In this document: positions 1 to 64,000 of the stretch, in pieces | How the letters are laid out: each line of letters starts with the position of its first letter | Position numbering within the stretch: the first letter of the stretch is position 1 | NCBI RefSeq assembly: GCF_000317895.1 | Contig: NC_019567.1 | Coordinates: 3,906,001 to 3,970,000 of the forward strand | Direction of reading: 5' to 3' | From: Bdellovibrio bacteriovorus str. Tiberius | GTDB taxonomy: Bacteria; Bdellovibrionota; Bdellovibrionia; Bdellovibrionales; Bdellovibrionaceae | DNA: 64,000 nucleotides | Notes under the pieces: model-generated | The model's input: the letters and a program-made list of their open reading frames with translations, nothing else | The model's database searches: none | What the model was told of the DNA's origin: nothing | Position numbers and translations under genes: made by a program

Positions 1-1
1 T

Positions 2-124
2 TTTTATTTAGTAAAGCGCGAGAGAAATGGTTTACCAAAGTGGATTTCCGAACAACAATGGCAGATGAAAGAGATTCGAAAAATCTCTCCTGACTTTGTC
101 CTGTTGGAATTCACAAGACCATGA
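2..124 (+). CDS. C-terminal fragment of an unidentified protein (cut by window start)
   Basis: An open frame runs from base 2 to a TGA at 122-124 and gives about 40 residues ending in LLEFTRP. The composition (charged, with a short hydrophobic run, no low complexity) looks like a real protein end. Its stop overlaps the ATG of the next gene in an ATGA arrangement, the usual sign of translational coupling in a co-transcribed pair. The family cannot be named from this fragment. The neighbouring frame also stays open to a TGA near base 91, but lacks the stop/start overlap. Confidence 0.5.
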   Translation, partial: FYLVKRERNGLPKWISEQQWQMKEIRKISPDFVLLEFTRP

Positions 125-1332
125 AAGTAATTGCGACTCTTTCTTTTTTGCTGGTGACCTTCTTCCTGTACGGATTTTATCTGAATCAGTACGAACTGGC
201 TGTGGTGCCACCACAGATCACCTCACAGCATTCTTCCCGCAATCTGTATGACTATAAAGGTGTGCTGAATGTGCACACCGATCTTTCCAGCGGGTCGGCC
301 ACTTCAAGTTTTGTCATCACTTCAGCGAAACTTGCCAACCTGGATTTTATCTTTTTCACCGACTACAACATCTTCAATATTCCGACGACGTTTGAATCCT
401 ATCACGGGAACCTGCTGGTCTTTAATGCCGGCAAATACAGCTATCTGGATTCGCGTTTGATTTACTATTCTTTAAATCAGGAAAGTATCGGCGCAAATCT
501 GGGTGATGCCCAGGTGAAACTGTCCGATTTGCTGTCACAAAAAACCGGCGCCAGCAAAGACACGCTGACGATCCTGGCTCATCCGTACAAAGCGGGTTAT
601 TCCTGGTCCGGCGAAATTCCTTCAGGCCTTGATGGTTTCGAACTTTTGAACATGAAAAGTCTGATCAACCGCGCCTGGGGTGAGTCCAAGATCTCCACCA
701 TCTGGAGTCTTCTGATTTATCCATTCAATCCGCGTCTGGCATTTGTTCGACTTTACACCGAGCCCACGGATGAAATCGCACTTTTGAACAAACTCAGCCA
801 GCAGCGCAAAGTGGTGGTCTATGCCGGAACCGAAGCCTCGGCCCGTGCGATCCCGCTGGCGAATTACTTCATCCGCTTCCCAAGCTACAAACGCAGCTTT
901 GAATTCATGAGCAATCACGTGCTGCTGAAATCCGAACTGACGGGAAGTTTCAACAGTGACCGCACCAAGATTTTCAATGCGATTAAAAACGGAAGCTTCT
1001 ATATCGCGCTGGACACTTTGGGTGATCCAAAAGGATTTTCAGCCACCATCGAAGACGGTAATCACAGTCACATGATGGGCTCGGAAGTGAAGTTCAGCAA
1101 AAACATGAGTCTGAAAGTGATTCTGCCTGCGAAGCCTCAGGACTTTTTTGAAATCATGATCATCAAAGACGGTGAAGTGGTGGCAAGAAAGAATGATCCA
1201 GAACCGGTATTTGAAATCAAAGAGCCGGGTACTTATCGGGTGCAGGTGCGAGTCAGCCCGATGCTGCCAATCCCGGACGCCAAAAAATGGATCACCTGGA
1301 TTTACACCAATCCGTTCTACGTTCGCCCTTAA
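121..1332 (+). CDS. Membrane-anchored PHP-domain-like protein with altered metal motifs
   Basis: 403 residues. An N-terminal hydrophobic segment (about residues 3-20) should anchor or export the protein. The next region resembles the PHP (polymerase and histidinol phosphatase) fold: a VLNVHT motif near residues 48-53, FFTDYN near 78-83 and ILAHP further on. Canonical PHP enzymes have HxH in motif I and TDHN in motif II. Here the first His is Asn50 and the motif II His is Tyr82, so the metal site is incomplete and catalysis is doubtful. The last 90 or so residues look beta-rich and may be a separate domain. The start overlaps the stop of the preceding frame (ATGA), and the stop overlaps that of the convergent ferredoxin gene. 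Substrate unknown; family call is moderate. Confidence 0.7.
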   Translation: MKVIATLSFLLVTFFLYGFYLNQYELAVVPPQITSQHSSRNLYDYKGVLNVHTDLSSGSATSSFVITSAKLANLDFIFFTDYNIFNIPTTFESYHGNLLVFNAGKYSYLDSRLIYYSLNQESIGANLGDAQVKLSDLLSQKTGASKDTLTILAHPYKAGYSWSGEIPSGLDGFELLNMKSLINRAWGESKISTIWSLLIYPFNPRLAFVRLYTEPTDEIALLNKLSQQRKVVVYAGTEASARAIPLANYFIRFPSYKRSFEFMSNHVLLKSELTGSFNSDRTKIFNAIKNGSFYIALDTLGDPKGFSATIEDGNHSHMMGSEVKFSKNMSLKVILPAKPQDFFEIMIIKDGEVVARKNDPEPVFEIKEPGTYRVQVRVSPMLPIPDAKKWITWIYTNPFYVRP

Positions 1333-1625
1333 TCCCCTGACAACGGAACTTCGACGGTGAGCCCATCCACGGGCTCAATCTGGCAGGCCAGACGCTCGAA
1401 AGGCTGAAAGCCCCGGTCTTCGGCCATCTCCTGTTCCAGCTCGTTGCGCTCAGGCAGTTTTTCCAGTCCCTTCACCACAAAAACCCGGCAGGTTCCGCAG
1501 GTCGCGTTTCCGCCACAGGTGTGGTTCAGCGCCACCTTCGCCCGCAAGGCCACGTCCAAAACGGAATGATCCTTTTGACTCACTGAGACATCAATATTTT
1601 CGGGCAAAAAGCTTATAATTTTCAC
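1329..1625 (-). CDS. 2Fe-2S ferredoxin
   Basis: A plant/adrenodoxin-type [2Fe-2S] ferredoxin of 98 residues. From the GTG start, cysteines at about 37, 43, 46 and 81 form the C-x5-C-x2-C...C cluster motif (CGGNATCGTC, then LAC). It should be a soluble one-electron carrier; the partner is not evident from the neighbours. A longer frame begins at 1655, but the GTG at 1623-1625 is preferred. It is preceded by AAAGAG at suitable spacing, and the protein then starts directly with the first beta strand (KIISFLP). The gene is divergent from the exonuclease gene at 1677 with about 50 bases between them, so their promoters must overlap. Confidence 0.85.
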   Translation of the reverse strand: MKIISFLPENIDVSVSQKDHSVLDVALRAKVALNHTCGGNATCGTCRVFVVKGLEKLPERNELEQEMAEDRGFQPFERLACQIEPVDGLTVEVPLSGD

Positions 1626-1676
1626 GTGATCACTCTTTAGTTGAAACAGCCCCATCCATTTTGTATCAATGTTTTT

Positions 1677-2294
1677 ATGAGATTCATAGCTTTTGACTTA
1701 GAGACCACTGGTACAGTTCCTGGAGTAGATCAAATCGTAGAAATCGGTGCCGTTCGTTTTATCGACGGCCAGCCCGAGGCGATCTTTGCCACTTTGATTG
1801 ACCCACTTCGCCCAATCCCACCGGGAGCTTCCGCGGTGAATGGCATCTCTGACGACATGGTTAAAGGCAAACCTTTGATCGATTCTATCCTGCCGGCTTT
1901 TGCTGAGTTCTGCGGTGAGGACGTTCTGGTCGCGCACAATGCGCCGTTTGACTCCCAGTTCCTGATTGCTGACATCAAGAAGCATGAAACCACCGCGCCG
2001 AAAGGTGTGATCCTGGACAGCCTGCCGATTGCTCGCAAAGTCTTCCCGGGTCTTCCGAACTACAAACTGGGAACTTTGGTTCAGCACTTGAAAATCCCTA
2101 CTTCCAATTTCCACCGCGCTGAAGAAGATGCGACTTACCTGGGCCACATGTTCAGCCAGATGATGAAAAGAATCTCTATCGGCGGCCAGGCACCTCAGGT
2201 CGGCAATCTGATCGCCCTGACCGGCAAACCCGAACTGCGTTTCCCGCAGATCGTGCGCCAGCCAAAACAAATGGATTTCTTCGGAGGTCTGTAA
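1677..2294 (+). CDS. DnaQ-like 3'-5' exonuclease (DEDDh)
   Basis: 205 residues of a single RNase H-fold exonuclease domain. The five DEDDh residues are visible: Asp7 and Glu9 (FDLETTG), Asp92 (NAPFD), His146 and Asp151 (HRAEEDA). These bind two metal ions and hydrolyse 3' ends of DNA or RNA. The sequence resembles the epsilon-type proofreading domain, but stand-alone copies also serve in repair or RNA maturation, so dnaQ is not assigned. An upstream in-frame TTG at 1641 is rejected because the conserved first strand (RFIAFDLET) begins right at the ATG at 1677. A strong bidirectional terminator follows. Confidence 0.88.
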   Translation: MRFIAFDLETTGTVPGVDQIVEIGAVRFIDGQPEAIFATLIDPLRPIPPGASAVNGISDDMVKGKPLIDSILPAFAEFCGEDVLVAHNAPFDSQFLIADIKKHETTAPKGVILDSLPIARKVFPGLPNYKLGTLVQHLKIPTSNFHRAEEDATYLGHMFSQMMKRISIGGQAPQVGNLIALTGKPELRFPQIVRQPKQMDFFGGL

Positions 2295-2300
2295 AAAGAA

Positions 2301-2326
2301 AAGCCCCTGAAAAGGGGCTTTTTAGT
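2301..2326. terminator. Bidirectional Rho-independent terminator
   Basis: Perfect 8-base stem AAGCCCCT / AGGGGCTT with a GAAA tetraloop, followed by a T run on the plus strand and preceded by an A-rich run that serves the minus strand. It lies between the convergent ends of the exonuclease gene and the NAD synthetase gene. Confidence 0.9.
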
Positions 2327-2328
2327 TT

Positions 2329-3951
2329 CTAGATTTCACGCGCCCGGTGAGCCACCGGATATCTTCTGCCCCGACCGAATGAGTGCTGCGACACTTTCAA
2401 AATCGGCGGCGCCTGCCAGCGTTTGAATTCCGTGCGCATCAACACCGGCAGCAACCATTTTTCCGTCGCTGATTTTGCCGGACCTGATTTTTCCACCAGA
2501 TAAGTCACGGCCTTGTCCAGATCATCGTACTCCGGCAAAGAATCCTGATCCTTCTGATTCGGACGAAGTTCTGCCGATGGTGGACGATCAATGATCTCTT
2601 GCGGGATCACTTCACCTTGTCGATTGTAGTATCTGGCCAGTGCATAAACTTGCGCCTTGGTCAGATCCCCCAGTGGCGCCAAACCACCGCACATGTCCCC
2701 GTACAAAGTGGAATAGCCTGAAGCATATTCACTCTTGTTCCCGGTCGTCAGCAGCATGCTGTTTTCTTTGTTGGACCAGGCCATCAAAGTCAGACCCCGT
2801 AAACGTGCCTGCAGATTTTCATTCACGATGCTGAAACCCTCAAGCCCCAGGCCCTTGTTCAAAGCCTTCAGCACGGATTCATACATCGGACCGATTTCTA
2901 CAGTTTTGAAATCCACACCCATATTGGATGCCAGATCCTTCGCCAGCGTCAGACTTTGTGGAGCATTGAACGGCCCCGGAAGCCCCACACCCACAACATT
3001 CGCCGGGCCCAAAGCATCCACCGCCAAGGCGGCCACGACTGCGGAATCAATCCCGCCGCTAAGACCCAGATGAACTTTTTTAATGCCGGTCTTTTCACAG
3101 AAATCACGGATTCCCAAAACCAGCGCCCGGCGAAGTTCTTCGATAGCTTCCAGTTTTGCGTTCTTGTTCCAGATTTCCATTGTGTCGAGATCAATCACAT
3201 TGATGTCTTCACTGAACTGCTGGCAGGTCAGAAGTTTTTTGCCTTTTTTATCCAGCACGAAGCTTCCACCATCAAAGATGATTTCGTCCTGCGCGCCCAC
3301 CAGATTCACGTACATGATCGGGGCATTAAAATACGCCGCCGTTTTTCGGGTGACATATTCACGCTGCTTCATCTTGCCGACAAAGTAAGGCGAAGCACTG
3401 AGGTTGATCACCATGTCGATCTTTTGTTTTTTTACTTTTGCCAGCGGGTTTTCGCGGTAAGCCGAATTCCCCTTGGCGTCCGGCCACGCCCAGATATCTT
3501 CACAGATGGTCAGGAAGAACTTCTTCCCTTTCCATTTGAAATAGTTCCTGGAAAGGTCACCGGATTCGATGAAACGGGCTTCATCAAAAACGTCGCCGGT
3601 CGGCAGAAGTTGTTTGTGAAAGAAGCGCGGCTTTTCACCTTTGGCGATCAAAGCGGCGCTGTTGAAATAAGGACGCCCCTTTTTTGCCGGGTTCCTGGTG
3701 ATCAGGCCCATGATCACGCCGATATTTTTAGGAAGTTTTTTAATCAGGTCTTTGAATTCGGATTCTTGTTTGGCGACGAGCTTTTCACGCTCCAGAAGAT
3801 CAAACGGGTGATAACCAAACAAGGTGCATTCAGGGAAGACAACCAGATCACATTTTCTTTGAACGGCCTGGTTGACGAAATCGAGGATCTTTTCTTTGTT
3901 AAACTGAAAGTCAGCAAGAACTGGATTTATTTGGGCGACGGCGATTCTCAT
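2329..3951 (-). CDS. nadE: Glutamine-dependent NAD+ synthetase
   Basis: 540 residues, the usual length of the two-domain enzyme. The N-terminal nitrilase-type glutaminase domain has Glu41 (FPECTLFG), a KQLLPTGDVFDE segment carrying the catalytic Lys and a TICEDIW motif with the nucleophilic Cys. It feeds ammonia to the C-terminal synthetase domain, whose ATP pyrophosphatase loop reads LSGGIDSA. The enzyme amidates nicotinic acid adenine dinucleotide to NAD+ in the cytoplasm. The ATG overlaps the stop of the upstream DUF2203 gene by four bases, so the two are probably co-translated. NadD, an earlier pathway step, is encoded at 10.7 kb. Confidence 0.95.
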   Translation of the reverse strand: MRIAVAQINPVLADFQFNKEKILDFVNQAVQRKCDLVVFPECTLFGYHPFDLLEREKLVAKQESEFKDLIKKLPKNIGVIMGLITRNPAKKGRPYFNSAALIAKGEKPRFFHKQLLPTGDVFDEARFIESGDLSRNYFKWKGKKFFLTICEDIWAWPDAKGNSAYRENPLAKVKKQKIDMVINLSASPYFVGKMKQREYVTRKTAAYFNAPIMYVNLVGAQDEIIFDGGSFVLDKKGKKLLTCQQFSEDINVIDLDTMEIWNKNAKLEAIEELRRALVLGIRDFCEKTGIKKVHLGLSGGIDSAVVAALAVDALGPANVVGVGLPGPFNAPQSLTLAKDLASNMGVDFKTVEIGPMYESVLKALNKGLGLEGFSIVNENLQARLRGLTLMAWSNKENSMLLTTGNKSEYASGYSTLYGDMCGGLAPLGDLTKAQVYALARYYNRQGEVIPQEIIDRPPSAELRPNQKDQDSLPEYDDLDKAVTYLVEKSGPAKSATEKWLLPVLMRTEFKRWQAPPILKVSQHSFGRGRRYPVAHRAREI

Positions 3952-4310
3952 TCAATCGTTATACGCCCAGAAAAGCCATCTTGGTAGCCGTGCCAGTGAT
4001 TAATTTCAACTTCTGGATACTTCCAGCAATAGTATCCATCACCATTGTCAAAATCAGCCATCCACAAGCCCTTGGGCTCGCCGCCCAGCTTTTCGATTTT
4101 AACCTGCCAACGGTCAATAACAGTGTTGATCTGAGTTTCAATAACCGCCACGGAAGGGTGGCTTTTGTCGGAATAGGCATCGATGCGGTTCAGGTGTTGT
4201 TTCACCTCACGGCAGGCCTCTTCAGTCATACGGTAAATGACGGGAAGCAAGCGGCGCGCTTCATCCAAATTAAATGTTTTACTGCGATTGATCTCAATCA
4301 CATTTTCCAA
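3948..4310 (-). CDS. DUF2203 family protein
   Basis: 120 residues matching the DUF2203 pattern: an N-terminal TFNLDEARRLLP helix, a central helical region, and a conserved C-terminal half (GLWMADFDNGDGYYCWKYPE, then HWHGYQDGFSGR). The function of this family is not established. It is soluble with no signal peptide. Its stop overlaps the nadE start in an ATGA motif, which suggests coupled expression and possibly a link with NAD metabolism, but that is context only. Confidence 0.8.
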   Translation of the reverse strand: MENVIEINRSKTFNLDEARRLLPVIYRMTEEACREVKQHLNRIDAYSDKSHPSVAVIETQINTVIDRWQVKIEKLGGEPKGLWMADFDNGDGYYCWKYPEVEINHWHGYQDGFSGRITIE

Positions 4311-4432
4311 AGGAACTCCCCCATCACTGAACAGATAGGCTGTATCCTTTAAAGAATGTTCTGTTTCAAGAAATTAACGACATGACAGACAACTTAAGAA
4401 TTTCTATGAAGAATTTCTAAACGCGACGCAGA

Positions 4433-5317
4433 TTATTTTTCAAAACTCTTCGACATTTGCAGGGCCTGACCGCCCAGGAACACGACAAGCGCCAGAATGA
4501 TGGCGACGATGAACAGAATTCTTATAAAATTTCCAATGGTGAACGGTTCTTCCTCTTTTTCGAACGTTTTGACCGGCGGCTTCTTCACCGCAAGCTTCTT
4601 CACCGGCGGAGTCAGCGACTCCCCGGAAACAATCGAAGCTTTTCCTTCACCGTTTGATTTTTTTTCAAGTTTTTTGCGTTCCGCTTCGGTCAGCCCCGAA
4701 ATCGCCACAGAACGCGTTTTCTGCGGTCTGGGACCATAACTGCCGCCACTGCTGCCGCGGAAGAATCCACCGCTGCCGCCGCCTTCCAGCGCGATTTCAA
4801 CGACCTTTCCTTGGGCGCCCCCGCCAGTTTCCACCCCGGAAGACGGACGACGACCCCGGTTCATGAAACGACTGCCCCCACGAGATTGAGAACCGGCATA
4901 AGTGCCCCCGCCGGAACCACCACTGCCGCTGCCGCCACTGCTGTCACTGCCTGAACCACTTCCTGAACCGTCTTTATTGGACCCCGAACCACTGCCGCTG
5001 GATCCGCCGCTACCACTGCCATTCGGCGGACGACCGTTCGCCCACGTTCCGGCCTGGAATCGGGTGTTGCACCCTTCATCGGCCACCGTGGTGTCTTCAC
5101 TTCCCACGGAAGGAAGCTCGCCCATTTCCAGCAAACATTGCACGTAAGAACCCATGTAGTTTTTGATGAAGGCATCCATGGGTTTGATAATTTGAGACGT
5201 CAGCCCGATCAATAATGCGACAATGATCACGAGCATAAGGACATACTCGAGCGCGGCCTGACCTCGCTCGCTGGGTAGTCCAGATGTAAGTTGAGATTTC
5301 TTCACTCGTAAGAGCAT
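4433..5317 (-). CDS. Flp-pilin-like protein with Gly/Ser linker and C-terminal membrane segment
   Basis: 294 residues. Residues 19-25 read GQAALEY, the G-x4-E-Y signature of Flp/Tad prepilins (cleavage after Gly19, Glu at +5, Tyr at +6), followed by a hydrophobic helix to about residue 45. A short domain with two cysteines follows (near 61 and 84). Next come about 100 residues of Gly/Ser-rich linker, a basic Lys/Pro region, and a second hydrophobic segment close to the C-terminus (IRILFIVAIILALVVFLGG). True Flp pilins are about 50-80 residues with no second membrane helix, so this is not an ordinary pilin. No Tad assembly genes are nearby. The ATG has a poor ribosome site; a GTG four codons later is the alternative. 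It is divergent from the TPR gene, only 19 bases away. Confidence 0.7.
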   Translation of the reverse strand: MLLRVKKSQLTSGLPSERGQAALEYVLMLVIIVALLIGLTSQIIKPMDAFIKNYMGSYVQCLLEMGELPSVGSEDTTVADEGCNTRFQAGTWANGRPPNGSGSGGSSGSGSGSNKDGSGSGSGSDSSGGSGSGGSGGGTYAGSQSRGGSRFMNRGRRPSSGVETGGGAQGKVVEIALEGGGSGGFFRGSSGGSYGPRPQKTRSVAISGLTEAERKKLEKKSNGEGKASIVSGESLTPPVKKLAVKKPPVKTFEKEEEPFTIGNFIRILFIVAIILALVVFLGGQALQMSKSFEK

Positions 5318-5336
5318 TTAGGTCATAATACAGCAT

Positions 5337-6668
5337 ATGCCCAATGGACTGAATTTCAATCGACTCATATTTACTGTGTTCTTGGCTTTTGTCTCATTTC
5401 TGGTCATTGATCAGCCCCATGCCCGCGCGGCAGAGCAGACCAAAGACGAGTTCTCTCTCTTTGAAGACGAGCTGAAACCGGCAGCGACGCCGGCTCCTGC
5501 GGTCGTAAAACCCACCGCCCCCACCATCAGCAAACCAACTGTGACCAAACCCACGGTGACCGCACCCAAAGTAGAAACCCCGAAAGTCGCAACACCTGCG
5601 GCCCCGGCCACTCCGGCAGTTCCGGAAAAAACAACGGTCACCGTGCCGAAGCCTGAACCCGTGGCCGCCCCGGTGGCAACGGTCCCTGCAGACGAAACCC
5701 CCGAGCAAAAAATTGAGCGCCTGAAAAAAGAAATCCGCGCCAGCCCCAAAAATGCGCGTCTGATTGTGGATTTGTCAGAGGAACTTTACAAAAAAGAAGA
5801 ACACGAAAAGGTCACTTTGCTTTTGTGGAAACACGTCGACAAGATCGACCGCCGCGGACTTCTGATCCTGGCAAGATCCCATGAAAAACGCAAAGAACCA
5901 ACCGAGATGATCCGTTCCCTGAATGTGCTTCTGGGTAAGGATGAAAAAGACTATGAGGCTTACAATCTGATGGGGAATGCCCACATCCTTCAGCGCAAAA
6001 CCAAAGACGCGATGGAAGCCTACAAAAAGTCCATCGAGTTGAATGCGAAATACGAACCGGCCTACGACGGTCTGATCTCGCTTTATGAAAAGCGCGACAC
6101 GCCGAACCTGTATGAACTGCGCATTCTTTTGCAGGACATGGTGCAAAACATCGGTCCGCGCCCGCAGTACCTAAGAAAACTTTGCGAGATCAACACCCGC
6201 GACGGCACTTACGAACCCGCAGTGCAGTCCTGCAAGGAAGCCATTCAGAAAGACCCTAAAGTCGCCGACGCTTACGTTTACCTGGGACTTTCCTACAAGG
6301 CCCTGGGGGAAGACGCCATCGCGGTAAAGACGCTTAAAAAAGCCGCCAGCGACTTCCCCAAGTCCGAGCTTGCGCAATACCATTATGGCGCCCTGCTGGA
6401 AGAACAGAAAAACTATATCGAGGCGATGAAGGTGTTTAAATCGGGAACGGAAGCCGATGGCCAGGCGGGACGCTCGTGGCTGGGACTTGCCACCACGTCG
6501 TTTGAACTGCGCAAGTATGATCTTTCGCTGATGGCTTACAAAAACGCCTGCAAATTTGACAAAAAAAATGCCGTGGCCTTTAGAAGAGCCACGACAGTTT
6601 TAAGAAACGCGAAGAACAACAAATGGACCGACCAGTTTGAACAGGCGTCGGACAACTGTACGTTCTAG
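5337..6668 (+). CDS. Exported TPR-repeat protein with Pro/Ala/Thr-rich linker
   Basis: 443 residues. An N-terminal signal peptide (hydrophobic about 9-25, then AHARA) points to the periplasm or surface. It is followed by a low-complexity Pro/Thr/Val/Ala stretch (roughly 45-115). The remainder is tandem tetratricopeptide repeats, with recognisable units such as YNLMGNAHILQRKTKDAMEAY and VYLGLSYKALGEDAIAVKTL. TPRs are protein-binding scaffolds; no partner can be named. The gene faces the Flp-like gene across 19 bases and converges on rimO with overlapping stops, so it is probably monocistronic. Confidence 0.85.
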   Translation: MPNGLNFNRLIFTVFLAFVSFLVIDQPHARAAEQTKDEFSLFEDELKPAATPAPAVVKPTAPTISKPTVTKPTVTAPKVETPKVATPAAPATPAVPEKTTVTVPKPEPVAAPVATVPADETPEQKIERLKKEIRASPKNARLIVDLSEELYKKEEHEKVTLLLWKHVDKIDRRGLLILARSHEKRKEPTEMIRSLNVLLGKDEKDYEAYNLMGNAHILQRKTKDAMEAYKKSIELNAKYEPAYDGLISLYEKRDTPNLYELRILLQDMVQNIGPRPQYLRKLCEINTRDGTYEPAVQSCKEAIQKDPKVADAYVYLGLSYKALGEDAIAVKTLKKAASDFPKSELAQYHYGALLEEQKNYIEAMKVFKSGTEADGQAGRSWLGLATTSFELRKYDLSLMAYKNACKFDKKNAVAFRRATTVLRNAKNNKWTDQFEQASDNCTF

Positions 6669-8038
6669 TTTTCCACCACGATCTCACCAATCAGATCGTA
6701 TTCCATGTTGTCGGTGATGTGAACTTTCACCATGTCACCGACCTGGGCCTGACCATCATTGATCAGAACCACACCGTCGATATCCGGAGCCTGACCCCAG
6801 AAACGGCCCTGCAACAGCAGATCTGTTTCCTCTGAGAAGCCTTCCACGATCACTTGCAAAGTTTTACCGACAAAGTCGCTGTGCTTTTCACGAGAGATGT
6901 TCTGCTGAACTTCCATCAAAGCATCGTGACGGTATTGTTTTGTTTCTTCGTCGATCTGGTTGTCCATGCGACCACCCGGAGTGTTTTCTTCCGGAGAATA
7001 CTTGAAGCAACCCACGCGGTCGAACTGCTGTTCGGCCACGAAGTTCAAAAGCTCTTCGAACTGCTCCTGAGTTTCACCCGGGAAACCCACAATGAACTGT
7101 GTGCGGATCACCGCTTCCGGCAGATGTTCACGGATGTTCATCAGTGCCGTTTCGATCTCATCACGGGTCATTTTACGGTTCATGGATTTCAGAACCTGAT
7201 CGTTCACGTGCTGCAAAGGCATGTCGAAGTACTTCACGATCTTGGTGCTGTTTTTGATAACCTGAACCATCTCTTGCGTGATGCCATCTGGATACAGGTA
7301 CATCAAACGGATCCACTGCAGGCCTTCAACCTGATCCAGAGCCTTCAACAGCTCAACCGGGCTTTCTTTGCGAGTTGGATCTTTACGACGGATATCAAAA
7401 CCATAATCAGTGAAATCGTGGCTGATGATGATCAGCTCTTTCACGCCGCCCGCAACCAGCAACTTGGCTTCGGCCACGATCGCGTCGATGGAACGGGACT
7501 GCAGGTTGCCACGGATCAATGGGATCGCGCAGAACGCACAACGCTTCATGCAGCCTTCAGAGATTTTCAAATAAGCACGGTGACCCGGCTGGGAGTTCAC
7601 ACGCGGAGTCGCTTCTTCCTGCAGATAAGTTGGCAGGTTGAAGAAGGTCTTCTGTTTTTCACCTTCATCAGAGTTTTTCAAAATCTTGGCGATGTTCTGG
7701 AACTCACCAGAGCCCACGAACAAGTCTGCTTCCGGCAAACCTTCCACCAGGTCGTCTTTATAACGCTGGGTCAGGCAGCCCGCGACAACAACCTTTTTGA
7801 TTTTGCCTTCTTGTTTCAGGTCACTCATGTCCAGAATGCGCTGAATGGATTCTTTTTTGGAGTCTTCGATGAAACCACAGGTGTTCACGATAACTGTGTC
7901 CGCCTGATCCGCCTCGCCCACAACATCATAGCCGTCTTTCATCAAAGTACCGGCCATGATTTCGCTGTCGACAAGATTCTTCGGGCAACCCAGAGAGATA
8001 AAGTGAACTTTTTTGTTTTGAGCAGTCTCTTGTTTCAT
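6665..8038 (-). CDS. rimO: Ribosomal protein S12 methylthiotransferase
   Basis: 457 residues with the MiaB/RimO domain order. The N-terminal UPF0004 domain starts with the RimO-typical FISLGCPKNLVDSE. The central radical-SAM domain has the cluster motif CMKRCAFC. A C-terminal TRAM-like domain follows. The enzyme uses two iron-sulfur clusters and SAM to methylthiolate an aspartate of ribosomal protein S12. The LGCPKNLVDSE signature separates it from the tRNA enzyme MiaB. The start overlaps the lolA stop by four bases, so it is the last gene of a comF-lolA-rimO operon. Confidence 0.93.
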   Translation of the reverse strand: MKQETAQNKKVHFISLGCPKNLVDSEIMAGTLMKDGYDVVGEADQADTVIVNTCGFIEDSKKESIQRILDMSDLKQEGKIKKVVVAGCLTQRYKDDLVEGLPEADLFVGSGEFQNIAKILKNSDEGEKQKTFFNLPTYLQEEATPRVNSQPGHRAYLKISEGCMKRCAFCAIPLIRGNLQSRSIDAIVAEAKLLVAGGVKELIIISHDFTDYGFDIRRKDPTRKESPVELLKALDQVEGLQWIRLMYLYPDGITQEMVQVIKNSTKIVKYFDMPLQHVNDQVLKSMNRKMTRDEIETALMNIREHLPEAVIRTQFIVGFPGETQEQFEELLNFVAEQQFDRVGCFKYSPEENTPGGRMDNQIDEETKQYRHDALMEVQQNISREKHSDFVGKTLQVIVEGFSEETDLLLQGRFWGQAPDIDGVVLINDGQAQVGDMVKVHITDNMEYDLIGEIVVEN

Positions 8039-8685
8039 AGGTCAGTTACCTGTGCATCTTTTGGCGGTTGATATTTGAACAGTTTCTTATTTTCTTTTTT
8101 CAGGAACTTCACATCGGAAAACTTCATGGTGGTCAGGTTTCCGATATCGTCCAGGTAGGAAATCGTCTGCAGCGTGTTGTCCTTGGACTTCACCGTCAGC
8201 TTCAGGGATTTCACGGTCAGGCCATCATTCAGCGGCTGCACTTCGATGTTGACCAGCCCCCCGTCTTTTTCCTCTTTCAGGATCTTGAAGTTTTTGTTCA
8301 GATCCTCACCCAGCAAAGAAGAAATCAGGATGTGGGACTTCGTCTTTTTGTCGACGATGCCCTTTGCCACCTGCACCGGTCCGCCGAATTCTTTTGGCGG
8401 AACCTGCACGCTCCAGATGGTTTTACCATCGAACACCAGCAGAGTTTCTTCCGGCTTGGTGTTTTCCCAGCGGAACTTTCCGTTCGCCAGATAGATCTTG
8501 CCGTCGTACTTGGTTTCTTTGCCAAGCAGTTCAGACTTCACAGTCTTTTCCACATTCATTTCCACAAGCTTTGTGGTGCGGTATTTTTTTGCGACTTTCT
8601 GAAGAGCACCGTTGCCAGTAATGGCCGCCATAGCACTCAAAGAAAACAGGAATGTCAGGACCAGGGATAAAGTCGATCTAAGCAT
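8035..8685 (-). CDS. lolA: Outer-membrane lipoprotein carrier protein LolA-like
   Basis: 216 residues from the ATG at 8685. An N-terminal signal peptide (MLRSTLSLVLTF...SAMA) is followed by a LolA-type sequence: KYDGKIYLANGKFRWE, LLVFDGKTIWSVQ, and the C-terminal SYLDDIGNLTTMKFSDVKF. LolA ferries lipoproteins across the periplasm from LolCDE to the outer membrane. The open frame extends further upstream inside comF, but the signal peptide decides the start. The gene overlaps the comF stop by eight bases and the rimO start by four, implying a tightly coupled operon. Confidence 0.85.
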   Translation of the reverse strand: MLRSTLSLVLTFLFSLSAMAAITGNGALQKVAKKYRTTKLVEMNVEKTVKSELLGKETKYDGKIYLANGKFRWENTKPEETLLVFDGKTIWSVQVPPKEFGGPVQVAKGIVDKKTKSHILISSLLGEDLNKNFKILKEEKDGGLVNIEVQPLNDGLTVKSLKLTVKSKDNTLQTISYLDDIGNLTTMKFSDVKFLKKENKKLFKYQPPKDAQVTDL

Positions 8686-9352
8686 GCGGGTTTTGTAGCA
8701 TATCCGTGGACGCTCCGCAAGAGAGGCCCCTCTCAGCCAAGACCCAAATTTCAAAGTGAGGGGGACTCCCGAGCGCCAGTCGTGCGGCGCGCGCTGTAGA
8801 GCCAGTGGTAAGGATGTCGTCGACAAAGATCCACAGGATGTCTGTCGAGTTTTTAGACACCTCTGTATTTTTTTCAACCAGCTCCATCGCGATCAGGGCG
8901 CGCTCTCCCCGGTCGGACCGGCGCTGCTTCCCCGCAGAGGCTTTGCGCAAACAGGGAAAGTAAACGCCCCCCGTGTGAGCTGCCAGCGCCCGGGCAAACA
9001 ATGAAGCATGATCTTCGGCATCGGACTTCGACGGCGCGGGAACAAAGTGCAGTCTTCGCCCGGCAGCAAGGTCAGGCACATGCCGCTGCACCATCATCTG
9101 TGCAAAATGCTCCCACCCCTGCCTGTTGTACCGGCCCTTTAAACTCAGCACCAGGGCCGACAACAGATCACTTTCCCCGGGATTCCAGGAATATAGAGCC
9201 CTCAACCCCTCCTGTCTTCGGCGCGGTCGATGCGGGTAACGATTCAACACTTCATGACAGGGAACACAGAGCCCCGCCCGCACCACTTGGAACGATCCGC
9301 AATGCAGACAGGCGGACAGTCGGGTCTTGAGCATTTTCAACAAAGAATTCAT
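8678..9352 (-). CDS. comF: ComF family phosphoribosyltransferase-like protein
   Basis: 224 residues. An N-terminal zinc-ribbon-like region has the pairs CLHC and CVPC. A phosphoribosyltransferase fold follows, whose PRPP loop reads FVDDILTTGSTA. ComF proteins support DNA uptake and recombination in competent bacteria, where ComF is a cytoplasmic factor; the exact reaction is not established. It is the first gene of the comF-lolA-rimO unit and is divergent from the protein-glutaminase-like gene at 9423. The last residues overlap lolA in another frame. Confidence 0.85.
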   Translation of the reverse strand: MNSLLKMLKTRLSACLHCGSFQVVRAGLCVPCHEVLNRYPHRPRRRQEGLRALYSWNPGESDLLSALVLSLKGRYNRQGWEHFAQMMVQRHVPDLAAGRRLHFVPAPSKSDAEDHASLFARALAAHTGGVYFPCLRKASAGKQRRSDRGERALIAMELVEKNTEVSKNSTDILWIFVDDILTTGSTARAARLALGSPPHFEIWVLAERGLSCGASTDMLQNPHA

Positions 9353-9375
9353 TCTTTCGCGTCAGTGCAAATTCT

Positions 9376-9404
9376 TTGACAGTCCCTGACGGCAGGCCTA
9401 GAAC
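9376..9404 (+). promoter_or_regulatory. Sigma-70-type promoter for the protein-glutaminase-like gene
   Basis: TTGACA at 9376-9381, a 17-base spacer and TAGAAC at 9399-9404. The start site would fall about 12 bases before the ATG at 9423, with the ribosome site (GAGGGG) at once downstream, so the leader would be very short. Seen by eye only. Confidence 0.55.
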
Positions 9405-9422
9405 CGAAAGAGTGAGGGGTTT

Positions 9423-10181
9423 ATGAAGGCATTTTTCGTTTCGTTGATGATTCTGTCTGCTTCCGCCACGGCCGTGGCCGGTCTTTCTTCCATCCGACAT
9501 TCTGGTGAATCTTTTGAGTCTGCTCGTCAGCGCAGCACGCCGGTGTGGGAACTTTTTGGTCGCAACAGCTATCCTGATCGCATGAAAAAACCCATGAAAG
9601 AACTGAACATTCAGGAAATTCCGGATGTGGGTTCTTATGCAGACCTCGAACGTGAATTCAAATACGTTCGCGACACCCGCTTCATCGCCGACGCTCAGCC
9701 TTTCGCCCGCCGCCTGACCTGGATGTATCCGGACGATGGTTGTTATGCCCGCGCAGAACTTGCCGCCACTGAGCTGGTGGAACATCACTTCACCACACCA
9801 AAGAAAATTTTTGTCTTCGGAAACCTGTACGCTCCGACTGAGAACGCCCCGGGCGGCTCTGTTTCCTGGTGGTATCACGTGGCCGTGACCTACCGGGTGG
9901 GGAACGAGGTTTACGTCTTTGACCCGGCGATCAATCCTGAAAAGCCGGTCACTTTGGCTGAATGGAACAAAGCGGTGGGTGGCGAAAAAAGCCAGGTGCA
10001 ATACACCATCTGCTCACACAAGACATTTGATCCGGGTTCTGACTGCCTGAACCCCCGTGCCTTGTCTGACCAAGAGGCCCTTTCTGAACAAAAGAATTTC
10101 CTGAGCCTTGAATGGAACCGTCTGCTGGATCTGGATCGTGATCCGGAAAAAGAACTGGGTAACGAGCCGCCTTGGCTCTAG
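9423..10181 (+). CDS. Secreted protein-glutaminase-like enzyme (putative protein deamidase)
   Basis: 252 residues with an N-terminal signal peptide (to about ATAVAG, residue 20). The domain resembles bacterial protein-glutaminases, papain-like enzymes that deamidate glutamine side chains of proteins. A Cys-His-Asp triad is visible: Cys107 in DDGCYARAE, His152 in SWWYHVAV and Asp167 in VFDPAIN, in the order and approximate spacing known for the family. The gene has a strong ribosome site and its own promoter candidate. It converges on rlmH with stops overlapping by four bases. Secretion to the periplasm or beyond suggests action on envelope or prey proteins (inference). The substrate is unknown. 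Confidence 0.72.
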   Translation: MKAFFVSLMILSASATAVAGLSSIRHSGESFESARQRSTPVWELFGRNSYPDRMKKPMKELNIQEIPDVGSYADLEREFKYVRDTRFIADAQPFARRLTWMYPDDGCYARAELAATELVEHHFTTPKKIFVFGNLYAPTENAPGGSVSWWYHVAVTYRVGNEVYVFDPAINPEKPVTLAEWNKAVGGEKSQVQYTICSHKTFDPGSDCLNPRALSDQEALSEQKNFLSLEWNRLLDLDRDPEKELGNEPPWL

Positions 10182-10648
10182 ATATTGTGATACGGGATTT
10201 TTTTGATGATCGTAAAGGCGCGGTAGATTTGCTCTAAACTCATCGCCTGGGCCATCAGATGATTCATCACCATCGGCGACAAAGCCACCTTCAGGTCCGC
10301 ACGTTTGCGGACCTCTTCATTGACTCCAAAAGCACCGCCAATAATGAAAATCGCGCGCTTCTTGGAGCTTCCCAGAATGTTTTCCACTTTTTTTGAAAAT
10401 TGAATCGAATCCAGCACCGAGCCGCGCTCGTCAAAAAGCACGACATAGTCATCACTGTTGATATTTTTAAGGATCAGTTCGGATTCTTCGTTGCGCTTGA
10501 AGTCCGCGTCTTCACGCGCGGACTTTTTCGCCTTTAAGGACTGGATATCGAAGGGAATGAAGAAGGAAATCTTCTTCTTGTACAACTCGCTGACCTCGTC
10601 TGCCCAGGCTTCCTTGGCCGTCGCGAGGTTGTACAATATGAACTTCAT
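10178..10648 (-). CDS. rlmH: 23S rRNA (pseudouridine1915-N3) methyltransferase
   Basis: 156 residues, the normal length of this SPOUT methyltransferase. The SAM-binding knot region reads FIIGGAFGVNEEV, and the C-terminal signature reads LEQIYRAFTIIKKIPYHN, close to the family consensus EQiYRA...YH. It methylates pseudouridine 1915 in helix 69 of 23S rRNA as a dimer on assembled ribosomes. It ends the rplU-rpmA-obg-nadD/rsfS-rlmH cluster, two bases after the preceding stop, an order common in bacteria. Confidence 0.92.
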   Translation of the reverse strand: MKFILYNLATAKEAWADEVSELYKKKISFFIPFDIQSLKAKKSAREDADFKRNEESELILKNINSDDYVVLFDERGSVLDSIQFSKKVENILGSSKKRAIFIIGGAFGVNEEVRKRADLKVALSPMVMNHLMAQAMSLEQIYRAFTIIKKIPYHNI

Positions 10649-10650
10649 GA

Positions 10651-11679
10651 TTACTGCTCGCCCTTGCCAACATAAGGATCTTTCAATCCCATGTCTTTAC
10701 CTTGTCTCCACAGGTTTTCCAGGCTGTATTCCTGGCGAACGAAGTCGTAGAAGACGTGGATGATCAAAGAACCGTAATCGACAAGAACCCAGCGGCCCTC
10801 ATCCACACCCTCGATGCTTTGCGGGTGAACGTTGTATTCCTCTTTCACCGCCATCACGATGTTTTCCGCCATCGCCGCCGCATGACGGGTGGAGGTACCG
10901 GAAGCGATCAAAGTGTATTCGCTTGGAGCCGACATGGAAGTCAGATCAAAACCACGAACGTTGATGCCTTTTTTCGCAAACAAAACATTCGCGCAGAATT
11001 CAGCGAACTTGGTGTAGTCCCCGATACGGTCGCCCAGATTGCGGTAAAGTTTGTGTTCTTTGATGTAGGATTCAACAGACAACGGCAGGTATTTTTCAAC
11101 CGGTTTGCCGGAACGAAGCCATTTACGAACTTCACTGGAGGAAACTTCCACATCACGCAAAGTGATGAACTGGATGTTACGGCCGGTGTTCAGCTCAATA
11201 AAGTTGAAATCAAATTCTGCAACCAATGGCTTCAGGAAGCCTGGCATCTCTTCCAGGGATTCCGGCATGTCGTAACCCGGGCGGGTTGTGACAATCAGAT
11301 TCGCCTCAGTCAGGATCTTTTGATAGTCCTTCCACTGAGCCAGCTCTTCAAACTTGTCAGCACCCACGACAAGGTACAGATCATTGGCGTCGTAGGATTT
11401 GCGCAGGTTCATCACGGTATCAATCGTGTAGCTCATGCCACCGCGTTTGATCTCCTGATCATCCACGAAGTAAGTTTCACCGTACTGAGCAAACGCCAGG
11501 CGAGTCAGTTCCACACGCTGTTCAGGCGTTGGACCTTCCACCGGAGTTTTCAGAGGATTCTGAGCCGCAGGCAGGATGTGAACTTTGCCCAAACCGGCTT
11601 TTTTCGCCACGGTTTGGATTGCGTTGATGTGACCCATGTGTGGAGGGTTGAAACTGCCTCCGAAAATACCTATTTTCAT
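10651..11679 (-). CDS. nadD: NadD-RsfS fusion: nicotinate-nucleotide adenylyltransferase plus ribosome silencing factor
   Basis: 342 residues in one open frame. Residues 1 to about 210 are NadD: the nucleotidyltransferase motif GGSFNPPHMGH at the N-terminus, and VSSSEVRKWLRSG with PLSVESYIKEHKLY near the domain end. NadD adenylylates nicotinate mononucleotide. Residues of roughly 222-342 are RsfS/RsfA (DUF143): GTSTRHAAAMAENI, VLVDYGSLIIHVF and YSLENLW. RsfS binds L14 and blocks subunit joining in starvation. In most genomes the two genes are neighbours, here they are joined with no stop between them. The start overlaps the obg stop by one base. Confidence 0.9.
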   Translation of the reverse strand: MKIGIFGGSFNPPHMGHINAIQTVAKKAGLGKVHILPAAQNPLKTPVEGPTPEQRVELTRLAFAQYGETYFVDDQEIKRGGMSYTIDTVMNLRKSYDANDLYLVVGADKFEELAQWKDYQKILTEANLIVTTRPGYDMPESLEEMPGFLKPLVAEFDFNFIELNTGRNIQFITLRDVEVSSSEVRKWLRSGKPVEKYLPLSVESYIKEHKLYRNLGDRIGDYTKFAEFCANVLFAKKGINVRGFDLTSMSAPSEYTLIASGTSTRHAAAMAENIVMAVKEEYNVHPQSIEGVDEGRWVLVDYGSLIIHVFYDFVRQEYSLENLWRQGKDMGLKDPYVGKGEQ

Positions 11680-12710
11680 TATTCTTCTTCCTCTTTCAAA
11701 ATCTGACGAGCCAGTTCCTGAACAAATTCTTTGATGTTTTTGCCAGTCACCGCAGAGATCGCAAACGGCTCACTGCCGCTGGCTTCCTTGAACTGCTTTT
11801 TCAGCTTCGTCAGCTGAGATTCACTTAAAGTGTCGATCTTGTTCAAAACAACCAATTGAGGACGCGTGGATAGAGGGAAGAAACCCTCTTTGTCCTGATT
11901 GTTTTCATCGTACATCTTAAGTTCGTTATTAATATCTGTAAAATCCTCTAAAGGATCACGACCTGACATTCCGGATGCATCAACCAGATGAATGAACAGA
12001 CGTGTACGTTCAATGTGTTTCAGGAACTGAATGCCCAGACCCACACCTGCGTGCGCGCCCTTCACCAGTCCCGGAATATCCGCCACCACGAACGAGGAAT
12101 AATCCCCGGCCTTCACCACTCCCAGATTCGGAGTCAGGGTTGTGAACGGATAATCCGCAATTTTCGGTCTTGCTGCAGAAATACGGGAAATCAGCGTGGA
12201 CTTGCCCGCGTTCGGGAATCCAACGATACCCACATCCGCAATCAGTTTCAGTTCCAGACGAACTTCAATTTCCTGACCGTCTTCACCAGGTTGCGCGTGT
12301 TCAGGAGCCTGATTCACACTGTTTTTGAAGAATTCATTTCCTTTGCCACCACGACCGCCTTTAAGCAGAGTGTGTTCGGAAATACCCGTCATATCGATGA
12401 TGATTTCGCCATCCATATTACGGAATACAGTGCCTTGAGGAACAATAAGAATAAGGTCTTCGCCATCCATACCGGATTTCTGACGACCTTCACCCATTCT
12501 TCCGGATTGAGCGGCGTATCTTTTGTTTTGTCTAATATCTACCAGAGAATTGATATGACGAGATGTGCGGATAACGACATCCCCGCCCTTACCACCGTTG
12601 CCCCCATCCGGGCCGCCACGGGCTTGCATGGACTCGCGGCGAAAACTTACACAACCCGGGCCGCCACGACCCGAAGCTAAAGAGATACTGACTTCATCGA
12701 TGAATTTCAT
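11679..12710 (-). CDS. obg: GTPase Obg/CgtA
   Basis: 343 residues. The N-terminal glycine-rich Obg fold (GRGGPGCVSFRRE, then GGPDGGNGGKGGDV) is followed by the G domain with Walker A GFPNAGKSTLI, DIPGLVKGAH as switch II and NKID as G4. Obg is an essential GTPase that assists 50S assembly and stress signalling. The ATG at 12710 is chosen because the conserved MKFIDE start lies there; the upstream extension in the open frame overlaps a terminator-like hairpin. It sits downstream of rplU-rpmA, the usual context. Confidence 0.95.
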   Translation of the reverse strand: MKFIDEVSISLASGRGGPGCVSFRRESMQARGGPDGGNGGKGGDVVIRTSRHINSLVDIRQNKRYAAQSGRMGEGRQKSGMDGEDLILIVPQGTVFRNMDGEIIIDMTGISEHTLLKGGRGGKGNEFFKNSVNQAPEHAQPGEDGQEIEVRLELKLIADVGIVGFPNAGKSTLISRISAARPKIADYPFTTLTPNLGVVKAGDYSSFVVADIPGLVKGAHAGVGLGIQFLKHIERTRLFIHLVDASGMSGRDPLEDFTDINNELKMYDENNQDKEGFFPLSTRPQLVVLNKIDTLSESQLTKLKKQFKEASGSEPFAISAVTGKNIKEFVQELARQILKEEEE

Positions 12711-12729
12711 AACTGACTGTCTATACAAC

Positions 12730-12758
12730 AAAAAAGGAGCCATGGGATGGCTCCTTTT
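12730..12758 (-). terminator. Rho-independent terminator between rpmA and obg
   Basis: Perfect 11-base stem (AAAAGGAGCCA at 12732-12742 with TGGCTCCTTTT at 12748-12758) with a five-base loop. On the minus strand it is followed by a run of T. It lies downstream of the two ribosomal protein genes and just before obg, so it should separate or attenuate their transcription. Confidence 0.85.
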
Positions 12759-12797
12759 CCATTTGTGAAAAAATGTATCAGTTTATCTTAAGACTGA

Positions 12798-13058
12798 TTA
12801 AACAGCTTTAGGATAAACGCTAACTTTGAAACGCTCTTTGGAGAAACGTTCAAATTTAACAAGACCTTCAACTACAGAATAGATTGTGTAGTCGCGACCC
12901 ATTTTTACGTTGTTACCCAAGTGGAACTTAGTACCACGTTGACGAACGATGATAGTTCCTGGAAGAACTTTCTCGCCACCGAATCTTTTTACACCCAGTC
13001 GTTTACTCTGTGAATCACGACCGTTCTTTGTACTACCACCGGCCTTCTTACTTGCCAT
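12798..13058 (-). CDS. rpmA: 50S ribosomal protein L27
   Basis: 86 residues, typical for bL27. The N-terminus [16 protein letters not shown] has no Firmicutes-type cleaved extension. The body shows [25 protein letters not shown] and VGRD-like [12 protein letters not shown]. The N-terminal tail reaches the peptidyl-transferase centre. The gene lies 29 bases after rplU and is followed by a strong hairpin terminator. Confidence 0.96.
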
Positions 13059-13087
13059 GACGAACCTCTCTTACGAAATAAAATTAA

Positions 13088-13651
13088 TTAAGCTTTCTTA
13101 GAAGTTTTTTTAGCTGCTTTTTTCTTCGCGCCAGTTTTAGTCGCTTTTTTAACAGTCTTTTTAACTGCTTTTTTTGCAACTTTCTTTTTCGCTACTTTTT
13201 TAGCCGCTTTTTTTACAACTTCTGCAGTACCTTTGTTCGCTGCGCGCTCTTTACGAGCGGTTACGCGAGCTTGTGCTTTTTCAGCACGAACTGCTTTCAC
13301 GTCAACAACAGTTGCTGCTTCATCAGATTTAGCAGTTTTTCCATCGAAGGAAATTGCTTTAACAAATAGTTCGGTGAACTCTTGTTTGTGAGTTGCGAAC
13401 TTTCTGTAACCTTGACGACGCTTCTTTTTGAAGACGATCTCTTTTCTTGTCTTAGCTTGTTTAGTAACAACAACAGTTACTTTCGCACCTTTAACAAGAG
13501 GTTGACCAACAGCAGTGGACTCACCACCAACCATCAAAACTTCGTTGATTTCAAACTCTGCACCAAGTGCTTGTTCAAGTTTATCCACCTGAACTACGTC
13601 ACCAGCTTGAACTTTATATTGTTTCCCGCCAGTACGAATAATCGCGTACAT
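13088..13651 (-). CDS. rplU: 50S ribosomal protein L21 with a long Lys/Ala-rich C-terminal tail
   Basis: 187 residues; bL21 is usually about 100-105. Residues 1 to about 103 are normal L21 (MYAIIRTGGKQYKV at the start, KKRRQGYRKFATHKQ near the core end). The rest is a charged extension ending in some 45 residues of AKK/VKK-type repeats that resemble histone H1 or other nucleic-acid-binding tails. The ATG at 13651 has a perfect GGAGG ribosome site. The open frame goes further upstream but without conservation. Promoter candidate upstream; rpmA follows at 29 bases. Confidence 0.93.
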   Translation of the reverse strand: MYAIIRTGGKQYKVQAGDVVQVDKLEQALGAEFEINEVLMVGGESTAVGQPLVKGAKVTVVVTKQAKTRKEIVFKKKRRQGYRKFATHKQEFTELFVKAISFDGKTAKSDEAATVVDVKAVRAEKAQARVTARKERAANKGTAEVVKKAAKKVAKKKVAKKAVKKTVKKATKTGAKKKAAKKTSKKA

Positions 13652-13685
13652 GTAATACCTCCAGCTACCCGAATTAAGCCAATGG

Positions 13686-13715
13686 TAAATGCCACTTTGC
13701 ACTAGGCTTTGTCAA
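13686..13715 (-). promoter_or_regulatory. Candidate promoter of rplU-rpmA
   Basis: On the minus strand TTGACA (13715-13710) is followed after 18 bases by CATTTA (13691-13686), about 35 bases before the L21 start codon. The -35 matches consensus perfectly; the -10 is weak. Confidence 0.45.
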
Positions 13716-13858
13716 CCTAATACATGCTATTTTTTTCAGCTTTTTACGAGAGAAAGAGAGGTTAGCTTTAACCCCCCTCAAATGCAAATATTTTTGGAAA
13801 AAGTTAGCGAGGTCTAGGTGCCAAATAAAAGCCTATATTTTCAGCACCTTAGCTTAAC

Positions 13859-15460
13859 TCAGGGCTTCAAAAGTTCCCGCTTCCAGGCGTCCCCGAGCTG
13901 CAAATTCTTACTATTGACCACCGCCTCAATCAGCTTTTTATGATCCTGATAATTTTTCTGGGCGGACTTACTGGCAGGGTTTCGGGCAGCAATAACGCGC
14001 AACTCATCTTTTTCGCGGCTTAAAGCATCAAAGATATTCTGGGCTTTCACATCCGTTCGGCTGGTGGCTTGCTCGGTTTTGATGAAATATTCCGCAGCCT
14101 TATCGTATCTTTCCGCCGAGGCATTCATCTTCGCCCCCACCCAGTAATCACGTGAAGATTTGGCCGCTTTTGCATCATTCATAAAGACTTCATAAGAGTC
14201 AGACGCCTTGCGGTAACTTGTTGTAGACTCTGAGATATTTCCGGACACACGCAACTTGTCGGCTTCCAAACGGGCCTTGTTGGCAAAATCCCGGGCGGCC
14301 TTTGTGTCCGACAGACTTCCCGCCAATCCCTGACGCATTAATAGATCCCGCTCTTCGGTTTTGAACCCGGCGTTCTTCAATATATTAGCCTTGTCGCTTA
14401 GATCCGTCTTTGAATAGGTCCCATAACCCCGGCCGGTTCCCTTGCCCACTTCATGGGCCGCGATCAGGGCCTTCTTTTCCGCCTCGGTCAAACTTCGACC
14501 CAGGGATTTTTCCGCCGCAGCCACGCGCTCTATATTAGACAGCTTCGCAGCCTTTTCCAGTTCCGCGGCTGAAGCCACGGTTCTGGTCGCGGCAGAGGCC
14601 TTTCCAGCATCCGCACTCACCCCGGCCAGTTTCATGATGTTTTTGGCTTTGGCGGCTTTCAGTGCCGCTCCGGCTGGTCCGCCGGCCAAAGTCGCCACCT
14701 CGGCCACAGCTTCACAGACGATCGCGGCGGCCTGCTGGGCGTTGTAGCATTCGATCTGCACACCCATCTCTTTAAGTTTGGCTTTAGCCATCCCCACCAG
14801 ATCAATGTTTGAGGGCGTGACCTGTTTCTGACTCCACTGAACATATTCCCGTTCATCGACAGAAAGATTTTTATCCCCCTTCATCATAACAAGGCGAAGG
14901 GTTGCATTGCCCTTGTCCATGCCTTGCATTTTGATGATGCGTTTTACGGTCGCACAGTTGGCGCGCTTTAAAACAGAGGCTTCGGGCATCTGCACCTGCA
15001 AAAGTTTCGGCACCGTGCTGTTATATAGTTTGAACAGATTTTCTTTACCCTTGGGATCGGCTTCGCAGGCTTTGTTAGCAGCCGCTTCCGCTTCCATATC
15101 CAGCGCGATCTTCGCCGCCCCTTCACCAATTGCCGTACCAATAGCGACAAAAGAGTCTTTTACAAAATTCCAGCCACCCACCGCGCAACCCGAAGTGTAA
15201 CCCCAGGTGCTTTCCGCCGCCCGCGACAGAGAGCTTTGATCATGGCACTTCAGCGCTTTATCCTCAGGTTTTTCCCCATTGGCACGCATCTTCGCAAAAA
15301 GATCCTGACACTCTTTGGACTTCAAAGTCTCCATGCACGTGTTGCGGGAAACATCCGCCAGAGCTTTTAGCTGGTAAGGCTTCGGGCCGCAAAAAAGCGG
15401 CTCGGAGTGTGCAAGAAAAGAAAATAGAATGCCAAAAAGAAAAATCAAAAGATGTTTCAT
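13859..15460 (-). CDS. Secreted Ala-rich helical protein of unknown function
   Basis: 533 residues from the ATG at 15460, chosen because it starts a clear signal peptide (MKHLLIFLFGILFSFLAHS). The mature N-terminal part holds several cysteines (FCGPKPYQ, RNTCME, ECQDLF, CHDQSS), probably disulfide-bonded in the periplasm. A hydrophobic Ala/Gly segment follows (VCEAVAEVATLAGGPAGAAL). Next is a helical module, KSLGRSLTEAEKKALIAAHE followed by VGKGTGRGYGTYSKTDLSDK, which I associate with other large secreted proteins of predatory bacteria. The C-terminus looks TPR-like or coiled (ANKARLEADKLRVSGNISES). No enzyme motif is recognised. It has no operon partner: RNase G ends the preceding transcript 78 bases upstream. 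Confidence 0.7.
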   Translation of the reverse strand: MKHLLIFLFGILFSFLAHSEPLFCGPKPYQLKALADVSRNTCMETLKSKECQDLFAKMRANGEKPEDKALKCHDQSSLSRAAESTWGYTSGCAVGGWNFVKDSFVAIGTAIGEGAAKIALDMEAEAAANKACEADPKGKENLFKLYNSTVPKLLQVQMPEASVLKRANCATVKRIIKMQGMDKGNATLRLVMMKGDKNLSVDEREYVQWSQKQVTPSNIDLVGMAKAKLKEMGVQIECYNAQQAAAIVCEAVAEVATLAGGPAGAALKAAKAKNIMKLAGVSADAGKASAATRTVASAAELEKAAKLSNIERVAAAEKSLGRSLTEAEKKALIAAHEVGKGTGRGYGTYSKTDLSDKANILKNAGFKTEERDLLMRQGLAGSLSDTKAARDFANKARLEADKLRVSGNISESTTSYRKASDSYEVFMNDAKAAKSSRDYWVGAKMNASAERYDKAAEYFIKTEQATSRTDVKAQNIFDALSREKDELRVIAARNPASKSAQKNYQDHKKLIEAVVNSKNLQLGDAWKRELLKP

Positions 15461-15537
15461 GCAGAATCTATCGGAACACCAGACCCCCGACTCAACAGCC
15501 CAAGGTCCAGCAATCCCAAATTGATTCCACAATTCAT

Positions 15538-17055
15538 CTATACGAAGAAGATTTCGTATTGTTCTAAGTGATAATTTGGTTCAATTTTAAACGCGACAGA
15601 GCGGCCCAGTTTCTTTTCGATGCCTTCCAGGCTTTCGCCTTCGACTTCGTAGATCCAGTCGACCACTTCACTGTGACAATGAATGACCACGTTGGTTTTT
15701 TTATTGATCAGCATGTCAGCATCACGCTCAAGTTCACGGAAGATTTCGTTTGCCACCGTGGATTTGCGTTTGATGTAGCCTTTACCTTCACAGTAAGAGC
15801 AGGGTTCACACAAAGTCTTAATCAAGCTTGGGCGAATGCGCTTACGGGTCATTTCCACCAAACCCAGCTGGGACATGGAAACAATATTGGTACGGGCACG
15901 GTCACGCGCCAGTTCTTCAGCCAAAGCTTCCAGAACTTTTTCGCGATGGGATTCTTTTTCCATATCGATAAAGTCGATGATGATGATCCCGCCGCAGTTA
16001 CGCACACGCAGCTGGTGCGCGGTCTCGCGAACCGCTTCCAGATTGGTTTTTAAGATCGTGTCTTCCAGATCTTTTTTGCCCACGAACTTGCCGGTGTTCA
16101 CGTCAATGACCACCAGCGCTTCGGCCTCGTCAATCACGATGTAACCACCGGATTTAAGCCAGATCTTTCTTTCCATAGAGCGGGAAATTTCAATATCGAT
16201 ATCGTACAGGTCAAACAGGGGCTTTTTCTCTTCGTAAAGCACGATGTTTTGTTTGTACTTCGGCATGAACTGGGACACGAACTTCACAACTTTTTTGTGA
16301 ATCTCAACGTCATCGACCCATACGCTGGTGACATCTTCGCTCATCAAATCACGCAAAGCACGCAGCTCGACATCAAGCTCGGTGTGAAGTGTGCCCGGAG
16401 TTTTTTTCTTTTCGTAGTTTTTGAAAATCTCTTTGCTCAAACGATCCAGATATTCGATGTCGGCTTTCAACATCTCTTCCGAAGCGCCGTCCCCGGCGGT
16501 TCTTACGATCACACCACCGGATGGATTGATTTTCTGGACCAGTTTGCGCAGACGCTCGCGTTCGCCTTCATCTTCAATACGACGGGAAATACCCAAGTGG
16601 CGCACCGTAGGCAGGAACACCACGAAACGGCCTGGCAGTGACAAGTGCGTCGTCAGGCGCGCGCCCTTGGTGCCCAGAGGATCTTTGGAAACCTGAACCA
16701 GAATGCTCTGGCCTTCTTTCACCAGATCCTGAATGGGAGTTTTATTGGTGTGACTTAAAGGTTTGTCGTCATCGCCTTCATCCATCGGCTCTTCACGGTC
16801 GACTGCGGAAAGGAAGTTGTCATCCACGTCTTCACGAATATCGCCGACATACAGGAAGGCTGCTTTTTCCAGACCAATATCCACAAACGCCGCTTGCATA
16901 CCCGGAAGAACACGAATCACCGTGCCGCGATGAATGGACCCGACCAAAGTGGGGGACGTTTTTCGTTCAATTTTCAAATCAGTCAGGATACCGCCGTCAA
17001 CATAGGCTACACGTGTCTCTTGAGGTCGAACGTTAATCAGAATTTCTGCGGACAC
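15538..17055 (-). CDS. rng: Ribonuclease G/E family endoribonuclease
   Basis: 505 residues, the length of RNase G and lacking the long C-terminal scaffold of RNase E. An S1 domain sits near residues 35-130 and is interrupted by an acidic insertion (MDEGDDDK). Catalytic Mg-binding aspartates lie in VVIDVNTGKF and IIIDFIDM (around residues 315 and 360), and the zinc-link cysteines are in CEPCSYC (around 417). The enzyme cleaves 5'-monophosphorylated RNA and matures 16S rRNA. The start is a GTG with AAGGAG seven bases upstream. A 6-base-stem hairpin (17077-17096) lies in the leader, divergent from pilT. Confidence 0.93.
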   Translation of the reverse strand: MSAEILINVRPQETRVAYVDGGILTDLKIERKTSPTLVGSIHRGTVIRVLPGMQAAFVDIGLEKAAFLYVGDIREDVDDNFLSAVDREEPMDEGDDDKPLSHTNKTPIQDLVKEGQSILVQVSKDPLGTKGARLTTHLSLPGRFVVFLPTVRHLGISRRIEDEGERERLRKLVQKINPSGGVIVRTAGDGASEEMLKADIEYLDRLSKEIFKNYEKKKTPGTLHTELDVELRALRDLMSEDVTSVWVDDVEIHKKVVKFVSQFMPKYKQNIVLYEEKKPLFDLYDIDIEISRSMERKIWLKSGGYIVIDEAEALVVIDVNTGKFVGKKDLEDTILKTNLEAVRETAHQLRVRNCGGIIIIDFIDMEKESHREKVLEALAEELARDRARTNIVSMSQLGLVEMTRKRIRPSLIKTLCEPCSYCEGKGYIKRKSTVANEIFRELERDADMLINKKTNVVIHCHSEVVDWIYEVEGESLEGIEKKLGRSVAFKIEPNYHLEQYEIFFV

Positions 17056-17076
17056 AGGCGACTCCTTGGCGAATAT

Positions 17077-17096
17077 AACCCCTCTTGAACGGGGTT
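17077..17096 (-). other. Leader hairpin before RNase G
   Basis: AACCCC / GGGGTT stem of six bases with an eight-base loop, about 22 bases upstream of the GTG of the RNase G gene. RNase E mRNA in enterobacteria is autoregulated through leader hairpins; a similar role here is only a suggestion. Confidence 0.3.
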
Positions 17097-17202
17097 GGTC
17101 TTAGTTCAATAGTCCAGAAACAAGACCGATAGCAATTAATATTTAATATTGAAACATATCTGACCGAAAAGATCACTGAATTAGAGACCTTAGGAGACGA
17201 CG

Positions 17203-18306
17203 ATGGCAACAATTGATGAATTGTTCAAACTCATGGTGGAACAAGGTGCCTCCGACTTGCATATCACAAGTGGAGCCGCCCCTTATTTGCGCCTGCATGG
17301 AAACATGGTTCCATTGAACTATCGTGAGCTCACCAATCAGGACGTGCAGGGACTGCTTTTTGAAATTCTCTCTGAAAAGCAAAAGAAAGCTTTCGTTGAA
17401 AAGTGGGAGCTGGATTTCGCCTACACTTTGCCAGGTGTCGGTCGTTTCCGTTGCAATATCTTTATGCAGCGTAAAGGCCTTGGCGCCGTTATGCGTATCA
17501 TTCCGGAAAAAATCAAAACTGCACAGGAACTGGGACTGCCTCCGGCCGTGATGGACATGATCGATTGCGATCGTGGTCTGATTCTGGTCACCGGTCCGAC
17601 CGGTTCTGGTAAATCCACAACCTTGGCGGCGATGATTCACCAAATTAACATGACCCGCGAAGCCCACATCATCACCGTGGAAGACCCAATCGAGTTCGTT
17701 CACCCGAATTTGAAGTCCCTGGTCAATCAGCGTGAGGTGGGAAGCCACACCAAAAGTTTCGCCAACGCCCTGAAAGCGGCTCTGCGTGAAGATCCGGACA
17801 TCCTGCTGGTGGGGGAGCTTCGTGACTTGGAAACTATTTCTTTGGCACTGACCGCGGCAGAAACAGGTCATATCGTTTTCGGAACCCTGCACACCAACAG
17901 TGCGGCGAAAACCATCGATCGTATCATTGACGTATTCCCTGCCGGTCAACAGCAACAGATCCGCACGATGCTGGCGGAATCCCTGCGTGGAGTTGTCGCC
18001 CAGACACTGTTCTCCCGCGCGGATGGACAAGGTCGCGTAGCGGCTTACGAGATCATGAGAAACACCAAAGCCATCTCGAACTTGGTTCGTGAAGGTAAAG
18101 TCCACCAGATCCCATCTGCCATGCAGACCGGTGCCACTCAAGGTATGGTTCTGTTTGAAAAGTACATTGAAGATCTGGTTCGTAAGGGTAAAGTTTCCGC
18201 AGCCGACGCCAAGACCTTCCTGGGTCAGGCCGGTGGTGGCGACACCAGCGTGCAGACCGGAATGGGTGGCGCACCTGCCGGCGGTCCGCGCACCAAAGTG
18301 GGCTAA
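17203..18306 (+). CDS. pilT: Type IV pilus retraction ATPase PilT
   Basis: 367 residues. The N-terminal PAS-like domain (ASDLHITSGAAPYLRLHG) is followed by the RecA-like motor: Walker A GPTGSGKST near residue 131, an Asp box around VEDPIEF, Walker B DILLVGELRD and a His box GTLHTNSAAKTIDR. PilT hexamers depolymerise type IV pili and drive twitching. Bdellovibrio is known to have two pilT genes; which one this is cannot be told here. AGGAG ribosome site eight bases before the ATG. The C-terminal tail is Gly-rich. No other core pilus gene adjoins; a minor-pilin operon lies 23 kb away. Confidence 0.95.
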   Translation: MATIDELFKLMVEQGASDLHITSGAAPYLRLHGNMVPLNYRELTNQDVQGLLFEILSEKQKKAFVEKWELDFAYTLPGVGRFRCNIFMQRKGLGAVMRIIPEKIKTAQELGLPPAVMDMIDCDRGLILVTGPTGSGKSTTLAAMIHQINMTREAHIITVEDPIEFVHPNLKSLVNQREVGSHTKSFANALKAALREDPDILLVGELRDLETISLALTAAETGHIVFGTLHTNSAAKTIDRIIDVFPAGQQQQIRTMLAESLRGVVAQTLFSRADGQGRVAAYEIMRNTKAISNLVREGKVHQIPSAMQTGATQGMVLFEKYIEDLVRKGKVSAADAKTFLGQAGGGDTSVQTGMGGAPAGGPRTKVG

Positions 18307-18307
18307 A

Positions 18308-18685
18308 CTAGAAAGTAAACGAATACTGAATCATGGGAGGGGCCTTGGCGATGAAAGTTTCCGAGGCCCTTCGGTTTTTAAAGTCCATTCCCAAATTCTG
18401 GGAATACTCATACTGAGGCGCCGCTGGGCGCGAAGAGTCATAAATAACATACCCCACCCCGCCCAACAGTCCGACCAGCGCCCCGGTGGTGATATTGCCT
18501 GTGTGCTCTTGAGGTTCACCATAAAAAGACAATGTGCTTAATCCCAGAATCGCCCCGCCCAGAGTGGAAAACAAGACGGCAGCGACATTGCGTTTCACAC
18601 TGCGGTTGGCCTGGGCCATCGAGGTGGAGGAAGTGAAAATGAACAAAGATATGAGTAAAACTGAGGTCCACTTCTGTGGTGTCAT
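18308..18685 (-). CDS. Small exported protein of unknown function
   Basis: 125 residues from the ATG at 18685, which has a GGAGG ribosome site. A signal peptide (WTSVLLISLFIFTSSTSMAQA) is followed by a hydrophobic glycine-rich hairpin-like region (VAAVLFSTLGGAILGLSTL and ITTGALVGLLGGVGYVIYD). This pattern is common in small periplasmic or membrane proteins with glycine zippers. The C-terminus ends in Phe (IQYSFTF), so an outer-membrane location is possible. No family recognised. It converges with pilT with one base between stops. Confidence 0.6.
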   Translation of the reverse strand: MTPQKWTSVLLISLFIFTSSTSMAQANRSVKRNVAAVLFSTLGGAILGLSTLSFYGEPQEHTGNITTGALVGLLGGVGYVIYDSSRPAAPQYEYSQNLGMDFKNRRASETFIAKAPPMIQYSFTF

Positions 18686-18744
18686 GATTGCCTCCTGCAA
18701 TGATCTGAGATAACTTTTTAATTTAAACATTCTTGAGGTGCCCC

Positions 18745-19407
18745 GTGCAACTAAGTCGTTACATTGACCATACTCTTTTAAAGCCCGAAGCCCAAACCGC
18801 CCAGATTGAAAAGCTGTGCGCCGAAGCCAAAGAGCATAACTTCTTCTCTGTCTGCGTGAACACGTCCTATGTAAAGACCTGTGCAGAACTTCTGAAAGAC
18901 TCTTCCGTCAAAGTCTGCTGCGTGGTGGGTTTCCCGCTGGGCGCCATGGATACGGTCAGCAAGGCCTTTGAAACCAAAACCGCCATCGCCAACGGTGCGC
19001 AGGAAATCGACATGGTCATTCAAATCGGCGCACTGAAAGACCGTCGTCTGGACTATGTTCGCGACGATATCAAGGCCGTAGTTCAGGCAGCCAACGGTCA
19101 CACCGTGAAAGTCATCATCGAAACTTCTTTGCTGAATCAGGAAGACAAAACCCTGGCGTGCAAAGCGGCTTTGGAGGCCGGTGCGCATTTCGTAAAAACC
19201 TCCACCGGTTTTGGTGGCGGCGGCGCCACGGTGGATGATGTGAAACTGATGAAGTCCGTTGTGGGTTCATCCATGGAAGTCAAAGCTTCCGGCGGCATCA
19301 AAGATGCCCAACAAGCAAAAGCAATGATCGACGCTGGAGCCACCCGTCTTGGCACAAGCTCAGGGATCACAATTATTCAAGGCGGCTCTGTACAAGGTGG
19401 TTACTAA
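18745..19407 (+). CDS. deoC: Deoxyribose-phosphate aldolase
   Basis: 220 residues, the typical length of the short bacterial DeoC. A class I aldolase barrel with [13 protein letters not shown] at the start and the Schiff-base lysine in [15 protein letters not shown]. It splits 2-deoxyribose-5-phosphate into acetaldehyde and glyceraldehyde-3-phosphate. The GTG at 18745 is the start, with GAGG seven bases upstream; the TTG at 18733 is rejected. The stop overlaps the ATG of the next gene by one base. First gene of a deoC-pdp-punA nucleoside-catabolic operon. Confidence 0.94.
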
Positions 19408-20726
19408 TGGCTTTTCTTCCTGCTGAAATTATTAAAATCAAACGCAACGGCGGTCAGCTGTCGTATGAAGAAATCAACGAATTCATCCTGGGCTATGCGC
19501 GCGGGCAGATTCCTGATTATCAGATGTCAGCTTTGCTGATGGCTATCTTCTTCCGCGGCATGAACACGGAAGAAACTCTTTCTTTGACCAAAGCGATGCT
19601 TCACTCTGGTGAAGTTGTGGATTTTTCATCTGTTAAAGAATTCAAAGTGGATAAACATTCCACAGGCGGCGTGGGTGATAAAACCAGTCTGATTCTGGGA
19701 CCGATTGTGGCGGCCGCGGGCATTCCGGTGCCGATGATTTCCGGCCGTGGCCTGGGTCACACCGGCGGAACTTTGGACAAGCTGGAATCCATTCCGGGAT
19801 TCAACACTCAAAAGTCCCTGCCTGAATTTATCGAGCTGGTTCACAAACACAAAATCTGTTTCATCGGTCAGACCAAAGAAATCTGCCCGGCCGATAAAAA
19901 AATATATGCCCTTCGTGATGTGACCGCGACGGTGGAAAGCCTGCCGCTGATCTGCGCTTCGATCATGTCCAAGAAAATGGCTGAAGGCATCGATGGCCTG
20001 GTGCTGGATGTGAAGTTCGGTTCCGGCGCATTTATGAAAACTTCGATGCTAGCGGAAGAACTGGCGATAAATCTGATGGCGATTGCCAAAGGTTACGGCA
20101 AAAAAGTCACTGCCTTGCTGACCAATATGGATCAGCCGCTGGGCCGCTATGCGGGTAACTCAGTGGAAGTGGAAGAGTGCGTGGCGATCATGAAGAACGA
20201 AAAATTCATCGGCGCTGGTGGCTATGATCTTTACGAAGACACACGCGAACTGAGCCTGCGTCTTTCTGCGCACATGCTGCTATTGGCGGGTGTTGGCAAG
20301 AACGAAGAGGAATCCTACAAAATTGCCGAAGACATTCTGGTGTCCGGTAAAGCGATGGCGAAGTTTGAAGAGCTTTGCTCCATCCACGGTGGCAATTTGA
20401 AGGCCCTGCCAAAACCGAAACACTCTATCGAAGTCAAATCCGACAAAGCCGGCTGGGTGGGTGGATTCCACACTGAAAGCATTGGCGTTGCGGGCATCCT
20501 GATCAAGGCCGGTCGTGCACAAACCACGGACATCATTGCTCCGACGGCGGGCATCGAGTTCCATGTGAAAGTGGGCGATGAAGTGAAGGTGGGCGACACC
20601 GTGTTTACATTGCATGGCGACGACAAAGATCTGCTGCAATCTGCTCTGCCGATGCTTCGTTCAGCAGTGACAATTTCCTTGCAAAAGACGACAAAGCCTA
20701 GTTTGATACTCAAAACTTTGAGCTAA
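19407..20726 (+). CDS. deoA: Pyrimidine-nucleoside (thymidine) phosphorylase
   Basis: 439 residues. Glycosyltransferase family 3 fold with an N-terminal helical domain and the phosphorylase signature DKHSTGGVGDKTSL near residue 80, then SGRGLGHTGGTLDKLESIPG. It splits thymidine, deoxyuridine or uridine with phosphate to base and (deoxy)ribose-1-phosphate. The sequence resembles the broad-specificity Bacillus type (Pdp) about as much as DeoA, so substrate range is open. It overlaps deoC by one base and precedes the purine enzyme by 27 bases. Confidence 0.93.
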   Translation: MAFLPAEIIKIKRNGGQLSYEEINEFILGYARGQIPDYQMSALLMAIFFRGMNTEETLSLTKAMLHSGEVVDFSSVKEFKVDKHSTGGVGDKTSLILGPIVAAAGIPVPMISGRGLGHTGGTLDKLESIPGFNTQKSLPEFIELVHKHKICFIGQTKEICPADKKIYALRDVTATVESLPLICASIMSKKMAEGIDGLVLDVKFGSGAFMKTSMLAEELAINLMAIAKGYGKKVTALLTNMDQPLGRYAGNSVEVEECVAIMKNEKFIGAGGYDLYEDTRELSLRLSAHMLLLAGVGKNEEESYKIAEDILVSGKAMAKFEELCSIHGGNLKALPKPKHSIEVKSDKAGWVGGFHTESIGVAGILIKAGRAQTTDIIAPTAGIEFHVKVGDEVKVGDTVFTLHGDDKDLLQSALPMLRSAVTISLQKTTKPSLILKTLS

Positions 20727-20753
20727 TACTCAAGGTCGAAAAGGGAGAATATT

Positions 20754-21569
20754 TTGGTACTCAACAAGCTACAAGAATCCATGACCTATATCCGCACCAA
20801 GACTTCGGCAAAACCGAAAATCGGTGTTGTATTGGGATCGGGCCTTGGCGCTTTTGTGAAAGAAGTGGAAGTTGAAACGACCATTCCTTACAAAGACATT
20901 CCTCACTTCTCCCCTCCGACTGTCGAAGGACATTCTGGAAATCTGATCTTCGGTAAAATCAATGGCCAATCCATCGCGATCCTTCAGGGTCGCAACCACT
21001 ACTACGAAGGCCACAGCATGGAAAGTGTTGTGTTCCCGACTCGTACTTTGGCGATGCTGGGTGTGGAAACATTGATTTTGACGAACTCTGCCGGCGGCTT
21101 TGGTGAAAACATGCAAGCCGGTGATTTCATGGTCATCGAAGATCACATCAACCTGATGGGCACGAATCCTTTGATGGGTCCGAACATCAAGGAACTGGGC
21201 CCTCGCTTCCCGGACATGACTGAAGCTTACGACAAACGCCTGATTCAGATCATGGAAGACGTGATGATGAAGCAGGGCACACGCTATCACAAGGGTGTGT
21301 ACTGTGGCGTGAGCGGTCCTACTTATGAAACTCCGTCTGAAGTTCGTTACCTGAAACTGATTGGCGGTAAAGCGGTTGGCATGAGCACGGTTCCAGAAAC
21401 CATCGCGGCCAACCACCTGGGTCTGCGTGTTGCGGCTCTTTCCTGCATCACTAATTTGGCGGCTGGGATTTCTTCTCAGAAGCTTTCCCACGACGAAGTG
21501 ACAGAGACAGCCAAGCAAGTAGAGATGCAATTCTCCTCGTTTTTGCGCGAGTTCATCGCTCATATCTAA
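20754..21569 (+). CDS. punA: Purine-nucleoside phosphorylase (PNP type II family)
   Basis: 271 residues. Motifs of the trimeric PNP family: VVLGSGLGAF (phosphate loop), HSGNLIFG, GRNHYYEG, TNSAGGFG and GPTYETPSEVRYL, ending with a VGMSTVPE base-site motif. It phosphorolyses guanosine, inosine and deoxy forms. The start is taken as TTG at 20754 because GGGAG stands six bases upstream; an ATG nine codons later is the alternative. Third gene of the nucleoside operon. Confidence 0.93.
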   Translation: MVLNKLQESMTYIRTKTSAKPKIGVVLGSGLGAFVKEVEVETTIPYKDIPHFSPPTVEGHSGNLIFGKINGQSIAILQGRNHYYEGHSMESVVFPTRTLAMLGVETLILTNSAGGFGENMQAGDFMVIEDHINLMGTNPLMGPNIKELGPRFPDMTEAYDKRLIQIMEDVMMKQGTRYHKGVYCGVSGPTYETPSEVRYLKLIGGKAVGMSTVPETIAANHLGLRVAALSCITNLAAGISSQKLSHDEVTETAKQVEMQFSSFLREFIAHI

Positions 21570-21713
21570 TGGGTTGGACCTGAGAAAACGGTCCAGTCCA
21601 GTTTCTGAAACTTAGCCTCAAAATAAGACATATAATAGCCGAAGAGCTAACCGGTCGGGCCTTTGTAGTGCGTCCCATTGATGGGACCCGTTGGGCTCGC
21701 ACAGGGAGTGAAC
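21570..21713 (+). promoter_or_regulatory. Intergenic region with -10 element and palindrome before the subtilisin gene
   Basis: A consensus -10 TATAAT stands at 21631-21636 with no good -35. A perfect palindrome GTCCCAT-TG-ATGGGAC covers 21672-21687, between that -10 and the ATG at 21714, so it could be an operator or leader hairpin. A weak hairpin TGGACC/GGTCCA at 21575-21595 lies just after the punA stop and might be a poor terminator; no T run follows it. Confidence 0.4.
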
Positions 21714-22943
21714 ATGGATGTTCAAAAAATTCTCTCGGCGGTCGCTTGCGTCTTTGTATTTGCAGCTTGTAGCCAGAAATCCGCTGAAACAGTCTTTCCA
21801 GAAAATGGCGCGCTTGATTCCAGCGCCTGTCGTGGTCAGGCTCTTGAACACAAATTCATCGTGCAATGGGAGGACGGCAGTTTCACAACTGAAACCGCAA
21901 CCAATGCCGAAGAATTCAAAGAAAATTTCATCAAACCTCAATTGGAAAACATCAAACACGTCGATTACGATCGCGTGATCCAACTGCAAAGATCCAGTGA
22001 AGTGTCAGTAAATGCGTTTACAGACAGCTGGGGCCAGCAGCGCATTGGCGCCCCGACGGTGTGGAGCCAGGGTGTTTACGGCCAGGGCGTAAAAGTCGCC
22101 GTGGTGGATGCATACGTGGATGTGTCCCATCCCCAACTGCTTCCGCGCATTGCCGTGAACACAGGTGAAATCCCGAACAATGGTATTGATGACGATAAAA
22201 ACGGAATCGTCGATGACTACTATGGCGCTGCCTTTGTTTCCCAGCCGGGCAACAATCAAACGCCAAGCTCGCACGGTTCCCACGTGGCGGGTATCATCGC
22301 TGCGGACTCTCGTTATGGTTCGATTGAAGGTGTTGCGCCTCAGGCGCAGATTATTCCCGCGCAGTTCATTGCCAATGATGGCGGTGGTTCTTTGGGTGAT
22401 GCCGTTCTGGCGATGCAATATTCCGCCAGCCGAGGTGCCAAGATCATCAACGCCAGCTGGGGTGGAGCTCCGTGTGTGGCGTCTTTGCGAAATGCTTTTG
22501 TAGAGCTTGAGAAAAAAGGCATTCTGGTTATTGTGGCGGCCGGTAATGACGGTCGCGATGTCGATGTGTATCCGGAATTCCCGGCCTCCTTCAACATGGC
22601 CAATCAGATCACCGTGGCGGCAGCTTCAGTTTCAGACTTTATGACTTCCTGGTCGAATAGTGGTTTTTCTCTGGTTCACGTGGCGGCTCCGGGTGAAAGA
22701 ATTCTTTCCACCGTGCCGGGCGGATCCACGGCTTACATGGAAGGAACCAGTATGGCTGCGCCATTTGTAAGTGGTGCCGCAGCCCTGGTTTGGAGTGCCA
22801 AACCGACGGCCACGGCCGTGCAAGTTAAAGAGGCAATTTTGAAGTCTGTGGACGTGTCTTCCGGACACGAATTTAAAGTAAATACTCGAGGGCGCATCAA
22901 TGTCGAAAAGGCGCTTCAGTACATTCAGCAGTTAGTTCCATAA
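21714..22943 (+). CDS. Subtilisin-family (S8) serine protease, lipoprotein
   Basis: 409 residues from the ATG at 21714, preceded by GGGAG. A lipoprotein signal ends in FAAC with the lipidated Cys near residue 18. An inhibitor-I9-like propeptide region (EHKFIVQWEDGSF...) precedes the protease domain. The catalytic triad is Asp132 (VVDAYVD), His187 (SSHGSHVAG) and Ser346 (GTSMAAPFVSG), with oxyanion Asn in AAGNDG. Such proteases are abundant in predatory bacteria, where they are thought to help digest prey; its target is unknown. Monocistronic, with an inverted repeat terminator after it. Confidence 0.93.
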   Translation: MDVQKILSAVACVFVFAACSQKSAETVFPENGALDSSACRGQALEHKFIVQWEDGSFTTETATNAEEFKENFIKPQLENIKHVDYDRVIQLQRSSEVSVNAFTDSWGQQRIGAPTVWSQGVYGQGVKVAVVDAYVDVSHPQLLPRIAVNTGEIPNNGIDDDKNGIVDDYYGAAFVSQPGNNQTPSSHGSHVAGIIAADSRYGSIEGVAPQAQIIPAQFIANDGGGSLGDAVLAMQYSASRGAKIINASWGGAPCVASLRNAFVELEKKGILVIVAAGNDGRDVDVYPEFPASFNMANQITVAAASVSDFMTSWSNSGFSLVHVAAPGERILSTVPGGSTAYMEGTSMAAPFVSGAAALVWSAKPTATAVQVKEAILKSVDVSSGHEFKVNTRGRINVEKALQYIQQLVP

Positions 22944-22966
22944 TTTCAAACACATAGCTCAATTCG

Positions 22967-23004
22967 CGCAGAGCATAAAAAGTATGCTCTGCGTCTCTAG
23001 TTTT
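22967..23004 (+). terminator. Terminator-like hairpin after the S8 protease gene
   Basis: Perfect 11-base stem CGCAGAGCATA / TATGCTCTGCG with loop AAAAG (22967-22993), followed by TCTCTAGTTTT. The T tract is interrupted, but placement directly after the stop supports termination. Confidence 0.7.
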
Positions 23005-23081
23005 AAGATGATTCTTTGAACTGAAGTGCTAGATTGGTTCCTTGTTTTTTGAGGATGGTTCCTCACAAGAAAAGGAATTTT

Positions 23082-24650
23082 ATGAGCACAGAAGTTTCAT
23101 CTGGCATTCAAGCACGATTGGCAGATCTTGAGAAAAGAAACGAAGCCGCAATGGCTGGTGGTGGCGCAGCTCGCTTGGCAAAACACAAGCAAGGTGGCCG
23201 TCTGACTGCACGCGAACGCGTGGATGTTTTGCTGGATCCAGGCAGTTTCGTTGAAATGGATCGTTTCGTTTCTCACCGTTGCACAAACTTCGGCATGGAT
23301 AAAAACGTGGTTCCTGGTGATGGTGTCATCACTGGTTACGGTCGTATCAACGGCAAACTGGTTTATTTGTCTTCTCAGGATTTCACCGTGATCGGTGGAT
23401 CCATGTCCCGCACTCAAGCCAACAAGATCTGCAAAGTGATGGATCTGGCGATGAAGAACGGGGCTCCATTCATCTCTATCAATGACTCTGGTGGCGCGCG
23501 TATTCAGGAAGGTATTGAATCCCTGGGTGGTTACGCCGACATCTTCACCAGAAACACCATGGCTTCCGGCTTGATCCCGCAGATCACCGCAATCATGGGC
23601 CCGTGCGCGGGTGGCGCGGTTTACTCCCCGTCCATCACGGACTTTGTGTTCATGGTGAAAAACACCTCATACATGTTTGTGACCGGTCCTGATGTTATCA
23701 AGACTGTGACCCACGAAGATGTGACCAAAGAAGATCTGGGTGGTGCAACAACTCACTCGGCAAAATCCGGCGTGGCTCACTTCGCAGCTGAAGATGACAA
23801 GCACTGCTTGCTTCTGATCCGCGAGATGATGAACTTCCTTCCGTCCAACAATCTTGACGATGCTCCGGTTCTTCCAACCAACGACCGTCCGGACCGTTTG
23901 ACTGAAGCTTTGAATTCTTTGATTCCGGAAAATCCAAAGAAACCTTACGACATGATCTCTGTTATCACCGAGTGCGTGGATGAAGGTTACTTCCTGGAAG
24001 TGCACAAACACTTCGCCCAGAATCTGATCGTGGGCTTTGCACGCTTCAACGGCCGCCCGGTGGGTATCGTGGCAAATCAGCCAAACATCCTTGCAGGTTG
24101 TTTGAACATTGAAGCGTCCCGCAAAGGCGCTCGTTTCATCCGTTTCTGTGACGCTTTCAACATCCCGGTGGTTTCCTTCGTGGACGTACCAGGCTTCCTG
24201 CCAGGTAAAGACCAGGAATGGAACGGCATCATCACTCACGGTGCGAAACTTCTTTATGCTTACGCGGAAGCGACAGTGCCTAAAATCACCGTTATCACCC
24301 GCAAAGCTTACGGCGGTGCTTACATCGTTATGGGCTCGAAACTTCTTCGCTCAGACGTGAACCTGGCTTACCCATCTGCAGAAATCGCGGTTATGGGCGC
24401 TGACGGCGCAGTAAGCATCATCTTCCGTGAAGAGATCAACAAAGCCAAAGACCCTGTGGCAGAGCGCGCGCGCCTGACGGCAGAGTACGAAGCCAAGTTC
24501 AGCAACCCTTACGTGTCTGCGGAACTGGGTTACACGGATGAGGTTATTGAGCCAGCGATGACTCGTAAACGCATCATCGACTCTTTGGAAATGCTGAAAC
24601 ATAAACGTGACGTTACTCCGGCTAAAAAGCACGGAAACATCCCTCTGTAG
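23082..24650 (+). CDS. Acyl-CoA (propionyl/methylcrotonyl-type) carboxylase beta subunit
   Basis: 522 residues, the size of PccB/MccB/AccD5-type carboxyltransferases. It carries both crotonase-fold halves: [18 protein letters not shown] at the start, [23 protein letters not shown] (oxyanion), and in the second half [20 protein letters not shown] and [14 protein letters not shown]. It transfers CO2 from carboxybiotin to an acyl-CoA. The acyl chain accepted cannot be read reliably by eye. The ATG at 23082 has AAGGA six bases upstream. First of three genes that make a complete biotin-dependent carboxylase. Confidence 0.9.
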
Positions 24651-24658
24651 GAGCGAAC

Positions 24659-26161
24659 ATGGCATTGTTTAAAAAAATCCTGATCGCCAACCGCGGGGAA
24701 ATCGCCATCCGTATCACTCGTGCTTGTCGCGAGCTGGGTATCGGATCTGTGGCGGTGTTTTCCGATGCGGACCGCGACAGCTTGCACGTATTCCTGGCGG
24801 ATGAGGCTTATCACATCGGCCCATCCCCATCGCGCGAAAGCTATCTGAACTATAACAAGATCATCGAGGTCTGCAAAAAAGCCGGCGTGGACGCTGTTCA
24901 CCCGGGTTATGGCTTCCTGTCTGAAAACACCACTTTTGCCAAAGCACTGGAAGAAGCCGGTATCACATTCATCGGACCTACAGTGGCAAACATCGAGGCG
25001 ATGGGGGATAAACTTTCCGCCAAGTCTCTGATGAAAAAAGCGGGCGTTCCGACGGTTCCGGGCTCTGACGGTGGCGTTGACTCTGTTGAAGCCGCTCAAA
25101 AGATCGCTGAACAAATCGGTCTGCCGATCATCATCAAGGCTTCTGCCGGCGGTGGCGGTAAAGGCATGCGTGTGGTTCGTCAGATGGACGAACTGGAAAG
25201 CGCTTTCCGTGCGTGTCGTTCTGAAGGTCAGAACTATTTCGCGGATCCGACTGTTTACATCGAAAAATTCATCAACGACCCGAAACACATCGAGATTCAG
25301 GTCTTCGGCGACAAACACAACAACCACGTTCACCTGTTTGAACGTGAGTGCTCTGTTCAGCGCCGTCACCAGAAGATCATCGAAGAATGTCCGTCCCCTT
25401 CTGTGCCTCACGAAGTGCGCCTGCGCATGGGTGAAGCCGCTGTTCGCGCAGCAAAACAGATCAACTATGTGGGCGCGGGAACGATTGAGTTCATCTTTGA
25501 TAACACCACCAAAGAATTCTACTTCATGGAGATGAACACTCGTCTTCAGGTGGAACATCCGATCACAGAGATCGTGACGGGCTTTGACCTGGTGAAAGAA
25601 CAGATCTACGTGGCAGCGAACAAACCTTTGAGCTTCAAACAAGAGGACATCAAACAAAAAGGCCACGCCATCGAAGCCCGTATCTGCGCGGAAGACCCGA
25701 TCACGTACAAACCACACCCTGGTGTGATTCGTGCCTGCCGTCACCCGCAAGGTCCGTTCATGCGTGTGGATTCCTACGCATACCCTGGCTACGAAGTGCC
25801 TATCTTCTACGATCCAATGATCGCGAAAGTGATCACCTGGGGCGAAACACGCGAAGAGGCTATCGACAGAATGCAACGTGCCCTGAGTGAGTTCGTGTTG
25901 ACCGGTATTAAAACCAATATCGTTCTTCATAAAACCATTCTGGATCACGCGAAATTCCGCGATGGTTCTTACACGACTCAGTTCATTGAAAAGAACTTCG
26001 AAGTTATCGAACCAAATCTTTTCAAAGAAGTGGAAGACCCTGTATTCCTGATCGCTGCGGCAATCACTGCTTATAACGATCGTAAATCCAAAGACGTTCG
26101 CCAGCTGAATCTGACTTCCAACTGGAAGCGTGTCAGCCGCAAACTTCAATTGAGGACGTAG
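24659..26161 (+). CDS. accC: Biotin carboxylase subunit of acyl-CoA carboxylase
   Basis: 500 residues with the ATP-grasp biotin carboxylase fold: KILIANRGEIAIRI at the start, the glycine loop KASAGGGGKGMR, HIEIQVFGD, ERECSVQRRHQKIIEE and MEMNTRLQVEHPITE. It carboxylates biotin with bicarbonate and ATP. It ends after the BC domain, and the biotin carrier is a separate gene two bases downstream. Whether it serves acetyl-CoA or a longer acyl-CoA depends on the beta subunit; the cluster looks like a propionyl-CoA-type system. Confidence 0.92.
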   Translation: MALFKKILIANRGEIAIRITRACRELGIGSVAVFSDADRDSLHVFLADEAYHIGPSPSRESYLNYNKIIEVCKKAGVDAVHPGYGFLSENTTFAKALEEAGITFIGPTVANIEAMGDKLSAKSLMKKAGVPTVPGSDGGVDSVEAAQKIAEQIGLPIIIKASAGGGGKGMRVVRQMDELESAFRACRSEGQNYFADPTVYIEKFINDPKHIEIQVFGDKHNNHVHLFERECSVQRRHQKIIEECPSPSVPHEVRLRMGEAAVRAAKQINYVGAGTIEFIFDNTTKEFYFMEMNTRLQVEHPITEIVTGFDLVKEQIYVAANKPLSFKQEDIKQKGHAIEARICAEDPITYKPHPGVIRACRHPQGPFMRVDSYAYPGYEVPIFYDPMIAKVITWGETREEAIDRMQRALSEFVLTGIKTNIVLHKTILDHAKFRDGSYTTQFIEKNFEVIEPNLFKEVEDPVFLIAAAITAYNDRKSKDVRQLNLTSNWKRVSRKLQLRT

Positions 26162-26163
26162 TC

Positions 26164-26691
26164 ATGTATTTTGAGGCAGAACTTAAAGGTAAGAAATTTA
26201 AAGTGGATGTGACCGAGCACCGCACGACCTGGAAGGTTTCCTTGCAGGAAGAGGGCAAAGACTGGATCCACTATGACATCTCCAAAAACGACTACAAGCA
26301 GGCCGAGCAGTACATCAGCTTCCTGTTTGGCGGTAAGTCCTATCTGATCGACGTGATCGGACAGGACACTGAGTACACGGTCTTTACGCGTAACTCTTTC
26401 CGCACCATCAAAGTCTTCAATGATGAAATGCTTCTGCATGAATCCCTGAAGAAAGGTGGCGGTTTCGGTGGCGACCAGGAACTGAAATCCGGTATGCCTG
26501 GTAAAATCATCGAAATCTTCGCCAAAGAGGGTGAAATCGTGAAGGCCAACAAACCTTTACTGATCATGGAAGCGATGAAGATGGAAAATGAAATGCGTGC
26601 ATCCCGCGATGTAAAAATCAAAGAGATCCGCGTGAAACAGGGCGACTCTGTGGAATCCGGAGCGGTTCTGATCAAGTTTGAAGAACCTTAG
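26164..26691 (+). CDS. Biotin carboxyl carrier protein of the acyl-CoA carboxylase
   Basis: 175 residues. The C-terminal 75 residues are a biotinyl domain with the biotinylation motif EAMKMENEM and the flanking SGMPGKIIEIFAKEGE and KQGDSVESGAVL strands. The N-terminal 95 residues (MYFEAELKGKKFKVDV..., KSYLIDVIG) form a beta-rich region like the BT/linker domain of propionyl-CoA carboxylase alpha chains, which supports the PCC-like assignment. In PccA this region is fused to biotin carboxylase; here it is split off. Two bases after accC, followed by a strong terminator. Confidence 0.88.
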   Translation: MYFEAELKGKKFKVDVTEHRTTWKVSLQEEGKDWIHYDISKNDYKQAEQYISFLFGGKSYLIDVIGQDTEYTVFTRNSFRTIKVFNDEMLLHESLKKGGGFGGDQELKSGMPGKIIEIFAKEGEIVKANKPLLIMEAMKMENEMRASRDVKIKEIRVKQGDSVESGAVLIKFEEP

Positions 26692-26715
26692 TCGGTTTTA
26701 AAAAGCTGAAAAATC

Positions 26716-26745
26716 AAAGGGGCTCATCAGAGCCCCTTTTTTATT
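26716..26745 (+). terminator. Rho-independent terminator of the carboxylase operon
   Basis: Perfect 10-base stem AAAGGGGCTC / GAGCCCCTTT with loop ATCA, followed by TTTTATTG. It also lies downstream of the convergent gene that ends at 26749. Confidence 0.92.
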
Positions 26746-26748
26746 GTC

Positions 26749-27744
26749 TTATTGATTTCCTTTGGCGGCCTTCTGTGAGGCCTTTGTCTTGGCCGGGGAT
26801 GCGCCTGTCATGCTGCCGGTGCCACCAATAATTGCACCGTAAGCTCCTGCGCCGCCCATCATACTGCCCATACCCATCCCGTAATAACCACCCATCATGC
26901 CCATGCCACCATCAGCCATGGAAGCACACATCGCAATCGCACCACCGATATTAAAGGCGCTGGTTTGAGCCGCTTGTTTGCTTTTCTTGTCAGCTGGAGC
27001 CTCCATGCCGGCATACACACCAAATGCACCTGCAGTCATGGATTTACCCTCTTTTGCCAGTTCAGCGTTACGCTGATCATAAGCGCCTTGAGCCATGCCA
27101 ATCAGGCTTCCGCACTGAGCCGCATTCTGAGAACCCATTTTGGAAATCATTGGCTTCATACGGTCACAGAAAACCTTGTCGTAAGTGACTTTGGTTTCCA
27201 CTTTTGAATTTTCATCCAGCATCTGCATATAAGCGCTTTGCGCCACTTCACAAGAATCACCATTGTAAGAGAATGTGGATTCGGTGCCTTTCACCAGCGG
27301 GAAATTGCCTTTGAAGTTTTTGCCCCATTCGGTTTTCATGTAAGCATCACGGTTCTGAATCTGGGATTTCAGATTCATGTCTTTGTTCACCGCCACCACG
27401 CGGCCCTGATCGTCACGACGAAGGCTTACGGTTTTACGGTCTGTTTCAAATACCGGTTTACCGTCTTTAAAGCCGGTCATAACTTTGGCTTTGTAAACGA
27501 TCGTTTCAACGCCATCTTTGGTTTCGCGGGAAATGATTTTGCCAGAATCAAGCACATTGGTTTTGCCGTCATTACCGATAACGAAGGCAGCGCCATCAGG
27601 TTCCGTACCGAAACCCATATCCATGGTTGCCATGTTGACTTGATTGATACACGCAAATTGTTTGGCCGCTTTTTCGTAATCCTGAATTTGCGCCGTCGCA
27701 GACAAAGATAGACCCATCAGAGACAAGAAGATCAAAGACTTCAC
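26749..27744 (-). CDS. Exported protein of unknown function with Gly/Met-rich tail
   Basis: 331 residues from a GTG at 27744 that has a GGAGG ribosome site; the upstream ATG frame lacks one. The signal peptide is KSLIFLSLMGLSLSATAQ. The mature part has four or five cysteines (FACINQV, GDSCEVAQ, VFCDRM, AQCGSL), probably disulfides, and a beta-rich N-terminal half. The C-terminus is unusual: a Gly/Met/Tyr-rich run (MMGGYYGMGMGSMMGG) then a Lys/Ala end. Gly/Met runs of this sort occur in secreted or metal-handling proteins, but no family is recognised. Faces the carboxylase operon terminator. Confidence 0.65.
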   Translation of the reverse strand: MKSLIFLSLMGLSLSATAQIQDYEKAAKQFACINQVNMATMDMGFGTEPDGAAFVIGNDGKTNVLDSGKIISRETKDGVETIVYKAKVMTGFKDGKPVFETDRKTVSLRRDDQGRVVAVNKDMNLKSQIQNRDAYMKTEWGKNFKGNFPLVKGTESTFSYNGDSCEVAQSAYMQMLDENSKVETKVTYDKVFCDRMKPMISKMGSQNAAQCGSLIGMAQGAYDQRNAELAKEGKSMTAGAFGVYAGMEAPADKKSKQAAQTSAFNIGGAIAMCASMADGGMGMMGGYYGMGMGSMMGGAGAYGAIIGGTGSMTGASPAKTKASQKAAKGNQ

Positions 27745-27829
27745 AGTTCCTCCATGAACGTAAGAATGCTTTTGTACACTTACCAAGCGTACTCACAAGA
27801 TTCTCACATTTCACATTAAAAGCCGAACA

Positions 27830-27847
27830 CCCCGACTGTAGTCGAGG
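27830..27847 (-). terminator. Possible terminator after tatC
   Basis: Minus-strand hairpin CCTCGACT / AGTCGGGG (eight pairs, one of them G-T) with a two-base loop, followed by TGTTCGGCTTTTA. The T tract is short and distant, so this is tentative. Confidence 0.35.
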
Positions 27848-27859
27848 CTGGAACTGTGG

Positions 27860-28621
27860 CTATTCGCGCTCGTTCACAGCGAAGCTGTCTTCACGCTTCT
27901 TTTCAAAGACACCGACGATCAGGACGGCGGCTTCATAAAGAACCCACATCGGTGCCAGCATCATCACCATGCTCAGCAGATCCGGCGGAGTGATCACCGC
28001 GGCGATCACCGCGATTGTCATAATGGCATAGCGGCGGTTCTTGCGCAGGAAGGACTGGGACACAATTCCCATCATACCCAGAACCACGATCACCAAGGGT
28101 AATTCAAAAGCCACCCCGAACATCAGACACATCTGGGTGAAGAACCCCATGTACTGATCAATGGAAATCATCGGCTTGTCGATTTCGCCCCCGAAAGTCA
28201 TCAGGAACTGGAAGGCCATTGGCAAAGCGATCCAGTATGAAAACGCCGCGCCCAGCACAAACAAACCCGTGCCGGAAACGATAAAGCCCATGGTGTATTT
28301 GCGCTCTTTAGCGTACAGCCCCGGAGCAATGAACTTCCACACCTGATAAAGCCAGAACGGGCACGACAGTAAAATACCGCACACGAAGGAAAGCTTTAGA
28401 TGAGCAATGAATTTATCCAATGGACCGGTATAGATCAGACCGCCACCTGGAAGGTACGGACGAATCGGTTCACGCACGAAATCGAAAATCTTTTCACTGA
28501 AACCGTAACAGATACCCGTGGCGATCAACAAAATCCAAACACAATTGATCAGACATTTGCGAAGATCGGACAGGTGCTCAAACAAGGATTGGGCTTTGGA
28601 ATCGAGTTCTTCGCGTCTCAT
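27860..28621 (-). CDS. tatC: Sec-independent protein translocase TatC
   Basis: 253 residues with six hydrophobic segments. Conserved TatC features include the N-terminal EHLSDLRKCL motif, FIAPGLYAKERK in the first periplasmic/cytoplasmic loop and a C-terminal RRYAIMTIAVIAAVITPPD. TatC recognises twin-arginine signal peptides and builds the translocase for folded proteins with TatA/TatB. It overlaps tatB by four bases. tatA is not in this window. Confidence 0.95.
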   Translation of the reverse strand: MRREELDSKAQSLFEHLSDLRKCLINCVWILLIATGICYGFSEKIFDFVREPIRPYLPGGGLIYTGPLDKFIAHLKLSFVCGILLSCPFWLYQVWKFIAPGLYAKERKYTMGFIVSGTGLFVLGAAFSYWIALPMAFQFLMTFGGEIDKPMISIDQYMGFFTQMCLMFGVAFELPLVIVVLGMMGIVSQSFLRKNRRYAIMTIAVIAAVITPPDLLSMVMMLAPMWVLYEAAVLIVGVFEKKREDSFAVNERE

Positions 28622-28968
28622 GAAGGCTTCTGTTCTTCTGATTTTTCGTCAGCGGTGGCTTGCGGAAACTCCAGCTGTTCTTCAACGATTGGAGCTGCAT
28701 CAGCAGAAGGCGCCAGTGGAGCCTGTTCGGCTTCGTTCTGATTTTGACCTTGCTGTTGAGGATTGCGGATGGTGTCCAGATTCAGTTTGTCGAGCTTATC
28801 AAGACGCATCTGTTGCTTGAGTTCATCACCCATGGAATCGGTGCTTCTTTTCAACTCGTTGAGAAAGCGCCCCAGAGTCCTTGCCAGTTCCGGAAGTTCT
28901 TTCGGCCCGATCACAATCAGGGCAAGAACCGCAAGGAAGATAATTTCAGACATACCTAAGCCAAACAT
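28618..28968 (-). CDS. tatB: Twin-arginine translocase subunit TatB
   Basis: 116 residues. A single N-terminal membrane helix with Glu8 (GMSEIIFLAVLALIVIGP), a GP hinge, an amphipathic helix (ELPELARTLGRFLNELK) and a long acidic Gln/Pro-rich tail. Glu at position 8 and the tail length favour TatB over TatA, though a dual-function TatA cannot be excluded. It precedes tatC with an ATGA overlap. Confidence 0.85.
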   Translation of the reverse strand: MFGLGMSEIIFLAVLALIVIGPKELPELARTLGRFLNELKRSTDSMGDELKQQMRLDKLDKLNLDTIRNPQQQGQNQNEAEQAPLAPSADAAPIVEEQLEFPQATADEKSEEQKPS

Positions 28969-28986
28969 GGCGCCAGAATAGAGGAA

Positions 28987-29622
28987 TCAGCTCTGCTTGC
29001 CAAGCTTTACTTGATCCTGAGGAAGGGTCAAAACTCCCATTTCCTCAAGCTTCTCACGAGCCAGCTCAGAACCTGTTCTCATATAGCGCTCATACAGTCT
29101 CAGGATGCTTTCGTCGCTTTTGATAAAGGAATGATGACTGATGTACGTCAGCACATCGACAAACTCCAGAAAACGGTCCGAGAACACCGTGTACACACGG
29201 GCCATGGTGTCTTCCCGGGTGCAATGGGCCAGGGATGCATAGGCCGCTCCGCCAATCTCCGCATAGTAATCCACATCGATGATCTTGCGAGACAACGAGT
29301 CGCCAAAGAAGCCGCTAATGTACAGGGTTCGGTCTCCGAGTTTTCTCAGCATTTCGGCCTTGGCAAAGCTTTCGGCATTCTGAGCCGCCAGATACATTTC
29401 AGCCAGTGTCTGGGGATTTCGAGCGCCGCTTTCGCTGGCGTAGGCTGGATCGTGCAGATTCCGCGCATCCAGATAGTGCTGTAATAAATTCACAAGATAG
29501 GCTTCAACCAATGGATAGGTCTGAACCTTTCGCTGGGACAGACCTTTCTGAACCAGCTCCTGGAAGTAGCCCTCAGGGCTTACAAAAAGCTCAACTGTTG
29601 GTGTCGAACGCTTTTCCCGCAT
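28987..29622 (-). CDS. Conserved hypothetical protein upstream of tatB
   Basis: 211 residues, no signal peptide or membrane segment. It is mostly helical (LVEAYLVNLLQHYLDARNL, TLAEMYLAAQNAESFAKAEM, DRFLEFVDVLTYIS) with a central SLSRKIIDVDYYAEIGGAAY segment and a Ser/His-rich turn. I do not recognise the family; similar proteins seem to occur in other delta-type bacteria, which I cannot verify here. It is 18 bases upstream of tatB, so it may belong to the tat transcript. Divergent from the zincin-like gene. Confidence 0.7.
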   Translation of the reverse strand: MREKRSTPTVELFVSPEGYFQELVQKGLSQRKVQTYPLVEAYLVNLLQHYLDARNLHDPAYASESGARNPQTLAEMYLAAQNAESFAKAEMLRKLGDRTLYISGFFGDSLSRKIIDVDYYAEIGGAAYASLAHCTREDTMARVYTVFSDRFLEFVDVLTYISHHSFIKSDESILRLYERYMRTGSELAREKLEEMGVLTLPQDQVKLGKQS

Positions 29623-29668
29623 ACTGTTAGTTTAACAAATCCTGAATGGTTTTCGGTTAGTTGTTTTT

Positions 29669-29723
29669 TGCAAAGCTGGTCAAAAGTCTCACAATGAGAC
29701 ACCACTTCGGCGTCACCTTTGCA
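29669..29723 (+). promoter_or_regulatory. Nested inverted repeats in divergent intergenic region
   Basis: An inner perfect palindrome GTCTCA-CAA-TGAGAC (29686-29700) lies inside a wider pair TGCAAAG (29669-29675) and CTTTGCA (29717-29723). The block is 40 bases before the ATG of the zincin-like gene and could be an operator or a leader structure. Confidence 0.4.
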
Positions 29724-29763
29724 TTTCAATCCGGCAAGCCCGTTTGAAGGAGTTCTACTAAGA

Positions 29764-30822
29764 ATGAACTTAAGATGGATGACTATCACTTTGGCAGTGC
29801 TGAGCGCTTTTGCGCCGGGGTCCCTGTGGGCCTTCGGGGAAAAATGCGGGCCGATCTTTGCTTCCGAATATGCGAAGCAGGGTCAGATTGAAGTCAGACC
29901 CTCCGGCCAGAAAGGGCCGCCGGCAAAGGACTACGCCCACACGGTGGACAAGATCAACACCCTGCTGGGTGATCTTGCCGTGCCTCACGAAGTGCAAATC
30001 CACGTCGACAGTGCATTTATTTTTTCCACCTTCAATGCTCAGACTTATCTGATCAGCGTCGGTGTGCGCCCGGAAAAAATGGGAAAAAAACATCCGGCCA
30101 TCAATCAAAACACCCTGATGCATGAATACGCCCACGCGGTCTTTGAAAAGAACATGACTCTGAAGTCCTCAAGCTACAAGACTTTGCGTGAGGAACAAAT
30201 TTCCCTGCACACCCGCGAAGAAAACCTGCACCAGCAAAATGATCTTTTGATGCTGGAAAGAGACAAGCTGACAGATCCTGCTCTTCGCCAGGACATGGAC
30301 AAAAAAATCTATGACATCATCAAAGAAATCGACTCCATCGCTGAGCGCCGCAAGGAAATTTCAGCCCACTGGAGTCTGCGCAGCGCCGTTCATGAGCTGT
30401 TTGCGGACTCGCTGTCGATAGTGGCCACAAAAGATCCCAAAGCCATGTCCAAAGTTTTAAAAAGCACTGCAGAAAGCTATCACCCGCACACTTCCACCGT
30501 ACTGCAGCTTCGGGATTTCACTGAGGGCCGTCATCACCTGTCGCGCCAGCGCTGGAAAAAAGAATATCCGTTTTATTCCCAGTTCGGCGGGGATCTGTAT
30601 TATGCCTTTTTGCCGGCCCGCTGGGAACTTTGGCAGATTGTGAAAACCCGCATCGGCAGCGCTAACTACCAACGCACGGTGATTCCAAAAGTATTTGCGA
30701 TTTTAGAAAGACATTTAAGTGCGGAATTAAACAAGGGACCTGAAGAACTCAAGCCCCGTGGATTCAAGGATCTGGAAGCCCTCAATCAAAGAATCATTGA
30801 GGACTTCCGTCGCGAGCTTTAG
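29764..30822 (+). CDS. Exported zincin-like metalloprotease candidate
   Basis: 352 residues from the ATG at 29764, at the start of a signal peptide (MTITLAVLSAFAPGSLWAFG). His120-Glu121-Tyr-Ala-His124 forms an HExxH zinc motif. Ninety residues later HELFADS (His210, Glu211, Asp215) supplies a possible third ligand (Glu), as in gluzincins. Between them is a long charged helix (HTREENLHQQNDLLMLERDK) that looks like a coiled coil. AAGGAG stands 11 bases upstream, rather far. No established family recognised. Converges with the M16 peptidase gene with overlapping ends. Confidence 0.65.
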   Translation: MNLRWMTITLAVLSAFAPGSLWAFGEKCGPIFASEYAKQGQIEVRPSGQKGPPAKDYAHTVDKINTLLGDLAVPHEVQIHVDSAFIFSTFNAQTYLISVGVRPEKMGKKHPAINQNTLMHEYAHAVFEKNMTLKSSSYKTLREEQISLHTREENLHQQNDLLMLERDKLTDPALRQDMDKKIYDIIKEIDSIAERRKEISAHWSLRSAVHELFADSLSIVATKDPKAMSKVLKSTAESYHPHTSTVLQLRDFTEGRHHLSRQRWKKEYPFYSQFGGDLYYAFLPARWELWQIVKTRIGSANYQRTVIPKVFAILERHLSAELNKGPEELKPRGFKDLEALNQRIIEDFRREL

Positions 30823-33425
30823 GATTTCACATCCGTCGGACCCACCAGACTTACAATAGTGGGCTGGGCAAATATTTTTTGCGCCAGCTTCTGCACATCT
30901 TCCGGACTGACTGCAAAGTACTTGTCAGCCACATCCAGGCTTTCACGGTAATCCAGGCCATAGATATCATCGAACAAGATCGCATTGCCTATGGTGCTCT
31001 TTCTTTGCAGCTCGATATCGTGTCGGCCAATCAGATATCTCTGCGCACGCACCAGTTCTTCCGGTGAAATTTTGGTTGTCGCCAGCTTGTTGAATTCCGC
31101 TTTCAGCATCTGAATGGCTTTTTCCGATTTTTCCGGCGAACAACCAATATATCCACCGAAATATCCACACTCGATACCTTCCATGTGCATTGGCGACACG
31201 GAATATGCCAAAGAGTTTTTATCCCGCAGCTCGATAAACAGTCTGCCACCCTGGCCGCTTAGAATGGACTGAATGATTTCCATCGTGTAGCGCTCAGGAC
31301 TTGAAAGTGTCAGACCCTGATAGCCCACAATGATGTGGCTTTGTTCTTTTTTCAGTTCGCGGAACATGTGTTTGGATTCGGTGATTTTTGGTGCCGCGAA
31401 ATGATTTTTCACGCGCTCCCCTTTCGGAAGCTCTTTGGTGATTTCATTGAGCGTCTTCACCCACTTCTTGGTGTCAACATCACCCACAACCGAGAACGTC
31501 ACGTTCTTCGCCATGGCGATTTTTTTGTAATAACCCAGAAGGTCCGCAGACGTGATCGCGTTCACCGTGGTTTCGCTGCCCACCAGATCGCGCGCATACG
31601 GGTGACCTTTGAAGATTTCCTGCATGAAGGCCAGAATACAAAGCTGGGCTGGATTGTCGTTACGGGCCTTGATCTGATTTTTCAGAACAACTTTTTCACG
31701 CTCCAGGATGATTTCCGGGAACTGTGGCGCCAGCAGGGAATCCGCATAGATTTCCAGCATCTTGTCTTCGAACGGTGACAGATAATCCATGGACAGACCG
31801 GCCGAGTTTCTTCCGCCAAAGGCGCCGATACCGGCAGCCAGTTCGTCCACGCGAAGATTGATGTCATCTTCTGTGAAGTTTTTTGATCCGGACATCCAGT
31901 TTCTGGCAAACAATTCGGTCAGCCCGTTTTGGCCTTCCGGCTCAACCCGCGCCCCACCCAGGAACGCCGCTTTCATCGCCACATACGGCGTGTCGCTTTG
32001 TTCGCGGATCAGCAAGGTGGCCCCGGAATCCAGCACAATGCGCTCGGTGGTCGGCACACCTTTAGAAGCTCCGGCATTGATATGGAATTTCTTTGCGGCA
32101 AAGCGCGGCACTTTTTGTTTTGCAACTTTTGCTTCACGCAAAGCTTTTCTCAAGTCTTTCGCAAAGGCTTTCAGGATACGGTCCGCGTTTTTCTTATCCA
32201 TGTTCGTCATCATGGAAAGACCGAAGGTGTCCGCCTTCAGATATTTTCTGGCGATCTTCTGAATGTCTTCCGGCTTCAGGGCATAGACCTGTTTCATGTA
32301 CTTTTTGTAGTAGTCATGATCGCCGTAATAAAACTCATTGCTTCCGGCTTTTCTCGCAATGTTATCCACAGTCTCCATGGAATAAACTTCGTGGCTGGCA
32401 AAGTTCGTGATTGCCTTTTGCATTTCCGCCACGGTCGGAGGTTCGGTCACAATGCGAACCAGTTCCGGAATCAGCGCCGTCAGCGCCTTGGTCAGATTTT
32501 CTTTTTCCAGCCCCAACGACACGGCAAACAGTCCGTCATCCTGCATGGAATAAGCAAACGAGCCCACTGAATTTGTCAGCGGCTCTTTGATTCGCAACGT
32601 CTGCATCAGACGACAGGAATCACCCTGTCCCAGAATCGCTGACATCACTTCCAGGGCTGCGATGTCCTTGTGTTTGACGCTCGGGATTCTCCAGGTCAGG
32701 TAAGCGGTGGTCTGTTCAAACTTCGCCTGTTCGACTTTGATGCGAATGGTTTTTTGTGCCGGTTCTTTTTTGCGCGCCACTTTGCGCAGTTTATACGGAG
32801 CAAAGCCGCCGAACATTTCCTGCACGCGGTTTTTCATTTCTTTGGAATCAAAGTCGCCCGAAATCACCAGGAACATATTTGATGGCACATACCGGGATTG
32901 ATAGAACTCGCGGATTTTTTTGGCAGAAACTTTTTTAACGACCTTGTCGTAGCCAATAACCGGAATGCCGTAAGGGCTTTTTTGGAAGACGTTGGTGAAA
33001 AGCAGCTGACTGGCACGGCGGCCCGGGCTGTCCTGACCACGTTTGATCTCTTCCAGAACAACTTCGCGTTCGTTGTCGATTTCTTGCGGATCAAAGGTCG
33101 GATAACCCATCATTTCACTGATCACATCCAGGGCGACATCCGAGAATTGTTTGGAAATGGTCACATAAAACACGGTTTGGTCAAAAGAGGTGTAGGCATT
33201 CAGCTCCCCGCCGGAACCTTCCACGGTGGCCGCGATCTCGCCCACCTTGTACTTGCGGGTCCCTTTAAACACCAAATGCTCGATAAAGTGAGAGATCCCC
33301 TCTTCGGTCTTTTTTTCATCGGCCGAGCCTGTTTTCACCCACATTTGCACTGAGACCACCGGAGACTTGTGGCTTTCCAGTAAAAGGACTTTCAGACCGT
33401 TTTTTAGTTGAAATTTCTTAGACAT
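30819..33425 (-). CDS. Two-domain M16 (pitrilysin/MPP-like) metallopeptidase
   Basis: 868 residues, two M16 halves in tandem. The first half has the inverted zinc motif His46-Phe-Ile-Glu49-His50 (SHFIEHLVFKG) and the third ligand Glu126 in VVLEEIK, 76 residues after His50 as expected. The second half (from about 440) repeats the fold (GATLLIREQSDTPYVAMK) but has NGLTELFARN where HxxEH should be, so it is inactive and probably serves as the substrate chamber partner. No signal peptide is seen. It begins 16 bases from the divergent hemW start. Confidence 0.92.
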   Translation of the reverse strand: MSKKFQLKNGLKVLLLESHKSPVVSVQMWVKTGSADEKKTEEGISHFIEHLVFKGTRKYKVGEIAATVEGSGGELNAYTSFDQTVFYVTISKQFSDVALDVISEMMGYPTFDPQEIDNEREVVLEEIKRGQDSPGRRASQLLFTNVFQKSPYGIPVIGYDKVVKKVSAKKIREFYQSRYVPSNMFLVISGDFDSKEMKNRVQEMFGGFAPYKLRKVARKKEPAQKTIRIKVEQAKFEQTTAYLTWRIPSVKHKDIAALEVMSAILGQGDSCRLMQTLRIKEPLTNSVGSFAYSMQDDGLFAVSLGLEKENLTKALTALIPELVRIVTEPPTVAEMQKAITNFASHEVYSMETVDNIARKAGSNEFYYGDHDYYKKYMKQVYALKPEDIQKIARKYLKADTFGLSMMTNMDKKNADRILKAFAKDLRKALREAKVAKQKVPRFAAKKFHINAGASKGVPTTERIVLDSGATLLIREQSDTPYVAMKAAFLGGARVEPEGQNGLTELFARNWMSGSKNFTEDDINLRVDELAAGIGAFGGRNSAGLSMDYLSPFEDKMLEIYADSLLAPQFPEIILEREKVVLKNQIKARNDNPAQLCILAFMQEIFKGHPYARDLVGSETTVNAITSADLLGYYKKIAMAKNVTFSVVGDVDTKKWVKTLNEITKELPKGERVKNHFAAPKITESKHMFRELKKEQSHIIVGYQGLTLSSPERYTMEIIQSILSGQGGRLFIELRDKNSLAYSVSPMHMEGIECGYFGGYIGCSPEKSEKAIQMLKAEFNKLATTKISPEELVRAQRYLIGRHDIELQRKSTIGNAILFDDIYGLDYRESLDVADKYFAVSPEDVQKLAQKIFAQPTIVSLVGPTDVKS

Positions 33426-33441
33426 ACTCTACATAACTCCC

Positions 33442-34614
33442 ATGGCATTTGGCGTCTATATCCACATTCCCTACTGTATCCAGCGCTGTACTTACTGCGA
33501 TTTCGCCACTTATGAGCAAAGCAAGATTTTGCCGCCGGATCAGTATGTCGAACTTCTGTTTAAGGAAATTCGTCAGAAGCACCGCTATTACACTCCCCAA
33601 AGTCTGGACACCATTTACTTTGGTGGAGGCACGCCGAGCCTCATCCCTGCAAATCTCATTGTAGCGATTATCAAAGAGCTGGGTAGATATGGATTTACAA
33701 CTAGACCTGACACGGAAATCACCATCGAGATCAATCCGGCGACGGTCAGCAAAGAAAAACTGAAAACCTATCTGGATAACGGCATCAACCGTTTCAGTGT
33801 GGGGGCTCAAACCTTTGATGATCGCTTGTTGAAAATGGTTCACCGCGAACATTCGGCAAAACAAACCCTGGAAACTCTCGACCTTCTTCGGGCCCACGGT
33901 GTGAATTTCAGCTTTGATATTCTGTTTGCCCTGCCTTCCCAAACTGTCGAAGGCCTGCGTCGTGATGTGGAAATCGCCGTTGAACAAGGGGCCAAACACA
34001 TCAGCCCTTATTGTTTGACAGTTCCTGATGGACATCCTTTGTCAAAAGGCCGCCCGATTGACGATGAACAAGTTGAGATGTTTGACATCATCGCTGACGA
34101 ACTGACCCGCAAAGGTTTTCAGCAGTACGAAATATCCAACTTTGCCCTGCCGGGTTTTGAATCCCGTCACAACATGCTGTACTGGGTGGATCAACCTTAT
34201 TGGAGTTTGGGCCTTAGCTCGCATTCCTATTCCAAGGAATCCTCTTGGGGCACGCGTTACTGGAATATCAATTCCATCAACGAATACCAGAAGCAGATTC
34301 TGGCATTTGACGGTCAGGAGTTTGATTCCCCGGTGCGCCATCTGCCTTCGAATCAGGTGGAAGTGCTGGAAATGCATCAGGCTCTTACAGACTTTTGTCA
34401 TACTTCGATGCGTCTGATGCGCGGACTCAATGTGGAGCAGCTGCAAGCCAAATTCCCGCAAAATGTCAGTGAAAAGGTCCTGCAAATCATGAAAAACATG
34501 GAAGAGAAATCCTGGATTCGTCATGACAACGGGCATTGGTCACTGACGCGCGAGGGCCTTGTGCTTAGCAACCGTGTTTTCCAGGAACTGACTTTCCTTC
34601 AAGAAGATCTCTAA
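33442..34614 (+). CDS. hemW: Heme chaperone HemW / oxygen-independent coproporphyrinogen oxidase-like
   Basis: 390 residues. Radical-SAM cluster motif CIQRCTYCDF (CxxxCxxC, lacking the fourth Cys of true HemN), then GGGTPSLIP and NPATVSKEKL, ending with a HemW C-terminal domain. HemW binds heme and passes it to apoproteins; it is not a coproporphyrinogen oxidase. The assignment over HemN rests on the missing fourth cysteine and the short length. No ribosome site is evident. Confidence 0.87.
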   Translation: MAFGVYIHIPYCIQRCTYCDFATYEQSKILPPDQYVELLFKEIRQKHRYYTPQSLDTIYFGGGTPSLIPANLIVAIIKELGRYGFTTRPDTEITIEINPATVSKEKLKTYLDNGINRFSVGAQTFDDRLLKMVHREHSAKQTLETLDLLRAHGVNFSFDILFALPSQTVEGLRRDVEIAVEQGAKHISPYCLTVPDGHPLSKGRPIDDEQVEMFDIIADELTRKGFQQYEISNFALPGFESRHNMLYWVDQPYWSLGLSSHSYSKESSWGTRYWNINSINEYQKQILAFDGQEFDSPVRHLPSNQVEVLEMHQALTDFCHTSMRLMRGLNVEQLQAKFPQNVSEKVLQIMKNMEEKSWIRHDNGHWSLTREGLVLSNRVFQELTFLQEDL

Positions 34615-34641
34615 GGGGCTAGGAGTTTTTCTTCCGCCCCC

Positions 34642-34676
34642 CTGACATTGACATTGCTTCGTGAATACACAATCTT
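34642..34676 (+). promoter_or_regulatory. Candidate promoter of the grpE operon
   Basis: Two overlapping -35-like hexamers, CTGACA (34642-34647) and TTGACA (34648-34653), lie before an AT-rich ATACACAATCTT. No clear -10 at ideal spacing and no CIRCE element, so heat-shock control is not shown. Confidence 0.3.
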
Positions 34677-34698
34677 AAGTATTGCGAAAGGAAGTCTC

Positions 34699-35217
34699 AT
34701 GTCAGAAGAAAACAACTCTCAAAACTCCAATCCTCCTAATCCAGAAAATGCCGAAATCGCTTCTGAGATCCAGAAACTTCAGGAACAAGCTGAAAAGTTC
34801 AAAAACGACTATCTGTACCTGCGCGCAGAGTTTGAAAACTACAAACGCAACGCGATCAAGGAACGTTCCGATTTGACGAAGTACGGCGGCGAGCGCCTGG
34901 TGCGTGACCTGCTGGAAGTAGTGGATAATTTCGACCGCGCTTTGAGCGTGAACGTGAGCGCTGAAAACTTCAACACCTTCAAACAGGGTGTGGATATGAC
35001 CGCTCAGGAACTGAAATCCCTGCTTCAGCGTCACAATGTCACAGAGATCCCGGCGCACGGGGCTCCGTTTGACCCGTCCGTACACGAAGCGCTGAGCAGC
35101 GAAGCCACAGATCAGATGGCTCCGGGCCACGTCGTGCGTGTGTTTAAAAAGCCTTACAAACTTCATGATAAAGTGATCAGACCTGGCCAAGTGGTTGTTG
35201 CCAAGAAGCCAGAGTAA
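34699..35217 (+). CDS. grpE: Nucleotide exchange factor GrpE
   Basis: 172 residues from the ATG at 34699, preceded by AAGGAAG. An acidic Asn-rich N-terminus leads to a long coiled-coil helix ([19 protein letters not shown]), then the conserved [14 protein letters not shown] and the beta domain ([31 protein letters not shown]). GrpE releases ADP from DnaK. The dnaJ homologue follows 11 bases later; dnaK is not in the window. Confidence 0.95.
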
Positions 35218-35228
35218 GGAAGCCCTGC

Positions 35229-36239
35229 TTGTCTAAAAAAGATTTTTACTCCCTTTTGAATGTTTCCCGCTCTGCCACTGCCGATGAGATCAAAAAATCT
35301 TATCGCAAGCTGGCTATGCAGTATCACCCGGATAAAAATCCCGGTGATAAAAAGGCCGAGGAAAAATTCAAGGAAATCACCGAGGCCTACGAAGTCTTGA
35401 GTGATACCAAAAAACGCGAAATGTACGACCAGTTCGGTCACGCCGGAGCCCAGGGCTTTGGCGGAGCTGGCGGCCCGTTCGGTGGTGCTGGTGGATTCGG
35501 CGGCTTTGGTGGCGCCGGAGCCGGCGGTGCTGGAGCTGGTGCCGGTGGTGATCCGTTCCAGGACATCTTCGGTGATGTCTTTGGCGAGATCTTCGGCAAT
35601 GCCCGCGGCCCGGGTGCCGGTGCCGGTGGTGCGCGCGCCCGTCGTCCCAGCAAGGGCACGGATCTGCGCTACACCCTGAATATCTCTTTTGAAGAATCCG
35701 CTTTAGGCAGCGAAAAAGTCATTAGCTTCATGCGCCAGCGCGGCGGCCGTGAAGAGCCGGCAAAATTATCCGTGAATGTTCCTGCTGGCGTGAAAGAAGG
35801 CCAGCGCCTGAAACTGGCTGGCGAAGGTGATGCTTCCGGTGGCGCGGCTGCCGGAGACCTGTATGTGATTATCAACATTCAGGAACACCCGCTGTTCAAA
35901 CGAAACGAAAACGATGTGACATTGGATCTTCCGATTGTTTACACCGATGCGATTTTGGGAACCAACATCGAAGTTCCGACCCTGACGGGAAAAGCCATGA
36001 TCCGTATTCCTCCGGGAACACACTCTGGGCAGACTTTCCGTCTGAAGGGCAAAGGCTTCCCGAAACTGGGTGGCTTCGGATCCGGTGACATGCTTGTGCG
36101 CGTTCTGGTGGACACTCCAAGCAGTCTAAGCAACAAACAAAAAGAACTGGTGGAAGAACTTGCCAAGACCACGGACACAAGTCCTTTGGTGAAGGCCTTC
36201 CAGGATAAAGTCGCACAACTGATGAGGACGCGTAAATGA
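35229..36239 (+). CDS. DnaJ/CbpA-type J-domain co-chaperone without zinc fingers
   Basis: 336 residues starting with TTG, eight bases after AAGGA. J domain with His33-Pro34-Asp35 ([10 protein letters not shown]), a long Gly/Phe/Ala-rich region (about 75-135), then two C-terminal substrate-binding domains ([35 protein letters not shown]). The four CxxCxGxG repeats of classical DnaJ are absent, making it a type II (CbpA-like) protein. It stimulates the ATPase of DnaK. It is paired with grpE and overlaps the following lipoprotein gene. Confidence 0.92.
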
Positions 36240-37906
36240 AACCCTACTTTTCACTCTTGCTGACGGCCGGTCTTCTGGCTTCCTGTACGACAGTAGCCAC
36301 CAAACGCGCTCCGATGAAACCTGCGGCGACCACTGCCGCCACCGGAAAAAAGCCAAAAGCCGTAGGCGGCCTTACCACGGGTAAACCTCCTGAGCAGATT
36401 GAAAGTGAAACCTTGAGTGTTCCAGGCGCACCATCAACGGATGTGCTGGGACAACTGAAATCCCTGGTGAACCAGGCTGTGCAAGCGCCCAGCAAGGCCG
36501 ATCAGGAATCTTACCGTCTGAAGGCCATCGACATTGTAGAGAACAAACTCAACGAAGATCAGCTGGAAGACGTTGCCGATGAATCTGATTTTGGTTTCCT
36601 GCGCGGACATGCGATGTTCCGTCTGGGTGAAATTTCTTTGGATAAAAAAGACACCTCTGACGCTAAAAAATACTTTAACTCCGTGACGGAATTTGTTCCG
36701 GGCAGCGATCTTGCGCTGCGAGCCCAGGAAATCATCCTGCAGCTGGATTCCGCGAGAAACGTGAAATCCCAGACTGTCGGCGTGGTGCTGCCTTTAAGCG
36801 GCCGTAACGCCCCGGTGGGACAGCGTGCCCTGCGTGGCCTTGAAATGGGCTTGGGGCTGCATATTCCGGGCTCTGGCTTCCAGTTGGCCGTGATGGACAG
36901 TGAAGGCAATCCTGATTCCGCCCGTCGCGGTGTCGAACGTCTGGTGAAAGAAGACAACGTCATTGCCATCGTGGGAAGCTTGCTTTCAAAGACCGCTCCG
37001 GCAGTTGCGGCAAAGTCTGACGAACTGGGTGTGCCGACCATCGCCCTTTCCCAGCGTTCCGGTTTGACCGAAGTGGGCCCCACAGTGTTCAGAAACTCTC
37101 TGACCAGCGGTATGCAGGTGCGCGCCCTGGTTCGCACCGCCATGGAAGACATGGGCATGAAAAAGTTCGCGGTGCTTTACCCGAACGATCCGTACGGTAT
37201 TGAATTCACCAACATCTTCTGGGATGAAGTTTTGGCCCGTGGTGGTGAGATCACTGCGGTTCAGACCTATTCGGTGAAAGAAACAGACTTCCGTCTGGTG
37301 GTGCAGCGTCTGGTGGGAACTTACTTCGGTGAAGCCCGTCAGGATGAATTCAACATGCGTTTGAAAGAGCTTCAGACCTCTGGAAAAAAACACTCGGTTC
37401 GCCAGAGCAATCTTGAAAACGTGCTGCCACCGATCACGGACTTTGATGCGATCTTTATCCCCGACTCGGCCCGTGCGATGGGACAGATCTCGGCGATGCT
37501 GTCTTATAATGATGTGCGCGGCGTGAAGCTTTTGGGAACCAATCTTTGGAACACCAAAGACATCGCCAAACGTGCCGGGAATTTTTCGCAGAATCTGATC
37601 TTCGTCGACAGCATGACTCCGGCGAATCAGGATCGTTCGCGTTTTGTGAACGAATACCGCAGCCTGTACAATGAACCGCCTTCCCTGATTGAAATCCAGG
37701 CTTATGATGCTGGTCTGATCCTGCGTCAGCTGATTGCCGCCGGAGCCAGCTCCCGTGAGGAATTGGTGCAGAAACTGGGGCAGCTAAATAAGTTCCCAGG
37801 ATCGCTAGGAAACCTCAGTATTAATGCTGAGCGCGAAATCGAGCGCCCGGTGACCGCCCTAACTATTGAAAAAGGCGAAGTAATTCCCCTTAAAGTCCGC
37901 AAATAG
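36236..37906 (+). CDS. LpoA-like penicillin-binding-protein activator lipoprotein
   Basis: 556 residues. Lipobox LLASC with the lipidated Cys at about 16. An N-terminal helical/TPR-like part (about 60-170) is followed by a periplasmic-binding-protein type I fold ([20 protein letters not shown] and [20 protein letters not shown]). This is the architecture of LpoA, the outer-membrane lipoprotein that activates PBP1a, but simple amino-acid-binding proteins share the second domain. The ATG overlaps the dnaJ stop (ATGA), linking it to the chaperone operon. Confidence 0.8.
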
Positions 37907-37937
37907 TATCTATAAGTTAATTTAATGACGATTTTTT

Positions 37938-38010
37938 AACCCCCTTCTTGCGGTGCCCTGTCTTAGGAACACCAGCGACCAAGAAAGTCGCAAATCTTTA
38001 GAAGGGGGTT
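37938..38010 (+). promoter_or_regulatory. Long inverted repeat that could sequester the ribosome site of the first DksA-like gene
   Basis: AACCCCCTTCT at 37938-37948 is an exact 11-base reverse complement of AGAAGGGGGTT at 38000-38010. The right arm contains the ribosome site (AAGGGGG), five bases before the ATG at 38014. Between the arms a second perfect hairpin GCGAC/GTCGC (in GCGACCAAGAAAGTCGC) and a GGTG/CACC pair can form. Such a fold would block translation until opened. A transcription factor site is the alternative. Confidence 0.6.
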
Positions 38011-38013
38011 GTT

Positions 38014-38385
38014 ATGACAAGTCGTATTTCTGAAAACTTAGTGATGGAGTGCAGAAGAAAACTTCTAACCGCGAAACAGGATGTTTTGAATCGTTTCAGA
38101 ACAGCCCAGCGCGAACTGGTCCATGCGGAGCGTGGCGGTGACGAAGCAGATCAATCTGTCGCCCACATCGAAGAACATTCTTTTTTGATATCCCAAGCAC
38201 GCATGAGAAATCAACTGGTCGAGATCGAGATGGCCCTGGCACGTATCGAGCAAGGCACATTCGGTATCTGCGAAGAGACTGAGGAAGCTATCGAATCTGA
38301 AAGGTTGCTGGCAATTCCGTGGACTCGTCTGTCCATCGAAGGCGCTGAGATGCGAGAAGCGGTAAGTCGTAAGTTTGCGCGATAA
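38014..38385 (+). CDS. DksA/TraR-like protein lacking a complete zinc finger
   Basis: 123 residues. A long helical pair (coiled coil) with an acidic tip (GGDEADQSVAHIEEH), then the DksA-family block RIEQGTFGICEETEEAIESERLLAIPWTRLSIE. Family members usually read CxxC...CxxC there. Here only the first Cys (GIC) remains; the others are Thr, Ser and Gly positions. DksA-type proteins enter the secondary channel of RNA polymerase and adjust transcription, often with ppGpp. The fold may be kept without zinc, as known for some family members. A related gene follows. Translation may be controlled by the upstream inverted repeat. Confidence 0.85.
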   Translation: MTSRISENLVMECRRKLLTAKQDVLNRFRTAQRELVHAERGGDEADQSVAHIEEHSFLISQARMRNQLVEIEMALARIEQGTFGICEETEEAIESERLLAIPWTRLSIEGAEMREAVSRKFAR

Positions 38386-38423
38386 ATAATCACGCTGTGC
38401 ATTTTTAGTGACAGATAATCATT

Positions 38424-38473
38424 CCCCCGTAATATGCGATCAATTTTCGGCCAAGGATCATCATATCGGGGGG
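38424..38473 (+). promoter_or_regulatory. Inverted repeat covering the ribosome site of the second DksA-like gene
   Basis: CCCCCG (38424-38429), two unpaired bases, then ATATG (38432-38436) pairs with CATAT (38462-38466) and CGGGGG (38467-38472): 11 pairs with one small bulge. The right arm overlaps the G-rich ribosome site GGGGGGTGAG just before the ATG at 38478. The same segment also contains a promoter-like GTGACA-N16-TAATAT (38408-38435). If that promoter were used, the left arm would not be transcribed. Confidence 0.55.
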
Positions 38474-38477
38474 TGAG

Positions 38478-38858
38478 ATGAACGCAACCGAACTCACAGA
38501 GTTGACAGAGACTGAACTGCAAAATCTAAAAGAATCCTTGCTCTTCCAAAAGGGCACGATCCTCAATAAATCACATGAATTTAAAGAGGAACAATCCAGC
38601 ATGGCTGCGGTTGCGGACGAGGCGGAAGCCGCTTCTCAGGATATCTCCAATAATATTTCCATTCATCTGCACGAACGTGACCGTACAGCTTTGTACGCGA
38701 TCGAAAGAGCTTTGGGGAAAATTGCTGACGGGACATACGGCCAGTGCGAATCCTGCACGGAAATCATCAATGCACGCCGCCTGCAAGCACGACCTTTCAC
38801 AGCCCTTTGTATTGACTGCATGGAAGAACAAGAAAGCCAGACTGGCCTCTTCCAATAA
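38478..38858 (+). CDS. DksA/TraR-type zinc-finger regulator
   Basis: 126 residues. N-terminal coiled-coil helices (ELTELTETELQNLKESLLFQK; DRTALYAIERALGKIADG) and an acidic tip (ADEAEAASQD), then the intact zinc finger CESC...CIDC within GTYGQCESCTEIINARRLQA. It is shorter than E. coli DksA (151) but has its core features. It should bind RNA polymerase and tune transcription. It lies 92 bases after the cysteine-poor paralogue and before a terminator and lon. Confidence 0.9.
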   Translation: MNATELTELTETELQNLKESLLFQKGTILNKSHEFKEEQSSMAAVADEAEAASQDISNNISIHLHERDRTALYAIERALGKIADGTYGQCESCTEIINARRLQARPFTALCIDCMEEQESQTGLFQ

Positions 38859-38875
38859 CATTCATATTTAAACTC

Positions 38876-38917
38876 ATTGGATGAGGTCCGCTGACATGGA
38901 TGTCAGTCCAATTTTTT
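38876..38917 (+). terminator. Rho-independent terminator after the DksA-like pair
   Basis: Inner perfect stem CTGACAT / ATGTCAG (38891-38906) with an outer pair ATTGGA / TCCAAT (38876-38881, 38907-38912), followed at once by TTTTTT. This separates the two DksA-like genes from lon. Confidence 0.8.
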
Positions 38918-39013
38918 AAATTTATCCTCAATTGCAGTTTAGAAAAAACTGTCTCACACCGAGAAGACTCATACCAGAAACATAAATTCCCGCATTTTAC
39001 GCGGAGGAGCGGT

Positions 39014-41419
39014 ATGAGTTTTGACGATAAAGTCCTAGAAATCCCACAGACCCTTCCCATGCTACCTGTGAGAGACATCGTAGTATTCCCCTACATGATC
39101 ATTCCTTTGTTCGTAGGCAGAGACGCTTCGATCCGCTCAGTTGAAGAAGCTTTGGCAAAAAATCGCCTGATCTTCCTGGCTTCCCAGAAAGACATCACTG
39201 AAGAAAATCCATCTCCGGACAACATCTACACTGTTGGTACAGTGGCGATGATCATGAGAATGAGAAAACTTTCCGACGGTCGCGTGAAAATCCTTATCCA
39301 GGGTGTCGCAAAAGGCCGCGTGAAAAACTTCACCAAAACTTCCCCTTCCTTTGAAGTGGCTGTTGAAAAGATCGAAGAAACTCCGGTTCAAAAAACCGTT
39401 GTTGAAAACGAAGCTTTGATCAGAACCGCGAAAGAGCACATCGAGCGCATCATCGCTCTGGGCCGCCCTCTTTCTCCGGACATCCTGCTGGTATTGGATG
39501 ATGTTTCTGATCCAGGTCGCATTGCTGACCTTATCGCTTCCAACCTGGGTATCAAGGTTGATGACGCACAGAAGGTTCTGGAAACTTCTGATGCTACAGA
39601 AAGACTGAAACTGGTTAACGAGATTCTGGCTGCTGAACTTGAAGTGATGCAGACTCAATCCAAAACTCGCACGGGCGCCAAGGACGACATGTCCAAATCC
39701 CAGCGCGAATACTTCCTGCGCGAGCAGATGAAGGCTATAAAGAATGAGCTTGGAGAAGGCGACTCCAAATCAGAAGAAATGGATGAGTTGCGTGAAAAGC
39801 TGGTGAACGCCGGCATGCCGACTCATGTGGAAACAGAAGCCCTGAAACAACTGGGCCGTCTGGAGCGTATGCACCCGGATGCATCTGAAGCCACAATGGT
39901 TCGCACATACCTTGACTGGATGGCGGATCTTCCATGGAGCAAAAAATCTGAAGACCATATTGATCTTAAACGTTCCAAAGAAATTCTGGATGAAGATCAC
40001 TATGAACTGGAAAAAGCCAAAGACCGCATCATGGAATTCCTTGCGGTTCGCAAGCTGAAACCAAATCTGAAAGGGCCAATCCTGTGCTTCGGCGGTCCTC
40101 CGGGTGTGGGTAAAACATCCCTGGGTAAATCCATCGCTCGTGCGATGGGCCGTGAATACTTCCGTATCGCTCTGGGCGGCGTGAAGGATGAAGCGGAAAT
40201 CCGTGGTCACCGCCGCACTTATGTGGGCGCGATGCCGGGTAAAATCATCCAGGCTCTTCGTCAGGCAAAAACAAGCAATCCGGTGATCGTACTGGATGAA
40301 ATTGACAAATTGGGTTCTGACTTCCGTGGTGACCCTTCTGCAGCAATGCTGGAAGTGCTGGATCCGGAACAGAACGCAACTTTCCGTGACAACTATCTGA
40401 ATGTCGACTTCGACCTTTCAAATGTGTTGTTCATCGCAACAGCCAACGTGTTGGAAAATATCCCACCAGCTTTGCGTGACCGTATGGAGATCCTGAACAT
40501 TCCTGGTTACACCGAGAATGACAAACTGTTGATCACGAAAAAACATCTGATCAAGAGACAGATCGAAGCCAACGGTATCACTGAAGAAAATATCAGCTTC
40601 ACTGATGAAGGTATCAAATACCTGATCGCAGGCTACACTCGCGAAGCGGGTCTTCGTAACCTGGAGCGTGAAGTGGGTTCCGTCTGCCGTAAAGTGGCTA
40701 AGATGGTGGTGATGGAAGAGGCAAAATTTGTGGAAGTAAATGCCACAACAGTTCCAGAGCTTCTGGGTCCTCCACGCTTCCAGCGTGATGACAAGTTCCA
40801 TGACTCTCAAGTGGGTGTGGTACAAGGTCTTGCCTGGACACAAGCTGGTGGTGAAGTTCTTACTATCGAAGCTTTGAAAATGAAAGGTAAAGGACATCTT
40901 GCATTGACGGGCCAGCTTGGCGACGTGATGAAAGAGTCCGCTCACGCAGCAATGTCTTACGCTCGTGCTCACCAGGAAGAACTGGGCATCCCAGAAGACT
41001 TCTTTGATAAGTACGATGTGCATGTGCACTTGCCAGCGGGTGCGATCCCGAAAGACGGTCCATCTGCAGGTATCACTCTCACGACCGCTCTTGTGAGTTT
41101 GATGACTGGCACTCCGGTTCGTCACGATATCGCGATGACTGGTGAAGTGACCTTGCAAGGACGTGTACTGCCAGTCGGCGGTATCCGTGAAAAGTGTCTT
41201 GCCGCTTTGAACCTGGGTATTACAAACATCATCATCCCGATGGCTTGCCAAAAGGATCTTGCTGATATCCCTAAAGTGTTCAAGGACAAGATCAACTTCA
41301 TCCTTGCAGAGAATCTGGATGAAGTCTTCGCAGTAGCCTTCGACAAGTCGGCTAAGGGTCAGGAGAAAAAACCTGTCGCGAAGAAAGATCCAAAGAAGAC
41401 CAAAACGCTTGCGGCGTAA
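39014..41419 (+). CDS. lon: ATP-dependent protease Lon
   Basis: 801 residues from the ATG at 39014, which has GGAGGAG upstream; the open frame upstream of it crosses the preceding terminator. Domains: N-terminal substrate domain (LPMLPVRDIVVFPYM), AAA+ with Walker A GPPGVGKTS and Walker B VIVLDEIDK, and the protease with catalytic Ser684 (KDGPSAGIT) and Lys727 (GIREKCLAAL), 43 residues apart as in other Lon proteins. Degrades misfolded and regulatory proteins in the cytoplasm. The C-terminus is a short Lys-rich tail. A small hairpin CAGTTT/AAACTG lies in its leader (38935-38951). Confidence 0.97.
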   Translation: MSFDDKVLEIPQTLPMLPVRDIVVFPYMIIPLFVGRDASIRSVEEALAKNRLIFLASQKDITEENPSPDNIYTVGTVAMIMRMRKLSDGRVKILIQGVAKGRVKNFTKTSPSFEVAVEKIEETPVQKTVVENEALIRTAKEHIERIIALGRPLSPDILLVLDDVSDPGRIADLIASNLGIKVDDAQKVLETSDATERLKLVNEILAAELEVMQTQSKTRTGAKDDMSKSQREYFLREQMKAIKNELGEGDSKSEEMDELREKLVNAGMPTHVETEALKQLGRLERMHPDASEATMVRTYLDWMADLPWSKKSEDHIDLKRSKEILDEDHYELEKAKDRIMEFLAVRKLKPNLKGPILCFGGPPGVGKTSLGKSIARAMGREYFRIALGGVKDEAEIRGHRRTYVGAMPGKIIQALRQAKTSNPVIVLDEIDKLGSDFRGDPSAAMLEVLDPEQNATFRDNYLNVDFDLSNVLFIATANVLENIPPALRDRMEILNIPGYTENDKLLITKKHLIKRQIEANGITEENISFTDEGIKYLIAGYTREAGLRNLEREVGSVCRKVAKMVVMEEAKFVEVNATTVPELLGPPRFQRDDKFHDSQVGVVQGLAWTQAGGEVLTIEALKMKGKGHLALTGQLGDVMKESAHAAMSYARAHQEELGIPEDFFDKYDVHVHLPAGAIPKDGPSAGITLTTALVSLMTGTPVRHDIAMTGEVTLQGRVLPVGGIREKCLAALNLGITNIIIPMACQKDLADIPKVFKDKINFILAENLDEVFAVAFDKSAKGQEKKPVAKKDPKKTKTLAA

Positions 41420-41461
41420 TCCGCAAGTGACATCGCCCCTCCCTAAAATGTGATGTTACAT

Positions 41462-41495
41462 CAGAAGGCCGGTAAACCCGGCCTTCTGTCTATTT
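41462..41495 (+). terminator. Terminator after lon
   Basis: Perfect 11-base stem CAGAAGGCCGG / CCGGCCTTCTG with loop TAAAC, then TCTATTT. The T tract is weak, but the GC-rich stem is strong. Confidence 0.75.
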
Positions 41496-41512
41496 GGAAT
41501 CACACTCGTGAA

Positions 41513-41603
41513 TGTGTCTCGTGATGACACACTTTTTATCACGACAAGACCAGAAACAACCCCCGTGGCTTGTGCTAAACAACTAACAGTCATACCCTGT
41601 TAG
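41513..41603 (+). promoter_or_regulatory. Structured leader of the minor-pilin operon
   Basis: Three inverted repeats: TGTGTC/GACACA (41513-41518 and 41526-41531), TCGTGAT/ATCACGA (41519-41525 and 41538-41544), and CTAACAG/CTGTTAG (41583-41589 and 41597-41603). The first two share bases and exclude each other. The third abuts the ATG at 41606, where no ribosome site is visible. This could be attenuation or operator DNA. Confidence 0.4.
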
Positions 41604-41605
41604 CA

Positions 41606-44152
41606 ATGACATTCAACCGCCTGGGTCAAAGCACCCTCCTGTTCGTAACTGTATTGTGTGCTATTGGGACTATCTTCGTCCTGAGTTCGGCTGATATTCA
41701 CAAACGCAACTACGACTATAAAACCAAAGATTACGATCAGGTGCTTTTAAACGAAGTCACAACGTCCGCTTTTTCTGTGATGGAAGCAGCCTTGCAAAGA
41801 CGCATGTGGGAACCGCCACCGGACAACGCCTGCCTGAAGTCAGAGGACTTCAATGTCGAAGGCGAACTTGCCGGGGGCATGAAATGGAAAGTTTCCGCCA
41901 AGTACAATTTCACCACCAAGAACTATGAACTGATCTCGGAAGGTCAGTACCGCGATCTGAAAGCGTTCTATATCAAACGCATCAAGATTCTGGATGTGTC
42001 AGATTATCTACTGTTCTCAAACTCCCCAAACACGATGACCTTGCGTCGTTTGTATAATGAGAAATATCCAACCGCCCTGATTGCGCGCGATCGCCGTATC
42101 TATACCAAGGGCCCTTTGCAGTTTGGTGGAAATATCCACCGACCGAACAGTCACATGAACTGGAGCGGCTCACCGGCAGGATGGCCGGGCGAATGGGGTA
42201 CGATCATTCAAGGGGACCGCATTCAGTTTGGCGGCGGCATGCACTACATTCAGTACAGTATCCCCAAACCAAATCCCGTCGGCAACAATATCGAAACGCT
42301 GCTGGCTCCTTATGCGGCTGACCTGGGGACTCCCGGTACACACCATTCGCAGTTTGGTGCCTCTTCCGTTGTGGTCACCCGTGATTACAGCAAGGCGCAG
42401 ACCTTAAAACAGCAAGTGATCGACGCTACTCCAGGCCCGCTTAGCAAGGCCTCGGTGGCCAATGAAGTTTATCCGATTGCCCTGTTTGGCGGGACACCTC
42501 CCCTGCAATCATGGTCTGCGACAGATTCCGGGACTTACTTTAACAATCCGGATCGCTACAGCATCTTTAACTATGCCTGGGGCGGCGCCAACGGCTTTGG
42601 TATTCGCATCGATGCCACCTGTATTTCCAGATCCGATGCTGGCACGACTAAAAAAATCTGTTCACACTCTGAGCACTTCCCGCGCGGCTTTGCAAAGTGG
42701 CGCCAGGATGCAGGACTTGAAGGGACTCTTTTCACCGCGGATGCAGAAGAGATTCCTTCACCAAGTTTGAACTGGGATAACATGGAAGCGCTCGAAGAAG
42801 ACGCACAAGCCTGCGGCACCGTCATCAGCGCCCCCACCAGTCCTTATCAGGATTGCGATATCTGGGATCTGGAGTTTCAGAAAAAATACGCCACCAGTTC
42901 CGGATCCAACGTCTGTGGGCAGGTTTCGACCATCGACATGAATTCTTTGGCTCTGAATAATTTCAATCCGGGCCAGCTGACCAATCCGGCCTTGAAAGAA
43001 CGCCTGCTTCGTCGTGTGGTTTACACCAAAGTTCCCACCGAGATTCGCCAGACAGCCGCACAAGGTCTGATGCTGGGTTCCCTTTCAGCCAATGCGGCAA
43101 GAAAGAATTTTTCTTTGTGGGTTGTTTCCGAAGACACTCTGGCTTTGCGCGGATATCAGCAGGACAACACCTCACCACTGGATACAGATCCAGGACGACT
43201 GCGTGAAGTCGTCTTTAATGCCGATGCCACGAACGCCGGCAAAGAGCCGCTGCCAATGGTTTTACTGTCGCCAGAACGCGTGCACTTGCTAAGTCCCCAA
43301 TACGTTCCAGCCACCTATAACTATTTGCAGGGATACTGGCCCGTCGTCAGTGGACAGATTCGGCCTGTATTGCACAATTATACGGATTATATCCGCCAGG
43401 AAAACGACGGCTTCCGCTATGGGTATCGCACCTTCCGCATGGAAAATGTCAGTCTGATCACCAATGCCAATATCGACACCTCAAATCCGTTTGTGATGCG
43501 GGGTCTGTGGAGCGGGCCTGATTCCACCGACAGTCAGTTCCCTTCCAATCTGTGCATGGTTTCCATGGCGGGGCACACTTTGACTCCGGTTCCGGGGAAC
43601 GACATTTTAACGACGGCCAATATCCCCCCTTATCATTCAGCGCCGAATTCTCCGATTCCGCCGCTGGGTTCAAGATACTATAATGGTGTTACGGATCGTT
43701 TCCCAAGATCCTACTATCCTGCGATCTTCTGGGTTCAGCGGGGCGCGGGTCTTAATGCCACTCGCGAGGAATCCGATCTGGTTTTCACCGGCATTCGCAT
43801 GTACACGACGTTTGATGATTTTGTTCCATCGGGGAAAAGAAACTTGAACACTCCTCTTCACACCGTGACCGACACGCGCGGAAACTATGGAACGCAGTTT
43901 TCTCTGGCCCATAAAAACATGCAGTGGACCAGCTCTGCTTATTACAATCCCATGGCTGCAGGAACGCCCTGTCTTGTCGCCAACCTGACTCACCGAGAAG
44001 CTGCTTATTCCAGTCAGCCGGATTATTACGGCACTCAGCCGTCGGTGAACAACGGACGCTACATCTTTGTTCATGCTGATCCACCTGTGGATTACCGCAA
44101 CCTGGGCTCTATCATCGGGATTGACCAGCCTATTCTGGAGACCCGACAATAA
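41606..44152 (+). CDS. Large exported minor-pilin-operon protein (PilX/TadG-like N-terminus)
   Basis: 848 residues. The N-terminus has a pilin-like start (RLGQSTLLFVTVLCAIGTIF) where Gly7 could be a prepilin cleavage point, but the +5 residue is Leu, not Glu. The rest is a large extracytoplasmic domain, rich in Tyr, Pro and Asn with few cysteines; no repeats or enzyme motif were recognised. Large proteins in this position are often minor pilins or tip components (PilX/PilY1/GspK-like). It is followed with no gap by two type IV prepilin genes, which gives the best clue to its role. The start is uncertain because no ribosome site is seen. Confidence 0.6.
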   Translation: MTFNRLGQSTLLFVTVLCAIGTIFVLSSADIHKRNYDYKTKDYDQVLLNEVTTSAFSVMEAALQRRMWEPPPDNACLKSEDFNVEGELAGGMKWKVSAKYNFTTKNYELISEGQYRDLKAFYIKRIKILDVSDYLLFSNSPNTMTLRRLYNEKYPTALIARDRRIYTKGPLQFGGNIHRPNSHMNWSGSPAGWPGEWGTIIQGDRIQFGGGMHYIQYSIPKPNPVGNNIETLLAPYAADLGTPGTHHSQFGASSVVVTRDYSKAQTLKQQVIDATPGPLSKASVANEVYPIALFGGTPPLQSWSATDSGTYFNNPDRYSIFNYAWGGANGFGIRIDATCISRSDAGTTKKICSHSEHFPRGFAKWRQDAGLEGTLFTADAEEIPSPSLNWDNMEALEEDAQACGTVISAPTSPYQDCDIWDLEFQKKYATSSGSNVCGQVSTIDMNSLALNNFNPGQLTNPALKERLLRRVVYTKVPTEIRQTAAQGLMLGSLSANAARKNFSLWVVSEDTLALRGYQQDNTSPLDTDPGRLREVVFNADATNAGKEPLPMVLLSPERVHLLSPQYVPATYNYLQGYWPVVSGQIRPVLHNYTDYIRQENDGFRYGYRTFRMENVSLITNANIDTSNPFVMRGLWSGPDSTDSQFPSNLCMVSMAGHTLTPVPGNDILTTANIPPYHSAPNSPIPPLGSRYYNGVTDRFPRSYYPAIFWVQRGAGLNATREESDLVFTGIRMYTTFDDFVPSGKRNLNTPLHTVTDTRGNYGTQFSLAHKNMQWTSSAYYNPMAAGTPCLVANLTHREAAYSSQPDYYGTQPSVNNGRYIFVHADPPVDYRNLGSIIGIDQPILETRQ

Positions 44153-44656
44153 ATGAACATGAAACCTCTGAACAACTCCGGTATGACTCTTGTTGAAGTT
44201 CTGGTCGCCATCGCCATTTCCCTGATCAGCTTGACCGTACTGATGCAGCTGACTCTTTCCAATCGCACGCACAAATCCGAAGTGGATCGATCGATTGTTT
44301 TAAAAGAGATTCTGACCAACAACGCCATCGAACTTAAAGGACGCGCGGTCACGGACATTCCCCTGCCGGGAAATTGCATCGTGCGCACGTATAATTACCA
44401 GACTGAATTTCAAAGCGAAGTGACTCAGGCCGGAAGCCCGCCGCTGTGTGGTCTTGCGGAACCGTCCAAAGACACCATTCAGGTGGTGTGGGAGGTAGAA
44501 CCCGCCACCAGCATCAATGCGGATTTCAGTTCGCCGTCCCTGAAGCTTCCCAAATATTCCAACACTCTTAAAAAAGTGACCCTGCATGTGCGCGGATATT
44601 CCAGCGGAGCCGGAGCCCGCCTGATTCACAATCAGGTGACTCTGTTTAAACGATGA
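44153..44656 (+). CDS. Type IV prepilin-like minor pilin (PilV-like)
   Basis: 167 residues. Prepilin cleavage motif SG|MTLVEVLVAIAISLISLTV with Glu at +5 and a continuous hydrophobic helix, the class III signal processed by PilD. Length and position between the large protein and the PilW-like gene suggest PilV. The globular part has two cysteines (GNCIVR, PPLCGL). The gene starts on the base after the previous stop and overlaps the next start by four bases. Confidence 0.82.
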   Translation: MNMKPLNNSGMTLVEVLVAIAISLISLTVLMQLTLSNRTHKSEVDRSIVLKEILTNNAIELKGRAVTDIPLPGNCIVRTYNYQTEFQSEVTQAGSPPLCGLAEPSKDTIQVVWEVEPATSINADFSSPSLKLPKYSNTLKKVTLHVRGYSSGAGARLIHNQVTLFKR

Positions 44657-45732
44657 AGAAAAATTCAGGCTTCTCCGTCATGGAGCTTCTGCTGGCCGTT
44701 AGTATTTCCACGATGGTCATCGGGATTGTGACCTATCTGATTCACAATTTCTTTTCTGAACAGCGCAATCTGGAGGTATGGTCCGGCGGACAGCTTGAAA
44801 TGTCGATGGCCTTAAAAAATGCCGAGGGCGACATCCGCAACGTCATTCGTTTTGATCCGGTGGAAAATCTGACTTCGGCTTCCAGCATTGCCTATTTCGG
44901 ACTGACCTCCCTGACTCCCGGGCTTGAACCTTCGGTGTGCCTGAACGATGCCACGGGTTCGGTCATCCGCTACACCACTTTAGATCGAAAGCAGCGTTCT
45001 GAACGTGTGCTTCGCGCCTGGTCTGAACTGGCGGACGTGAATAAAACCGGCAGCTCCCATGAACTGCGCTTAACCGCCGATGCCACCACCAGTTCCATGT
45101 TCGGCACCTCCAAGTCGCCGCGTGAGATTGTTCTGGTCGATGCCGATCGCCGGTACATCCGCCGCTACAAGGTGTCCACCCACACCATGCGTTTGGGTGC
45201 GACCCTGGATCCTTACGATGACCAGTCACGGATTGACTCGGCCGGAAATCCCATCAAGTTTGATTATGTGAGCGTGATTTTAAAATCCCCGCCCACGGCC
45301 AACGGCAGCAGCATCACTCCGAAAACCTCGGTCTTTATCACCGGGACGGAAGTGTATTCGTCCAACACTTATTATCTGTGTTTGCGAAAGAGCGATCGCA
45401 GTCTGATCAAACTTGATGAAAACACCCGGGCTGAAACCGTGCTTTTACAAAACCCGCACGTGGACTTCACCATCAATTCATTCAAGATCGGATACTTGGC
45501 CACCAAGTCCGGCCTGCGGGTGGAACCGGCGAATTTCATCCCGGACATGCTTAATGCGGCTAACAATGTCTGCTTTAATACGGTGCTCTTTGATCTGAAA
45601 CTGGACGCCTCAGAAAGTTATATGAAAAGGAACCAGGGCCAGACCGTCGGGGATATCAAAACCAACATCAGCCGCCAGCGCACAGTCTTTTCCCAGAATT
45701 TGAATTTAAAACGACCGCTCAGTTGCCAGTAA
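44653..45732 (+). CDS. Type IV prepilin-like minor pilin (PilW-like)
   Basis: 359 residues. Prepilin motif SG|FSVMELLLAVSISTMVIGIV with Glu at +5 after a very short leader. The large globular domain (about 330 residues) is the size of PilW/GspJ-type minor pilins. Its ATG overlaps the preceding stop (ATGA). Minor pilins prime assembly of the pilus tip. Followed by a strong terminator. Confidence 0.8.
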   Translation: MKKNSGFSVMELLLAVSISTMVIGIVTYLIHNFFSEQRNLEVWSGGQLEMSMALKNAEGDIRNVIRFDPVENLTSASSIAYFGLTSLTPGLEPSVCLNDATGSVIRYTTLDRKQRSERVLRAWSELADVNKTGSSHELRLTADATTSSMFGTSKSPREIVLVDADRRYIRRYKVSTHTMRLGATLDPYDDQSRIDSAGNPIKFDYVSVILKSPPTANGSSITPKTSVFITGTEVYSSNTYYLCLRKSDRSLIKLDENTRAETVLLQNPHVDFTINSFKIGYLATKSGLRVEPANFIPDMLNAANNVCFNTVLFDLKLDASESYMKRNQGQTVGDIKTNISRQRTVFSQNLNLKRPLSCQ

Positions 45733-45751
45733 TTAAGGCATCTGAAAAAAG

Positions 45752-45780
45752 AAAAAGGGCTGATCACTCAGCCCTTTTTT
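45752..45780. terminator. Bidirectional terminator
   Basis: Perfect 12-base stem AAAAAGGGCTGA / TCAGCCCTTTTT with loop TCAC, T run on the plus side and A run on the other. Serves the minor-pilin operon and the convergent HTH gene. Confidence 0.93.
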
Positions 45781-46264
45781 ATTGTTTAAAACCTTTTAGA
45801 CGGTCATTTTCGGATTCAAGAACACGAACAAGAGTCTTCAGGTCCGTCACTTCTTCCTTCAGATGGAGGATTTGCTCCTCTTTTTCATGAAGGATTTGGG
45901 TGTAGGCCTTTTTGAGCTCATTCAGCAGCTTGTTGGCCGCTGTCAGGATGGGCTCATCATTTTTCACCTTTACCACTTTGTCGGCAAGGTCTGCGGTCTT
46001 TGTTTCGTCCTTTGAAGTGGCCATTTCATAACCTTTCATCATTCCTTGATGAGCACCCACCAAAGCCAGGTCGCTTTCTTGGGAGGGGCGATGTACTCTT
46101 TGATGGGTACCCATCGGTTCGTCCATGATGAAGTACTTGCCGTCTTCAAAGCGGAATTTAATGTCGTCGGCTTTGATTCGTCGGCGGAGGGTACTCACAC
46201 TAATTTTGTATTTAGTAGAGTAGTCCGTTAGCGGTAACCAAGAACCGTAGCTCTCAACGTTCAT
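45779..46264 (-). CDS. HTH DNA-binding protein with C-terminal coiled coil
   Basis: 161 residues. The N-terminus (LPLTDYSTKYKISVSTLRRRIKADDIKF) looks like an excisionase/MerR-type winged helix-turn-helix, followed by EDGKYFIMDE as the wing. A variable linker leads to a C-terminal leucine-rich coiled coil (LKKAYTQILHEKEEQIL, LKEEVTDLKTLVRVLESEN), probably for dimerisation. The role is likely transcriptional or DNA-structural; no partner known. AGAGGA ribosome site just before the ATG. Divergent from the patatin gene. Confidence 0.75.
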   Translation of the reverse strand: MNVESYGSWLPLTDYSTKYKISVSTLRRRIKADDIKFRFEDGKYFIMDEPMGTHQRVHRPSQESDLALVGAHQGMMKGYEMATSKDETKTADLADKVVKVKNDEPILTAANKLLNELKKAYTQILHEKEEQILHLKEEVTDLKTLVRVLESENDRLKGFKQ

Positions 46265-46558
46265 TAAATCCTCTTATACTTTCTGCCTCGGTGGCGCCGA
46301 AGCTTCAGTAGCTCGCCTTTGGGATAGGTGGTATCCTTACTCAGCTTGCGTAGTCAACATTATCACAGGACTTCAGTCTGTCAAATTTTGTGTGAACACT
46401 TACTCAAATTCAACTAAATTCAGGACCTTGATCTGGTTAATCATTGCCTATTCACTGGACCAAAGTCTGACTACGCAACCCTAAGTCATGGATTTCTGGT
46501 AGAATAAAAGAATTCTTTGCTCCTTTTGACCAAAGACTCGATAATTTAAATTAACCAT
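46265..46558. promoter_or_regulatory. Divergent regulatory region with 11-base inverted sites and a structured leader
   Basis: 294 bases without a gene. TTGCGTAGTCA (46346-46356) and TGACTACGCAA (46468-46478) are perfect 11-base inverted copies, 111 bases apart; each faces one of the divergent genes. On the HTH side the transcript could form hairpins GGATA/TATCC (46322-46336) and CTTCGG/CCGAGG (46286-46302). On the patatin side TAGAAT and GATAAT elements lie 20-60 bases before the ATG but without a convincing -35. Confidence 0.55.
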
Positions 46559-47758
46559 ATGCGTATTAGAGATAAAAAGAAAGTGGCCCTGGTTTTAAGT
46601 GGTGGAGGCATCAAAGCCGCCGCCTTCCACATCGGGGTTTGCTTGGCCCTTCAAGAAAAGGGATTCAAATTTGCCGGCGGCACCAAAGAGATGGTGCGTC
46701 AGAACTTCGGGTCCGACGACCCGATGACGATCCGTCTTTATGTCGGGTCCAGCGCCGGGGCGTTTGTCGCTTCGGTTCTTGCCGCTGGTTATCCAGTGGA
46801 ATCTTTGATCAACGCTTTCCAAGTCGGTTCGGGCTCTGATCCCACGTTTGATAAATCCGACCTTCGTTATTTAAAGCCGATTTCTTACCGCAGCCTGTTT
46901 AACTTAAACTCTTCCGGCCTGATGAAGTTCATCCCGCGTTCGATCATGGAAAAAGCCCTGGTCACCGGGGGCCTTGAATCCATTTTAAAAAACGGCCTGA
47001 AGCTAAACGGTCTATTTTCAACCAAAGGGATCGAAAACTACCTGCGCAAAGAAGTTCTGGTCGACAATGACTTTGCCCGTTTGGGGGTTGAGCTTTTCAT
47101 CATCGGAACCCAGCTGAACCACACCCGTAAGGCCATCTTCGGGAATTTCCCCGAATCATTCAAAACCGACACCACCAAGTACATCAACTATGCGACCATC
47201 AGTGATGCGGTGGCTTGTTCGACGGCTTTGCCTCCGGTGTTTTCCCCGTACGGAATCAAACGCCCGGACGGTAAAGAGATCTTCTATTATGATGGCGAGA
47301 TTCGCGACACGCTTTCCACCCACGTGGCGGCGGACTATGGCGCTGATCTGGTGATTTCCTCATATTCCATTCAGCCTTATCACTACACCAAAGAGATGGG
47401 CTCGCTTCATGACTATGGTATTCCGCTGATTGCCAATCAGGCGCTTTACCAGGTGGTGCAGCAAAAGATCACCCGTCATATCCAGTATAAAAACGACATC
47501 CGCGGTATCTACAATGCGGTCGATGGTTACTTCAAGCAGCAAAACTTGCCCGGCGAACACCGGGACAAGATCCTTGAAATCATTAGGAATCGTGTGAACT
47601 ATCGTCCGGAAGTGGATTACATCTATGTGGCTCCACGCCCACAGAACTATGAGATGTTCTTTGTTGATCACTTCAGCTTGAATCCGGAAATCCTGGCGCG
47701 CATCGTGCGCATCGGTTTCAAGTCCGGGATCAATGCCCTTCGCCAGCACGATATTTAA
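46559..47758 (+). CDS. Patatin-like phospholipase
   Basis: 399 residues. Oxyanion loop LSGGGIKAAAFH (residues 14-18), nucleophile Ser65 in YVGSSAGAF and catalytic Asp245 in YYDGEIRD, the Ser-Asp dyad of patatins. It hydrolyses phospholipid or other lipid acyl esters. No signal peptide, so it may act in the cytoplasm or be exported by another route. Patatin-like proteins are used by some bacteria to attack other cells, which would suit a predator (inference). No ribosome site at the ATG. Confidence 0.88.
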   Translation: MRIRDKKKVALVLSGGGIKAAAFHIGVCLALQEKGFKFAGGTKEMVRQNFGSDDPMTIRLYVGSSAGAFVASVLAAGYPVESLINAFQVGSGSDPTFDKSDLRYLKPISYRSLFNLNSSGLMKFIPRSIMEKALVTGGLESILKNGLKLNGLFSTKGIENYLRKEVLVDNDFARLGVELFIIGTQLNHTRKAIFGNFPESFKTDTTKYINYATISDAVACSTALPPVFSPYGIKRPDGKEIFYYDGEIRDTLSTHVAADYGADLVISSYSIQPYHYTKEMGSLHDYGIPLIANQALYQVVQQKITRHIQYKNDIRGIYNAVDGYFKQQNLPGEHRDKILEIIRNRVNYRPEVDYIYVAPRPQNYEMFFVDHFSLNPEILARIVRIGFKSGINALRQHDI

Positions 47759-49689
47759 TTCCGGCTGGCCTCTTTCCATTCAGCCAAGATCTTGGATCCT
47801 TCCCCGGAAAGATCCTTTTTCGCGTAAGCCTTCCGGTCATAGTAGTCACTGACCTTGCTTAAGATGACTTTCTTCGAAGGATGCTCTTTCCCCAAACGAT
47901 CCAGATACTGCAACGGGGTTTCGGCGTCTTGCGGGAAAGTTTCCTGTTTTTTACCCCAGCTTAAAACCGCGTGATACAGAACTTGTTCTTCGCTCAGTAA
48001 ACCTTTGTTTCTGAAAAGACTGCGGAAAATCAGAACACACAGGACCACCACGAAGATCAAACCCACCACCAGCTGCAACTTCAAATCAGTCAGGCTTTGC
48101 CAGAAGCTTTTTTGTGAAGTGCGATCGAAGTCGACCAGGAAGTAGGTCCATCGATAGTTCAGATCATCCATCAAAAAACCCACGCGGTCCCACAACGTGA
48201 TGCCATCGCCCGTTTTTGGGCGCCATTGGATATCCCGGGCAAAGACCTTTTGGTCTTCTTCGGACAGATTGAAGAAATCTTCGGCTCCGATCACCAAACG
48301 TAACGGCGCCACCCATTGAGTGGGATCCACCCGCTGCCAGCGGCCGTTGTTGAAAATTTCAACCCAGGCGTGGGCATCGCGCTGACTGACCCGCCAGAAC
48401 TCCCCCATCGGATTATATCTGCCACCCTGATAACCCACGATCACCCGGGCCGGAATCCCCAAAGCCCTGGCAAGGGTCGCGTAACTGCCGGCAAAGTGTT
48501 CACAAAAACCGCGTTTTCGATAAAACAAAAATGATTCAAGTTCATTCGCGCCACCATAGGCACCGGGATTCAAAGTATAAGTAAAATCATTTCCCTGATA
48601 AAACGCCTGCAAGGCTTCAATCCTTGCCGCCGGTGTTGGGTGCTTTTCTTTGGTGGTGGTCACCCAGTCGGCCACCTGCCCGCGCAGCTCCGGAATTTTA
48701 AGATACTCTTCATCCGGAATCTGGCGATCGGTGAAGCTTTCATTCCAGCGCCCACGATACACGGTGGTGGTCATCAAAGGTCTGGCACTGCGAAACACCG
48801 AAGCGTTCAGTGAAAATGAATTTCCAATTTCAAGCTGCACCTGTTCGGTGCCCTCAAGCACGAACAAGAAAGTATTCGCATGGGGTTCCAGCGCGACTTC
48901 ATAGTGCCTGTCAGCGGGTTTATCATTTTCAGCCTCACTGCGCGGTTTGACCCCGAGCATTCCCGGTCGCCAGCTTAAACCCCGGGAATTCACCAGCACC
49001 GATCCGCGCCAGTAAAGTTCCTGGCTCGAATTTATCGGCAAATCAGAAAGCTTCGCACGAAACACCATGTTGGCCACGCCCGCAAGTTCGGCCACCCGTC
49101 CGGGATTTAATTCTTCACTAAAGCCAATCTGCCCCGTGGCTTCACCCCGCGACATCGCCCACGGAAGCACGAATCTGGGAAACGCAAAAAACAACACCAC
49201 CGCACCCGGAACTGAGAGCGCAAAGACCTTTAATAAAATCTTTCCACGCTGTGGAAGCTCCGGCGACAACAGTGAATACCAAAGACCCGCAAACGCCAGG
49301 CCCGAAGGAATGATCCAATAGATATCCAGACTGAATAAAGCCTTGATGGAGATCAGAACAAAACCCAAAAGCACCAGGAAACGATGATCCCGTTCGTTTT
49401 CATAATCCATCACCCGCAAGGCGGAAAGACCCAGCAGGAATGTGTACGAAGGATCCTGACCGATCAGTGTCCGGTACTGCACCAGAATCTGCGCCAGCAA
49501 AAGCACACTTAATCCGCCCGTCACTTTGCGCGAAAGATTTTTCCAGTGAAGTTTTTCAACTCCCCACTTCCAGACCAAAAGGCCCAGCGAAAACAACGCC
49601 ACCCACGGGGACACTTCCAGCCCCACCATCACCATTGCGGTGATAAATGAAAATGCCAGGGAGGTTTGGGCGAAGAACTGCCTTTTCAT
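47755..49689 (-). CDS. TgpA-like membrane protein with transglutaminase-type domain
   Basis: 644 residues from the ATG at 49689. Six or so N-terminal membrane helices (DUF3488 part), an extracytoplasmic transglutaminase-like domain with the triad Cys (RGFCEHFAG, about 397), His (DAHAWVEIF, about 437) and Asp (RVDPTQW, about 452), then one more helix (LVVGLIFVVVLCVLIF) and a short cytoplasmic tail. The family belongs to MoxR-DUF58 operons; substrates are unknown. The start overlaps the DUF58 stop by four bases. Confidence 0.88.
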   Translation of the reverse strand: MKRQFFAQTSLAFSFITAMVMVGLEVSPWVALFSLGLLVWKWGVEKLHWKNLSRKVTGGLSVLLLAQILVQYRTLIGQDPSYTFLLGLSALRVMDYENERDHRFLVLLGFVLISIKALFSLDIYWIIPSGLAFAGLWYSLLSPELPQRGKILLKVFALSVPGAVVLFFAFPRFVLPWAMSRGEATGQIGFSEELNPGRVAELAGVANMVFRAKLSDLPINSSQELYWRGSVLVNSRGLSWRPGMLGVKPRSEAENDKPADRHYEVALEPHANTFLFVLEGTEQVQLEIGNSFSLNASVFRSARPLMTTTVYRGRWNESFTDRQIPDEEYLKIPELRGQVADWVTTTKEKHPTPAARIEALQAFYQGNDFTYTLNPGAYGGANELESFLFYRKRGFCEHFAGSYATLARALGIPARVIVGYQGGRYNPMGEFWRVSQRDAHAWVEIFNNGRWQRVDPTQWVAPLRLVIGAEDFFNLSEEDQKVFARDIQWRPKTGDGITLWDRVGFLMDDLNYRWTYFLVDFDRTSQKSFWQSLTDLKLQLVVGLIFVVVLCVLIFRSLFRNKGLLSEEQVLYHAVLSWGKKQETFPQDAETPLQYLDRLGKEHPSKKVILSKVSDYYDRKAYAKKDLSGEGSKILAEWKEASRN

Positions 49690-50630
49690 GACAAGGCCTC
49701 GGTCTGCGCAAGCGCCAGCAACATCAGACACTCTTCACGGTGATGCGGGCCCTTGTTTTGTTTGATCTCTTGCGGACCGATACTTAATGAATACTGAAAG
49801 CCCTGTCGTTCAGCTTCATCCACCCACAGGCACAACTGACTGATGCGGGCCTCACCGTCCGACAGGTTTTCCGTCTGCTCCCAGTTGAAATGCAAAGCGG
49901 GTTTTTCAGGCTCTTCATAATTTTTCACCAGCAGATCCTGCCGGCGCGCACTGGCGCGCCAGTCGATACGACTGAGTGAATCCGCGCTTTGAAAACGGCG
50001 ATGATCACGAAATAAACCCGTGGCCTGCTGCCCTTCTCCGGCCACCGCATCGGTGGGGAATTGTTTTTCACCCAAACGTGCCGGATACACCAACACGGAA
50101 TCCTGAGAGGTCATGTATTTCCACGCCCGTAAAAGTCCAAAGGGATAACTGCTTTGTAAAGTGATGCGCGGAAGTTTCACCCAGCCTCGTTTGCCGGGGC
50201 GATAGGGAATTTGCAGATCCCCGTGGGACAACGGCTTGATTGAAGTTTTACGAAGGGTGTTTTTATCTTTACCCAACACTGCTTCCACATCCCAGGCCGG
50301 AGTCACGGATGGGTTTTCCAATGAAATTCGCAGCAGTCCTTCTTCACCTGAAAAAAGCTCTTCGTTTTCAAGTCCCTCGACCTGCACGACATCCATGTTT
50401 TTATTGGTCAGAAGAATCCCGGTGAATGCGACCGAGATCAGAAAGAACACGAAAATATAAATCAGATTGTTCGCATACCCCACCGCCAAAAAGAACAGCG
50501 TCAGGGCCATGGCCCCAAACGCCATGCCGAATCCGGATGGCATAATATAGGTTCTTTTCTTTTTCTTAAACAGGGACTGGAGTCGCTTTTTGAAGGGCAT
50601 GGGCCCACTCACGACCTCGTTTGATGCCAT
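49686..50630 (-). CDS. DUF58 domain protein
   Basis: 314 residues. Two N-terminal membrane segments (about 32-70) and the DUF58 core motif SLSRIDWRASARRQDLLVK. DUF58 proteins partner with MoxR ATPases; their action is not known in detail. The ATG at 50630 has a strong GGGAGG site and lies 65 bases inside the end of the moxR-like gene in another frame; later ATGs (50600, 50543) would lose that ribosome site. Confidence 0.85.
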   Translation of the reverse strand: MASNEVVSGPMPFKKRLQSLFKKKKRTYIMPSGFGMAFGAMALTLFFLAVGYANNLIYIFVFFLISVAFTGILLTNKNMDVVQVEGLENEELFSGEEGLLRISLENPSVTPAWDVEAVLGKDKNTLRKTSIKPLSHGDLQIPYRPGKRGWVKLPRITLQSSYPFGLLRAWKYMTSQDSVLVYPARLGEKQFPTDAVAGEGQQATGLFRDHRRFQSADSLSRIDWRASARRQDLLVKNYEEPEKPALHFNWEQTENLSDGEARISQLCLWVDEAERQGFQYSLSIGPQEIKQNKGPHHREECLMLLALAQTEALS

Positions 50631-51480
50631 GATTTCCTCCCAGTCGGTGTCCTAGTACCGGAACCAGAACCTGTTGAACATCATCGGGACGAACATAGTC
50701 ACGTCCCTCTAAGAACGCCCACGCTTTCGCGGCCCGCACCAAAGCCATGCCGGCGCGGGTGGAAAGTGGAGCCCCTTCAAATCCCGCACGGCGGGAACGC
50801 TCTAAGATCTCGGCAATGTATCCGGCCACCACCGGCGACACGGTCACGGTTTGCACTGAAGACAAAGCCGTTTCAATTTCGCCATCACTGAACAATGCAG
50901 AAATTTTCTGCAGTCTTCCGCGCGGATCTTCCCCTTGCAGCAGACGCACTTCGGTTTCTTTGGAAGCGTGATGCAGTTCCAAGCTCATCAGGAAACGATC
51001 CAGCTGACTTTCCGGCAGCGGGAAGGTGCCGGTTTGCTGATGCGGATTCTGGGTGGCAATTACATAGAATGGTTTTGGCAAAGGCCACGTGGTGCCGTCG
51101 ACGGACACTTCACCTTCTTCCATCGCCTGCAACAGCGCACTTTGGGTGCGGGGGCTTGCCCGGTTTAATTCATCGGCCATCACCATCTGGGAAAACAAAG
51201 GCCCCGGATGAAACACAAATTTCTGTTCTTGCGGATGAAACACCTGACCACCGATCGCATCGGCAGGCAGCAGATCAATGGTGAATTGAATGCGGCGGGT
51301 TTTTAAGCCGGTCAGTTTACCCAGCACTTGCACCAGAGTGGTTTTACCCACACCCGGAAGATCTTCGATCAGCAGATGTCCACCGGCCAGCAGACAGGTC
51401 ATGGCCAGACGGATTTCCACATTCTTATCCAGGACAACTTTCGAGGCTTCAGAAATCAGATCGTGAAACTTGGTGTTCAT
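50566..51480 (-). CDS. MoxR-family AAA+ ATPase
   Basis: 304 residues from the ATG at 51480. Walker A DLPGVGKTTL, the MoxR motif DLLPADAIGG, Walker B MVMADELNRASPRTQSAL with the sensor TQNPHQQTGTFPLPESQLDRF and the C-terminal helical lid. Acts as a chaperone-like ATPase for the DUF58/TgpA partners downstream. The upstream extension in the open frame overlaps the nuo terminator and is rejected. Confidence 0.93.
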   Translation of the reverse strand: MNTKFHDLISEASKVVLDKNVEIRLAMTCLLAGGHLLIEDLPGVGKTTLVQVLGKLTGLKTRRIQFTIDLLPADAIGGQVFHPQEQKFVFHPGPLFSQMVMADELNRASPRTQSALLQAMEEGEVSVDGTTWPLPKPFYVIATQNPHQQTGTFPLPESQLDRFLMSLELHHASKETEVRLLQGEDPRGRLQKISALFSDGEIETALSSVQTVTVSPVVAGYIAEILERSRRAGFEGAPLSTRAGMALVRAAKAWAFLEGRDYVRPDDVQQVLVPVLGHRLGGNHGIKRGREWAHALQKATPVPV

Positions 51481-51533
51481 AGACTGATAGGATAAAGGCC
51501 GCCGCGGCAGTGACCAACCCTTTTTTGGAAAAT

Positions 51534-51561
51534 AAAAAAGCCCCGGGTTCACCGAGGCTTT
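51534..51561 (-). terminator. Terminator of the nuo operon
   Basis: Stem AAAGCCCCGG / CCGAGGCTTT (one mismatch) with loop GTTCA, followed on the minus strand by TTTTTTATTTT. Between the nuoN stop and moxR. Confidence 0.88.
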
Positions 51562-51608
51562 AATTATGTCTTATTTTAAGATCCCGCCTTGTTCACAAGG
51601 CGAAAGTC

Positions 51609-53069
51609 CTACAACAGACTTTTTTCGACAGCAGAGAAGATGGGACCAGATACAAAGCCCATCAAAACAATGGCAAGAGCCATAACCACTGCAGTCACTG
51701 TTGTTGCATTCAAAGAATGACCCGCGATTTCCGCGTTTCCTTCTTTCATGTACATCACAACGATAGGGCGCAGGTAGTAGTAAACACCGATCACAGAGTT
51801 CAACATACCCCAGATAGCCAGCCACAGAAGGCCTTCACCGATAGCCGCGTTGAACATGTAGAACTTACCGAAGAAACCCAGTGTTGGTGGGATACCCGCC
51901 AAAGAAAGCAGGAACACCGTCAAACACAGCGCCAGCATCGGACGTTGTTTCGCAAAACCAGCAAGATCATCAATATTCACAATGTGGTTTTCAGATTTTT
52001 CCAGCATCGCCGCAATCGCAAATGCACCGATCGTCATCAAACCGTAAGCCAGCAGATAGAAGATCACGCCCGACGCACCAAACGCGCCGTTATCGCTGAC
52101 ACCCGCCGTGATCAAACCCACCATCAGGTAACCGGAGTGAGCCACAGAGGAATAAGCGATCATGCGTTTGAAGTTATTCTGCATGATAGCCGCGGCATTA
52201 CCCACGATCATGGTGATAACAGCCATCCACTGAAGGATATCAAACAGCTGATCAGAACCCGTCAAAGACTTCGTTGCAATAATACGCAAGAAAGCCGCGA
52301 AGGAAACTGTTTTCACCGCCGTTGCCATGAAGGCTGTGTGCGGAGTCGGCGCCCCCTGGTAAACGTCCGGAGTCCAAGCGTGGAATGGAGCAATCGAAAC
52401 CTTGAAGCAGAAGCCCAGGATCACGAAAGTCACACCAAACAGGAACAGACGGCTGGTCTGAACAAGTTCAGCAGCGTTGTCCATGAAGCTCAGGATGTTT
52501 GTGCCACCAGTAGAACCGAAGATGAAAGCCACCCCGTACAGGAACAATGCCGAAGCAAAAGAACCCAGGATGAAGTATTTCAAAGCCGCTTCTTTGGAAA
52601 GTTTTTCCTCGTGGCTCATGGCGATCATCAGGTACAGCGCCAAAGACATCATTTCCAGACCGATGAAGACCATCAACAGATCCACCGCGGAAACCAGGAT
52701 CAACATCCCCACCGCAGAACTCATCGCCAGGAAGATCAGTTCAGAGAACTGCTTGCCGGTTGTCGCCGGATTTTCGTACATCATCACCATCGCGGCACCC
52801 GCACCAGCCAGGGCAATGATACCCATCCACTGCGTGACACCGTCGAAGATCAGACCGTTATTGAAAGCAGTTTTGTCAGAGCCGCCAAAGACCACCAACA
52901 GCACAACTGCCGCCACGATACCCGTCAAAGCCTGACCCAAAGTGATCAGGGCATGTTGTTCGCGGTTGCCACGAAGAACCTTCATCGTGATTGGCAGAAG
53001 ACTTGCCAGGAACAACGCGATCATCGGAGAGATCAACAGAACGTCGCTAAGACCAACATTGATATTCAT
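51609..53069 (-). CDS. nuoN: NADH-quinone oxidoreductase subunit N
   Basis: 486 residues, all membrane helices, antiporter-like (Mrp) fold with the GLEMMSLALYLMIA, FHAWTPDVYQGAPTPHTAFMATA and KRMIAYSSVAHSGYLMVG signatures. Contributes a proton channel to complex I. Overlaps the nuoM stop by one base and ends the nuo operon ahead of a terminator. Confidence 0.94.
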   Translation of the reverse strand: MNINVGLSDVLLISPMIALFLASLLPITMKVLRGNREQHALITLGQALTGIVAAVVLLVVFGGSDKTAFNNGLIFDGVTQWMGIIALAGAGAAMVMMYENPATTGKQFSELIFLAMSSAVGMLILVSAVDLLMVFIGLEMMSLALYLMIAMSHEEKLSKEAALKYFILGSFASALFLYGVAFIFGSTGGTNILSFMDNAAELVQTSRLFLFGVTFVILGFCFKVSIAPFHAWTPDVYQGAPTPHTAFMATAVKTVSFAAFLRIIATKSLTGSDQLFDILQWMAVITMIVGNAAAIMQNNFKRMIAYSSVAHSGYLMVGLITAGVSDNGAFGASGVIFYLLAYGLMTIGAFAIAAMLEKSENHIVNIDDLAGFAKQRPMLALCLTVFLLSLAGIPPTLGFFGKFYMFNAAIGEGLLWLAIWGMLNSVIGVYYYLRPIVVMYMKEGNAEIAGHSLNATTVTAVVMALAIVLMGFVSGPIFSAVEKSLL

Positions 53070-54622
53070 TAGTTACCCCCTTGCGCGTGCATAACTTCAG
53101 AGGCGCCCGGCTGAACAATCGTCAGATTATAATTGCTTCTGTTGTTCACCAGGTGATCGATGCTGGCTTTAGAGAAGTTCAGGAAATGATTCGGGAACAG
53201 ACCCATCCAGAACACCATGATCACCAATGGAACCAGAACCGTGATTTCACGCGCATTCAGGTCATGCAGCGGATGATGCTCGTCTTTAACCAGTTCACCC
53301 TGCTCGCCGAAGAACACACGTTTAAACATCCACAGCATGTACACCGCACCCAGAACCACGCCGGAAACTGCGAAGTAAGCAAAGACCGGATGAGACTGGT
53401 AAGTGCCCAGAAGGATGAAGAACTCGCCCACGAAACCGTTGGTCATTGGAACCGCGATCGAGGACAAAGTGATGATAAAGAAGAAGATCGTGAAGATTGG
53501 CAACACACCCGCCAAACCGCCGTATTTGGAGATTTCACGAGAATGCGTTCTTTCGTAGATCATACCAATCAGGATGAACAGCGCCCCGGTAGAAATACCG
53601 TGATTCAGCATCTGGTACAAACCACCACCCATGCCGTAAGCGTTGAACGCAAACAGACCCAGAAGGATGTAACCCATGTGGGATACGGAAGAGTACGCCA
53701 CTAGTTTCTTTACATCTGGCTGAACCATCGCCACCAAAGCACCATAGATGATGCCCACAGTACCGATCAGCATGAACAACCAAGCCCAGTATTCAGAAGC
53801 CTCCGGGAACAAAGGAATCACCCAGCGCATGAAACCGTAAGTACCCATTTTCAGCATCACACCCGCCAGGATCACAGAACCCGGAGTCGGAGCTTCAACG
53901 TGGGCATCCGGCAACCAAGTGTGAACCGGGAACGCCGGAACCTTGATCGCGAAAGCCAATGCAAAGGCAAAGAACAACAACGTTTGCAAACTGAAGAACG
54001 TGCCGCCCACAAACGGAATCTGCAGCTGATAGAAATCAAGCAAGCTTGCACTCATCTGCCCGGTCGCTTCCTGAGTCAGGTACATCATATAGATGATCGC
54101 TACCAGCATCAGCACAGAACCCGCCATCGTGTAGATGAAGAATTTCACTGTTGCGTAGATACGGCGAGCGCCACCCCAGATACCGACCATGAAGTACATC
54201 GGAACCAGAGAAAGTTCCCAGAACACATAGAAGAAAACCGCATCCATTGCCAGGAAAGTGCCCAGCATCGCAGTTTGCAGAATGAACAGGCAGATGTGGA
54301 AGCCTTTTACACGCTCAGTGATGGATGTCCAGCTTGCCAGGATAATGATCGGGGTCAGGAACGTGGTCAGCAGAACCAGCCACAAAGAAATCCCGTCAAT
54401 ACCCATGAAGTACTGGATGCCGAAGCGTTCAATCCACATGAACTTTTCCACCATCTGCAGGCCCGTCGCGGAAGCGTCGAAGCTTTTGAACAGGGAAAGG
54501 CTCACGATGAATTCAATCACGGAAAGACCCAAAGCCAGGTGGCGAACGGTGTTCGCCTTAGGCCAGATCGCAACTAACAGCGCGAATAAAAGAGGTAGGA
54601 AAACAATGCTACTCAGGATCAT
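53069..54622 (-). CDS. nuoM: NADH-quinone oxidoreductase subunit M
   Basis: 517 residues, antiporter-like proton-channel subunit with HTWLPDAHVEAPTPGSVILAGV, KKLVAYSSVSHMGY and WELSLVPMYFMVG. Four bases after nuoL and overlapping nuoN by one base. Confidence 0.95.
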   Translation of the reverse strand: MILSSIVFLPLLFALLVAIWPKANTVRHLALGLSVIEFIVSLSLFKSFDASATGLQMVEKFMWIERFGIQYFMGIDGISLWLVLLTTFLTPIIILASWTSITERVKGFHICLFILQTAMLGTFLAMDAVFFYVFWELSLVPMYFMVGIWGGARRIYATVKFFIYTMAGSVLMLVAIIYMMYLTQEATGQMSASLLDFYQLQIPFVGGTFFSLQTLLFFAFALAFAIKVPAFPVHTWLPDAHVEAPTPGSVILAGVMLKMGTYGFMRWVIPLFPEASEYWAWLFMLIGTVGIIYGALVAMVQPDVKKLVAYSSVSHMGYILLGLFAFNAYGMGGGLYQMLNHGISTGALFILIGMIYERTHSREISKYGGLAGVLPIFTIFFFIITLSSIAVPMTNGFVGEFFILLGTYQSHPVFAYFAVSGVVLGAVYMLWMFKRVFFGEQGELVKDEHHPLHDLNAREITVLVPLVIMVFWMGLFPNHFLNFSKASIDHLVNNRSNYNLTIVQPGASEVMHAQGGN

Positions 54623-54625
54623 ACA

Positions 54626-56557
54626 TTACCTCATGATCACAAATGAAAGGGCCACAACCACGCCGATGCCAATGTACATCGCGTATTGTTGCATATTTCC
54701 GGTCTGAACCGAGCGGGCGAAGGAACCCATGCCACGCACAAGATCACCAGCCCAGAACGTCATCTTGTCGATGAAATTCACGTCGATGTAGTACCAGGTG
54801 TTTTTACTCAAAGAAACCAGCGGATTGATGATGAAACCAAAGTAGGCTTCGTCCACGAAGTACTTGTTGTAAACCGTGTTGTAAACCGGCTTAATGCTTT
54901 CAGCGATTTTCTTCGGAGTCTCTGGAGACTTCACATAGAACTGATAAGCCACAATCGCAGAAACAGTCGCCAGACCCACTGAACAGCCCATCAGAACCCA
55001 TTCAGTTGTGTGATCAATTGCTGTCCAGCCCGGGATCGGAGAAATCAACGGGTGCAACCAGTGCTCCCAGAAGTTCGGCATGTGACCCAGGTGTTCACCG
55101 ATAACATGAGGAACGCCAATCCAGCCCGCGAACACGGAAAGGATCGCCAGGATGATCAGTGGAATCGTCATGATCGCGGAAGATTCGTGCGGATGAACAT
55201 CGTCAGAAACACGGCTTTTACCCCAGAAGGTCAGCGCCATCAAACGAGTCATATAGAACGCCGTCAAAGTCGCGCCCAGCACACCCGCCGCCCAAAGGAT
55301 CGGAGAACCCAGTGGAGAATGGAATGCGTAAGCCAGAATTTCATCCTTGGAGAAGAAACCGGAGAACAGCGGAGTTCCGATGATCGCCAGCCAGCCCATC
55401 AGGAAAGTGATGTGCGTGATTGGCATGTACTTTTTAAGACCACCCATTTTGCGGATGTCCTGTTCTTCGTGCATTCCGTGAATCACAGAACCAGAGCCCA
55501 GGAACATCAGGGCTTTGAAGAACGCGTGAGTCATCAAGTGGAACATCGCTGCGCCAAACGCACCCACACCGGCTGCCAGGAACATATAACCCAGCTGAGA
55601 TACCGTCGAATATGCCAGAACTTTTTTGATGTCGTTTTGAGTGATACCGATAGTCGCTGCAAACACCGCGGTCGCCGCACCGATGATCGCAATAACCATC
55701 ATTGTGTTCGGAGCCATGATGAACAAAGGATTCAGACGAACGATCATGTACACACCGGCAGTCACCATTGTCGCCGCGTGGATCAGGGCGGAAACCGGTG
55801 TTGGACCGGCCATCGCGTCTGGAAGCCAAACGTACAAAGGAATCTGTGCGGATTTACCAGTCGCCCCGATGAACAGGAACATCGTACCCAGAGTCAAAGC
55901 CCCCAACCAGGAGGATTCAGCCACTGTTGGAGCCAGTGCATTCAGTTCAGAGAAGTTCAAAGTGCCGAAGGTGATGAACAAAACGAACATACCCAGCAAG
56001 AAGGCCGCGTCACCAATACGATTGGTGATGAAGGCTTTCATACCTGCCGCCGCTTTTTCTTTGTCAGTGAACCAGAAACCGATCAACAGGTAAGAGCAAA
56101 GACCGACACCTTCCCAACCCACGAACATCACCAGCAAGCTGTCACCCAATACAAGCAACAACATGTTGAAGATGAACAGGTTCAGGTAAGCGAAGTATTT
56201 CGCCACACCTTTATCGTGGTGCATGTAACCGATAGAGAACAAGTGGATCAAAGTACCAACACCCGTGATCACCAGGATCATGATGGCGCTGATTTGATCG
56301 ACTACGAAACCGGCGTTGACCTTGAATTTATCAATCGCCATCCATTCGAAGAAGCTCACCGCGATACGGCGGGCTTCAGCGGGCATGGAAACCAGGTCCA
56401 CAACCAAAAGGATCGCGGAGATGAAAGAGATCGCCACCGCAACCGTTGCGATGGAGCCAGCCACATTTCCAGAGTGTTTTTTATATCTGACACCGTTGAT
56501 CAGGAAACCAACAAAAGGAGCCAGAATCAGGACTGCCATTAATAGAGAATGATTCAC
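54626..56557 (-). CDS. nuoL: NADH-quinone oxidoreductase subunit L
   Basis: 643 residues, the largest antiporter-like subunit, with VGWEGVGLCSYLLIGFW, YVWLPDAMAGPTPVSALIHAATMV and KKVLAYSTVSQLGYMF. The C-terminal part carries the long lateral helix that runs along the membrane arm. Ten bases after nuoK. Confidence 0.95.
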   Translation of the reverse strand: MNHSLLMAVLILAPFVGFLINGVRYKKHSGNVAGSIATVAVAISFISAILLVVDLVSMPAEARRIAVSFFEWMAIDKFKVNAGFVVDQISAIMILVITGVGTLIHLFSIGYMHHDKGVAKYFAYLNLFIFNMLLLVLGDSLLVMFVGWEGVGLCSYLLIGFWFTDKEKAAAGMKAFITNRIGDAAFLLGMFVLFITFGTLNFSELNALAPTVAESSWLGALTLGTMFLFIGATGKSAQIPLYVWLPDAMAGPTPVSALIHAATMVTAGVYMIVRLNPLFIMAPNTMMVIAIIGAATAVFAATIGITQNDIKKVLAYSTVSQLGYMFLAAGVGAFGAAMFHLMTHAFFKALMFLGSGSVIHGMHEEQDIRKMGGLKKYMPITHITFLMGWLAIIGTPLFSGFFSKDEILAYAFHSPLGSPILWAAGVLGATLTAFYMTRLMALTFWGKSRVSDDVHPHESSAIMTIPLIILAILSVFAGWIGVPHVIGEHLGHMPNFWEHWLHPLISPIPGWTAIDHTTEWVLMGCSVGLATVSAIVAYQFYVKSPETPKKIAESIKPVYNTVYNKYFVDEAYFGFIINPLVSLSKNTWYYIDVNFIDKMTFWAGDLVRGMGSFARSVQTGNMQQYAMYIGIGVVVALSFVIMR

Positions 56558-56567
56558 AGCTTATCCC

Positions 56568-56891
56568 CTATCCTTTCAAATGCTCAAAGAAGCGGATGTT
56601 CACTTCGTTGAATCGTTTAAAGATGGATACTGCCAGCGCCAGACCCACTGCCGCTTCCGCAGCCGCGATAGTCATAACGAAGAACACCATGATGTGACCA
56701 TCCAGCAGGCCCAGGTATTTACTGAAAGCCACGAAAGTCAGATTCACAGAGTTCAGCATCAACTCGATGGACATCAAAAGAACGATCACGTTACGGCGAA
56801 GAAGAACGCCCGCCATACCCATAACAAACAAAAGTGCAGCCAGAACCAAGTAATGAGTCAGGCCGATATTATTGATGAACTCAGTGTTCAT
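56568..56891 (-). CDS. nuoK: NADH-quinone oxidoreductase subunit K
   Basis: 107 residues from the ATG at 56891, three membrane helices with the conserved glutamates in [13 protein letters not shown] and [11 protein letters not shown]. Overlaps the nuoJ end by eleven bases; the longer upstream frame lies inside nuoJ. Confidence 0.93.
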
Positions 56892-57417
56892 GTGTTCCAC
56901 CTTTACTGCGCGCCAAAGCAACGGCACCCACTGCAATTACCAGAAGAAGAACGCCCAAAGCCTCAAATCCGAAGATGTATTTGGTGAACAAGATCTGTCC
57001 CAAAGCTTTGGTTGATTCCATGCCTGTACCCACCAGCACCGGATTGTCTGTGGTTTTTTCACCCATCAGATTCACCGACATGGCGATAGCACCCACGACC
57101 AAGCCTGCAAACAGGCCGACAGAGGCGATTTTAACCACACCCGTGAACTTGCCACGAGTGAAGGCCTGAACGTCTTTTTTCAAGTCGAAGAGCATGATCA
57201 CCATCGTGAACAAAACCATGACCGCACCGGCGTAAACAATCAGCTGAACGCCCGCGATAAAGTAGGCATTCAGAGTCACGAACAAGGCGGAGATTCCCAC
57301 CATGGTCATCGCCAGGCACAAAGCGGAATAGATCGGATTGGACATCAAAATGACACTAAGGCCGGAAGCCAGAGTGACAAACGCTAAAAACCAGAAAAGA
57401 AATGCATCTGCTGTCAT
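56881..57417 (-). CDS. nuoJ: NADH-quinone oxidoreductase subunit J
   Basis: 178 residues, five membrane helices. The signature [21 protein letters not shown] is clear, and the C-terminal helix is followed by a short basic tail. Nine bases after nuoH; overlaps nuoK. Confidence 0.94.
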
Positions 57418-57426
57418 TTTAACTCC

Positions 57427-58584
57427 TTACAAAGATGCGATGTAGATCACAAAGGCTGTGATAATGGTGTTTGCCAAAGCCCAAGGAAGCATCGTCTTCC
57501 AGCCCAGATCCATCAGCTGATCGTAACGGAAACGAGGCAAAGTCCAACGTACCCAGATGAAGACCCACATGAAGAAACCAAACTTGATGTTGAACACCAG
57601 GAAATGGATCAACGCGACCAAAGCACTTGCCGTGCCGGCTGTGGAAGCAACACCCGCCGCCCATTCATTCAGTTCAGCCACAGACACGTAAGGAATCGTG
57701 TAACCACCGAAGAAGAACAGCACCATCAGACCGGAAGCGATCATCATGTGACCGTATTCCCCGATGAAGAACATGTTGAATTTGAAACCGCCGTACTCAG
57801 TGTGGAAACCACCCACCAGCTCGGATTCACCTTCCGCCAAGTCAAATGGCAGACGGTTGGATTCCGCAAACGCGGCCGAGAAGAACAACAAAGCCCCCAC
57901 TGGTTGATAGAAAATACCCCAGTTTGGCAGCCAGTTTGCGGTGATTGTGTGACCCAGGAAAGAGAACGCCAAAGGACCCTGCTGAGCCAGTGTCATTTCC
58001 GTCAGGTTGAACGTGCCATAAAGCATGATCACACCCACAATGGAAAGACCCAATGCCAGTTCGTAGGAAATCGTTTGTGCGGAAGCACGAAGCGCACCCA
58101 TCAGGGTGTACTTGTTGCCGGAACCCCAGCCCGCCATCAGCAATGTGTAAGCAGCCAATGAGCTGACGCCCAGGATGAACACGATGCCCACGCCGATATC
58201 ATAGCCCTGAACCAGGAAAGTGTAAGGACCCCAAGTGGAGCCGAACATTTCAAAGGTGCCTACCTGAATCGGAGAAGAAAGCGGAATCGCAGAGAAAGCC
58301 ACTGCACCCGGAATCAACGCGAAGATCGGAGCCGCATAGTACAGGAACGGCTTCGCCGTTTGCGGCATGAAGTTTTCCTTGTTCAGGAACTTCACCGCAT
58401 CGGCAAGAAGCTGCACGAGACCCAGAGGACCCACGCGGTTCGGACCCAGACGATCCTGAATGAAGGCGGAACCACGGCGCTCAAGCCATACCAAAATAGG
58501 CACTGCCTGAACCATCATCAGGAAGATGACGACCAGTTTTAAACCGTTGACGGTTATTTCGAAAATATCTTTACCCATTCCCAT
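57427..58584 (-). CDS. nuoH: NADH-quinone oxidoreductase subunit H
   Basis: 385 residues, eight membrane helices with VWLERRGSAFIQDRLGPNRVGP, the quinone-site loop AESNRLPFDLAEGESELVGG and FIWVRWTLPRFRYDQLM. Begins only three bases after the nuoA stop, where the peripheral-arm genes B-G and I would be in most operons. A second ATG two codons later is an equal start candidate. Confidence 0.95.
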   Translation of the reverse strand: MGMGKDIFEITVNGLKLVVIFLMMVQAVPILVWLERRGSAFIQDRLGPNRVGPLGLVQLLADAVKFLNKENFMPQTAKPFLYYAAPIFALIPGAVAFSAIPLSSPIQVGTFEMFGSTWGPYTFLVQGYDIGVGIVFILGVSSLAAYTLLMAGWGSGNKYTLMGALRASAQTISYELALGLSIVGVIMLYGTFNLTEMTLAQQGPLAFSFLGHTITANWLPNWGIFYQPVGALLFFSAAFAESNRLPFDLAEGESELVGGFHTEYGGFKFNMFFIGEYGHMMIASGLMVLFFFGGYTIPYVSVAELNEWAAGVASTAGTASALVALIHFLVFNIKFGFFMWVFIWVRWTLPRFRYDQLMDLGWKTMLPWALANTIITAFVIYIASL

Positions 58585-58587
58585 CGC

Positions 58588-58959
58588 TTAGTCCCATTCC
58601 AAAGCTTTAGATTTAACTTCCCAGAACAGCCCGAAGATGAAGATCGCGATGAAGATCATCATGGAAACGAAGACAAATGTGCCTCCGCCTGTCGCGATGA
58701 ACTCACGGAATGAAATCGCCCAAGGGTACATGAAGATAATCTCGATATCGAAAAGGATGAACAGGATCGCTGTCAGATAGTACTTAACAGAAATCTTTGT
58801 CTCCTTTTTCTCAATACCAGGAATACCGCACTCGTAAGGCTCGTACTTCACAGGGTTGTATACCGGTTTTGTCCCAGTAATATTGGCAGCAAGCCAAACT
58901 AAAAAGGCTCCAAAAAGAGCAATGAAAATGACGATGAATATGACTCCACCGAGTGGCAC
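58588..58959 (-). CDS. nuoA: NADH-quinone oxidoreductase subunit A
   Basis: 123 residues from a GTG at 58959 that has GGAGG five bases upstream; the earlier TTG in the frame overlaps that ribosome site and is rejected. Three membrane helices and the signature KYEPYECGIPG with the conserved Cys loop, then ILFILFDIEIIFMYPW. First gene of nuoAHJKLMN, divergent from mfd. Confidence 0.93.
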   Translation of the reverse strand: MPLGGVIFIVIFIALFGAFLVWLAANITGTKPVYNPVKYEPYECGIPGIEKKETKISVKYYLTAILFILFDIEIIFMYPWAISFREFIATGGGTFVFVSMMIFIAIFIFGLFWEVKSKALEWD

Positions 58960-59079
58960 TAGTCCCTCCAAAGTTGTCGTTATTATTTGGATTTCAATTA
59001 GTTATATATGTGTCGTCAGTGAAAACCAAGAAATATGAATGGAAACAAGGCGATAAGCGTGGCAAGATGAGCCCACCAA

Positions 59080-62000
59080 ATGAAAGCCGAAAGCACTCAC
59101 ACAAGACTCGAATCCATCCTGGAAAGAGCCTTTGAAACAACTCGCGGAAAGATTCAAGTCACCGGGGCGGCGTCTCCGCTGGCACTTGCTTACTTTTTGT
59201 CGCAGACTTACTCTAAAAAAATCAACGGCTTGCCGCATCTTGTTGTGACTGGCAGTCATCGTGAAGCGGTGACCTTGCAAGCCTTGCTGGAGTTCTTCGA
59301 CCCGAGTCGTCATAGTCATATTCTGCCCGCTTTCGATGTTTCACCCTACTCCGGACTCTATCCCAACACCCAAGTCGTCGCAGACCGGGTTCGCTTCCTG
59401 GCAAAAGCTCAAGTCGCCAAAGCCGGAGAAATCTTCATATCCTCAGTTGACGCGCTGATGCAGAAAACCCTTCCGATGAAGATCCTGAAGGATCACTCCA
59501 AAACCGTTCGCGCCGGAGATGAGCTTCCCGAGAACCTTTCGGACTATTTCTCGTCCTTAGGTTACACCGCGGCTCCGATGGTTGAAGACAAGGGTCAGTT
59601 TGCGGTTCGCGGTGGTATCGTGGACATCTATCCACCCACCGAAAATCAACCCGTGCGCATGGATCTGTTCGGCGATCAGGTGGAAAGCCTTCGTCATTTC
59701 AGTGTGGCGGATCAAAGAAGCTCGGACGAAATTCAATCCTTTGTTCTGACTCCGGCCCGCGAAGTTCTTTATCGCGACGAAACCCATGAAAGACTTTTGC
59801 AACGGGTGCGCGCCTCGCTTGAGGACCGCAAGGTGGACAAGGCTGAAGCCGAAGAAACCCTGCGATCTCTGGTGCTAAAGAATGCCTTTCCGGGCATTGA
59901 ATTCCTGCTTCCTTATTTCTATGGCGAACTTGCCACGCCGGCCGATCATTTCCCGGGCGCTTTGAATCTGTGGTTCCTGGATCCGGTGGAGATCTCGCGC
60001 TGTGCGGATGAAATGTGGGGGGAACTAAAAGCCGATCACCGCACCAGCGACGCTCACGTGATCCGCCCTGAGCTTGAAGACATCTACGTGAACTTTGAAA
60101 CTTTGGCCTATCCGCTGAACTCGCGTCAGGTGTATTTTTCTTCCCTGGAATATTTCGACGAAGAAAACTCGGATGATTCCCGGGTTGAGTATCGTACGGC
60201 AATGACTCAGGATTTTACAAACCTGGCATTAGCCAACGCGGTCGGCACCGAACCGTGGTTGCAGGCTGCGGCCAACAAACTTCATCGCTGGCGTGATGAG
60301 GGTTATCGCATCTTTGTCAGCACCAAAAATCAGTCCCATATCGACCGGTTGTCTTTGGTGTTTGAAAAGCTGGAGCTAAAAGCCGTTCGCACCAGCAGCG
60401 ATGAATACCGCTGGGATTCGTGGCTGCAGGAACAGGATCGTGAACAAAACATCGTTCACATCGTGCCCCGTTACCTGGCTGAGAGCCTGCGCCTGGAGGA
60501 AGAAAAGATCATCTTCCTGCGCGATGAGGACTTCTATGGTAAAAAACAGCGCTCTAAAGAATCCAGTGGCGCCCAGGATTTCCAAAAGCAGGCCAAGCGT
60601 CTTTCCTTCGGTGATTTGAAACCGGGTGATCTGGTTGTTCACACCAAGCACGGGATCGGCCAGTACGAAGGCCTGAAGATCATGAATATCAGCGGCGTCG
60701 AATCTGAATACATTCAGGTCGGCTATAAGGATAAAGACAAACTTTATCTGCCCGTGTACCGCGTAGGTCAGCTGCAAAAGTTCTCGGGTGCTGGCACCAG
60801 CATCCTGGACAAACTGGGCGGCACAGCCTGGGAAAAAACCAAAGCCAAGGTCAAATCCCATGTGCGCGACATCGCCGCGGACTTGCTGGCTCTTTATGCC
60901 AAGCGCGCAGAAATGCACCGCCCGGCTTTTGTGATCAAAGAAGATGAAGTGCTGATGTTTGATAACGGCTTCCCTTACGAGGAAACCGACGATCAGCTTC
61001 GCGCCATCAATGACATCCGCAAAGATTTAAAATCCACGAAGCCCATGGATCGTCTGGTTTGCGGTGATGTGGGCTTTGGTAAAACCGAAGTCGCAATGAG
61101 GGCCGCCTTCTTTGCCATTCAAGCCCGCAAACAAGTGGCGGTGCTGGCGCCGACGACTGTGTTGACCTTCCAGCACTTTGAAACCTTCAAAAAACGCTTC
61201 GAAGGCTGGCCCGTGGACATCCGCGTGCTGAATCGTTTCGTGACTCCCGCCGAAGTGAAAAAGACTTTGCAGGATTTGAAAGACGGAAAAGTTGATTTGA
61301 TCGTCGGCACCCACAAATTGCTGGGGTCATCGATTGCTTACAAGGATTTAGGTCTTTTGATTATCGACGAAGAACAAAAGTTCGGCGTCACACATAAAGA
61401 GAAAATCAAAAAAATCAAAACCAGCGTCGACACCCTGACACTGTCAGCAACGCCGATTCCGCGCACCCTGAACATGGCGCTAGTCGGGATTCGCGATTTA
61501 AGTTTAATCAACACCGCGCCGGTGGATCGTCTGCCGACCCGCACCTTTGTGACAAAGTTTGATGCCGAAACCATCCGCAAAGCCGTGACGGCTGAAATTT
61601 CCCGCGGTGGTCAGGTGTATTTTATCCATAACCGCATTGAATCCATCTATGGCCTGGTGGATGAACTTCGCCAGATCGTACCGGAAGCGCGCATTCGTGT
61701 GGCCCACGGACAGATGGAAGAACACGAGCTTGAAAAAGCGATGCTGGCTTTCTTCCATCACGAAATTGATGTTTTGGTGTGTACGGCGATTGTGGAATCC
61801 GGCATGGACGTGCCGCGCGCAAACACCATGTTCATCGATACGGCGCACTTGTTTGGTCTTTCCCAGCTTTATCAGCTGCGCGGACGCGTGGGCCGATCCA
61901 AGACACGTGCTTACTGCTATTTGATGATGCCAAGAAATCACAAGCTCGATAAAGAGCAGCAAGAGCGTCTGAAAATCATTCAGGAAAACACCGCCCTTGG

Positions 62001-62598
62001 CAGCGGCATCAAGATTGCCCAGTACGATCTGGAACTTCGCGGTTCCGGAAACATCCTGGGTGAAGAACAATCCGGTCACGTGAACTCGGTCGGTTATGAG
62101 ATGTACATGGATCTTCTGAATGAAGCCCTGGCAGAAGCCAAGGGTGAATCGGTTGAAGACATGGATCTGGATCCGGAACTGAATTTGAAAATTCCGGCGC
62201 TTATTCCGGATGCTTACATCAAGGACATCCGCATTCGTCTGGGTTACTACAAAGCGCTTGCCGACATCACTTCCAACGAAGAACTAGATCGCATCGAAGA
62301 AGAGCTGCGGGATCAGTTTGGACCGATCCCGGAACAAACCGTGAACTTGATGGGCCTTATGCTGATTCGTCGTCAGTGTAAAGAGCTGGGCGTTCGTGAT
62401 ATCAGTGCCGGATTGAAATCCATCTCTTTGATCTTCACCGAAAAAACCAAACTGAGCCCTGAAAAAGTGATTCAGCTGGCGATCCGTGAAAGCAAAAAGT
62501 ATTCACTGACTCCGGACAACCGCCTGAACATCAAAATGAGCACCATCACCTGGTCTGCGGTTCACGAAGAAATCGATACCCTGCTTCGTCTCATCTAA
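59080..62598 (+). CDS. mfd: Transcription-repair coupling factor
   Basis: 1172 residues, full length. The N-terminal UvrB-homology module (PAFDVSPYSGLYPN; DLFGDQVESLRHF) is followed by the RNA-polymerase interaction domain (GDLVVHTKHGIGQYEGL) and the translocase with Walker A CGDVGFGKTEVAMR, Walker B DEEQKFGV and motif VI (QLRGRVGRS), ending in a TRCF C-terminal regulatory domain. It removes stalled polymerase and recruits UvrA. Only a weak ribosome site is seen at the ATG. Confidence 0.96.
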   Translation: MKAESTHTRLESILERAFETTRGKIQVTGAASPLALAYFLSQTYSKKINGLPHLVVTGSHREAVTLQALLEFFDPSRHSHILPAFDVSPYSGLYPNTQVVADRVRFLAKAQVAKAGEIFISSVDALMQKTLPMKILKDHSKTVRAGDELPENLSDYFSSLGYTAAPMVEDKGQFAVRGGIVDIYPPTENQPVRMDLFGDQVESLRHFSVADQRSSDEIQSFVLTPAREVLYRDETHERLLQRVRASLEDRKVDKAEAEETLRSLVLKNAFPGIEFLLPYFYGELATPADHFPGALNLWFLDPVEISRCADEMWGELKADHRTSDAHVIRPELEDIYVNFETLAYPLNSRQVYFSSLEYFDEENSDDSRVEYRTAMTQDFTNLALANAVGTEPWLQAAANKLHRWRDEGYRIFVSTKNQSHIDRLSLVFEKLELKAVRTSSDEYRWDSWLQEQDREQNIVHIVPRYLAESLRLEEEKIIFLRDEDFYGKKQRSKESSGAQDFQKQAKRLSFGDLKPGDLVVHTKHGIGQYEGLKIMNISGVESEYIQVGYKDKDKLYLPVYRVGQLQKFSGAGTSILDKLGGTAWEKTKAKVKSHVRDIAADLLALYAKRAEMHRPAFVIKEDEVLMFDNGFPYEETDDQLRAINDIRKDLKSTKPMDRLVCGDVGFGKTEVAMRAAFFAIQARKQVAVLAPTTVLTFQHFETFKKRFEGWPVDIRVLNRFVTPAEVKKTLQDLKDGKVDLIVGTHKLLGSSIAYKDLGLLIIDEEQKFGVTHKEKIKKIKTSVDTLTLSATPIPRTLNMALVGIRDLSLINTAPVDRLPTRTFVTKFDAETIRKAVTAEISRGGQVYFIHNRIESIYGLVDELRQIVPEARIRVAHGQMEEHELEKAMLAFFHHEIDVLVCTAIVESGMDVPRANTMFIDTAHLFGLSQLYQLRGRVGRSKTRAYCYLMMPRNHKLDKEQQERLKIIQENTALGSGIKIAQYDLELRGSGNILGEEQSGHVNSVGYEMYMDLLNEALAEAKGESVEDMDLDPELNLKIPALIPDAYIKDIRIRLGYYKALADITSNEELDRIEEELRDQFGPIPEQTVNLMGLMLIRRQCKELGVRDISAGLKSISLIFTEKTKLSPEKVIQLAIRESKKYSLTPDNRLNIKMSTITWSAVHEEIDTLLRLI

Positions 62599-62662
62599 AG
62601 ATTTCCGTGTTTCAAAGTGAGACTACTTAAGACGGCGTCATAATACTCCGATAAGTTTTCAT

Positions 62663-63907
62663 ATGAAATACCGACTTCTGTACGTATCTTTTCTGGTAAT
62701 TTCCTTTGCCATACTTAGTACAGGCTGCAGTCTTGATGCCGATCTCTTTTCAAAAGACTTAGCAAGTATCGACGACAATACCCACAATAACTTTTTGGCT
62801 TCCAAGCTTTCCGCTGGCGCCAACCACACGTGCCAGCTTAAGGCGGATGGATCTGTCTGGTGCTGGGGCCGCAATGTCTGGGGCGAACTTGGAAATGGCA
62901 CCAACACCGACAGCACCGCTCCCGTCAGCGTTCTTGATCCCGGTGTTCACTACGACAGCATTTCGGTCACCGATAATTTCGCCTGCGGTCTGACATCGCA
63001 AGGCGCCGTTCGTTGCTGGGGAAGCAATTCCAGCGGTCAGCTGGGCAATGGGGTCTTGGATTCCAACATCCCCTTGCAGGTGCAAGGATTGGAATCCGGC
63101 GTGATCTCTGTTTCCACCTCGGGGGAACGATGGGGAAATTATGGCTACGCGTGCGCCCTGCTCGCAGATAAAACAGTGAAATGCTGGGGATATCACCCTG
63201 CAAATATTGGCAACGGCACGAATTCCAGCGCAACACCCGTGACAGTCGCTGGCCTGACGGGCGCAGTGCAAATTTCCACGGGTCGTGGTCACACTTGCGC
63301 CCTGCTGGAATCCAAAAATGCGGTCTGCTGGGGCGGCAACGCCGGGGGACAGTTGGGCGATGGCACCGGAATGGATTCAGCAATTCCGGTGCAAGTCAGC
63401 GGACTGACCAATGTTAAAAAAATTCTGGCAGCCTCTGCATCCTGGTTAAACGGTGGTTTTAGCTGTGCGCTGATGGAAAACGGCACCGTGAAGTGCTGGG
63501 GGATTAATAGCAATGGAACTCTTGGAAACAACAACAACGCCGTCACTCATTCGCTCAGCCCCGTGGATGTATTTGGTCTGACGGATATCGAAGACTTGGC
63601 GATCGCTTACGGAAATGATTCCAATGGCAACGGCACGGCGTGCGCCATTCATCAAAGCGGACAGGTTTCTTGCTGGGGATCAAACTCCAGCGGCATGGTG
63701 GGTGACGGCACTTACAATCCAACGTTCATCCCACTGCAGGTGAATAATCTTATCAGTCGCCAAACCGCCGTCGCTCTGGGCGAAGGCGGCGACAACGGAT
63801 GCGGTCACACGTGCGCGCTAAATGATCTGGGAAATTTCAAATGTTGGGGTGCGAATGGGTCCGGTCAGCTGGGTGATGGAACCACCACCGACCGTCTGGC
63901 ACCCTGA
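62663..63907 (+). CDS. RCC1-repeat lipoprotein
   Basis: 414 residues. Lipobox ILSTGCS, lipidated Cys at about 22. About seven RCC1 (regulator of chromosome condensation/BLIP-II) blades follow, each with a CWG-x-N-x2-G-x-LG-x-G core (VWCWGRNVWGELGNG, FKCWGANGSGQLGDG), and each carries a paired Cys, as in ALFxR-type secreted repeats. The propeller probably binds proteins outside the cell. It ends at GTTTDRLAP with a TGA directly before the stop of the neighbouring minus-strand gene. Function unknown. Confidence 0.87.
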   Translation: MKYRLLYVSFLVISFAILSTGCSLDADLFSKDLASIDDNTHNNFLASKLSAGANHTCQLKADGSVWCWGRNVWGELGNGTNTDSTAPVSVLDPGVHYDSISVTDNFACGLTSQGAVRCWGSNSSGQLGNGVLDSNIPLQVQGLESGVISVSTSGERWGNYGYACALLADKTVKCWGYHPANIGNGTNSSATPVTVAGLTGAVQISTGRGHTCALLESKNAVCWGGNAGGQLGDGTGMDSAIPVQVSGLTNVKKILAASASWLNGGFSCALMENGTVKCWGINSNGTLGNNNNAVTHSLSPVDVFGLTDIEDLAIAYGNDSNGNGTACAIHQSGQVSCWGSNSSGMVGDGTYNPTFIPLQVNNLISRQTAVALGEGGDNGCGHTCALNDLGNFKCWGANGSGQLGDGTTTDRLAP

Positions 63908-64000
63908 TTAGAATTCTAAACGAAGACCACCACCGAACAGGAAGTCCGTCGTGGTGTCTGGATCATCAGGGGCTTCCGTCTTCGCGTACTGAGTCGCATA
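63908..64000 (-). CDS. C-terminus of an outer-membrane beta-barrel-like protein (partial)
   Basis: The 31 codons read to a TAA at 63908-63910 and end in DFLFGGGLRLEF. The terminal Phe with alternating hydrophobic residues is the Bam-recognition signature of outer-membrane barrels. The rest lies beyond the window. Its stop directly adjoins that of the RCC1 gene. Confidence 0.6.
   Translation of the reverse strand, partial: YATQYAKTEAPDDPDTTTDFLFGGGLRLEF

What the first reader, a model, noticed from the sequence alone, without database searches (positions are those of the whole stretch)
9423..10181. Predicted secreted protein-glutaminase in a predatory bacterium
Signal peptide plus Cys107-His152-Asp167 in a protein-glutaminase-like context. 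Such enzymes deamidate Gln side chains of target proteins. A secreted version with its own promoter may modify prey or self envelope proteins.
Basis: partly seen in the sequence, partly recalled or inferred. Interest (0 to 1): 0.55.

Follow-up and report, generated by a model that had tools for sequence, protein, structure and literature searches.

The report
Secreted protein-glutaminase conserved across Bdellovibrio
The gene encodes an exported enzyme that very probably turns glutamine into glutamate on other proteins; nearly every Bdellovibrio predator examined carries it at the same place in its genome, and close relatives occur in Legionella, so it may be a shared tool for living inside other cells.

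Summary
Window 9423-10181 (+) is a real 252-aa gene with a signal peptide. It matches Pfam Gln_deamidase_2 at 112 bits (cut-off 25), and Cys107, His152 and Asp167 fall on the published protein-glutaminase triad. An AlphaFold model (pLDDT 93.7) has protein-glutaminases as its six best Foldseek matches. The enzyme class is well supported; the target (prey or self) is untested.
New here: it belongs to a distinct "type A" clade without the ~110-residue propeptide, with an N-terminal S-[ASPQ]-x-R motif, a Cys pair and a C-terminal PPW tail. Type A lies beside comF in 22 of 24 Bdellovibrio genomes, under purifying selection (dN/dS 0.04), with a promoter-like element unlike the attack-phase motif. 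In Legionella 11 of 45 genomes have it whole, 2 broken; a probable L. pneumophila member was 101.8-fold higher in wild-type than in type II secretion mutant supernatant. Structural comparison suggests that the mature N-terminus covers the catalytic cleft (inference). New variant of a known kind, moderate interest.

The parts
9376..9381 (+). -35-like element TTGACA of a conserved promoter-like region
   Evidence: aligned upstream regions of 10 orthologues; TTTGAC-N14..20-CTANAA in 16 of 22 syntenic orthologues, 0 of 32 other PF18626 loci, 7 of 11000 mononucleotide shuffles
9399..9404 (+). -10-like element TAGAAC, 17 bases after the -35-like element
   Evidence: CTTTGACA-N15..17-CCTAGAA occurs once in the whole genome
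9414..9419 (+). probable ribosome-binding site GAGGGG
   Evidence: read; largely conserved
9423..10181 (+). type A secreted protein-glutaminase gene, 252 aa plus stop
9423..9479 (+). predicted signal peptide, residues 1-19
   Evidence: by eye; alignment of orthologues
9480..9512 (+). residues 20-30 (GLSSIRHSGES): mature N-terminus, proposed cleft-covering segment with the S-[ASPQ]-x-R motif
   Evidence: S22 and R25 both present in 64 of 73 type A rows; superposes on pro-protein-glutaminase from residue 43/44 on; a model without residues 1-30 is less sure around Cys107
9621..10115 (+). catalytic core, residues 67-231
   Evidence: VIA alignment to 2zk9 3..170 and 2ksv; Pfam stretch 76-184
9741..9743 (+). 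Cys107, nucleophile
   Evidence: aligns with Cys156 of the C. proteolyticum enzyme; 73 of 73 type A rows
9876..9878 (+). His152
   Evidence: aligns with His197; 73 of 73
9921..9923 (+). Asp167
   Evidence: aligns with Asp217; 73 of 73
10011..10046 (+). Cys197 and Cys208, probable disulfide of type A
   Evidence: each 71 of 73 type A rows; disulfide inferred
10167..10175 (+). C-terminal PPW (residues 249-251), mark of type A
   Evidence: P249 in 71, P250 and W251 in 72 of 73 type A rows; W251 in 0 of 16 outgroup rows
8678..9352 (-). divergent neighbour, ComF-like
   Evidence: name by sequence inspection (recalled family features)
10178..10648 (-). convergent neighbour, RlmH-like; overlaps the gene end by 4 bases
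   Evidence: name by sequence inspection (recalled)

Best explanation
It is an exported protein-glutaminase. The Sec signal peptide is removed (inferred). The folded enzyme reaches the periplasm and is then probably moved outside by the type II secretion system (inferred from a probable Legionella relative and from gsp-like genes in this genome). There Cys107, activated by His152 and Asp167, attacks the side-chain amide of Gln residues in other proteins, releases ammonia and leaves Glu (established chemistry of the family; not shown for this protein). Unlike the Chryseobacterium enzyme it has no large propeptide; the first ten or so residues of the mature chain appear to lie over the catalytic cleft and would act as a short built-in guard, relieved by proteolysis or by competing substrate (inferred). 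The gene is a single-gene unit with a housekeeping-type promoter-like element rather than the attack-phase FliA motif, so I expect it to work while the predator grows inside prey, loosening and solubilising prey proteins for digestion (inferred, about 45%).
For: PF18626 112 bits against cut-off 25. Triad maps exactly on Cys156/His197/Asp217. Foldseek: all 6 matches under E 0.001 are protein-glutaminase chains; VIA Z 14.7-16.1 for five protein-glutaminase entries against 7.0 for the next, NTAQ1. Triad intact in 73 of 73 type A and 16 of 16 other family rows, 63 of 63 type A rows after collapsing at 90% identity. Purifying selection, dN/dS 0.041 and 0.044, close to nadD, below comF. Type A in 22 of 24 genus genomes, beside lolA-comF in all 22 and followed by rlmH-nadD in the 21 whose contig goes on. 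Secretion: a 'glutaminase domain-containing protein' 101.8-fold higher in wild-type than T2SS-mutant supernatant of L. pneumophila (PMC12239567, passages); the five Legionella genomes checked hold one PF18626 gene each, the type A one. A GspC-like hit, and a weak GspK-like hit 11 kb away on the same strand, in this genome. Guard segment.
Against: No activity, secretion or expression data for the Bdellovibrio protein. Identity to the characterised Chryseobacterium enzyme is only 24-26% over the aligned part and the NCBIfam equivalog cut-off is missed by far (56.7 of 250 bits), so specificity (Gln in proteins, free peptides, or something else) may differ. The guard reading rests on end points of structural alignments (rmsd 3.5-4) and on confidence changes, not on coordinates; in 8 of 73 rows the residue at the proposed pocket position is Gln, which does not suit a simple inhibitor. 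The promoter element is absent, as written, from 6 of 22 orthologues, and in the twelve not used to draw it up it is in only 6. That the L. pneumophila protein in the paper is a type A member is an inference. GspK-like hits also ring in 8 of 14 control genomes, unrelated ones among them.
Confidence: 0.75

Rival explanations
1. A papain/transglutaminase-like cysteine enzyme of another reaction: protease, peptidase or transglutaminase acting on peptides or peptidoglycan, with the glutaminase name only by descent.
For: The same triad and fold family serve proteases and acyl-transferases: VIA lists NTAQ1, LapG protease, PMT, SseI and transglutaminases at Z about 4-7. Type A has invariant residues of its own (R97, W100, E230: 0 of 16 in the outgroup; R83: 2 of 16).
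Against: The protein-glutaminase entries stand at Z 14.7-16.1, twice the next fold; R110, W149, H152, D167-P168 and W181 are the same in 73 of 73 type A and 16 of 16 outgroup rows (the 27 rows from genus genomes had passed a motif filter for GC..R, H.A and DP, and two genus loci that failed it, L054 and L057, have another residue in place of the Arg).
Confidence: 0.15
2. A periplasmic housekeeping enzyme of the predator's own envelope, not an exoenzyme aimed at prey.
For: Fixed place and strong purifying selection, like a core gene; housekeeping-type promoter-like element.
Against: Absent from 2 of 24 genus genomes and patchy outside the genus (11 of 42 other genomes of the family hold it, one of these split over two frames); a probable relative is exported through the T2SS in Legionella (PMC12239567); one relative is fused to FG-GAP repeats (L102), which I recall as typical of surface proteins.
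Confidence: 0.3
3. A nutritional exoenzyme only: it frees ammonia and makes proteins soluble for proteases, with no specific target.
For: Characterised relatives deamidate plant proteins such as gluten that they would not meet in nature (PMC13139226 passages).
Against: Nothing direct; strong conservation of private N- and C-terminal parts in type A would suit either view.
Confidence: 0.4

Closest known systems
Protein-glutaminase of Chryseobacterium proteolyticum (PDB 2zk9, 2ksv, 3a54-3a56; NCBIfam NF040782)
   Same: fold, Cys-His-Asp triad in register, secreted
   Different: 24-26% identity; no ~110-residue propeptide, only about 47 residues between predicted cleavage and core; extra Cys pair; PPW tail
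Flavobacterium sp. 316 protein-glutaminase FBPG (PDB 8z3i)
   Same: best fold match, Z 16.1 over 173 residues
   Different: 19% identity; the part like ours begins at about residue 118 of 312, so it has a longer N-terminal region
L. pneumophila 'glutaminase domain-containing protein' ABXK18_RS08370 (PMC12239567)
   Same: probably type A (inferred); T2SS-dependent in culture supernatant
   Different: not assayed as an enzyme in the passages read; its sequence was not compared here
Type B paralogue in the same genome (L002:1255-2058)
   Same: PF18626, signal-like N-terminus, triad conserved
   Different: different N- and C-terminal parts, outside the type A clade

Membership tests
Pfam PF18626 Gln_deamidase_2 | score over the curated cut-off (25 bits) | tested here: met
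   112 bits, E 2e-32, profile 2-105 of 106
Pfam PF18626 Gln_deamidase_2 | catalytic Cys, His, Asp in register with the solved enzyme | tested here: met
   C107/H152/D167 on C156/H197/D217
Pfam PF18626 Gln_deamidase_2 | protein-glutaminase fold | tested here: met
   model pLDDT 93.7; Z 15.6, rmsd 2.7, 153 residues on 2zk9
NCBIfam NF040782 PG_glutam_Chrys (equivalog) | score over the equivalog cut-off (250 bits) | tested here: not met
   56.7 bits
Chryseobacterium-type pre-pro-protein-glutaminase | propeptide of about 108-118 residues | tested here: not met
   core begins at residue 67; predicted cleavage after residue 19 (by eye) leaves about 47 residues; propeptide sizes from passages of PMC9396377 and the listed abstract of PMC6132073
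EC 3.5.1.44 protein-glutamine glutaminase | releases ammonia from protein-bound Gln | not testable with these tools
   needs purified protein
Type A clade (defined here) | R83, R96, R97, W100, E230 and C-terminal PPW | tested here: met
   clade support SH-aLRT 100
NTAQ1 N-terminal Gln amidohydrolase | fold and triad of NTAQ1 | tested here: inconclusive
   Z 7.0, 131 residues, 10% identity: related fold, far weaker match

The most novel reading that the evidence does not exclude
Type A is a self-guarded class of protein-deamidating exoenzyme shared by bacteria that live inside or consume other cells (Bdellovibrio, Legionella and, from recall of its lifestyle, the phagocytic planctomycete Uabimicrobium). 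The mature N-terminus S-[ASPQ]-x-R sits in the enzyme's own catalytic cleft in place of a removable propeptide. Most members hold Ala at the pocket position (48 of 73 rows), where the Chryseobacterium pro-enzyme, as I recall, also has Ala; eight hold Gln and could deamidate themselves, so that the guard would be a one-way chemical switch.
Probability: 0.18. Interest if true: 0.68.

Novelty: new variant of a known kind. Interest (0 to 1): 0.5.

Why it matters
To my knowledge (recalled) little is known of the enzymes that Bdellovibrio turns on prey proteins other than proteases. A nearly universal, syntenic, exported deamidase gives one gene to knock out and one clear assay. The link to a probable T2SS exoprotein of Legionella suggests a shared tool for intracellular or intra-prey life. 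A protein-glutaminase without a large removable propeptide would also interest food enzymology, where propeptide removal is a production step (PMC13139226, passages).

Tried and rejected
Phages: no tblastn match in 50,697 phage records and none of 31 candidate stretches in viral contigs confirmed; plasmids: one match, of the core only, in 72,556 records. So not a phage gene on this evidence. Rfam: nothing in 8500-11000. The minus-strand ORF 9252-10001 over the gene was taken as a shadow, because the plus frame has the profile match and dN/dS 0.04.

Direction of transfer between Bdellovibrionota and Legionella: the quick tree nests one Legionella clade inside Bdellovibrionota rows, but an AU test on 69 of the 89 rows (two long branches, eight near copies and ten outgroup rows left out) does not reject a single Bdellovibrionota clade (p 0.242). 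I make no claim of direction.

Literature, all in the held PMC library: no paper with 'protein-glutaminase' and 'Bdellovibrio', or with 'protein glutaminase', 'deamidat' and 'predatory'; 'Bdellovibrio' with 'deamidase' gives one database paper; 'Gln_deamidase_2' gives only PMC10318531. Guessed HD100 locus tags Bd3838-Bd3843 give none (the tags are a guess from gene order). 'Glutaminase' has no occurrence in the main texts of PMC12546842, PMC12622784, PMC2797640, PMC3539863 and PMC7174725. The paper on the pro-enzyme structure (Hashizume 2011) is not held; that Ala47 of its propeptide sits over the pocket is recalled, backed here only by the PDB title 'A47Q1 mutant' and by the paper's title seen in reference lists.

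Rows dropped before the residue counts: L062 and L090 (cut by contig ends), L112 (frame broken), L114 (unreadable stretch), L115 (incomplete; by eye it has Glu where the Asp should be). Of L116-L138 ten of 23 served as outgroup; the other 13 were not counted. The 73 type A rows hold five loci twice (once, once from the genus search); after collapsing at 90% identity 63 remain. In the genus set L054, L055, L057 and L058 failed my motif filter; read by eye they keep Cys, His and Asp in variant motifs.

Full report
What is there. The ORF at 9423-10181 on the plus strand encodes 252 residues. Pfam-A gives one family, PF18626 Gln_deamidase_2, E 2e-32, 112 bits against a cut-off of 25, residues 76-184. 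phmmer against all PDB chains gives five distinct sequences, all protein-glutaminases. In the printed alignment Cys107, His152 and Asp167 fall on residues 42, 83 and 103 of the mature Chryseobacterium enzyme, that is 156, 197 and 217, the triad given for that enzyme in PMC4214742 (passages). The NCBIfam equivalog for the Chryseobacterium enzyme is not reached, 56.7 of 250 bits.

Structure. With an alignment of 43 rows, the window protein and 42 full-length relatives, AlphaFold2 gave pLDDT 93.7 and pTM 0.89. Foldseek found six PDB chains under E 0.001, all protein-glutaminases; the next, SseI, is at 0.038. VIA-align 2 gave Z 16.1 for 8z3i (rmsd 3.3, 173 residues), 15.6 for 2zk9 (rmsd 2.7, 153 residues) and 7.0 for the next fold, NTAQ1 (rmsd 4.1, 131 residues).

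A distinct type. Relatives that match over the whole length form a clade (SH-aLRT 100) against 16 other PF18626 proteins (89 rows, quick method, 30 of 86 inner branches weakly supported). I call it type A. In 73 of 73 type A rows R83, R96, R97, W100 and E230 are present together with the triad; Cys197 and Cys208 occur in 71 of 73 each, Pro249 in 71, Pro250 and Trp251 in 72; in the 16 outgroup rows R97, W100, E230 and W251 occur in none and R83 in 2. After collapsing at 90% identity 63 type A rows remain and the triad is 63 of 63. The rows were chosen by likeness to this protein, so the counts describe the clade and do not test it; rows left out are listed under Tried and rejected.

Distribution. 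With the type A profile, matches over most of the length occur in 22 of 24 genomes of the window's genus; G002 and G018 lack one. All 22 loci have lolA-comF on one side, and the 21 whose contig goes on have rlmH-nadD on the other; L011 ends inside the gene. Outside the genus 11 of 42 genomes of the same family have one, one of them (G059) split over two frames. By PF18626 as a whole, 24 of 24 genus genomes, 83 of 143 class genomes (79 over the cut-off) and 0 of 14 control genomes match. The genome-contig scan (166 confirmed, best 80 kept) also brought ten Legionella isolate records, one of them with a broken frame (L112), three Legionella or Legionellaceae MAGs, Candidatus Uabimicrobium amorphum, a Silvanigrellales MAG and several gammaproteobacterial or proteobacterial MAGs. 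In 45 genomes of the genus of G143 (L. worsleiensis) 13 match, 11 full length and 2 broken. The 12 Legionella rows of the tree form one clade (SH-aLRT 83; 96 with the MAG L085); direction of transfer is open (AU p 0.242).

Selection and regulation. Against the orthologues of G001 and G004 dN/dS is 0.041 and 0.044; nadD 0.03-0.045, comF 0.12-0.16, rlmH 0.013-0.023, rimO (G001 only) 0.008. The gene is a lone unit: comF diverges 70 bases upstream and rlmH converges with 4 bases of overlap. Upstream lie TTGACA (9376-9381), 17 bases, TAGAAC (9399-9404) and GAGGGG (9414-9419). The pattern TTTGAC-N-CTANAA occurs in 16 of 22 syntenic orthologues, in 0 of 32 other PF18626 loci (paralogues and loci of other genera) and in 7 of 11000 mononucleotide shuffles. 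I drew it from an alignment of ten orthologues, which all match; of the other twelve 6 match. The consensus scan had found nothing, since it demands T at the last place of the -10. The element is unlike the attack-phase FliA motif TTAAG-N16-CCGATA (PMC3627812, passages), so growth-phase or constitutive expression is the better guess.

Export. In L. pneumophila a 'glutaminase domain-containing protein' (ABXK18_RS08370) stands first in a table of signal-bearing exoproteins, 101.8-fold higher in wild-type than in T2SS-mutant supernatant (PMC12239567, passages). The five Legionella genomes checked (G143, G145, G180, G155, G150) have a single PF18626 gene, and in each it is the type A one, so the protein is probably type A; G180, one contig of 3,379,205 bases, may be L. 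pneumophila, but it is unnamed. The window's genome has a GspC-like hit (33.4 bits) and a weak GspK-like hit 11 kb away on the same strand. PMC10318531 (passage) notes Dot/Icm genes near Gln_deamidase_2 genes.

The N-terminal segment. Characterised enzymes have 108-118 residue propeptides (PMC9396377, passages). Here the core starts at residue 67 and the mature chain at about 20. In the full model residues 20 and 19 superpose on residues 44 and 43 of the pro-enzyme (3a56, 3a54); in a model without residues 1-30 the match begins with residue 31 on 65 and 64. If ungapped, residue 23 lies on Ala47 of the propeptide, which (recalled) sits over the pocket and whose change to Gln gave an enzyme-substrate complex. 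Without residues 1-30 block pLDDT falls at 31-40 from 92 to 59, at 41-50 from 76 to 69, at 91-100 from 97 to 89, at 101-110 (with Cys107) from 96 to 84, at 131-150 from 97 to 93 and 91, and at 221-250 from 97, 98, 96 to 93, 93, 89; elsewhere by 4 or less. Some fall next to the cut would be expected anyway. Position 22 is Ser in 65, position 25 Arg in 69, and position 23 is Ala 48, Ser 9, Gln 8, Pro 6 of 73. I read this as a short guard over the cleft. It is an inference without coordinates, and the eight Gln rows argue against a simple inhibitor.

Verdict. Enzyme class is well supported, export well founded but not shown, target and timing not known. The protein is a PF18626 member but not a Chryseobacterium-type pre-pro enzyme: new variant of a known kind.

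Noticed in passing
L002:1255-2058 (G000:C1 about 2935559-2936362): Second PF18626 protein in the same genome (type B, 107.6 bits; motif GCEERAH, KYHVA, MDPS), between genes that look by eye like PrpF and an MFS transporter; relatives in several other genus genomes.
   Followed up: partly
L148:471-1253 (G000:C1 about 1449270-1450052): Third, weak relative (19.6 bits, under the cut-off) with a signal-like N-terminus and GFCFGRA...WQFHV...VDTF; a 413-residue relative in L058. Possibly a third exported deamidase-like family.
   Followed up: partly
L105:1351-2742, L107:3221-4612, L108:44-1246: Gammaproteobacterial MAG proteins that look by eye like two type A-like halves; the N-terminal half has lost Cys and His, the C-terminal half keeps the triad.
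   Followed up: no
L102:3467-5371: Type A domain fused to FG-GAP repeats (PF01839, PF13517).
   Followed up: no
L112, G163:C84:22169-22923, G184:C44:228-1003: Broken type A genes in Legionella; intact copies exist in other genomes. Not mended.
   Followed up: no
L121, L122, L125, L136: PF18626 inside open frames of 1066-1185 residues in a Rhodospirillales genome, two Reyranella and a Nostoc; the rest of L121 and L136, the two scanned, has no Pfam match at E 0.01.
   Followed up: no
window 9366-9375: GCAA just upstream of the -35-like element, the same in the ten aligned orthologues; could be a regulator site.
   Followed up: no

Follow-up and report, generated by a model that had tools for sequence, protein, structure and literature searches.

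An inverted repeat at the ribosome-binding site of a DksA-like gene of Bdellovibrio bacteriovorus is probably a promoter-embedded fold-back element that silences read-through transcripts

The locus and its inverted repeat

In the 64,000 nt stretch of the B. bacteriovorus strain Tiberius genome analysed here (the window; the genome is a single contig of 3,988,594 bases), the Shine–Dalgarno (SD) sequence of a DksA-like gene lies within one arm of an exact inverted repeat, which raises the question of whether, and in which RNA, this ribosome-binding site is hidden. The genes and the terminator-like site of the locus are as follows.

36236–37906, + strand: lppC-like gene, encoding an LppC/periplasmic-binding-protein-like lipoprotein (ORF, Pfam Peripla_BP_6)
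38014–38385, + strand: dksA1, DksA/TraR-like, 123 aa (PF01258 match; conserved dksA1–dksA2(–lon) order)
38478–38858, + strand: dksA2, DksA-like, 126 aa, complete C4 zinc finger (PF01258, sequence)
38890–38917, + strand: intrinsic-terminator-like hairpin and T run 3' of dksA2 (sequence)

The order is lppC-like gene, dksA1, dksA2, terminator-like hairpin (38890) and lon; the dksA1–dksA2 order is kept across the family, with lon next wherever the fetched sequence extends that far. Both DksA-like products exceed the Pfam cut-off for the zf-dskA_traR domain, which places them in the DksA/TraR C4 zinc-finger family. Of the four cysteines of the zinc finger, dksA1 retains just one (CEET; the second CxxC is absent) and dksA2 all of them, so that, judged by cysteine content, a putatively zinc-independent and a putatively zinc-dependent member adjoin here. 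A further DksA-like paralogue, ∼60 % identical and located elsewhere, was used as a control in the comparisons below. Directly 5' of the start of the third DksA-like gene, TTCCAAATTGGCACTTA, which is partly sigma54-like, is conserved across most of the genus and recurs in some other genera (L043, L044, L106–L111).

The repeat itself was confirmed in all its parts, which are listed below.

37938–37948, + strand: left arm (anti-SD), overlapping the predicted −35 and promoter spacer (sequence; spacer–SD complementarity tests)
38000–38010, + strand: right arm with the SD AGGGGG at 38003–38008 (sequence)
37975–37991, + strand: small GCGAC/GTCGC hairpin, kept in the promoter-derived leader (folds)

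The arms, AACCCCCTTCT and AGAAGGGGGTT, are exact 11 bp complements separated by a 51-base gap, with the inner pairing of GCGAC (37975–37979) and GTCGC (37987–37991) that an initial annotation of this DNA had described, and the SD in the right arm belongs to the ATG at 38014. When 37900–38040 was folded, the energy was −39.6 kcal/mol, whereas shuffled sequences averaged −26.2 (z −3.5), and in the modelled read-through RNA the SD was fully paired, which bears out the claim that the repeat is able to mask it. The window contains five exact inverted repeats of at least 11 bp with loops of 3–60, whereas equally long first-order Markov sequences average 0.75. Four of the five have short loops, and the dksA1 repeat is the sole long-looped case. 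Furthermore, when the 55 gene starts of the window, which were called roughly, were ranked by the z-score of upstream–SD complementarity, dksA1 was the most extreme (z −4.5) and dksA2 the second most extreme (z −3.6). The repeat is probably under selection.

A predicted ECF-type promoter overlaps the left arm

Comparison of the regions upstream of dksA1 across many genera of the family revealed two conserved blocks, [TC]TAACC and [GA]TC..A, between which 18 bases vary freely. TAACC-N18-[GA]TC was present in 55 of 61 orthologue upstream regions and its N19 form in another four; any other gap between TAACC and [GA]TC occurs at most four times, and the pair was found in none of the 45 upstream regions of the DksA-like paralogue. 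As constant block spacing around a variable interior is a promoter signature, and a GTC-type −10 is a hallmark of ECF promoters, we annotated the following predicted features.

37936–37941, + strand: predicted ECF-type −35, TTAACC (TAACC invariant, 18–19 nt from [GA]TC in 59/61 orthologues)
37942–37959, + strand: promoter spacer, 18 nt, species-variable and complementary to its own SD region (comparison)
37960–37965, + strand: predicted −10, GTCTTA (conserved motif)
37970–37974, + strand: predicted transcription start region, ∼37972 (6–8 nt past the −10; CC(A)A conserved)

In other genera, CC(A)A is conserved at roughly the same offset as the predicted start. Transcription of dksA1 would begin at ∼37972, 3' of the left arm; as that arm lies within the promoter, the hairpin would be possible only in RNA entering from upstream. 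The lppC-like gene is the presumed source of such RNA, and a search of the + strand from 37700 to dksA1 found no terminator-like site, making read-through plausible.

Genome-wide, the pattern TAACC-N18/19-GTCTNA gave seven matches against 21 for the reversed control, and YTAACC-N18-GTCNNA gave nine against 18; with no enrichment of the motif, lone matches away from conserved positions mean little. A FliA-promoter set tried as a control yielded 18 matches against 15 in its own control, too few to be of use, and was set aside. A CATAAG further upstream was also considered as the dksA1 −10, but it is unsupported across genera. An A/T-rich palindrome, CATAAG..TTTTATG/TTTAATG (window 37910–37930), is conserved in most of the genus at a fixed distance 5' of the predicted −35, and is possibly an UP element or activator site.

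The position of the predicted start bears directly upon the initial annotation, which took the repeat for a thermometer, attenuator or riboswitch-like element and had itself counted a start 3' of 37948 against this reading. A cis-regulatory RNA of this kind (a thermometer, riboswitch or protein-binding leader), transcribed from a promoter 5' of the left arm and opened by a signal, would account for the strong fold (z −3.5) and the sequestered SD, and a conserved A/T-rich palindrome like CATAAGAATATTTTATG just 5' of the repeat could serve as its promoter or operator. We nevertheless give it little credence. The conserved bases, TAACC and GTC..A, stand at a fixed 18–19 nt around a free interior, as in a promoter rather than an aptamer, and they recur at an ECF sigma gene and at raiA (below), whilst the inner hairpins are rearranged or missing in several species. 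A search of Rfam families at gathering and relaxed thresholds returned no usable match; the best weak hit (E 0.12) reached 21.8 bits where the cut-off was 55. A thermometer would call for an SD helix of weak pairing and marginal stability, melting close to the growth temperature; we found instead an 11 bp stem with five consecutive G–C pairs (−37 kcal/mol overall); a GC-rich stem of this length exceeds usual thermometer stability. Moreover, when covariation of the arms was examined in a fixed register, it did not rise above the control, with 64 of 500 shuffles reaching the observed level. With the predicted start 3' of the left arm and covariation at control level, the earlier reading lacks support, and a riboswitch, thermometer or attenuator within the dksA1 mRNA is unlikely. 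An intrinsic terminator was also discarded, as the right arm is not followed by a run of U, and the idea of a leader-RNA family model was given up when the conserved bases turned out to be promoter-spaced.

The promoter spacer is complementary to the SD beyond chance

We next compared the pairing of spacer and SD region with that of shuffled spacers. For the genus representatives the spacer–SD duplex of dksA1 was −14.1 against −10.5 when shuffled, and for other genera −10.0 against −8.7, with 0 and 2 of 500 shuffles, respectively, as low. Exchanging right arms amongst all representatives matched the native pairing in 2 of 5000 swaps; within the genus alone the figure was 447 of 5000, which is not significant because the right arm hardly varies there. 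The sequences are related and not independent, so all of these counts are optimistic; even so, comparison across orthologues shows that the complementarity of spacer and SD at dksA1 exceeds chance.

The arms shift and change jointly by lineage, appearing as AACCCCC/GGGGGTT, GGCCCCC/GGGGGCT and CGACCTCCTTC/GAAGGGGGTCG, and in another genus as GGCCCCCT/AGGGGGCC. It is this retention of complementarity in shifting registers that leaves fixed-column covariation at the level of the control, and shifting registers are to be expected if only masking of the SD matters.

Predicted accessibility of the dksA1 SD follows the same pattern. In the Bdellovibrio genus, the predicted probability that the SD is unpaired was 0.05 in read-through RNA, 0.19 with the spacer shuffled and 0.46 in promoter-started RNA; for other genera the corresponding values were 0.26, 0.30 and 0.60. 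Masking is modest beyond the genus and absent in a few species; in the strain studied here, the SD is predicted to be only ∼0.4 unpaired in promoter-started RNA.

These data speak to two further explanations. The complementarity might have no function and simply result from a C-rich spacer being opposite a G-rich SD, and the biased composition on both sides, together with the merely modest excess in other genera, is in keeping with this. We consider it unlikely, although less so than a regulatory leader, given that spacer shuffles which preserve composition lose the complementarity (0/500 in the genus and 2/500 in other genera being as low), that the arms change jointly across lineages, and that it is present at both of the adjacent genes, dksA1 and dksA2. 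Additionally, the spacers before raiA and an HNH-like gene, which carry the same promoter motif, show no spacer–SD complementarity. Alternatively, the repeat could be a pair of DNA operators bound by a repressor or a looped protein, as overlap of the left arm with the promoter might suggest. Against this, each arm is asymmetric, and arm sequence and position differ among close species, with only their mutual complementarity at the SD being kept, making an operator pair highly improbable.

Fold-back of read-through RNA as the probable explanation

Two complementary arms, the right one lying on the SD, were found, and the dksA1 inverted repeat is in our judgement probably a promoter-embedded fold-back element that silences read-through transcripts. 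The left arm, which overlaps the −35 and spacer of the predicted ECF promoter, would be missing from an mRNA begun at ∼37972. RNA reading through from the lppC-like gene would carry both arms and fold, such that the SD is hidden and the message hardly translated, whilst in RNA begun at the gene's own promoter the SD would be partly free. Translation of dksA1 would in this way depend on the gene's own promoter, and that promoter would most likely be read by a Bd0743-type ECF sigma factor.

A similar layout had been noted at the second DksA-like gene, and this also held, with CCCCCG at 38424–38429 pairing with CGGGGG at 38467–38472.

38408–38435, + strand: predicted dksA2 promoter, sigma70-like GTGACA-N16-TAATAT, with spacer anti-SD CCCCCG at 38424–38429 (comparison)
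38467–38473, + strand: dksA2 right arm/SD, CGGGGGG (sequence)

Among dksA2 upstream regions the gap between TGACA and TAATA was N16 in 24 cases, N17 in 10 and N18 in two, with no other gap occurring. The spacer–SD duplex in the genus was −16.4 against −11.5 for shuffled spacers (0/500 as low), and the SD is predicted to be unpaired with a probability of 0.03 in read-through and 0.67 in promoter-started RNA. The fold-back explanation would thus extend to dksA2, where the same trick would be played with a sigma70-like promoter. Between the two genes, AGCAGTGC..GCACTGCTTTTTT forms a terminator-like hairpin that ends dksA1 and abuts the dksA2 −35 in many relatives (e.g. L016–L022); it is degenerate in the window strain.

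Devices of this type are known elsewhere. The transposase of IS10/Tn10 is protected from external transcription, in that RNA entering from outside folds so as to cover the start site; it differs from dksA1 in being part of a mobile element and in involving no alternative sigma factor. In phage T4, early read-through RNA of late genes (e, soc, I-TevI and others) folds over the ribosome-binding site, and the late promoter is placed so that late RNA cannot form the masking fold (PMC2988022). As modelled for dksA1, the promoter there lies inside the hairpin, with read-through RNA masked and promoter-started RNA open; the T4 cases, however, are phage genes serving late-phase timing, whereas dksA1 and dksA2 are chromosomal DksA-like genes with predicted promoters of ECF type and of sigma70-like type, respectively, in an arrangement kept throughout a bacterial family. 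For Bacillus subtilis sigG, a large hairpin that does not form in RNA from PsigG has been proposed to block translation of spoIIG read-through RNA (PMC5942855). Like dksA1, sigG is a chromosomal regulator gene, and its own alternative-sigma promoter lies, as modelled for dksA1, within a hairpin that would mask only read-through RNA; unlike the present pair of adjacent genes, it is a single gene of unrelated sequence in Firmicute sporulation. The suggestion that the layout represents a class not described before is therefore not supported, T4 late genes and sigG sharing the arrangement. Fold-back silencing of read-through RNA is a known device, here apparently conserved at two adjacent chromosomal genes.

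What had been suspected to be a new RNA switch thus becomes a concrete and testable proposal of leak-proofing by a promoter-containing hairpin, in a layout conserved at two adjacent genes across one bacterial family. More generally, it serves as a warning that an inverted repeat over an SD may lie outside the mRNA. We suggest, tentatively and with rather less confidence than for dksA1 itself, that at both DksA-like genes beside lon the promoter spacers of Bdellovibrionaceae act as anti-SD insulators, and that the timing of dksA1 is left solely to an ECF sigma factor of Bd0743 type.

Bd0743 and other genes with the motif

An ECF sigma gene also carries the TAACC–[GA]TC motif, which stands 5' of each of the 30 orthologues that were fetched (29 with N18 and one with N17). 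This sigma factor is the orthologue of Bd0743, its −35-recognition residues (R, F, N, P, D, T, K, A, A, M, K, R) matching those printed in PMC3464611, so that the gene of the sigma factor itself carries the motif. Bd0743 is an RpoE-like sigma factor of B. bacteriovorus for which no E. coli-type RpoE sites were found and the recognition sequence was left open (PMC3464611). An orthologue is present here, its gene preceded by the same TAACC-N18-GTC element as dksA1; whereas in that study its site went unmatched to that of E. coli RpoE, here a motif can be predicted for it. In two genomes (G029 and G057) neither Bd0743 nor dksA1 has a clear orthologue; in G050, which is 94 % complete, dksA1 is present and preceded by the motif, but a Bd0743 orthologue was not detected. 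With this co-absence and its one exception, it is likely, as far as comparison of genomes goes, that a Bd0743-type ECF sigma factor serves the dksA1 promoter.

In four genomes the motif, with spacers that differ, also precedes orthologues of raiA, which encodes a ribosome hibernation factor (Pfam Ribosomal_S30AE, E 2.5e-14), and raiA is thus a predicted fellow member of the dksA1 ECF regulon. The predicted Bd0743 recognition sequence would then be [TC]TAACC-N18-GTC, and its first predicted targets the sigma gene itself, a DksA-like gene and raiA, an outcome that we regard as more useful than the hairpin. If correct, ECF co-control of a DksA-like RNA-polymerase regulator and RaiA would amount to a sigma-gated starvation programme in a predator, and one that has evolved leak-proofing at the translation step.

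Several minor observations accompany the motif. Before raiA, TTAACC-N18-GTCTCA occurs together with a conserved leader (G000:C1:817467–817496, L183; also L192, L194 and L211). In two genomes the motif stands before a small HNH-like gene for a probably secreted protein, with a weak Pfam match (G000:C1:2160957–2160986, − strand, L185; L193). Finally, at the Bd0743-orthologue gene (G000:C1:726608–727257; L127, L135) every orthologue has its predicted −10 no more than ∼10 nt from the first ATG; the message may therefore lack a leader, or translation may in truth begin at a more internal codon.
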